From: a virus
DNA length: 26,922 nucleotides
Virus record (IMG/VR): IMGVR_UViG_3300025671_000418
Coordinates: 1-26,922 of that record
Direction: 5' to 3' (one strand)
The position numbers and the translations under genes were made by a program. Below are positions 1 through 26,922 of the stretch, one piece after another. The notes beneath the pieces are model-generated. The model saw only the letters and a list, made by a program, of their open reading frames with translations, ran no database searches and was not told the origin of the DNA. The stretch's first letter is position 1. The number at the start of each line of letters is the position of its first letter.

Positions 1-116
1 AGAAGCCCGCACTCGCAATCAACAAGCGGGCACGCGGGGAAGGTGTCAACGTAAAGGGTCCAGTGCTCTAAGCTAATCTCAATGGTGATGGGGTCGGTAT
101 AACAGACGCATTTCAT
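1..116 (-). CDS. Partial unknown small protein (runs off left edge)
   Basis: An open frame reads leftward from an ATG at 116 to the window edge, giving 38 codons with no stop. The start is supported by GGAG nine bases upstream, just after a stem-loop and T-run that end the preceding leftward gene. The peptide opens MKCVCYTDP and later has a CEC pair near residue 35, so it has at least five cysteines in 38 residues. That could mean a small metal-binding fold, but too little is present to say. It belongs to the leftward gene block. Function is unknown. Confidence 0.6.
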   Translation of the reverse strand, partial: MKCVCYTDPITIEISLEHWTLYVDTFPACPLVDCECGL

Positions 117-128
117 GGCTTTGACTCC

Positions 129-154
129 AAAGAAAAGGCGGGGCCTAAGCCCCG
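129..154 (-). terminator. Rho-independent terminator of a leftward gene
   Basis: Read leftward, a six-base-pair stem CGGGGC/GCCCCG with loop TTAG is followed by CCTTTTCTTT. It sits 15 bases after the stop of the 170-442 gene. It is the only one of the leftward intergenic stem-loops followed by a T-rich run, so it is the best terminator among them. The run is interrupted by C, so termination may be partial. Confidence 0.55.
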
Positions 155-169
155 GATAGTTTGGGTTTC

Positions 170-442
170 TTACTCTATGCCATACTCAGATGCGTCTGCT
201 ATGGCGCTTACCATATAGCGTGCGCCATCTTCCTCGGCACAATTTCCGCGGATTTCTAAGTGTCGCATCTTATCAATTAATACCCTTGCGATATCGTCAT
301 GACTCAGGGACTTGATTAGCCGTGTTAACTCTTGTGCCGTTGCTTCATTCATGAATTCAAACGCCTCATCCGTAGAGGGATTGATTTCGCTTTGATGCCG
401 GAGATTTATCTTTTCTCGTCTGAAGATATTGAAGTTATTCAT
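170..442 (-). CDS. Unknown small phage protein, 90 residues
   Basis: I place the start at the ATG at 442, because AAAGGAG lies eight bases before it; a GTG at 451 is also in frame but overlaps that ribosome site. The protein is acidic overall, with a basic N-terminal patch (residues 8-15) and a predicted helical middle (about 25-62). It ends with a GARYMVSAIADASEYGIE segment. I recognise no family, signal peptide or membrane segment. It follows the 467-868 gene by 24 bases and is followed by a terminator, so it is probably the last gene of a short leftward unit. Confidence 0.65.
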   Translation of the reverse strand: MNNFNIFRREKINLRHQSEINPSTDEAFEFMNEATAQELTRLIKSLSHDDIARVLIDKMRHLEIRGNCAEEDGARYMVSAIADASEYGIE

Positions 443-466
443 GGGTTGCACTCCTTTGGTTTTGGT

Positions 467-868
467 TTAGTTTTGACGGTAGATGTAAATCCAATGGTCG
501 CCGAATTTGTATTCATGCTCGACGCCATCGTAGTGCGACAGGCAATGCCCGGCCCCATCATATCGAGCGTCGCGTTTCCACTTCTCATAGTCGAAATACT
601 GTTGGGCTATCTCAGGCAACTCGGGCAAGACGCATTCATCAATGTAATTCTCTAGGCTTTCATTCCATCGCTCATCCCGCTCTGACTCTGTAACGACTAA
701 AACTTCGCCACCTTCCACTTCGTAGACGCAAGCATCATAAAACTCAGGGTCTAGGCTTGAGCACACGAGCCAAGGATTGTTTTCTAGTGGGTTGCAAATA
801 CCGTGCTCATCTTTGAGATATTGCTTGATTGCTGCGTACTTTGCTTGCCTTTCCGTGAATGTCCTCAT
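467..868 (-). CDS. Unknown small acidic protein with GHCLSHYDG...YIYR ending
   Basis: This 133-residue protein starts at an ATG that overlaps the stop of the upstream gene (ATGA at 865-868), so translation is probably coupled. The N-terminus is a basic helix (MRTFTERQAKYAAIKQYL), the middle is acidic, and the last 50 residues carry FDYEKWKRDARYDGAGHCLS followed by HYDGVEHEY and a final YIYRQN. From memory, this GHxLxxYDGxExE...YxYRxN ending occurs in small proteins of phages and mobile elements, some near antirestriction genes. That is recall, not a search, so I name no function. No signal peptide or membrane segment is visible. Confidence 0.75.
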   Translation of the reverse strand: MRTFTERQAKYAAIKQYLKDEHGICNPLENNPWLVCSSLDPEFYDACVYEVEGGEVLVVTESERDERWNESLENYIDECVLPELPEIAQQYFDYEKWKRDARYDGAGHCLSHYDGVEHEYKFGDHWIYIYRQN

Positions 869-1218
869 TGCTCGCCGCCTTTCTTGGTTCGGAGGTCTGA
901 GACGCCTAGGTCGGTGACCGGGCCATCCTCAATCTCAAGGGTTAATCGGTCGAGCTTTTGGACTAGCTCAGCCGCCAACGCTCGGACATTGCGGGCGCGA
1001 TAAACAGCCGCGGTCCGCAGGATTTCAGCCCGGCGGAGATCGATTTCATCCTCGACCTTTGAGCCGCTAAGCCCGCATAGGTCGTCTTCAAGTTTGTGTA
1101 ATAGGTGCCCAAGGATCTCATGCGTGCCCCATGCATCGCCGCAAGCGGGTGCCTGATATTCCTCGCACGGTGAACGATGGGCCATTACATACGGTAGAGT
1201 CTTATCTTCAAGTTTCAT
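865..1218 (-). CDS. Unknown small phage protein, 117 residues
   Basis: The start is taken as the ATG at 1218, with GAGGGGG upstream; a longer frame would need a TTG start inside that ribosome site. The protein opens MKLEDKTLPYVMAHRSPCEE and has a helix-rich centre from about residue 35 to 95 with regularly spaced leucines and charged residues (HEILGHLLHKLEDDL, then RNVRALAAELVQKLDRL). This suggests a small helical, perhaps oligomeric, protein. It is the first of three leftward genes downstream of the helicase and overlaps the next by four bases. No family is recognised. Confidence 0.7.
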   Translation of the reverse strand: MKLEDKTLPYVMAHRSPCEEYQAPACGDAWGTHEILGHLLHKLEDDLCGLSGSKVEDEIDLRRAEILRTAAVYRARNVRALAAELVQKLDRLTLEIEDGPVTDLGVSDLRTKKGGEQ

Positions 1219-1261
1219 GTTAAACCCCCTCAAGGTTTTCTGGTTTCTTTGTTGTTATTCA

Positions 1262-1279
1262 GGGGCGGCGGACCGCCCC
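1262..1279 (-). repeat. Intergenic GGGGC-type stem-loop before the 1218 start
   Basis: A perfect seven-base-pair stem, GGGGCGG/CCGCCCC with a four-base loop, lies in the gap between the helicase stop (1312) and the next leftward start (1218). No T-run follows on the leftward strand, so it is not a typical terminator. It is one of six similar structures, one in every true gap of the leftward block. Confidence 0.7.
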
Positions 1280-1311
1280 CGGTTATTGGCACGTTAAGAC
1301 ATGTTACTTGA

Positions 1312-3444
1312 TTAAGCAACGCCTTCAGCATGTTTCATCATTTCTGCCTTGCGTGCGATGCTCGCCGCGATTAGGCGGTCAACACCACGGGCCGCCACTA
1401 TTGTGGTATAGTCGCAGGTGCGGTCTTGACCGATTCGGTTAATTCGGTCTTCAGCTTGGCGGTTAACAGCGGGCGACCAGTCGCGGTCGATGAAAAGCAT
1501 CCGGCATGACTTGGTTAGGGTTAACCCCACTTGCCCGACGCCGATGGTAAGGGCGAGAATATCAATCTTGCCAGCCTGGAAAGCCTCTACAACCTCAGCC
1601 CGTCGCTCTGCACTGTCAGAGCCTTGGAGGGTTTCGATGCGGATATTGAACGCAACGAAATAAGCCGTCTCCATTGCCTTGAATGAATCCAACGCCGTAG
1701 CGTGGGCGCTAAAGACAATGATAGGGCCGCCGCCACCCTCGACCGTTTCACGGGCCAGGTCGAGCGCAAGCGGTGCCTTGAACTGAGCCAGCTTGGCGCG
1801 GGCCGCTGCGATGCGTTCGAAGATTGGCTTCCCTCTTAGCTCTTCAATGTCCTCGCATGATTCGAGGGTCTTGAGTTCCTCGTCTGTTAGTGGTGCCACG
1901 TTGTCGGGTACCTCTACGGTGTGCACCGCGTGACGCTTGGCGGGGAGGTCGATGACATTGGCGCGTAAGCGGCCGAGTGAGACACTTTGAAGCGTCAGCC
2001 CTGCTATCGGGTCAATCTTCTCGTGGTCCCATTCCAGCGCGCCCCGGTAGCCCGTGTGACGCCCGCCCCATTGATAAGCGAATGTCTCGAACCCTGAGGG
2101 GTACGCCTCGCGGTGAATGCCCGCCGCGAGCATGACCGCCCACAAATCAGCCGGGTTCCTTAGGAGCGGCGTCCCCGTCATCAGCCAGCGACGGCCGCCG
2201 GTACGGCTTACAGCGTTGGCTAGGATGCGGAAACGCTTAGTGCGTTGCGCTTTGTTATTCTTAACTAGCTGGACCTCATCAGCGACAAGGACAACGCCGC
2301 CGGGTGCCCGGCCGGGTTTATCGGTTAGAATATCATAGTTGAGAATCACTAGCTCGCCGGGCTCGGGCCACCGGAATGACCCGCCGCCGCTTAGGATGAC
2401 AGGTGACAAGTCAGGCCGCCACCGGTTGCACTCGGCAGCCCAGTTGTACTTAAGCGACGCGGGGACAACGACTAGGGCGCGGGCGTTGTCAGGCAATGCC
2501 AATAGGGCCTGAATGGTTTTACCTAGCCCCATTTCATCCCGCAGCAATGCACACTTGCGGCCGCGTAGATACTCGATGCCAGCCGCCTGGTGAGGGTATA
2601 GCTTTGACGCGTCGAACGCGTGCCAGGTGACCGAATCGGCCTCGACCATTGCGGCTTGATTCTCCTCAATCAACTTGCGGGCGCAAGGCATCACCTCGAA
2701 ATTGAACGGCGCTAGGAGGCCGAGGTCAGCCGTTGTCGGGATGATGTTCAGCTTGGCGGCACCGTCCCAACGGCGACCCTTGATAAGACGCATGGTGTCG
2801 ACAACGGCGCGGTCGAACGGGCTGATAACCGCGAGGGAATCCCCGCGGGCCTCGATGCGATAGGCGGGCAGGGGCTCGGTCTCGAACAACTCGCGGGCCT
2901 CGCCTGTCAGCCCGAATAGGTGCTGGGTTGTCAGGGTACGAACGGCCGCAATGGACGCCGCCGCGTGGGGAAGCTGCCAGACCTTGTCATAGGGCTGCCA
3001 CCGGCCCCCCGCCGATTTAATGGTAGACTTGAACGTCTCGAACCCCTCGCACCCGTACGGAAAAGAAACAAGGAACGCGTCACCACGGGCCGCGACCTTG
3101 AGCCGCTCAGCCGCGCGACAACGGGCGGCGATAACTCGAACAGCGCGCGGGTCGGCATCCTCAGCCGCGAGGGCCTTGAGGCGCTTGTGAGAGGCGGCGG
3201 GCATTTGGCCGTGATACTTGAGAAGATTCGCCGCCGCGCTCGCGACATCGGCCGCGGTCCAGCGCTCGCGGGGATAGCGCCTGACTAAGTCGACAAATAT
3301 CTGGTCCGGTTTGTTGAATCCGACGCCGTCTGGTCGGATTGCGCCGTCGCATACCTCGCCGATATCCTCGACGATTGAGCAAATGAAATCGACGTCTTGA
3401 GCTGGGGCTAGGTTGGTTGGGTTGGTTTTGTTGTTGCTTGTCAT
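1312..3444 (-). CDS. SNF2-family helicase/translocase with two HARP-like repeats
   Basis: This 710-residue ATP-dependent DNA translocase has the start at ATG 3444, supported by AAAAGGAAACC just upstream; an earlier in-frame start would run through the intergenic stem-loop. The motor has Walker A DEMGLGKT (303-310), a DEVQ motif II (389-392), TGTP motif III (423-426) and, in the second half, GVGQVGLTLT (about 635-644) and QAEDRINRIGQ (663-673), the SNF2 motif VI signature. Ahead of it are two repeats of the form F/V-x-S-P/F...GGRW or GRRW...W/L-x-x-P (about 124-158 and 203-237), like the HARP domain of SMARCAL1, an annealing helicase that remodels forks. The N-terminal 120 residues are unassigned. 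Likely roles are phage replication, repair or interference with host DNA systems. It is preceded by a stem-loop and a TGAAAC leader. Confidence 0.93.
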   Translation of the reverse strand: MTSNNKTNPTNLAPAQDVDFICSIVEDIGEVCDGAIRPDGVGFNKPDQIFVDLVRRYPRERWTAADVASAAANLLKYHGQMPAASHKRLKALAAEDADPRAVRVIAARCRAAERLKVAARGDAFLVSFPYGCEGFETFKSTIKSAGGRWQPYDKVWQLPHAAASIAAVRTLTTQHLFGLTGEARELFETEPLPAYRIEARGDSLAVISPFDRAVVDTMRLIKGRRWDGAAKLNIIPTTADLGLLAPFNFEVMPCARKLIEENQAAMVEADSVTWHAFDASKLYPHQAAGIEYLRGRKCALLRDEMGLGKTIQALLALPDNARALVVVPASLKYNWAAECNRWRPDLSPVILSGGGSFRWPEPGELVILNYDILTDKPGRAPGGVVLVADEVQLVKNNKAQRTKRFRILANAVSRTGGRRWLMTGTPLLRNPADLWAVMLAAGIHREAYPSGFETFAYQWGGRHTGYRGALEWDHEKIDPIAGLTLQSVSLGRLRANVIDLPAKRHAVHTVEVPDNVAPLTDEELKTLESCEDIEELRGKPIFERIAAARAKLAQFKAPLALDLARETVEGGGGPIIVFSAHATALDSFKAMETAYFVAFNIRIETLQGSDSAERRAEVVEAFQAGKIDILALTIGVGQVGLTLTKSCRMLFIDRDWSPAVNRQAEDRINRIGQDRTCDYTTIVAARGVDRLIAASIARKAEMMKHAEGVA

Positions 3445-3483
3445 GGTTTGGTTTCCTTTTCTTTCAAGTTTCAAGTTAAACGG

Positions 3484-3502
3484 GCGGGGGAGCGCCCCCC
3501 GC
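3484..3502 (-). repeat. Intergenic GGGGC-type stem-loop before the helicase
   Basis: A perfect seven-base-pair stem, GCGGGGG/CCCCCGC with a five-base loop, lies between the stop at 3521 and the helicase start at 3444. On the leftward strand it is followed by GTTTAACTTGAAACTTGAAA and then the ribosome site, with no T-run. Confidence 0.7.
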
Positions 3503-3520
3503 GGGCGGTTAGGGTTTGGG

Positions 3521-4009
3521 TTACTTGGTTTTGAGGCAGGCAACGGCCCGGTCGATGAGAACGCGGGCGCGCTTAGTTGGCATCTGTAGGCCCGTGTGGG
3601 CAGAACGGCGGCCCTGGAAGCCGCGACCCTTGCCGAGGTAGTACGGCGGCTGTAGACCGTGCGCGGTGTATTGCTCGCGGGTCGGGTCGAGGATTATCCA
3701 GGTGTATTGGGCCTGCTTAGGCGAGCTAAGGACATACCAGTGGGTACGCCGGTCCTCGGGCGCGTGCTGGCCCTTGAGCCACGGCTGGGGGCCGGTTGGG
3801 GTCTCGCGGTAGGTTGCGCAAACTGGCTTGGCTGCCAGGTCGGTGCGGTATCGGCGGACCAAGTGCAGCAGGGCCTCGGCCGCTACGGCGCAATGGCCAG
3901 TGGTGAAGTGGTCAAAGGGCTCAAGGCGGGCGCGCTCCTGAGGGCTTAGCAGGTCGGGCGTTAGGTTGGCCTGTACGGCGTCAATCAGGTCTTGGGTGTC
4001 GATAGTCAT
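3521..4009 (-). CDS. Putative transglutaminase-like / cysteine-protease-like protein
   Basis: This 162-residue protein starts at ATG 4009 with AAGGA seven bases upstream. Three short segments stand out in order: TTGHCAVAAEALLHL with Cys40, RTHWYVL with His90, and WIILDPTREQY with Asp108. The order Cys, His-x-x-V and Asp-Pro-Thr, with about 50 and 18 residues between them, is the pattern of the transglutaminase-like fold, in which HxW/V and DPT carry the His and Asp of the triad. Members can be cross-linking enzymes, proteases or deamidases. It has no signal peptide or membrane segment, so it should act in the cytoplasm. Its place among early genes suggests a host-protein target. The family call is inference from motifs; overall similarity is unknown. 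Confidence 0.75.
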   Translation of the reverse strand: MTIDTQDLIDAVQANLTPDLLSPQERARLEPFDHFTTGHCAVAAEALLHLVRRYRTDLAAKPVCATYRETPTGPQPWLKGQHAPEDRRTHWYVLSSPKQAQYTWIILDPTREQYTAHGLQPPYYLGKGRGFQGRRSAHTGLQMPTKRARVLIDRAVACLKTK

Positions 4010-4030
4010 GTTAAATCCTTTCGTCGAATG

Positions 4031-4050
4031 AGGGGCCCGCTAGGGCCCCT
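4031..4050 (-). repeat. Intergenic GGGGC-type stem-loop before the 4009 start
   Basis: A perfect eight-base-pair stem, AGGGGCCC/GGGCCCCT with loop GCTA, sits 22 bases before the ATG at 4009. It is the most regular of the six leftward stem-loops. The leftward continuation is CATTCGACGAAAGG, with no T-run. Confidence 0.75.
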
Positions 4051-4071
4051 GTGGGTTGGGTTTGGGTGGTG

Positions 4072-4497
4072 TTAGTAGGCATAGGCCCACGGGTGCGAAT
4101 CCGAGTCGATTAGCTGGGTTTCCCGCATGATTAGGTCAGCCATGGCCTGGCAGCACGCCGCATGAGTCTTGGGACCCCAATTGGCGCGTCGCGGGCGATT
4201 TGGGGCCGCGGCCTGGTACATACCGGCCGCGAATATCAAGGCGTCACGACCCGAAAGCTTGGCGGTGGCCTGGTTAAGAATTGAGCGCAGGTAATCGGCT
4301 AGGCCGTCGATACCAGTGAAGTCGGTGTACCTGTGGTCATCAATAGACTGGTTTTCAATACAGCCAAATACCCACGGCAAGCCGTATGTCGCAAACGCGT
4401 CATAGGGCTGGTCTCTTAGCCCTGGGTTACCCCAGCCGTACCGGCCGCAAGGTGTGAGGTATTCAAGAATTGATTTGGTGTCGGTGCTATTCCACAT
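4072..4497 (-). CDS. Unknown protein, 141 residues
   Basis: The start at ATG 4497 has AAAGGAAAC just upstream. The N-terminal half is rich in aromatic, glycine and proline residues (PCGRYGWGNPGLRDQPYDAF, then YGLPWVFGC), and the second half is helical (GIDGLADYLRSILNQATAKL, then HAACCQAMADLIM). Four cysteines are spread through it with no clear metal-binding spacing. No family, signal peptide or membrane segment is recognised. It lies between the first leftward gene and the Cys-His-Asp protein, with a stem-loop on each side, so it may be expressed and processed separately from them. Confidence 0.7.
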   Translation of the reverse strand: MWNSTDTKSILEYLTPCGRYGWGNPGLRDQPYDAFATYGLPWVFGCIENQSIDDHRYTDFTGIDGLADYLRSILNQATAKLSGRDALIFAAGMYQAAAPNRPRRANWGPKTHAACCQAMADLIMRETQLIDSDSHPWAYAY

Positions 4498-4525
4498 GTT
4501 AGTTTCCTTTCAGGTTTCAGGTTGC

Positions 4526-4543
4526 GCCCCGTATCGCCGGGGC
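4526..4543 (-). repeat. Intergenic GGGGC-type stem-loop before the 4497 start
   Basis: A perfect six-base-pair stem, GCCCCG/CGGGGC with a six-base loop, lies in the gap before ATG 4497. On the leftward strand it is followed by CGCAACCTGAAACCTGAAAG and the ribosome site. No T-run follows. Confidence 0.7.
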
Positions 4544-4562
4544 CACGCGGTTGGTTGGTTGA

Positions 4563-4856
4563 CTATGCGTAGATTGGGAACCATCCGCCATCTGGGCCGT
4601 ATCCATGGCCAATGAGACAGTTGATGCCCTTGATGTGTGACTGCATGACGATAAAGTCGGCGGCCTCTCTGAGGGTCTTGAACTCGCCGCCCCCAGTCCA
4701 TGACCAGTCTGCGATCTTCCAGGTGGTCTCACCATCCCGGCGGGTCACTGCCACGCTCATGAGACCGCCCTCTTGATTCCTACAGTCCGACCACCAGTAG
4801 CCCGGGGCGTTTTGCTTTAGTACGTTGCGCCATTGTTGCTTGCTCATTGTTGTCAT
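4563..4856 (-). CDS. Unknown small tryptophan-rich protein, first leftward gene
   Basis: This 97-residue protein is the first gene after the leftward promoter. The ATG at 4856 has GGAG seven bases before it; a second ATG at 4847 is possible but less well placed. It has seven tryptophans, including GYWWSD, TTWKIADWSW and GGWFP, with a central segment that looks like a beta hairpin (MSVAVTRRDGETTWKIADW) followed by a helix (FKTLREAADFIVMQS). A compact beta-alpha fold is likely. Being first in the operon, it is a reasonable candidate for an early host-takeover protein, but no family is recognised. Confidence 0.7.
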   Translation of the reverse strand: MTTMSKQQWRNVLKQNAPGYWWSDCRNQEGGLMSVAVTRRDGETTWKIADWSWTGGGEFKTLREAADFIVMQSHIKGINCLIGHGYGPDGGWFPIYA

Positions 4857-4881
4857 TTCAGTTCTCCGTCAAATTTCAGAG

Positions 4882-4897
4882 GGGGCCCCGTTGCCCC
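4882..4897 (-). repeat. GGGGC-type stem-loop in the first leftward leader
   Basis: GGGGC and GCCCC are separated by six bases, between the predicted transcript start and ATG 4856. It is weaker than the other leftward stem-loops but has the same core and the same place, a few tens of bases before a start codon. Confidence 0.5.
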
Positions 4898-4898
4898 A

Positions 4899-4925
4899 GG
4901 GTGGCTTGAACCGCTCAAGACACCC
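4899..4925 (-). repeat. Stem-loop at the predicted 5' end of the leftward mRNA
   Basis: Read leftward, GGGTG-t-CTTGA, a five-base loop, then TCAAG-c-CACCC form an eleven-position stem with one mismatch. Its first base is seven bases after the predicted -10 box, so the transcript would begin with this structure. A stem at the very 5' end can protect mRNA from decay, which would suit an early operon. Confidence 0.55.
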
Positions 4926-4932
4926 AGGTTCT

Positions 4933-4961
4933 ATGGTAACATGTGTTGCATACCTAGGCAA
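4933..4961 (-). promoter_or_regulatory. Leftward sigma-70-type promoter
   Basis: On the leftward strand TTGCCT (4961-4956) and TACCAT (4938-4933) are separated by exactly 17 bases, and TGT before the -10 box resembles an extended -10. Each box matches four of six consensus bases. The -35 box lies inside the operator-like repeat at 4944-4963, so a bound regulator should block it. It is placed to transcribe the whole leftward block. Confidence 0.5.
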
Positions 4962-4963
4962 CA
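4944..4963. promoter_or_regulatory. Operator-like 20-base repeat, promoter-proximal copy
   Basis: TGTTGC and GCAACA form perfect six-base arms around eight bases. This is the most symmetrical copy of the family and the only one this close to the leftward genes. It covers the -35 box of the leftward promoter. Confidence 0.6.
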
Positions 4964-4974
4964 TATAGGCGCTG

Positions 4975-5003
4975 ATTTATTACCAAGGTTTTGGCGATAA
5001 ATG
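4975..5003. repeat. Palindrome containing TTGGCGATAAATG, copy 1
   Basis: ATTTAT-TA-CCAA, a four-base loop, then TTGG-CG-ATAAAT form an interrupted inverted repeat with six-base outer and four-base inner arms. The right half, TTGGCGATAAATG, recurs exactly at 5204-5216 and, less the last base, at 6101-6112. It may be a protein-binding site for replication or regulation. Confidence 0.5.
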
Positions 5004-5092
5004 AAGTCAATGATTTCAAGGGGTTAGGTCATGATTTGGCATTTATTGACTTCTGGCCAGGGGGTCTTGTCATTATGTCAGGGTAGGGGCGT

Positions 5093-5122
5093 CCTAGGTC
5101 CTCTCAGGAGGTGAGAGGTAGG
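5093..5122. repeat. Stem-loop next to the AT tract
   Basis: A perfect seven-base-pair stem, CCTCTCA/TGAGAGG with loop GGAGG, is extended by CCTA/TAGG across a three-base bulge. It ends six bases before the AT tract at 5128. No T-run follows, so a role in an origin or as a binding site is more likely than termination. Confidence 0.55.
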
Positions 5123-5127
5123 GGTAG

Positions 5128-5164
5128 ATATATATATATAATATATACTTAATATATAACATAA
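5128..5164. other. AT tract, candidate DNA-unwinding element
   Basis: Of 37 bases, 35 are A or T, mostly alternating, flanked by GTAG on the left and CTAC on the right. Such easily melted tracts are typical of replication origins. Its setting beside a stem-loop and near repeats supports that reading, but a replication protein gene is not seen in the window. Confidence 0.45.
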
Positions 5165-5183
5165 CTACCTGTAACCATTGGGG

Positions 5184-5216
5184 TTTATTTCTGGCCAAGG
5201 GGCTTGGCGATAAATG
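5184..5216. repeat. Palindrome containing TTGGCGATAAATG, copy 2
   Basis: GCCAAG/CTTGGC with a three-base loop forms a perfect six-base-pair stem, flanked by TTTAT on the left and ATAAA on the right. The right part matches copy 1 over 13 bases. A further GGCGATAA follows directly at 5217-5224. Confidence 0.5.
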
Positions 5217-5378
5217 GGCGATAAGTCAGGAAGTCCGACCTCTCGCCCTGGCTGGCTTGGCGCGTGGTGGGCGCCTGAGGCACCGTGGGAGCGTTAACAC
5301 AGTGGGTCGGGGCGGTGGGCATATGCGACCTACACTGCCACCGCTTCGCCCTTTCTGGCCCCAACCTATTGACAACAA

Positions 5379-5398
5379 TGTTTGCAGGTCAGGCAACA
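5379..5398. promoter_or_regulatory. Operator-like 20-base repeat
   Basis: TGTTTGCAGGTCAGGCAACA keeps the outer arms and 20-base length of the family. A perfect TTGACA lies just before it (5369-5374), but no -10 box is found at a normal distance. Confidence 0.45.
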
Positions 5399-5433
5399 AT
5401 AAATGTCGAATTTGCCGAGGTTGGACGTTCGGG

Positions 5434-5453
5434 TGTTGCCGAATATGGTAACG
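5434..5453. promoter_or_regulatory. Operator-like 20-base repeat, diverged
   Basis: TGTTGCCGAATATGGTAACG keeps the left arm exactly and the right arm with changes, at the same length as the other copies. Confidence 0.35.
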
Positions 5454-5513
5454 TCAATAAGCCCTTGAGCGCCTTAGAGGGCAACCTCGCAAGCCTCAGG
5501 GCGTCAAGTCTTT

Positions 5514-5533
5514 TGTTAACTATTTAATCAACA
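5514..5533. promoter_or_regulatory. Operator-like 20-base repeat, diverged
   Basis: TGTTAACTATTTAATCAACA keeps TGTT and CAACA at the correct spacing but has an AT-rich centre. It lies 81 bases before the dense array. Confidence 0.35.
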
Positions 5534-5594
5534 CAATGCGTCAAACGTACATCGGGCACTCGGTCTACTCACGAGTAGATTGTGAATGAGCCTG

Positions 5595-5798
5595 TGTTGC
5601 GTTATGCGACAACACCGCCTGTCATCACCTGTCAACCCTGTGTTGCACACTGCGACAACACCAACCATGTTGCATAGTGAGACGACATAGGAACGTGTTG
5701 CGTACTGCGACAACAGGAACGCGTGTTGCATTCAGCGACAACATCTCAATGTGACACAGTTTAGCAACATGAGAATGCTGTTAGCAAATTGCGAAACA
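5595..5798. promoter_or_regulatory. Array of seven operator-like 20-base repeats
   Basis: Copies start at 5595, 5641, 5668, 5696, 5724, 5750 and 5779; from 5641 on the step is 27, 28, 28, 26 and 29 bases. The clearest members are TGTTGCGTACTGCGACAACA (5696) and TGTTGCACACTGCGACAACA (5641); the last two are more diverged. The outer arms TGTTG/CAACA are inverted and a TGCGA block is conserved off-centre, so the site is not fully symmetrical. The spacing fits iterons of a replication origin or a repressor array. No gene for a binding protein is obvious in the window. Confidence 0.7.
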
Positions 5799-5836
5799 TC
5801 AAGACGAACGCAGTGTCATTCTCGGACTGGGACGGG

Positions 5837-5857
5837 CCGGGGGGTACCCCCGGTTTT
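5837..5857 (+). terminator. Strong rightward Rho-independent terminator with no gene before it
   Basis: CCGGGGG and CCCCCGG form a perfect seven-base-pair stem around a three-base loop, followed by TTTT. It ends rightward transcription just after the operator array. No rightward gene precedes it, so it may end a small RNA or block read-through into the late genes. Confidence 0.65.
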
Positions 5858-5910
5858 AGAAAAAGATTTAGTATTAGAATACCCTCACACGCACTATTCA
5901 CATTTTCCAA

Positions 5911-5925
5911 TAACGCAGTGCGTTA
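5911..5925. promoter_or_regulatory. Perfect 15-base palindrome
   Basis: TAACGCAGTGCGTTA has seven-base arms around a single central G. It differs from the 20-base repeats and may be the site of a second regulator. Confidence 0.45.
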
Positions 5926-5939
5926 ATCATACTTAATCT

Positions 5940-5957
5940 ACCCCTGTTTTTGGGGGT
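5940..5957. repeat. C/G stem-loop 1 upstream of the late genes
   Basis: ACCCC and GGGGT pair around an eight-base T-rich loop, followed by TTTCG. It could be a weak rightward terminator. Confidence 0.4.
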
Positions 5958-6004
5958 TTCGACACGTTCCTCGAATTCTCTTTTGTTTTCAACAGGTTAA
6001 ATCT

Positions 6005-6020
6005 CCCCCTGAAAAGGGGG
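6005..6020. repeat. C/G stem-loop 2 upstream of the late genes
   Basis: CCCCC and GGGGG pair around TGAAAA. Neither strand has a T-run after it, so it may act as an RNA structure in the late leader rather than a terminator. Confidence 0.4.
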
Positions 6021-6100
6021 GTGTTCCTATAAATTAACTAGTTTCCGCGTAACCCTTTGATATTGCTTAGGAATAAATGTCCCCATTTAATGTCCCGCCC

Positions 6101-6112
6101 TTGGCGATAAAT
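6101..6112 (+). repeat. TTGGCGATAAAT, copy 3
   Basis: Twelve bases identical to the right halves of the two palindromes near 5.0 and 5.2 kb, here without the left arm. It lies about 95 bases before the first late gene. Confidence 0.45.
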
Positions 6113-6129
6113 CGGGAAGTTAATTTCAG

Positions 6130-6177
6130 TGTCGCAGATGTCGCAGGATTTCACTTCGCAGAATTCGCAACTTTGCA
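6130..6177 (+). promoter_or_regulatory. Cluster of TCGCA-type short repeats before the first late gene
   Basis: TGTCGCA occurs at 6130 and 6139, TTCGCA at 6155 and 6164, and TTGCA at 6173, with steps of 9, 16, 9 and 9 bases. TGTCGCA is the reverse complement of the conserved TGCGACA half of the 20-base operator repeats. The cluster may be a half-site array for the same protein, or a packaging or regulatory site. Confidence 0.4.
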
Positions 6178-6206
6178 GGCAATTAGATTTTAGTTATGCT
6201 TTTGGT

Positions 6207-6653
6207 ATGAGTGACAAAATGATGGACATGAAGAAATTGGTAGCCCGTTACGATACCAATGCGTTTGGAGCACTGAGCAAGCAGGACAAGTCAGATCTTG
6301 TAGAGGATACCGACAAGGCCCTGGCGTATGAGGCCGACAAGTCTGTCCGTATGAACGCAACCCCGGTCGAAGCCCGATACCTGCCCAGACTGGCAGATAT
6401 CCAGCAGAATATTTATGCGGTGCTGGAGAGCGAGAGTCGAAAGCTTGCAGATGCCAGCACCAGAAGATACCACGAGACTTTATCAGCGGAAGAAGTTAAG
6501 TTACTTGGCGTGGTGACAAGAAGCCTTTGTCAGCTCGGAGACCTTGAGCGGGGCTTGCGACAGAATGATCAGTTGAGTAGCATGAGCGATGAAGATCTCC
6601 AAAGGTTGGCTGGGGAAGCCTTCAAGCAGTTGGAGACCAAAGGGGGCAAATAA
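6207..6653 (+). CDS. Unknown helical protein, candidate small terminase subunit
   Basis: First gene of the rightward block, 148 residues from ATG 6207. A GTG at 6129 is in frame, but it would translate the short TCGCA repeats into a serine-glutamine string, so I prefer the ATG. Neither start has a clear ribosome site. TTGCAG (6173) and TATGCT (6195), 16 bases apart, could place a transcript start at or near the ATG, giving a nearly leaderless mRNA. The protein is charged and almost wholly helical, with no membrane segment. Small terminase subunits recognise phage DNA for packaging and usually lie just before the large subunit; here one or two small genes intervene. The role is assigned by position only. 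Confidence 0.55.
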   Translation: MSDKMMDMKKLVARYDTNAFGALSKQDKSDLVEDTDKALAYEADKSVRMNATPVEARYLPRLADIQQNIYAVLESESRKLADASTRRYHETLSAEEVKLLGVVTRSLCQLGDLERGLRQNDQLSSMSDEDLQRLAGEAFKQLETKGGK

Positions 6654-7153
6654 TGGCGCTGGCACAAGAAAGGCGCATACCGATCAGGCTTCGCATGGCC
6701 GATGCGTCCGATGCGCCGATGATTTACTCGAACTGGCTTAAGTCATACGCGGGCCAGAATAAGCACATTCCGAAAACGGTGGTGGATAAAATTCACCGCC
6801 AGGTTGTGGGCAGACTTCTGAGCGAAGCCCATACAGTCGTTGCAGTGGTGGACCTGCCAGACCTAGATGATGAAATCTGCGGTTGGGTCTGCGCGCAAAG
6901 GTCAGAAAAATTTTTTATTACCCACTGGGGCTATGTCAAACGCGAGTACCGGATGTTTGGCATCATGACCGCCATGCTGGAGATGTTCGAGTACAGCAAG
7001 GGTGAGCCAACAATGGCTAGTCACGACTTTCCGCTGCGCAAAGATTTGCGCAATCACAACATTATGTATGTTCCGCATCTCTGCCACGAGGGTGGCTTGG
7101 AACAGATAGACAAACTCTATGGAGGCCACCTCAATGCAGTCAGTGAAGCTTAA
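6653..7153 (+). CDS. GNAT-like acetyltransferase
   Basis: This 166-residue protein starts at ATG 6653, sharing a base with the previous stop (TAATG), with AGGGGG upstream. The N-terminus IRLRMADASDAPMIYSNWL matches the opening strand and helix of GNAT N-acetyltransferases. The central strand and turn HWGYVKREYRMFGIMTAMLE (91-110) corresponds to motif A; the acetyl-CoA loop reads R-M-F-G-I-M (100-105) against the usual R/Q-x-x-G-x-G/A, so the last position is unusual and activity is uncertain. Proteins of this kind are known beside packaging and virion genes in several short-tailed phages, with unknown targets. It is probably co-transcribed with the terminase. Confidence 0.65.
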   Translation: MALAQERRIPIRLRMADASDAPMIYSNWLKSYAGQNKHIPKTVVDKIHRQVVGRLLSEAHTVVAVVDLPDLDDEICGWVCAQRSEKFFITHWGYVKREYRMFGIMTAMLEMFEYSKGEPTMASHDFPLRKDLRNHNIMYVPHLCHEGGLEQIDKLYGGHLNAVSEA

Positions 7154-7421
7154 ATGTATTATGATCAGTGACAACGCCCGTCCGGTGTTCAATCAGCGCT
7201 TTATCGATGTCGTCACCAACCCAAACTTTACTCTTGAGCTTATGGGTAACTGGATTTCAGTTAAATTAGGCGACTCAGACCCTCGATTTGTGCCCGTGAA
7301 CAACATTTCATGGATGGGACCACTGGATTCTGCCGATATGGGGGTAAAAGAGACCCCAAAACGGGGTCGAAAACCAAAAATCAAGGCGGTAGCCGATGAA
7401 CAACAGCAACAAGCAGTATGA
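7134..7421 (+). CDS. Unknown small protein before the large terminase
   Basis: I choose ATG 7134, with GGAGG eight bases before it, over ATG 7119. The 95-residue protein overlaps the GNAT gene by 20 bases and the terminase gene by 26. The first 60 residues look like a small beta-rich domain (FTLELMGNWISVKLGDSD, then FVPVNNISWMG). The tail is basic (KETPKRGRKPKIKAV), with RGRKPK resembling an AT-hook that binds the minor groove, and ends in QQQQAV. DNA binding near the packaging genes makes it an alternative small-terminase or packaging-accessory candidate. No family is recognised. Confidence 0.65.
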   Translation: MQSVKLKCIMISDNARPVFNQRFIDVVTNPNFTLELMGNWISVKLGDSDPRFVPVNNISWMGPLDSADMGVKETPKRGRKPKIKAVADEQQQQAV

Positions 7422-8862
7422 TGCGCGTCAGGTACTAAAAGAGTACCTAAAGCGGCATGGTGACCTGTCCGAGCTACGGGATGAGAACCCAGATGCCGAA
7501 AACCGCTCATTTGCTTGGCATAAACACCTCTTACCGCAGCAAATGGAGTACATTACCGACGAATCACGCCTAAAAACGGCCCTTTGTAGTCGTCGAGCCG
7601 GTAAGACTTATGCATCTTGCTATTATCTCATTGAAACATGCATGAAATTTGCGGAATCGACGTGCGCATACATCGCATTGACCCGTGCAAGCGCAAAAAA
7701 GCTTATGTGGTCAGAATTACAGCGTGCAAACCGCAAATATTACCTAAATATCCACTTTAACAACTCAGAATTGACCGCGACCTTCCCAAATCACAGTCAA
7801 ATCATCCTCACGGGTGCCAATGACGAGGCGGATATCGATAAACTTCGTGGTCTAAAGTATCAGCTTGTTATTCTTGATGAGGCTGGTTCTTTTGGTCGGC
7901 ATATTGATGCACTGGTCGAAGAAGTCTTGGAGCCGGCGCTAATTGACTGCGATGGCACCTTGGCAATGATTGGTACGCCTACCGCAAGTTGCTCAGGATT
8001 TTTCTATGAAGCATCGACAGGACTTCGGCCCGGATTCAGTCAGCATCACTGGACCATTCTTGAAAACAAGTACATCCCACACGCTGGAGAGTATCTCGAC
8101 AAGAAGCGCGAGTCCAAAGGCTGGGGAGATGACAATCCAGTATACCTGCGAGAGTGGTGCGGACGTTGGGTTAGGTCAGACGATTCGCTTGTGTACCGCT
8201 ATCACTCCCACAACATTGTTGACGGCCTCCCCGACGACCATGATTTCGAATACATCCTTGGGGTCGACCTTGGATACCACGATGCAACTGCCTTCGTCGT
8301 CATGGCTTATAGTCGAGACCTACCGTATGTCTTCATCGTCGACTGCCAAAAGCAATCCAAGATGCTGCCCACCGACATTGCAGAGCGAATCGGTGATCTT
8401 GCCGACGAGTACGACTTCACCAGAATCGTCGCCGACACAGGTGGATTGGGTAAATCTATTGTGGAGGAGTTTAAGGTTCGCTACGGGCTGCCTATTTACC
8501 CGGCGGAAAAAACCAAGAAGATGAGCTACATCGATATGATGAACTCTGACCTAGCCGATGGCATCCTCAAGGTAACACGAGACTCTGACATTTTAGACGA
8601 GTGGCAGAATCTTCAGTGGGATGAAGACCATCGCAAAGAAGATGGACGCTTTGAGAACCACCTCGCTGATGCTGCGCTTTACGCCTGGCGAGAGTGCAGG
8701 CACTATAGATACGAGGCCCCGATAGAGCCACCGAAATACGGAACCCCGGAGTACTGGGAGATGATTGAGGATGAGCACTGGGGTAATGCAGCGAAGAACT
8801 TAGACCGCAAAGACTCCGAGAGATGGTGGGCTGCGGGAACATCGATTGAGAGGCTACAATGA
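7396..8862 (+). CDS. terL: Terminase large subunit
   Basis: This 488-residue DNA-packaging motor starts at ATG 7396, with AAGGCGG upstream. The ATPase half has Walker A SRRAGKT (65-71), Walker B VILDE (158-162) and the coupling motif GTPT (193-196). The nuclease half has three acidic positions expected of the RNase H-like fold: GVDLG with Asp291, VADTGG with Asp347 and NHLADA with Asp425. Length and motif order are normal for the family, so it should be intact. It works with the portal to cut and pump DNA into the procapsid. It overlaps the portal gene by four bases (ATGA). Confidence 0.96.
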   Translation: MNNSNKQYDARQVLKEYLKRHGDLSELRDENPDAENRSFAWHKHLLPQQMEYITDESRLKTALCSRRAGKTYASCYYLIETCMKFAESTCAYIALTRASAKKLMWSELQRANRKYYLNIHFNNSELTATFPNHSQIILTGANDEADIDKLRGLKYQLVILDEAGSFGRHIDALVEEVLEPALIDCDGTLAMIGTPTASCSGFFYEASTGLRPGFSQHHWTILENKYIPHAGEYLDKKRESKGWGDDNPVYLREWCGRWVRSDDSLVYRYHSHNIVDGLPDDHDFEYILGVDLGYHDATAFVVMAYSRDLPYVFIVDCQKQSKMLPTDIAERIGDLADEYDFTRIVADTGGLGKSIVEEFKVRYGLPIYPAEKTKKMSYIDMMNSDLADGILKVTRDSDILDEWQNLQWDEDHRKEDGRFENHLADAALYAWRECRHYRYEAPIEPPKYGTPEYWEMIEDEHWGNAAKNLDRKDSERWWAAGTSIERLQ

Positions 8863-10751
8863 AGGGTGCAAGTGCATATATAAGTCAAAAGTTTTGGTGG
8901 GATTCCGGCGAGGAGAATCCTCACGATCTGCTTTACTCTTTGCTTGAGGACTTGAAAGATCGAATCGAGACCAGGACCGACTACGATGTCTTGCATTTGT
9001 CCCTATTTGAGAACTATTACAACAACGCTCTCAACCCCGCAGCATACACAACACGGTCACTCTCTGAGGATGAGCGCGTTACCTTTAACGTCATTGCATC
9101 TTGCTGTAATACGGTCACAGCTAAAATTGGCAAAACGAGACCGCGCCCTATCTTCCTGACAAGCGGCGGTGACTTCAGCCTTAAGCGTAAGGCTAAGCTA
9201 CTGACCAAGTTTGTTGATGGTATGTTCTACCAAACCGACCTTTACAATGTAATGCAGCGCGTGTTCCTCGATAGCTGCGTCTTTGGCACTGGCGTGCTAA
9301 AAGTCTTTGTAGAGGACAATCAGGTCAAGGTAGACCGAGTGTTTCCTAGTGAAATCATCGTCGATGAGTATGAGGCTCGATATGGCGACCCGCGTCAAAT
9401 GTTTCAGCGCAAGGTCATGCCTCGTGAAGTAGTGGCGGGATTATTCCCGAACCACAAAGCCGAGGTCGCGGCAGCAAGCCCATGCGACCCGGAAGACCGA
9501 AGCTACAACACAGGCGATATGATTGAGGTGATTGAGGCGTGGCACATCCCGTCTTCTCAGGATTCAGACGATGGCCGTCACCTTATCTGCATTGATGGCG
9601 CTACGCTCTTTGATGAGAAATACACCAAAAGTTATTTTCCGTTTGTGACCCTGCGTTGGTCGCGCCGTATGCTCGGCTATTATGGCCAAGGTCTGGCTGA
9701 GCAACTCCGCGGCATCCAAGCAGAAATTAACCAGCTTCTCCTCAACATTCAGGAGCAGATGAACTTGGCGACTCCGAAGGTGTTTTTGGAGCGTGGTTCA
9801 CAGGTAGCGAAAGAGCAGATTAACAACCAGACCTGGGGCATCATCGAATACGAAGGTCAGCCACCGCGTTTCTTCGTACCGCAGACTGTAGCGGGTGAGG
9901 TGTTTAGCCACCTCGACCGACTCTACAACCGAGCCTATGAGATCTCTGGTATCAGTCAGTTGTCCGCGACAAGTCTCAAGCCTGCGGGTCTAGAGTCTGG
10001 TGTTGCTCTGCGTGAGTACAGCGACATTGAAACCGAGCGCTTTGTAATTGTTGGTCAGGCGTATGAGTCAGCATTCCTAGAGATTGCACGTCAGATGATT
10101 GACCTAGCTAAAGATGTATCTGAGCAGGGTAAAACCTACGAAGTCATCTCTTACGGCGACAAAGAGATTGAGAAGATTAAGTGGTCTGATATTAATCTGC
10201 GTGAAGACCAGTACCGAATGAAGGTATACCCAGCGAGTCTTCTCCCGACCACGCCAGCCGCACGTTTGCAGACAGTCATTGAAATGTCGCAGGCAGGGCT
10301 GCTTGATAAGGCGGAGACTCGCAGTCTTCTAGATTTCCCAGACATTGAGCAATACAACAAGTTGGCTACAGCTCCACTTGATGAGGCCGAGATGTTGGTT
10401 GAAGAGATCTTGGAAAAGGGCAAGTACCACCCACCAGAGCCTTTCAGTAACCTGCAACTTCACCTACAGTTCTTTCAGCGGGCTTATATCGAAGCGAAGA
10501 TTAACGGTGCCCCTGAAGACCGGCTAAACTTGATGCGTCGATATATGCAGGAGTGCTTTAAGCTACTCCAGCCACCGGCACCCCCAGTCGCTGCCATGCC
10601 TGGAGGGCCAACCCCAGTTGCTGGTGGCCCCGCACCTACCGAACTAACGCCTACGGCGACTCCGCCGAAGGAAGCCATTGACGTGCTGGCAGAAGCAGAA
10701 TTGCCAGCCCCACAAGCAACTGGTGCCGCGCTAGAAGGTGTGCCAGTTTAA
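8859..10751 (+). CDS. Portal protein
   Basis: At 630 residues it is within the range of portals of short-tailed phages. It starts in an ATGA overlap with the terminase stop. The segment GQGLAEQLRGIQAEINQLLL followed by NIQEQMNLATPKVFLE (about 275-310) and SLKPAGLESGVALREYSDIE (about 375-395) are typical of podoviral portals, which form a twelve-part ring at one capsid corner, dock the terminase and later hold the tail. The last 65 residues are rich in proline and alanine (PPAPPVAAMPGGPTPVAGGP) and look disordered. No other domain is visible. Confidence 0.9.
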   Translation: MKGASAYISQKFWWDSGEENPHDLLYSLLEDLKDRIETRTDYDVLHLSLFENYYNNALNPAAYTTRSLSEDERVTFNVIASCCNTVTAKIGKTRPRPIFLTSGGDFSLKRKAKLLTKFVDGMFYQTDLYNVMQRVFLDSCVFGTGVLKVFVEDNQVKVDRVFPSEIIVDEYEARYGDPRQMFQRKVMPREVVAGLFPNHKAEVAAASPCDPEDRSYNTGDMIEVIEAWHIPSSQDSDDGRHLICIDGATLFDEKYTKSYFPFVTLRWSRRMLGYYGQGLAEQLRGIQAEINQLLLNIQEQMNLATPKVFLERGSQVAKEQINNQTWGIIEYEGQPPRFFVPQTVAGEVFSHLDRLYNRAYEISGISQLSATSLKPAGLESGVALREYSDIETERFVIVGQAYESAFLEIARQMIDLAKDVSEQGKTYEVISYGDKEIEKIKWSDINLREDQYRMKVYPASLLPTTPAARLQTVIEMSQAGLLDKAETRSLLDFPDIEQYNKLATAPLDEAEMLVEEILEKGKYHPPEPFSNLQLHLQFFQRAYIEAKINGAPEDRLNLMRRYMQECFKLLQPPAPPVAAMPGGPTPVAGGPAPTELTPTATPPKEAIDVLAEAELPAPQATGAALEGVPV

Positions 10752-10760
10752 GGAGAGAAC

Positions 10761-11714
10761 ATGACTGAAGAGGGTCAAGTTGGAGAAGAGGTTCAATCAG
10801 TTCCTGATATGGGAGAATCTTCTGGAGGAGATGCTGGAGAAGCCCCTGGAGGAGGAGACGTTCCACATGAAACAACTGGAGCGGATGATAATAACGATGG
10901 AGTGGAGAGCAGCGATGCAGGAACTCCGCCCGAACCAGCGCCCGACCCGTTCTCTCGAAGATTTGCCCAACTAGCTCGCGAGCAGAAGAAGTTGCGCCAA
11001 GAGCGTGACGAAATGAAGCGTGTTCAGCAAGAGCTTGATGCTCGCAAAGGTACGGTCTCATCGTTTGATGACCTACAGAAACTTGCACGTGAGAACCCTT
11101 ACGAGGTCATGCAGAAGTTAGGGCTAGACTACGAAGCCCTTAGCCGACAAGTCTTGCAAGATGGCGAGATTACCCCTGAGCAGAAGATGGCGGGGGAGAT
11201 GAAGCGCCTTCGGGACGAGATTGACGCCATGAAAGCGGAGCGGGCTGAGCTGCAAAAGCAACAAGAGGCAAAGAAGTACCAAGACACTTATTCGACATTT
11301 GTTGACGAGATCAAAACTTTCGTGGACAATACAAGTGAGTTCGACTTCGTTAAAGCTAACAATGCTTACCACGTCGTCGCTGAGGTTATGCAAGAGCACT
11401 ACAACAGCACGCAGGAAGTGATGAGCTATGACGATGCTACCAAGATGGTTGAGGACTACTACGAGGCTGAAGCAGAAAAGTACCTCGCAGTACCGAAACT
11501 AGAGCAACGACTCAAAGAGCGTTACGCTCCAGCGAAGACAGAGCCCGAGGCGGGGCAAGCACAAGAGGAAGCTAAGGCTTCTGAGAAAACGCCACCCAAA
11601 ACTTTGACAAACACCCAGGTGCAGCGTGCGCCGGGGGATAAGCCCAAGAAGCTTAGCCGCCAGCAGTCTATTGATTTGTTGGTGAACAAGTATGGGAAAA
11701 ATCTGTTTCGCTAG
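10761..11714 (+). CDS. Scaffolding protein
   Basis: This 317-residue protein starts at ATG 10761 after AAGGAGAGAAC. The first 60 residues are very acidic and glycine-rich, then a long charged coiled coil follows (about 72-170, with QLAREQKKLRQERDEMKRVQ). The C-terminus is basic (KPKKLSRQQSIDLLVNKYGK). Acidic disordered start, central coiled coil and basic end are the plan of phage scaffolds, in which the basic tail binds the coat protein. Its place between portal and major capsid genes is the standard one. It leaves the capsid before or during packaging. There is no protease domain. Confidence 0.85.
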   Translation: MTEEGQVGEEVQSVPDMGESSGGDAGEAPGGGDVPHETTGADDNNDGVESSDAGTPPEPAPDPFSRRFAQLAREQKKLRQERDEMKRVQQELDARKGTVSSFDDLQKLARENPYEVMQKLGLDYEALSRQVLQDGEITPEQKMAGEMKRLRDEIDAMKAERAELQKQQEAKKYQDTYSTFVDEIKTFVDNTSEFDFVKANNAYHVVAEVMQEHYNSTQEVMSYDDATKMVEDYYEAEAEKYLAVPKLEQRLKERYAPAKTEPEAGQAQEEAKASEKTPPKTLTNTQVQRAPGDKPKKLSRQQSIDLLVNKYGKNLFR

Positions 11715-11735
11715 GGGTAAGAGATAGCTTGCCCC
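11714..11735 (+). repeat. Stem-loop just before the major capsid gene
   Basis: GGGGTAAG and CTTGCCCC form an eight-base-pair stem with one G-U pair around AGATAG. It begins at the scaffold stop codon and ends 15 bases before the capsid ATG, with the ribosome site between. No T-run follows, so it is probably an RNA-processing or stabilising element that sets the capsid mRNA level. Confidence 0.55.
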
Positions 11736-11750
11736 TATAAGGAGTGAGTT

Positions 11751-12983
11751 ATGCCAGTACCAACTAAATCGGCATTGGACCTGGATCAGGTCACAGAAGC
11801 CCTCAAAGAACATTATAAAGCACTAACCATTAAAGACATGGTTTATCGCGACAACCCTCTACTTGCGATGATGCCTAAGTATGAGCGATTCGGCGGTGAG
11901 AATATGCCGATTCCTCTACAGTACGGAATCACCAACCGTCGATCAGCAGACTTTGCAACTGGTCAAGGTCTTATCTCAGGCACCCGTCTTGAGAGATTCG
12001 TTATTGAGCGTGTGAAAGATTACTCTTTCGCGCGAATCACCGGTGAAACCATCAAGGCTACCGAAGGCAATGCAGATGCGTTCCTTAAGTATGCTACCAT
12101 GGAAATTGACGGCGCTATCAAGTCGCTTAGTCGATCACTTGCTGTAGCAATGTATGGCGACGGCTCTGGTCAAATTGGCCTCGGGCCATTCGCGACTGTT
12201 GACAACTCCATTACTTTGGCTAAGCCTGAGCAAGTGACCAACTTTGAAGTTGGTATGAAGTGCCAGTTCTCTACGGCTGCAACCACCGCAGTTGTTGGTC
12301 TCACTGATTTGACCATTACAGCAGTAAATCGTGACACCGGAAAGCTTACTTTTGACGGTGCTGGTGCTTTGGTTAACGGAACTAGTTACTACATCTTTCA
12401 AATTGGGGATGCTCAAAATGGAGCTTCTTCTGGCGTGAAGATCTCTGGTCTTGAAGCTTGGATTCCCGGTGGAACCCCACCGGCAAACTTCTTTGGCGTT
12501 CTTGATAGAACTGTAGACCGTACCCGTCTTGCAGGTGTTCCTTTTGACGGCTCTTCAATGCCTCTTGAAGAAGCACTTATTAGCGCAGCAAGTCGTCTTG
12601 CTCGTGAAGGTGGTTCACCAAACTACTGCTTCCTGGATTACACTCAGTTCGCAAACCTTGAGAAAGCTCTTGGTTCAAAGGTTGTTTACGACAAAGTAAG
12701 CAGCGACGACGCTGATGTTGGCTTCCAGGCTCTTAGCATCATTGGGCCAAAAGGTCCTATCAAGATCATTGCTGACCAGAACTGTACTCCTGACGTTGCA
12801 TACTTGCTCCAGATGGATACCTGGACTCTTAACAGTCTTGGGCCTGCTCCGCATATTCTTGACCTTGATGGCAATCGTATGCTTCGAATCCACAACGATG
12901 ACTCTTATGAGCTTCGGGTTGGTTTCTATGGTAACGTTGCTTGCACCGCGCCTGGATACAACTGTCGAATCGCTCTAGCATAA
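11751..12983 (+). CDS. Major capsid protein (HK97-like fold)
   Basis: At 410 residues it is a normal length for a short-tailed phage coat. It starts at ATG 11751 after ATAAGGAGTGA, the strong site expected of the most abundant virion protein. The N-terminal 35 residues are helical (SALDLDQVTEALKEHYKALT), followed by a strand-rich arm (GGENMPIPLQYG) and a central helix region (AFLKYATMEIDGAIKSLSRS). Residues about 150-230 form a beta-rich insert, a likely surface or insertion domain. The position after portal and scaffold and the overall plan make this call firm; the fold is inferred from the family. Confidence 0.9.
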   Translation: MPVPTKSALDLDQVTEALKEHYKALTIKDMVYRDNPLLAMMPKYERFGGENMPIPLQYGITNRRSADFATGQGLISGTRLERFVIERVKDYSFARITGETIKATEGNADAFLKYATMEIDGAIKSLSRSLAVAMYGDGSGQIGLGPFATVDNSITLAKPEQVTNFEVGMKCQFSTAATTAVVGLTDLTITAVNRDTGKLTFDGAGALVNGTSYYIFQIGDAQNGASSGVKISGLEAWIPGGTPPANFFGVLDRTVDRTRLAGVPFDGSSMPLEEALISAASRLAREGGSPNYCFLDYTQFANLEKALGSKVVYDKVSSDDADVGFQALSIIGPKGPIKIIADQNCTPDVAYLLQMDTWTLNSLGPAPHILDLDGNRMLRIHNDDSYELRVGFYGNVACTAPGYNCRIALA

Positions 12984-12995
12984 GGAGAGTGAAAG

Positions 12996-13439
12996 ATGGC
13001 TAACAGAACTTTTTTTGATGTTCAGTCTTCCAATCGGGAAGTGAAGATCATTGCGACCAAGGTGAAGCTCACCACTGAGACTGACCCTGTAAATGCTACA
13101 GCAGTTTTGACTGATGCGGATGGCAACGATATTGCCACCAACGGCATTGAGTCAGTTGAATGGGGATCTGAATCAGGGGCAAGTTTAACTGACAAAATGT
13201 TCAGAATTAAACTTGCCGACAAGTATGAAGCTGCACTTGCTATTCAAGTGACGAAAGCCACAGATGGCGGCGGCACAGCAGCCTTTATTGAGGCGGTTTC
13301 TGAAAACGTTTCAGGTGGCTCTGCGACTGATCCAGTCCTTGAGACACCAAGTGTTGTCGTCACAGCGAGTCAGGACTTGGTTGCCGGTGATGCTTTCTTT
13401 GTTACTATGTTTCTCTTGAACACAAGCGTGACTAAGTAA
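12996..13439 (+). CDS. Putative head decoration or minor head protein
   Basis: This 147-residue protein starts at ATG 12996 with AAGGAGAGTG upstream. It is rich in Thr, Ala, Val, Ser and Asp with few aromatic residues and reads as alternating short strands (REVKIIATKVKLTTETDPVN; SVVVTASQDLVAGDAFFVTM). Such beta-rich proteins just after the coat gene are often capsid decoration or stabilising proteins. No motif proves this. It has no signal peptide or membrane segment. The following gene starts in its stop codon. Confidence 0.6.
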   Translation: MANRTFFDVQSSNREVKIIATKVKLTTETDPVNATAVLTDADGNDIATNGIESVEWGSESGASLTDKMFRIKLADKYEAALAIQVTKATDGGGTAAFIEAVSENVSGGSATDPVLETPSVVVTASQDLVAGDAFFVTMFLLNTSVTK

Positions 13440-13633
13440 TGAAGGGCAAGGGCAAAGGTCTTGCGGTCATGATTCTGGATAAAGCCAAAGGCAAAGATGC
13501 TGAAGGCTCTCCGGAAGATGATTACAGCAAGGCAAAAGAAGATGCGGGAAGACGCATGGCTATGGCTATCAAGGAAGAAGACGGCAGCGCGTTCGTCGAT
13601 GCCCTTGATGACTACCTAGACATGCGTGCATAA
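13439..13633 (+). CDS. Unknown small charged protein, 64 residues
   Basis: Its ATG shares a base with the previous stop (TAATG) and there is no separate ribosome site, so it is probably made by re-initiation. The first 20 residues are lysine and glycine rich (MKGKGKGLAVMILDKAKGKD), and the remainder is an acidic helix ending SAFVDALDDYLDMRA. I recall similar short proteins with an AFVxAxxDY-like ending between coat and adaptor genes of other phages. Function is unknown; a head-assembly accessory is a guess from position. Confidence 0.65.
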   Translation: MKGKGKGLAVMILDKAKGKDAEGSPEDDYSKAKEDAGRRMAMAIKEEDGSAFVDALDDYLDMRA

Positions 13634-13642
13634 GGAGGGGGC

Positions 13643-14368
13643 ATGGCGACGTACACTGAAAGTAGCTTAATCGCTCGTGCGCGTCGCCGCGCCGATATGG
13701 TGAATAGTAACTTCGTGACAGACGAAGAGATTAGGGACTACCTAAACTCTAGTATGTCAGAGCTTCATGATTTTATGGTCAAAAGCTACGAAGACTATTT
13801 TGTTTCAACTCACACGTATACGATTCCACTCGCTTCTGGCGGTGAAGATCTACCTACGGAAGTTGTTGCAACCTATCCAAATGGTGCATTCTACAAGGCT
13901 CTGGGCGTTGATTATAATTCCGGTGGGATTACTTCGACGCTCAGAGCTTACTCCTTCTCTGATCGCAACCTCTACAATACGCCCTACGCTGTTATCGATC
14001 AGTTGGCTGAGCCAATGTATAAGATCGAAGGGAATAAGATTAAGCTTATTCCGGAAAACTCACAGTCAGGCACGATTACGCTTTACTATGTCCCTGTAGC
14101 TACAAAGTTCAAAGACTCGGACTCTAATGGTCCAGCAGTGACATCGGTAACAAACGTAATTCCAGGCTATGAAGAATACGTGGTTGTAGCGACTGCAATC
14201 CGTATGCTTATGAAAGAGGAGTCTGACGTTTCTGCTTTAGAGCGTGAGCGTCAGCAACTCGCTAGTCGTATTATTCGAGCCATTAGCCCACGTGATGCCA
14301 GTGGTTCGTTTGCTATCCGCGATGTTCGCAAGGGTCGATTCAGAGACGACTTTATTCTTCGCTACTAG
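13643..14368 (+). CDS. Head-tail adaptor (connector) protein
   Basis: This 241-residue protein starts at ATG 13643 after AAGGAGGGGGC. The helical N-terminus (SLIARARRRADMVNSNFVTD) and EEIRDYLNSSMSELHDFM are typical of adaptor proteins that form the ring under the portal. A beta-rich middle follows, then GYEEYVVVATAIRMLMKEES and DVSALERERQQLASRI (about 180-215), which I recall as a recurrent motif of these proteins in short-tailed phages. It is expected to bridge portal and nozzle and seal the head after packaging. Its place between head and nozzle genes agrees. Confidence 0.8.
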   Translation: MATYTESSLIARARRRADMVNSNFVTDEEIRDYLNSSMSELHDFMVKSYEDYFVSTHTYTIPLASGGEDLPTEVVATYPNGAFYKALGVDYNSGGITSTLRAYSFSDRNLYNTPYAVIDQLAEPMYKIEGNKIKLIPENSQSGTITLYYVPVATKFKDSDSNGPAVTSVTNVIPGYEEYVVVATAIRMLMKEESDVSALERERQQLASRIIRAISPRDASGSFAIRDVRKGRFRDDFILRY

Positions 14369-14378
14369 GGGGTGATAC

Positions 14379-14702
14379 ATGGCTAAGTTTTCCAGCCAGT
14401 CTCAATTAGGCGAAGATTCGCGATCACTTCAGAGAGAAGTCGAAGACTTTGCTGATTTTGTCTCTACGTGCCCACTTCTAGATGGTCAGCTTATAGAAGA
14501 TGTAACCGTTACCAAGCCGCCAGGGTCTTTTGAAGATACAGTTATAGGCCACTCCCTTGGAAGAGATTATCAAGGCTACTTGATTGTCCGCAAAAGCAGC
14601 GCAGCGGCAGTCTTTGAGTCGCAGACAATAAACGCTAAGAAGTCCAGCACAATTATTCTATCGACCAACGTTTCTTGCAAAGTAAGTATTTGGATTTTCT
14701 GA
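14379..14702 (+). CDS. Small conserved tail/head accessory protein
   Basis: This 107-residue protein starts at ATG 14379 with GGGGGTGA upstream. It has a helical start (RSLQREVEDFADFVSTCPLL) and then a beta-rich part with GHSLGRDYQGYLIVRK and an ending STNVSCKVSIWIF. The pattern 'HxLGR.xxGxxxxR...WxF' is one I recall from small beta proteins encoded beside tail genes of many phages; their job is not established. The stop (TGA at 14700) overlaps the ATG of the nozzle gene, so the two are likely coupled. Confidence 0.65.
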   Translation: MAKFSSQSQLGEDSRSLQREVEDFADFVSTCPLLDGQLIEDVTVTKPPGSFEDTVIGHSLGRDYQGYLIVRKSSAAAVFESQTINAKKSSTIILSTNVSCKVSIWIF

Positions 14703-17700
14703 TGGCGCTAAAGAAGCAAACAGTATCGCTACCATTTTCTCTTGGACTAGATGAAAAGTCTTCAAGTGAAACTGCTAAGCCAGGCAGTCTAGATCTTGCT
14801 GAAAATGCAGTTTTTAACAAAGAAGGCCAAATTGAGAAAAGGCACGGGTACAGAACCAAGAACCAGACAATATCCAAAACGTCAGGATACGTGTTGGATA
14901 GAGCCTCTAGGATAGATGAGTACAATAGAGAGCTTTTAGTTGCTGACGGACTAAGCTTAGCGACTATTACGGAAACATCTACAGGTGCAGAGTATTGTTC
15001 TAAAGTAGGCACTTTGCACGATATTAGATTTTTCAAAACTGATGAACGATCAAGCGCTCTTAACAATATCTCGAATGTGAAGCACCTGACGTATTCAACA
15101 GGTAGCAATGTATTCGTTGATATCTATGCGTATGTTGTGGGTAGCAGCACGGCGTCTACTCTTGAAGTGGCAATTAAAGACAGAAACACAGGCTCTTTAA
15201 TGCAGGTTTTAAGCCTCTATGCAGGAGCCTCAATATCTCATAGCGCTTCTGGCCGAAACAACGGTACTCCAAGCCTGCATCTTGTTAACATTGGGTCCAA
15301 TATTTTTGCTGTCTACAATGTGTTTAACACAACGTCAGGGTCTTCGGTTTATTATCAGAAGATAACATACTCTTCGTCTACAGATAGTTTTCTCGTTTCG
15401 GGAGTGTACAGGTTAAGAACATCGACCTCAGCCAACATTACTACTGATGCAGATTTCTCTGCTATGGGCGTAACGACTAGCAACAGTCAACTTTATTTGG
15501 CCTATTACGAGCATAGCAGCGGCAGCACTATTGATTCTGCTTTGCTGCAAAAGTTCTCATTATCGTCTTTAACTGGAGCAGGAAACGCAGACGCAAACTC
15601 AACAGCTTTGACTCTTTTCACTGCATCCACAGGCACTGGAATAAGCCGAGGTATCTCTCAGAATACGTTAAGATTGTCCCCAGGGTTTTTGTGCAAATAT
15701 CATTTAAGCGACCCTGGCTCTGAGACTGTTGTAGTTGGCTTGACGATTGGGACTAGTTCGTCAAAATCTCCCTGCTCTGTGAAGATATTTACTGTAGATC
15801 CAAGCAACTTTACCATTAACTCAGATGACATAATCCCTGACTCTGGCGAAGGTCGCATTTTGATATGCGGAACTCAGGCTCCACTTACCTTTGACGGAAG
15901 CAGTTATCCGTCCCAGGTAGACAAGAGAAAGCTAGTATTAACTTCAGCGATACCCTTCCCTAACACTGATAGAGCTTTTCCGTTTTCGCGACAAACCACA
16001 GGCACTACATATTTTCCGTTAAAGAGCGCTACTGCTATCCACGGAACAGGCGGTGGCCCTAATTCTTCTGGAATTATAGCGATTGATCCATTGGCGGCTT
16101 CAAACAACTTTGAGTCAAGCGCCAAGATTTATTACAACTATACGAACTCGCCGCACGATTTGACCATTACCGTCCTAGAGGGCGGTACTATGTTTAACCC
16201 TGGGGCCGCTGAGACTACAAATATTCAAAATCAGATAAACGCTGCCCTAGGTGGAGCTGTTTTTAATATTACCCCTGGGTATGAAGATTTAGCCGCATCT
16301 CCAGTTTTTGAAAATGTATGTTACCACTACAAGACGGAAACATTTGATGCGACTCTTTCCGGGGGTTCACTGACCGTCTCAGCGGCAGAACAAACATTTG
16401 CAAATGCCACTGTTTTGACAGACCCGTATCTTGGGTTTCCTGTAAACGTCTATGGTGAGTCTTATTCTGGCTCTATGCCTGCGCCTATGTATGTCGCCAT
16501 GAATATGAGCAACGGAAACGGCAAGACCGATAACTCCTATGATTGCATCATGGCATGGAGCCCAGATACATCTTTTAACGGAGCGTGGACCCCTGTAGCT
16601 TATCTCCCGACAGGAAATCAAAGCGTTAGTCCTGCTTTGGATTTCAACAACAAAAACGGAAGCGGTGGGGGAAGGCTATTTACTGCTGTCACAAACTTAG
16701 AAGCTGATAACGTGCCTATAAGCAAAGATCCTGAAGCCGGGTTCTTTCATTTGGCTTATGGCACTACGTCCGTTGTTTCTGATGGCTACAATGCAGCGAA
16801 GTCAGTTGTTGATCTTCTGCCCAAAAGAAAGCTACCAGCAGTGTCAGCAGGCACTCAGATGCTTTATGGCGGCGGCGCTTTGTTTTCTTACGATGGCGTT
16901 GAAGTTGTTGAGAATGGTTTTTACGATTACCCGGCAGTAAGAAATATCTACGCTATACCTAACGGCGATGGAGCATTTGAAAGCACCGGGTCTTATTCTT
17001 ATATCTTCACTTACGAGTTCGTAGATGCCAAAGGCAACATTCATAGATCTCCCACGTCTCCAGCCGTAGAGCTTTCAGTATCAACCACTGATACTGTTGA
17101 GGCATTGATCTATAATGACCAGATTTCTAGAAAATATGCTAAGTACAACTTAGTCGCATATCGAGCCAATCCTGGATCGACTATATTTAGAAAAGTTAAG
17201 ACAACAGGCTATACAACGAACAGGTATATTCGATTTCAAGACAGCGGTGGATCAGACCGCACTTACGAAGATAGTGAGGCTGTTTACACAACGGGCGGCG
17301 TTTTAACAGACCAACAACCGGGGTCTGTGACTGACATGGTTCTGCATAAAGGAAGACTTGTTGTCGCTGCTGCTTCAGAGTTTGTAAGGTTCTCTAAGCC
17401 GTTGTCTCAACTAACTGCCCCAGGGTTTCCTGCTCCTCAGTTTATCATTGATATACCTGGCGACATTCAAAACATATCAGGTGTAGAAACTGGTCAAAAT
17501 TTCTTTGCGATATTTACGCCTGACAATGTGTTTGCGGTTTACGGCGAGGGTCCTAATGCAATTGGTCAAGGCGCATTCTCTCAGCCTATGTCAATAGGCG
17601 AGGGTCAGGGTCTCAGCCTCGCGTCACCTCATTTAAATCACGCATTTGGCATCTTCTACATATCATCTCGTGGGTTGTACCTAATTACTCCAAACGGGCA

Positions 17701-18379
17701 GATTCAATATGTAGGAGCACAGGTCGAAGATATTCTGTCTAATGCCAACAAGATTTTAGACATTGCTCTTTTTGATCACGACAATGAAATTAGAGTTCTT
17801 TACTCTAATGATATCTCTTCTGAGTTTAGATGCTGCGTGTTCAACACTTTTTTCAAGCAGTGGTCGGACTGGGATGTGACGTCAACAGCAAAGCCAGTCT
17901 CTCAGATTCAATCTAAAACTGCGATTAAAGATAGGTCGCATGTTGTGCTTGGGTTGGATGGAACAATATCTAGGCAGGTTGAGAGATTTCAAGACCAGGC
18001 AGGATCTACTTTCTCAGACATAACGCTTAGTGTCATTCTCAACAAGATGCACATGGCGGGTCTTCAGTCAGCCCAGCGTGTTTATAGGGCCATGCTGCTT
18101 TATGATTTAGATGTAGGCGTGGGCTCTGCGGCTCTTCAAATGAATTTTGCGTTTGATAACGACGACACATTTACAGAGACACATACGATTAGCACCCTTC
18201 CGTCTGATCCAGAAAATGTGCGCGTTCATTTGACGAAGCAAAAATGCAAATCAGTAAAGCTGCAAATAGTGGTTCAGCATGGAGGTGTAACCTCGCAAGG
18301 GGCTATACTTAACGGAATCGCTTTTGAAGTTGGTGCGCGTGCGGGAACCTTCAAACTGCCAGCGGCAAATACATTTTAG
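14702..18379 (+). CDS. Tail nozzle / hub (stabilisation) protein
   Basis: The 1225-residue start is ATG 14702 in a TGATG overlap; an in-frame TTG at 14675 would overlap the previous gene more and lacks support. The N-terminus has SLPFSLGLDEKSSSETAKPG followed by LDLAENAVF and KRHGYRT, the opening found in nozzle proteins of short-tailed phages (P22 gp10-like). The body is beta-rich with propeller-like segments (SGVETGQNFFAIFTPDNVFA, about 935-955) and a possible fibronectin-like part near 770-830. It ends with LTKQKCKSVKLQIVVQHGG and GAILNGIAFEVGARAG, also typical. It extends the portal channel; at this length it is larger than P22 gp10 (about 470 residues). Confidence 0.8.
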   Translation: MALKKQTVSLPFSLGLDEKSSSETAKPGSLDLAENAVFNKEGQIEKRHGYRTKNQTISKTSGYVLDRASRIDEYNRELLVADGLSLATITETSTGAEYCSKVGTLHDIRFFKTDERSSALNNISNVKHLTYSTGSNVFVDIYAYVVGSSTASTLEVAIKDRNTGSLMQVLSLYAGASISHSASGRNNGTPSLHLVNIGSNIFAVYNVFNTTSGSSVYYQKITYSSSTDSFLVSGVYRLRTSTSANITTDADFSAMGVTTSNSQLYLAYYEHSSGSTIDSALLQKFSLSSLTGAGNADANSTALTLFTASTGTGISRGISQNTLRLSPGFLCKYHLSDPGSETVVVGLTIGTSSSKSPCSVKIFTVDPSNFTINSDDIIPDSGEGRILICGTQAPLTFDGSSYPSQVDKRKLVLTSAIPFPNTDRAFPFSRQTTGTTYFPLKSATAIHGTGGGPNSSGIIAIDPLAASNNFESSAKIYYNYTNSPHDLTITVLEGGTMFNPGAAETTNIQNQINAALGGAVFNITPGYEDLAASPVFENVCYHYKTETFDATLSGGSLTVSAAEQTFANATVLTDPYLGFPVNVYGESYSGSMPAPMYVAMNMSNGNGKTDNSYDCIMAWSPDTSFNGAWTPVAYLPTGNQSVSPALDFNNKNGSGGGRLFTAVTNLEADNVPISKDPEAGFFHLAYGTTSVVSDGYNAAKSVVDLLPKRKLPAVSAGTQMLYGGGALFSYDGVEVVENGFYDYPAVRNIYAIPNGDGAFESTGSYSYIFTYEFVDAKGNIHRSPTSPAVELSVSTTDTVEALIYNDQISRKYAKYNLVAYRANPGSTIFRKVKTTGYTTNRYIRFQDSGGSDRTYEDSEAVYTTGGVLTDQQPGSVTDMVLHKGRLVVAAASEFVRFSKPLSQLTAPGFPAPQFIIDIPGDIQNISGVETGQNFFAIFTPDNVFAVYGEGPNAIGQGAFSQPMSIGEGQGLSLASPHLNHAFGIFYISSRGLYLITPNGQIQYVGAQVEDILSNANKILDIALFDHDNEIRVLYSNDISSEFRCCVFNTFFKQWSDWDVTSTAKPVSQIQSKTAIKDRSHVVLGLDGTISRQVERFQDQAGSTFSDITLSVILNKMHMAGLQSAQRVYRAMLLYDLDVGVGSAALQMNFAFDNDDTFTETHTISTLPSDPENVRVHLTKQKCKSVKLQIVVQHGGVTSQGAILNGIAFEVGARAGTFKLPAANTF

Positions 18380-18387
18380 GAGCAGTC

Positions 18388-19392
18388 ATGGAACCAGAAG
18401 CAAAATTGATTGCATCACAAGCAATGCAAGAACTAGCAAGGCAGCAAGCAACTGGTCAGGTAGATGAGGTGCTGCGAGGTCAGATAGCTCAGCAAGTTCT
18501 AGGTGGAGCAGCGCAACAAGCTATGCAGCGTGAAGCGCAGCAGCAAGCGCAAGACTTTGAGCGCCTGGGCCGCCTTGGAGAAGTGGTGTCATCAGGCGAG
18601 CGAGAAGGCAGACTTAGAGACTTTGGGCGTAACACCGAGAAAATGTCGGGGGCATTGCAAGCCTTGACTGGTGGGCTCAGTGCAGGTGTAGGTGCTTATG
18701 CGGACTATCAAGCGCAACAAGAACTCTTGGCTAAAGGGCTGCAAGATGCCGAAGCAAAGGGCGGCATTGCGGGTGCTCTAAAGTTTCTTGAGCAGAACCC
18801 TGATTATGACCCTGGTCAGGAGACGCTTCAACGGTTGTATCTCGGCTCTGAAATGGGACAGCAAGATGCCGTAATTGACGCTACTGAAAGAGAACTTCTT
18901 CAGGAGCAAACTCTTGCAGATATAGAATCACGCAGGAGAAATGAGCGAGCAGTCGAAGCTCTGAACAGAAAGGCTGATGATTTTATCGCAACGCAGGCTC
19001 TTAAAAACTTAGAGCAAGATGTTGCTCGCGATATGGCAGCGGCAGAAATGAGACGAGAGCAAAAAGCTTTAGATGCTATGAATGAAGCCTTGCTGAACCG
19101 AGCGGCTGCCCCTGAAGACGTGGAAGTTTATCAACAAACTGACTTAAACCCAATGGGGTTACCTTCAATGAGATTGTCTCCGGTTGATAGTGCTTTTGGA
19201 ATAGGTGAGGATAACCCTGGATTTCAAGCCGCTTTAGATGATTCTTTTGGCGCTCGAATTGGCGGAATAGATCCTATGCTAGCTGAAAAAATAAGACTCA
19301 AGCGTTTTAACAGGGCAATCAATCAGGATTTGCTGCCTGGCGAGCCCACACTGGAAGATCAACTAAGACTCTTACAAGCATTGGGGTTATAA
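18388..19392 (+). CDS. Putative ejection (internal virion) protein 1
   Basis: This 334-residue protein starts at ATG 18388 after AGGAGC. It is mostly helical and rich in Gln, Ala and Glu (QQVLGGAAQQAMQREAQQQA), with a short glycine-rich stretch near residues 85-107 (ALQALTGGLSAGVGAYADYQ) and a long charged helix near 165-235. It has no catalytic motif or signal peptide. The position right after the nozzle gene and the composition fit the small ejection proteins of P22-like phages (gp7, gp20), which leave the capsid and form the conduit for DNA. The assignment rests on context and composition, not on a recognised domain. Confidence 0.6.
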   Translation: MEPEAKLIASQAMQELARQQATGQVDEVLRGQIAQQVLGGAAQQAMQREAQQQAQDFERLGRLGEVVSSGEREGRLRDFGRNTEKMSGALQALTGGLSAGVGAYADYQAQQELLAKGLQDAEAKGGIAGALKFLEQNPDYDPGQETLQRLYLGSEMGQQDAVIDATERELLQEQTLADIESRRRNERAVEALNRKADDFIATQALKNLEQDVARDMAAAEMRREQKALDAMNEALLNRAAAPEDVEVYQQTDLNPMGLPSMRLSPVDSAFGIGEDNPGFQAALDDSFGARIGGIDPMLAEKIRLKRFNRAINQDLLPGEPTLEDQLRLLQALGL

Positions 19393-19393
19393 G

Positions 19394-20293
19394 ATGGCAA
19401 GACCAGGCGAAAAACAGTCCATGGAAGAGCGCCGAGAGAGCATGGAAAAGGCGCGAGTACAAAGAGCGGAAGACAAGTTTCAGAAACGATACGAAGGCTT
19501 TAACGAAGGCGAGCTTGCTCAGGCGCGTAGCGCCGAAGAAATGGGTCTAGAAGGGCCACAGGTCGGTCAGTATCTTTCTCTTGGTATGGAGGCAGATAGA
19601 CTGCGCAGAGGCACTGGTGAGCGCAGCTTAGCCGCTGAAGATATCCTTCGACAGCAACGCGAACTAGCCGCTGCTCAAACAGGTGTCGCTGCTGGTGCCC
19701 GTGGTAGATTTTCAGGGGCAGCTAGGACTCAAGCTCAGCGAGGCGTTGGACAGTCAATGGCTCAAGCTCAGGCTCAAGCGGCTATGGCAGATCAAGCCAG
19801 ACTTCGCCAAATTCAAGATATGCGGAATCAGCTTCAAACCACTGGCCAGATACAACAGTACCAGGAAGAAAAGGCGCGTGAGCAGCTTCAGCAAGAAAGA
19901 AGCTCTATGCTCGGTGGTGGCTTTGGTGCCCTAGCAGGAGCAGCGCTTCCCTTAGCCCTTATGGGTCCGTTAGGTCTCTCGTTGCCTGTAGCTGCTGGCC
20001 TTATGGCAGCAGGCGGTCAGTTTGGTGGGGGTCTTGGCAGGATGATTTCTGATGAAGACATGAAGTCTAACATCAAAGATGGAAACGCAAAGACTCGCAA
20101 GATGCTAGACGGTCTCTCTGCTAAGGAATACGATATTGGTGGGGAGCGCGACTACGGCGTGATGGCGCAAGACATGCCGAAAGATATGGTTAAAGAAGTC
20201 GGTGGCGTGAAGACGATCCCTGAAGGTTTTGGTAAGTTGCTCGCGGGCATGGCGAACCTTAACGACCGCATCAAGAAGCTGGAGGGTAAGTGA
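19394..20293 (+). CDS. Putative ejection protein 2 with C-terminal S74 chaperone domain
   Basis: This 299-residue protein has a charged helical first half, a Gly/Ala-rich hydrophobic stretch (about 173-216, GGGFGALAGAALPLALMGPL) that could enter a membrane, and a C-terminal domain from ISDEDMKSNIKDG (218-230) through YGVMAQDMPKDMV (254-266) to NLNDRIKKLEG (288-298). That order matches the peptidase S74 intramolecular chaperone, where the Ser-Asp pair (here Ser219-Asp220) cuts the chain before Ser after trimerisation. It is about 80 residues, shorter than the usual roughly 100. S74 domains normally end tail fibres, so its place on an ejection-type protein is odd. The start at 19394 has a weak GGGG ribosome site. 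Confidence 0.7.
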   Translation: MARPGEKQSMEERRESMEKARVQRAEDKFQKRYEGFNEGELAQARSAEEMGLEGPQVGQYLSLGMEADRLRRGTGERSLAAEDILRQQRELAAAQTGVAAGARGRFSGAARTQAQRGVGQSMAQAQAQAAMADQARLRQIQDMRNQLQTTGQIQQYQEEKAREQLQQERSSMLGGGFGALAGAALPLALMGPLGLSLPVAAGLMAAGGQFGGGLGRMISDEDMKSNIKDGNAKTRKMLDGLSAKEYDIGGERDYGVMAQDMPKDMVKEVGGVKTIPEGFGKLLAGMANLNDRIKKLEGK

Positions 20294-21963
20294 TGGCTGA
20301 TAGCGAACCGCAAAGCCAGGTTATAAAGGCGCGTGATCCTGAAAAGACTTCGGGAGGCACACTTACCTATAGGCCAAAAGATGTGCCTATGCCGCAACCT
20401 ATAGAAGAAGAGAGTAATTTTTTTCTAGATTTTCTTGAAGGCGTTGGCAACGTTTTTACCCCTGACGACAGAGCAAGCAAAATGATCGGGGATATGCCAG
20501 AGGGCGTAACTCCTAAAGCTCTTCAAAGAGACGAGAGTAAGTTTTACAATCGTCGAGACGTGCCTATGAAGCCAACCGTGGTTGAGTTTGGCGAAGTAGA
20601 TCCGGATGTTGCCAAGGCAGCGAATCAGCAACTCGCAGCAGAATTAGCAAACCTTCGGATGCCTGGTGGCTACAAACTGGAAACTCCTAGAAGGTTTGAT
20701 CTTGAAAGACCGTCCAGAGAATTACAAGCTCGCCTAAAAGAAATTGACGAGCGAAGAGAATCTGAGGCGATGGCCGCCGCTAGGCAATCTTTTCAAGAAA
20801 GCCAGACTCGATTTAACGAAGCACTGCAAGCGGTTGAAGAATACAAGCCAGACAATCAAGGGCCCTTTAAGACCTTTGGCTCTAAGATTATGGCAGGCAT
20901 CTCAATCGCCCTGGGCGAAGCCGCACGAGGATTTCGCGGTGGCCAAGGCGAGAACATTGGCCTGACCCTGGTCAATCAGACTATTGACCGAGAAGTTCAG
21001 CGTCAGCGAGATGAATACAATCGATTAAAAGACCGCGTAAACTTCGCCGATAACCTTTACGCAAAAACCTTTGGCATTCTCAAAAACGAGGAGCTTGCCG
21101 AAAAGACCGTGAAAGAAGCTCTTGAGCGCAGGGCTATGAACTTGTTCGATTCTGCGACAGCAAACATGCAGGGTAACGTATCTCAAGAGCAGTTTAGGGT
21201 TCAGCTAGTTAATCAATACCGAGCGAACAACGCTAATCTTAAGGCTCAAGGCGTTAAGGTTGCCCGTGAGGAAGCTATTGCTCGAAGAGATGCAGCAATC
21301 GCTGAATCTAAAGCTAGAGACCTGGCAGAAAAGAAAGCCATGGCGGGGCAACAGCTTAGCGAAACCGCAAAAGGTGACGCGGGTGCTGAAGCCGCAAGAC
21401 TTCAGGGCGCTCAACAAAATGTTTTGGAAGCTGTTGGCTCATTGGACGAATACAGAAAGGCGCTTCAAGCCGAAGGGCTTGATACGGCTGCCGTGCCTGG
21501 AATTATGGAGGCCGTAGAAAGAGCTGTTGCAAGCGGAGATGTTGGCGGCATTATGGGAGTCCTAAAAACTAAATTGTTTGTTGGGGATAACCCAGAGCTA
21601 ATTACATTTGCTAACAAAGTTAACCAAATTGCTTTTGGCTTGGCGTCACAGAATCAATCATCAAGCTCTATCTCGAACAAAGATGTTGGTATCTTTATTC
21701 AGCTTTTAGCTAACCCGAATGTGCCGATTGATGAAGTTCAATCATTCTTGGTGTTTATGGCTGATAAGCTGGCGGCTGATGCTGTTTACAATCAGGCGAT
21801 TGCTAACGGATTCAAGCCAAAAGAAGCCACTATTGAGTCCGATAGAGCCATGACTTCACGAGGGTACAAGCTAAACAAACAAGGCGTATATGAGCCAAAG
21901 GGAACCTTTAGTCCTAGAACCAAGCAAATGATGCAAAATCGTGGACTCGGCGGCGGTAACTGA
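20293..21963 (+). CDS. Putative ejection protein 3
   Basis: The start at ATG 20293 overlaps the previous stop (TGATG), with GGAGG seven bases before it; a GTG three bases upstream is less likely. The 556-residue protein has a proline-rich start, helices, and a segment FGSKIMAGISIALGEAARGF followed by RGGQGENIGLTLVNQTIDRE (about 195-235) that I recall from other phage proteins near the tail genes, with the pattern 'IALGxxxxGxxGGxNxxLxxxxxxIDRE'. The C-terminal third has DVGIFIQLLANPNVPIDEVQ and is also helical. No enzyme motif is visible. By place and composition it is an ejection protein; the exact step is unknown. Confidence 0.6.
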   Translation: MADSEPQSQVIKARDPEKTSGGTLTYRPKDVPMPQPIEEESNFFLDFLEGVGNVFTPDDRASKMIGDMPEGVTPKALQRDESKFYNRRDVPMKPTVVEFGEVDPDVAKAANQQLAAELANLRMPGGYKLETPRRFDLERPSRELQARLKEIDERRESEAMAAARQSFQESQTRFNEALQAVEEYKPDNQGPFKTFGSKIMAGISIALGEAARGFRGGQGENIGLTLVNQTIDREVQRQRDEYNRLKDRVNFADNLYAKTFGILKNEELAEKTVKEALERRAMNLFDSATANMQGNVSQEQFRVQLVNQYRANNANLKAQGVKVAREEAIARRDAAIAESKARDLAEKKAMAGQQLSETAKGDAGAEAARLQGAQQNVLEAVGSLDEYRKALQAEGLDTAAVPGIMEAVERAVASGDVGGIMGVLKTKLFVGDNPELITFANKVNQIAFGLASQNQSSSSISNKDVGIFIQLLANPNVPIDEVQSFLVFMADKLAADAVYNQAIANGFKPKEATIESDRAMTSRGYKLNKQGVYEPKGTFSPRTKQMMQNRGLGGGN

Positions 21964-21965
21964 CA

Positions 21966-24900
21966 ATGGCTAAAAGCGGATTAGAATTTAGATATTTCTC
22001 CGTAGGCGGAAAGCCGATCAAGATCCCGGTCAATGCCGAGGGTATGAGCGACTTAAATTACGCCTACGGCAATCCTGATGTATTTCAGCCGATAAGTGAA
22101 TTTGATTACGAGGTTGAAAGAGAAAGAAAAGACATCCGCGACAACCCTACTATTTCCGCCATAAAAGCCTTCGGTAAAGGCGTTGCGTCCGATCAAGCGT
22201 TTGCTTTAACTGAGTTTGTCGAAGCTGGCCTTGATAGTCCTCGTTACCTAGCTGAGCTTCAAGAGCTTGGCGGAGCACGTATGGCTGGAGAGCTGACCTC
22301 TGGGGTTGGTACTGCTGCTTTGGCATTTTTTGCAAACCCGGTTCTTGGCGCTGGAGTTGCGGCAAAAGAAGGTGGAGAATTTGTAGCTAGGCAGGCAGTT
22401 AAAAAATCATTCCTTAGAGATAACCTGCAAAGATTTGCTGATGCTAAAGTAGGGAAATCAACCGTTGGTGAAATAGCTCAGAGCCTTCCAACAAATTGGA
22501 CCAGCTCAGTCGGCACCCTGGTAGACAAGGGTGTAACAAAAGTTCTCAGTGAAGAAGTAAAGGGTCAGGGTCTTCGCAATATTGCGCGAATGATTACGAA
22601 GTCCACTCTTCCCGTAGCAACAGAGGCAGGTGTCGATTCTGCAATTCGGAATTTGGTACAGGCAGGCGTTCAGGAATATCACCTAAATCCAGATGCAACG
22701 ACACAGAGTGTCCTGGCCGCTGTGGGCTCTGGCGCTGTATCGGGCTTCAAAGAGGGCTTTGAGTTTGGTGGTTATTTAGGTGGCGGCATTGGCACAGCTA
22801 CTCAAGTTTTCCGTGGAGCCTCCGCTGCTCGTCAAAAATTTAGAGAGTCTCGCCTTGGTAAGCTACCATCTCAAGCACTGGCTAGAATTGGTGTAGCTGA
22901 CGAAGCTATTCGACCAGCCGTTGCCGAGGAGCTTTACAATCAGGGTGGCGATGGATTGACGGCTGCTCAGAACAAAGCTGAGATTGATACCGCTGTAGAC
23001 GCGATTGATCAAAAGCTGGCAGAAATCGCTGGTGAAGAGAGAGTTCTTAGAGCTGAGAGAGCAGTCGCTACTGCGGGCAAAAGGGTTGCAGCTAGAGAGG
23101 CCGAGCAAGCAAAGGCAGCAAGAAGAGCCAGTGTGACTACAGCTAGAACTCTTACGCCTGATGAGGTTGCTAGGCTTGAGGGGCTGGATACAGCCATAAA
23201 AGAAGCTGAGGATAACCTCGCTAATGTTCGGGCCAATGGTGATGCCGATGCGGTCGCTGAGCAAGAGAGAATCGTAGGTGAGCTTACCAAAGAAAAGGCT
23301 AATCTTGAGAGAAGCAGCGGCGACTTAAAAACACAGCGTCAGAACAGGGCGCAGTCGTTGCAGTCAAAGCAGGCAGAGCTTAGGGGTTTTCGGTCAGAGC
23401 TTGCGGCTGTGCGTCGAGCGCAAACTCAAGATGTGGCCGCCGAGAAAAAGTCTTTGCAGCAAAAGGTTGCTAAGACTCAGGCAGCCCTGGAGACAGCAAA
23501 TGCCGCAAGGCGTGACGTTATCGACAGCGGCGACAAAGGCAAAGAAGCGGCTGGTCTGTTGGCGGACCAACAAATTGAAGAGCTTCGAGAAACCCTGGCA
23601 AACGATAAAGCAGTGCTCGCTGCGCTTGAGGAAGCTGCTGCTGGTGTCAGTCCAAAAGAGTATATCGCTCGTAAGACTGAGCAAAAGATGGCTGAGATAG
23701 AGCAGCTTGCGAAAGATCCCGCCAGACAAGCAGAGCTTGACGAAAAGGTTGAGGAGCTGGTCGCTATTCGAGACAGCCTCAAGCGAGAGTCAGATGCCGA
23801 GGCTCTAAGAATACAGCAAACAATTACAAGTTCTTCAGAGTTCTTAGCCAGTGCAGCGGTTGCTCAAAAGCAAGGCCGAAACGACCTAAAAGAAGCAATC
23901 AATCAATTTACTAAAAAAGCAACTACGTCGCTAAAGAACTCCCTGGTGTCTTTAACGGGTAAATTTAGAATAGGCGACGAAGGTTACAGTGAGATATTTG
24001 AAGGCTCGACTCCTAATTTTATTAATGGCAAGTTTCAATTTAGGAATTTAGCTGGCGATAAGAGAGACCTGAGCGCAGCATCAAGGGCTATGATTACAGC
24101 GGTCAAAAAGGAAAACATTGATCCTAAGAAAGCCGCCTTATACGTAAGCAAACAACTTGATGATCTCATCTTGAGTATAAGAAATTTGGGCGATCCAAAT
24201 TCTGCCGACATTCTTAAACAGCTAGAACGCTTTCAGGAATCAGTCGGTAATATAAGAAGTGCCGAGGATTTATTTGCTGGAATCTCAGCGATTAGATCTG
24301 CAAAGTCAGCATTTGGTCAGCTATACAGCAAGGCTTTTACTGCAAAAACCGGTACCACGGGAATTACAAAAAACGAATACGCAGACATCTACGACAGATT
24401 TAACAATGATATTCTCAACAATGAGCAAATCTTTGGCGGGGCAGCGTACATCCAGAGAGCCTTGGATAAGATCAATCAGATGTATGTGGACCCCACTTTC
24501 TTAAAGGGTCTTGATGGAGCCAATAAATTACCAGAGGTTCATCAAAGAGGCGTTGCTGTAAAAGAGCAGCTTGAAGAAGTTATTGCGGAGCTTGAAAGTT
24601 ACTCTAACACGTCAGGTATTTTCGCCAGTAAACCAAACGATGCAACTCTTGGTAATGAGATCAAGGAGTTCACCTTAGAAGCGGCGAGATACGTTGAAGA
24701 AGCCCTAGGACCAATCAACAAAGAGCTTACTTTCATTGGCGATGAAGTCATGGCTGCAATGGATGCGTCGTCTGCCCTTAACATGAACCCAAGGGCTCTT
24801 CTAACAATCGAGACTCTTGAGGATGTTGCACGTCGTCAGCCTGATGCGCTTGGCGAAATGGTTGGCCAGTATGCTGCGCTTCTTCGGGCTGTGCGCAGGG

Positions 24901-26744
24901 CAGAGATTGAGTCTGGTGTCGCCAAGGGCGAGAAAGCTGCGCAAGCTCAAAGCTCTTCAGAGCTTAACAAGGAAGCATCTCAAGCTGTAAAAGACGCGGT
25001 TACGCTTTCTAATGATAGCGTTAAGGCGGTCAATCAAGCGGTTGAGGCTCTTAGAAAAGCATCCAAAGCAGAGGCAGCGGAAGAAGCGGCTGACCTATTT
25101 GGAGAGACCGAAGAGCTGGTATCTCAGCTAAGAGAACTTGTTGACACCGGCACTGCCAATGTAGCTGCAATGTCCAAGGGCAGAAAAGCTGCAATCTCTG
25201 ACATATCGCAGACAACCAAGACCGCTGTCGGTACGATTGATAAAGCGAGACAAGCTCTTGTCGCAGCAATCAGAGGTGATCGCATATCAAGCGCAGCCGC
25301 TATTGATAAGATCGTTCAAGGTAATCAAAAGAAAATCACTGAGCTTGAAGGAAATATTCAGACAACTCAATCAAGCATTGAGCAGATTAAGGCTGACCCT
25401 CAAAACGCAAAAATCATCAAAGACCTTGAAGAAGACGTTATCAGAAAGAGGGCCAGGGTTGCGGAGCTGAAAAAGGAGCTTGCCGACAACAAAGAGCTTC
25501 AGCGTCAGATTAAAGACGATGCTCAAGCAGGCGTGGGTAAGGCCAGAAAAGATAAGCAAGCGGCTAAGAAAAAAATCAAAGACGACGTTATTAAGCGTGT
25601 TGAAGTCGCAATGCAGAGCCAGGCTGACGAGATAACCGCAGCAACGAAAAAGGTCGCAGAAGATCAAGCAGAGATTGCCAGGATAGATAAAGACCTTCTT
25701 GAGAAATCAGAGCAGAGACTTAAGAAGCTAAGAGAGAGACAAATAGCAGCAGGCAAAACCCCCTCTGATAAGCCTTTTGCTGATTTATACAAAACTCGGC
25801 AGGTGCTTGGATCTTCGCCGTTTACCTCGTCAAACCCATTGGTAATTGGCCTTTTGCTGGCTCAACAATACAAACTAGCTACCGCAATTCATGCAGCCAG
25901 TGTCTTCAGGTCTGCCCCTGGCAACATCTTGCGACTCAATGGCTTTTACAATCGCTCCGTTAAGGGCGTTCAAAGAGGCATCGAAGACATCAATAAAAGA
26001 TTGATGAGCAACGTGCAGGGCAAAGACGGCTCTCGGGGTCAGTATGTTCTTGGTCGTTCACCGATTGCGCAAGCTATTGGGATTATCTCTGAGAGAGATA
26101 TGCCGACTGCTGGTGAAGTTCTTAAGGAGGCGCAAGCTGCGGAGATTGAGCGCAGAGTCCAAGCCCTACAGTCCACAGAGAACCGAACCGCAGTTTTGGA
26201 TAGAGTAGCAGATGAGGCCCCGTCCTCAGAGCTTTCTGACGCTTATAGGACTAGGGCCTTGGCCGCTATCAACCTAATCGAGTCTGCACTGCCTCAACGT
26301 CCACCAAAAGGGCCTTTTGATAAGACGCCTGATAGCTATACCCCGGAGCAGCTAGAGCGCCTCTCTGGTGCAGTGGCTATGATTAAAGACCCGCTGACTC
26401 GCCTAAATTATTTGATCTCTAACAATCTGCTAACTTCAGAAGATGTTGCACAGGCAAGTGCATTTGTTCCGGATGTTACTGCGCAGGTTATAGATTCAAT
26501 GATGGAGACACTGAGCGACTATGACGGAGTAATCCCGTTTGACGTGCAGAGCATGTTTGGATTGGCTCTTGGCAGAGGCCTTGTAGCCTCGATGAGCCCT
26601 GAAGAAGTTGCAGGATTTCAAGCAAACATTTCACAACCACTCGCTGGCCAAGAGCAGCCTAGTGAGGTTAAATTTAGACAAGGAGCGGGCAAGGTTTTGG
26701 CTGATGCGCATATGACTCAGACCGATAGCTTGCTTACCGTATAA
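21966..26744 (+). CDS. Putative giant ejection protein, 1592 residues
   Basis: This is the longest gene here, starting at ATG 21966 three bases after the previous stop, with a weak ribosome site (GGCGGCGG). Residues 110-134 (LTSGVGTAALAFFANPVLGA) and 244-284 (SVLAAVGSGAVSGFKEGFEF) are hydrophobic or glycine-rich and could insert into a membrane. Two long coiled coils follow (about 335-620 and 960-1270), separated by a globular part (about 640-740). Residues about 1280-1316 (FTSSNPLVIGLLLAQQYKLA) are hydrophobic again. I see no lysozyme or transglycosylase motif, which some large ejection proteins have. It probably leaves the capsid and spans the periplasm during DNA entry, like P22 gp16 or T7 gp16. 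Confidence 0.65.
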   Translation: MAKSGLEFRYFSVGGKPIKIPVNAEGMSDLNYAYGNPDVFQPISEFDYEVERERKDIRDNPTISAIKAFGKGVASDQAFALTEFVEAGLDSPRYLAELQELGGARMAGELTSGVGTAALAFFANPVLGAGVAAKEGGEFVARQAVKKSFLRDNLQRFADAKVGKSTVGEIAQSLPTNWTSSVGTLVDKGVTKVLSEEVKGQGLRNIARMITKSTLPVATEAGVDSAIRNLVQAGVQEYHLNPDATTQSVLAAVGSGAVSGFKEGFEFGGYLGGGIGTATQVFRGASAARQKFRESRLGKLPSQALARIGVADEAIRPAVAEELYNQGGDGLTAAQNKAEIDTAVDAIDQKLAEIAGEERVLRAERAVATAGKRVAAREAEQAKAARRASVTTARTLTPDEVARLEGLDTAIKEAEDNLANVRANGDADAVAEQERIVGELTKEKANLERSSGDLKTQRQNRAQSLQSKQAELRGFRSELAAVRRAQTQDVAAEKKSLQQKVAKTQAALETANAARRDVIDSGDKGKEAAGLLADQQIEELRETLANDKAVLAALEEAAAGVSPKEYIARKTEQKMAEIEQLAKDPARQAELDEKVEELVAIRDSLKRESDAEALRIQQTITSSSEFLASAAVAQKQGRNDLKEAINQFTKKATTSLKNSLVSLTGKFRIGDEGYSEIFEGSTPNFINGKFQFRNLAGDKRDLSAASRAMITAVKKENIDPKKAALYVSKQLDDLILSIRNLGDPNSADILKQLERFQESVGNIRSAEDLFAGISAIRSAKSAFGQLYSKAFTAKTGTTGITKNEYADIYDRFNNDILNNEQIFGGAAYIQRALDKINQMYVDPTFLKGLDGANKLPEVHQRGVAVKEQLEEVIAELESYSNTSGIFASKPNDATLGNEIKEFTLEAARYVEEALGPINKELTFIGDEVMAAMDASSALNMNPRALLTIETLEDVARRQPDALGEMVGQYAALLRAVRRAEIESGVAKGEKAAQAQSSSELNKEASQAVKDAVTLSNDSVKAVNQAVEALRKASKAEAAEEAADLFGETEELVSQLRELVDTGTANVAAMSKGRKAAISDISQTTKTAVGTIDKARQALVAAIRGDRISSAAAIDKIVQGNQKKITELEGNIQTTQSSIEQIKADPQNAKIIKDLEEDVIRKRARVAELKKELADNKELQRQIKDDAQAGVGKARKDKQAAKKKIKDDVIKRVEVAMQSQADEITAATKKVAEDQAEIARIDKDLLEKSEQRLKKLRERQIAAGKTPSDKPFADLYKTRQVLGSSPFTSSNPLVIGLLLAQQYKLATAIHAASVFRSAPGNILRLNGFYNRSVKGVQRGIEDINKRLMSNVQGKDGSRGQYVLGRSPIAQAIGIISERDMPTAGEVLKEAQAAEIERRVQALQSTENRTAVLDRVADEAPSSELSDAYRTRALAAINLIESALPQRPPKGPFDKTPDSYTPEQLERLSGAVAMIKDPLTRLNYLISNNLLTSEDVAQASAFVPDVTAQVIDSMMETLSDYDGVIPFDVQSMFGLALGRGLVASMSPEEVAGFQANISQPLAGQEQPSEVKFRQGAGKVLADAHMTQTDSLLTV

Positions 26745-26756
26745 AGGGGGCCTGAC

Positions 26757-26922
26757 ATGGCAACAATTGAAGGACAGTCAATCTATGTAGGGCAAATCGT
26801 TAAGAAGGTGACTTCTACTACTAACGTCGGTGCTGACGGCCCTATTTTCGAGCTTAACCACAAGGACAAAGTAACCGTAGCTGTACGCAATGTTAGCGGT
26901 CCTAACATTAGCGGCGTTAAGC
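26757..26922 (+). CDS. Partial unknown beta-rich protein (runs off right edge)
   Basis: An open frame begins at ATG 26757 with AAAGGGGGCC upstream and runs to the window edge (55 codons). The start MATIEGQSIYVGQIVKKVTS and then FELNHKDKVTVAVRNVSGPN read as beta strands. It follows the ejection block, where receptor-binding or head-fibre genes are often found. Too little is present to name it. Confidence 0.7.
   Translation, partial: MATIEGQSIYVGQIVKKVTSTTNVGADGPIFELNHKDKVTVAVRNVSGPNISGVK

Follow-up and report, generated by a model that had tools for sequence, protein, structure and literature searches.

Several initiator sites, the O iterons, stand beside an AT-rich tract that is to be opened in the replication origin of phage lambda, which lies inside the O gene. 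The number of such iterons varies among lambdoid phages, being four in lambda and six in Stx phages (PMC7466680). Replicons of the pRN1 and NrS-1 type depend instead on a PrimPol replication protein and carry GTG or GTGA motifs near the putative start (PMC4234260, PMC8718748), GTGA being the recognition motif of the phage NrS-1 PrimPol and GTG that of pRN1 ORF904 (PMC8718748). In pRN1, the origin lies downstream of the rep gene and consists of a stem-loop of 100 nt that has no iterons. In the basal unwinding system of DnaA, double-strand sites, a GC-rich spacer, and a tract with a period of 3 follow one another. Repeated short sites are also known from L5-type (Cluster A) mycobacteriophages, whose stoperators are asymmetric and occur in large numbers throughout the phage genome (PMC9283540). 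Little is known of how a start site is chosen by phages with PrimPol-type replication.

The DNA analysed here, referred to as the window, is a 26.9-kb IMG/VR record from an uncultured saline-water phage. It encodes a portal protein, a major head protein, and a large terminase (TerL), which are distant kin of those of known phages, and no near DNA match to the window or its phage group was found in the phage collection. Two overlapping contigs, L100 and L101, are 99.97% identical to the window and add about 6 kb of left arm, encoding a PrimPol-PriCT-DUF3987 protein (709 aa; a PrimPol-helicase), a small protein of 85 aa, Sak4, a DUF669 SSB-like protein, Cas4 and VRR nucleases, and a 76-aa Cro-like helix-turn-helix (HTH) protein. 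The initial annotation, made from the window, stated that the partner protein of the repeats is not encoded in the visible genes; this holds for the window, and the candidates lie in L100 and L101. A search with TerL returned 94 related stretches, among which the complete-looking ones, i.e., contigs with end repeats, include G009 (37.8 kb) and G003 (39.4 kb). When compared with genomes, TerL gave one distant match (27%, to a contig of an uncultured archaeon), which gives no host clue. On the minus strand, positions 467 to 868 of the window partially match an ArdA-like antirestriction protein, of which an 86% identical copy is found close to the control region of G012.

According to our analysis, the 20-base repeat family in the control region is genuine but smaller than first claimed. 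The pattern TGTTGCNNNNTGCGACAACA, searched with up to three mismatches (chance expectation, 0.28), was matched on the plus strand at 5595 to 5614, 5641 to 5660, and 5696 to 5715 without mismatches, at 5724 to 5743 with one, and at 5668 to 5687 with two. A matrix built on these five matches and the isolated copy at 4944 scores all six between 27 and 31 bits, compared with a maximum of 14.1 over ten Markov shuffles, and the orientation is identical in all of them. The steps between the array copies, starting from 5595, are 46, 27, 28, and 28 bases, and they are followed by steps of 26 and 29 to two degenerate copies which keep the phase, at 5750 to 5769 on the plus strand (6.9 bits; P of about 0.001) and at 5779 to 5798 on the minus strand (8.4 bits; P < 0.001), each having a chance of about 0.001 of falling in a 5-base window. 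The array thus comprises seven phased sites from 5595 to 5798, plus the one isolated copy. Since 5750 and 5779 continue the phase, the six consecutive copies with steps of 26 to 29 described in the initial annotation are found from 5641 to 5798. Its count of at least eleven copies, instead, reduces to six strong and two degenerate ones, as the further candidates at 5434, 5514, and 5378 have chance-level scores. What the array copies have in common is limited to the TGTTG and CAACA arms, and 5 to 6 of 10 positions pair in their dyads.

The array is a real cis element under selective constraint, as seen by comparison with L005, a diverged relative which is 89% identical across the control region. 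Between L005 and the window, 3 of 100 positions are changed in the five strong array sites, all of them in the variable centre (one in the copy at 5641 and two in that at 5696, with those at 5595, 5668, and 5724 unchanged). Neither degenerate site is altered (0 of 40 positions), and 18 of 136 positions are changed in the spacers between 5560 and 5835. A 67-aa open reading frame spans the array and has internal stops in L005; the array is therefore non-coding, and its being part of a gene is ruled out. The earlier statement that no clear copy lies inside genes stands as far as the array is concerned, and is qualified by a moderate in-gene match at 21143 to 21162 (three mismatches, 16 to 17 bits), slightly above the shuffle maximum.

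The isolated copy, TGTTGCATACCTAGGCAACA, at 4944 to 4963 on the plus strand, is the most palindromic one, with 8 of 10 dyad pairs and a score of 27.4 bits, and has one change in L005. It overlies a -35-like AGGCAA, which reads TTGCCT on the minus strand, and a distance of 17 bases separates this element from ATGGTA (TACCAT), so that a leftward promoter TTGCCT-N17-TACCAT, matching at 8 of 12 positions, can be read at 4933 to 4961 on the minus strand. The copy does cover a -35-like element, in agreement with the initial annotation; the promoter itself is plausible at most, since it falls under the threshold of a strict promoter scan and its -10 element is altered in L005.

Scoring with the matrix across the window and the 6-kb extension, about 33 kb of phage, located the strong motif only at 4944 to 5743 and gave no match of comparable strength outside the control region. 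Likewise, in G004, G008, and G009 (35 to 38 kb), the sites detected for their own arrays are all at one locus. When viral contigs were scanned for two adjacent sites, matches were limited to this phage, L003, L004, and L005, and a scan of genome contigs found no such array in cellular genomes. The initial annotation had proposed either the iterons of an origin or stoperators of the L5 type. The sites share with stoperators their repetition, their shortness, and a suspected phage DNA-binding partner; however, they lie within a single control region, and their outer arms are symmetric. This confinement argues against genome-wide stoperators: dispersed sites were not found, and apart from 4944, there is one cluster. 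An integrase, too, was looked for in 11 records, which may be incomplete, and was not found; a small Cro-like HTH protein is present. An origin fits better, though it is not proven.

To the right of the region described in the initial annotation, at a distance of 45 to 100 bp, we found a single-copy core which is present in about 40 related contigs and comprises the palindrome GGGGGTACCCCC, a tract of 24 bp with a period of 6 bp, the sequence AATACCCTCACACKCACT, and a dyad of the TAACGCANTGCGTTA type. It starts with the GC-rich palindrome CCGGGGGGTACCCCCGG (5837 to 5853), which resembles GGGGGT(A/G)(T/C)CCCCC and is at the same place in most relatives, and which is replaced by a C-rich sequence in the group of G004, G007, and L064. 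The tract (5853 to 5876) consists of the hexamers TTTTAG, AAAAAG, ATTTAG, and TATTAG. Its sequence varies among lineages and the 6-bp period is retained, and clear, mainly in close relatives, with a lag-6 identity of 0.53 versus 0.34 in shuffles (0.78 where TerL identity exceeds 90%); the corresponding z of 8 is optimistic, as the sequences behind it are few and related. The core motif GAATACCCTCACACGCACTA (5877 to 5896) carries GTG/GTGA motifs on the minus strand and occurs as a single copy in each of the 40 above-threshold contigs, whose TerL identity goes as low as 59%, and diverged forms of it are present in G001, G002, and G012. Among viral contigs, 12 of its 13 matches belong to this clade and this place, and the 13th lies within the coding sequence of an unrelated phage. 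A further part of the core is the 15-bp dyad TAACGCAGTGCGTTA (5911 to 5925), kept across relatives in a RACRCANNGCGTY-like form.

The array sequence, in contrast to the core, persists in L003, L004, and L005 alone, the nearest relatives, and is absent from the other relatives with 90 to 96% TerL identity. The array is thus conserved in part of the clade, and elsewhere different arrays occupy the same place, so that the answer is split for the refuting condition set in the initial annotation, namely a lack of conservation of the array among relatives. Left of the core, some lineages carry two to five copies of TGAAYC..ATTCA, with a step of 31 to 34 in the longer arrays, others two copies of GATAGATTTTTATCTAT with a step of 20, and further ones three copies of GTATGGCAACTGC or two to three of TGAC..GGTCA, and some relatives have weak repeats only, or none, at this position. 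Repeats of the CTCGCTACGCTCG type were seen left of the core in L009, L012, L023, and L024. Since close relatives keep the core and swap the array, the two together are a natural mix-and-match control element and not random repeats. The clade offers a natural series in which one element is fixed and the adjoining array varies, so that comparison and exchange of arrays could reveal what determines specificity.

The strongest complication for an origin comes from G007/L077 and L064, which have HTH, PrimPol, and helicase proteins that are 99%, 98%, and 91% identical, respectively, yet whose arrays differ; none of the three simply dictates the array, and each of them alone as its partner is contradicted. 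The first right-arm protein (148 aa) is 79 to 88% identical in relatives without the window's array and about 90 to 95% identical between lineages with differing arrays. The absence of the array beside versions of this protein that are 79 to 86% identical argues against it as the partner, and we rejected it. No initiator covarying with the array was found among the relatives.

We tentatively favour, at somewhat less than an even chance, the interpretation of the array as iterons of the phage's replication origin, to which an initiator-type protein specific to this phage would bind, since the phased sites adjoin a conserved non-coding core and the phage has PrimPol-type replication genes. As in iteron-type origins, the direct repeats are multiple and phased. 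That the strict promoter scan detected nothing over the array, and that the 11 records gave no integrase match, also speaks for this interpretation. An initiator-type protein would load on the seven phased sites at 5595 to 5798, and the adjacent core would be the place of strand opening and primed synthesis, with the GC palindrome, the 6-bp-periodic tract, the AATACCCTCACAC(T/G)CACT element, and the 15-bp dyad as the opening and priming parts. The phage's PrimPol would prime at the core, where GTG(A) motifs lie on the lower strand of the AATACCCTCACAC(T/G)CACT element, although GTGA is a short motif, which counts against an origin. Through the near-palindromic copy at 4944, the initiator-type protein would also be able to weaken the leftward early promoter. 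The cumulative GC skew was uninformative and gave no independent support for an origin. If so placed, the array and core could mark the start site for a phage group without a close match in the phage collection.

Such an origin would resemble that of lambda in that several initiator sites adjoin the tract where strands would open, but the array is intergenic, the core beside it has a GC palindrome, a 6-bp periodic tract, and a conserved motif, and the array is wholly replaced between relatives, whereas the iteron sequences of lambda and Stx phages are nearly identical. With the pRN1- and NrS-1-type replicons, it would share the PrimPol replication protein and the GTG/GTGA motifs, the phased repeats setting it apart from the iteron-free pRN1 stem-loop. 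The order of its parts recalls the DnaA basal unwinding system, but its period is 6, not 3; a DnaA origin of this type was rejected, as no DnaA boxes were found and DnaA-trio-like periodicity is significant only in L027. In this relative, the tract occupying the 24 bases left of the core motif is a run of GTA/TAG triplets (GTAGTAGAAGTAGTAGTAGTAGTA).

A serious rival to iterons, although we deem it somewhat unlikely, is that the sites are operators through which a phage repressor or a regulator of the Cro-like kind, for instance the 76-aa HTH protein, controls divergent early and late transcription units, possibly with looping between 4944 and the array. An HTH dimer would fit the 20-bp palindromic sites, divergent operons flank the array, 4944 is over the -35-like element, a Cro-like HTH protein of 70 to 76 aa is present in most relatives having left-arm sequence, and the turnover of the array sequence resembles that of immunity operators. 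However, about 650 bp separate the array proper from the putative left promoter, the right operon begins about 400 bp away from it, and the promoter scan, a strict one which misses the putative left promoter too, found none in the array. The nearly identical HTH proteins of G007/L077 and L064 beside differing arrays also speak against it, as does the lack of an integrase family match in 11 records, which may be incomplete.

The iteron interpretation can be carried further, to a modular origin, in which a deeply conserved opening and priming core is combined with an array of initiator sites that close relatives exchange as a cassette, irrespective of their PrimPol and helicase genes, and that allows rapid change of replication or incompatibility specificity. 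We regard this extended form as distinctly unlikely.

The core is common to phages with different replication modules and thus travels with the right (structural) arm, to which the array is not linked. This counts against an origin, as the core could instead serve packaging. A packaging-initiation site of the pac or cosB type, with the terminase recognising the array and core, is nevertheless improbable in our judgement. The location, immediately before the first right-arm gene and terL, would be suitable, but the 148-aa protein, the candidate terminase small subunit, is conserved while the array is replaced, and fold searches with its weak, all-helical structure model found nothing. The idea of fixed cos ends at the core was discarded as unlikely, since most contigs, as judged from assemblies, run through it, and contig starts are not piled up there.

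We consider it very improbable that the repeats are centromere-like sites for partition or plasmid-prophage maintenance, bound by the small, possibly ribbon-helix-helix, 85-aa protein (L101, 5910 to 6167), whose restriction to the window's lineage and near relatives parallels that of the array and whose gene, preceding the PrimPol gene, recalls orf56/orf904 of pRN1 (PMC4234260), because the ribbon-helix-helix assignment was made by eye, the protein matches no family and was poorly modelled (pLDDT 57), and no ParA-like ATPase was noticed, albeit without a dedicated ParA search.

Other repeats were observed in the control region. The sequence TTGGCGATAAATG is dispersed at 4990, 5203, and 6100, and a 19-bp repeat occurs in two copies, at 5046 and 5184 (TTGACTTCTGGCCAGGGGG and TTTATTTCTGGCCAAGGGG). 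A second array, of 9-bp direct repeats (TGTCGCAGA TGTCGCAGG .. TTCGCAGAA TTCGCAACT), occupies 6131 to 6178, just upstream of the first rightward gene (ATG at 6207); it is absent in most other relatives and is also found in L005, G001, and G002/L021. Between the first right-arm gene and terL, a GNAT-acetyltransferase-like gene is located at 6653 to 7153 in the window, and likewise in relatives.
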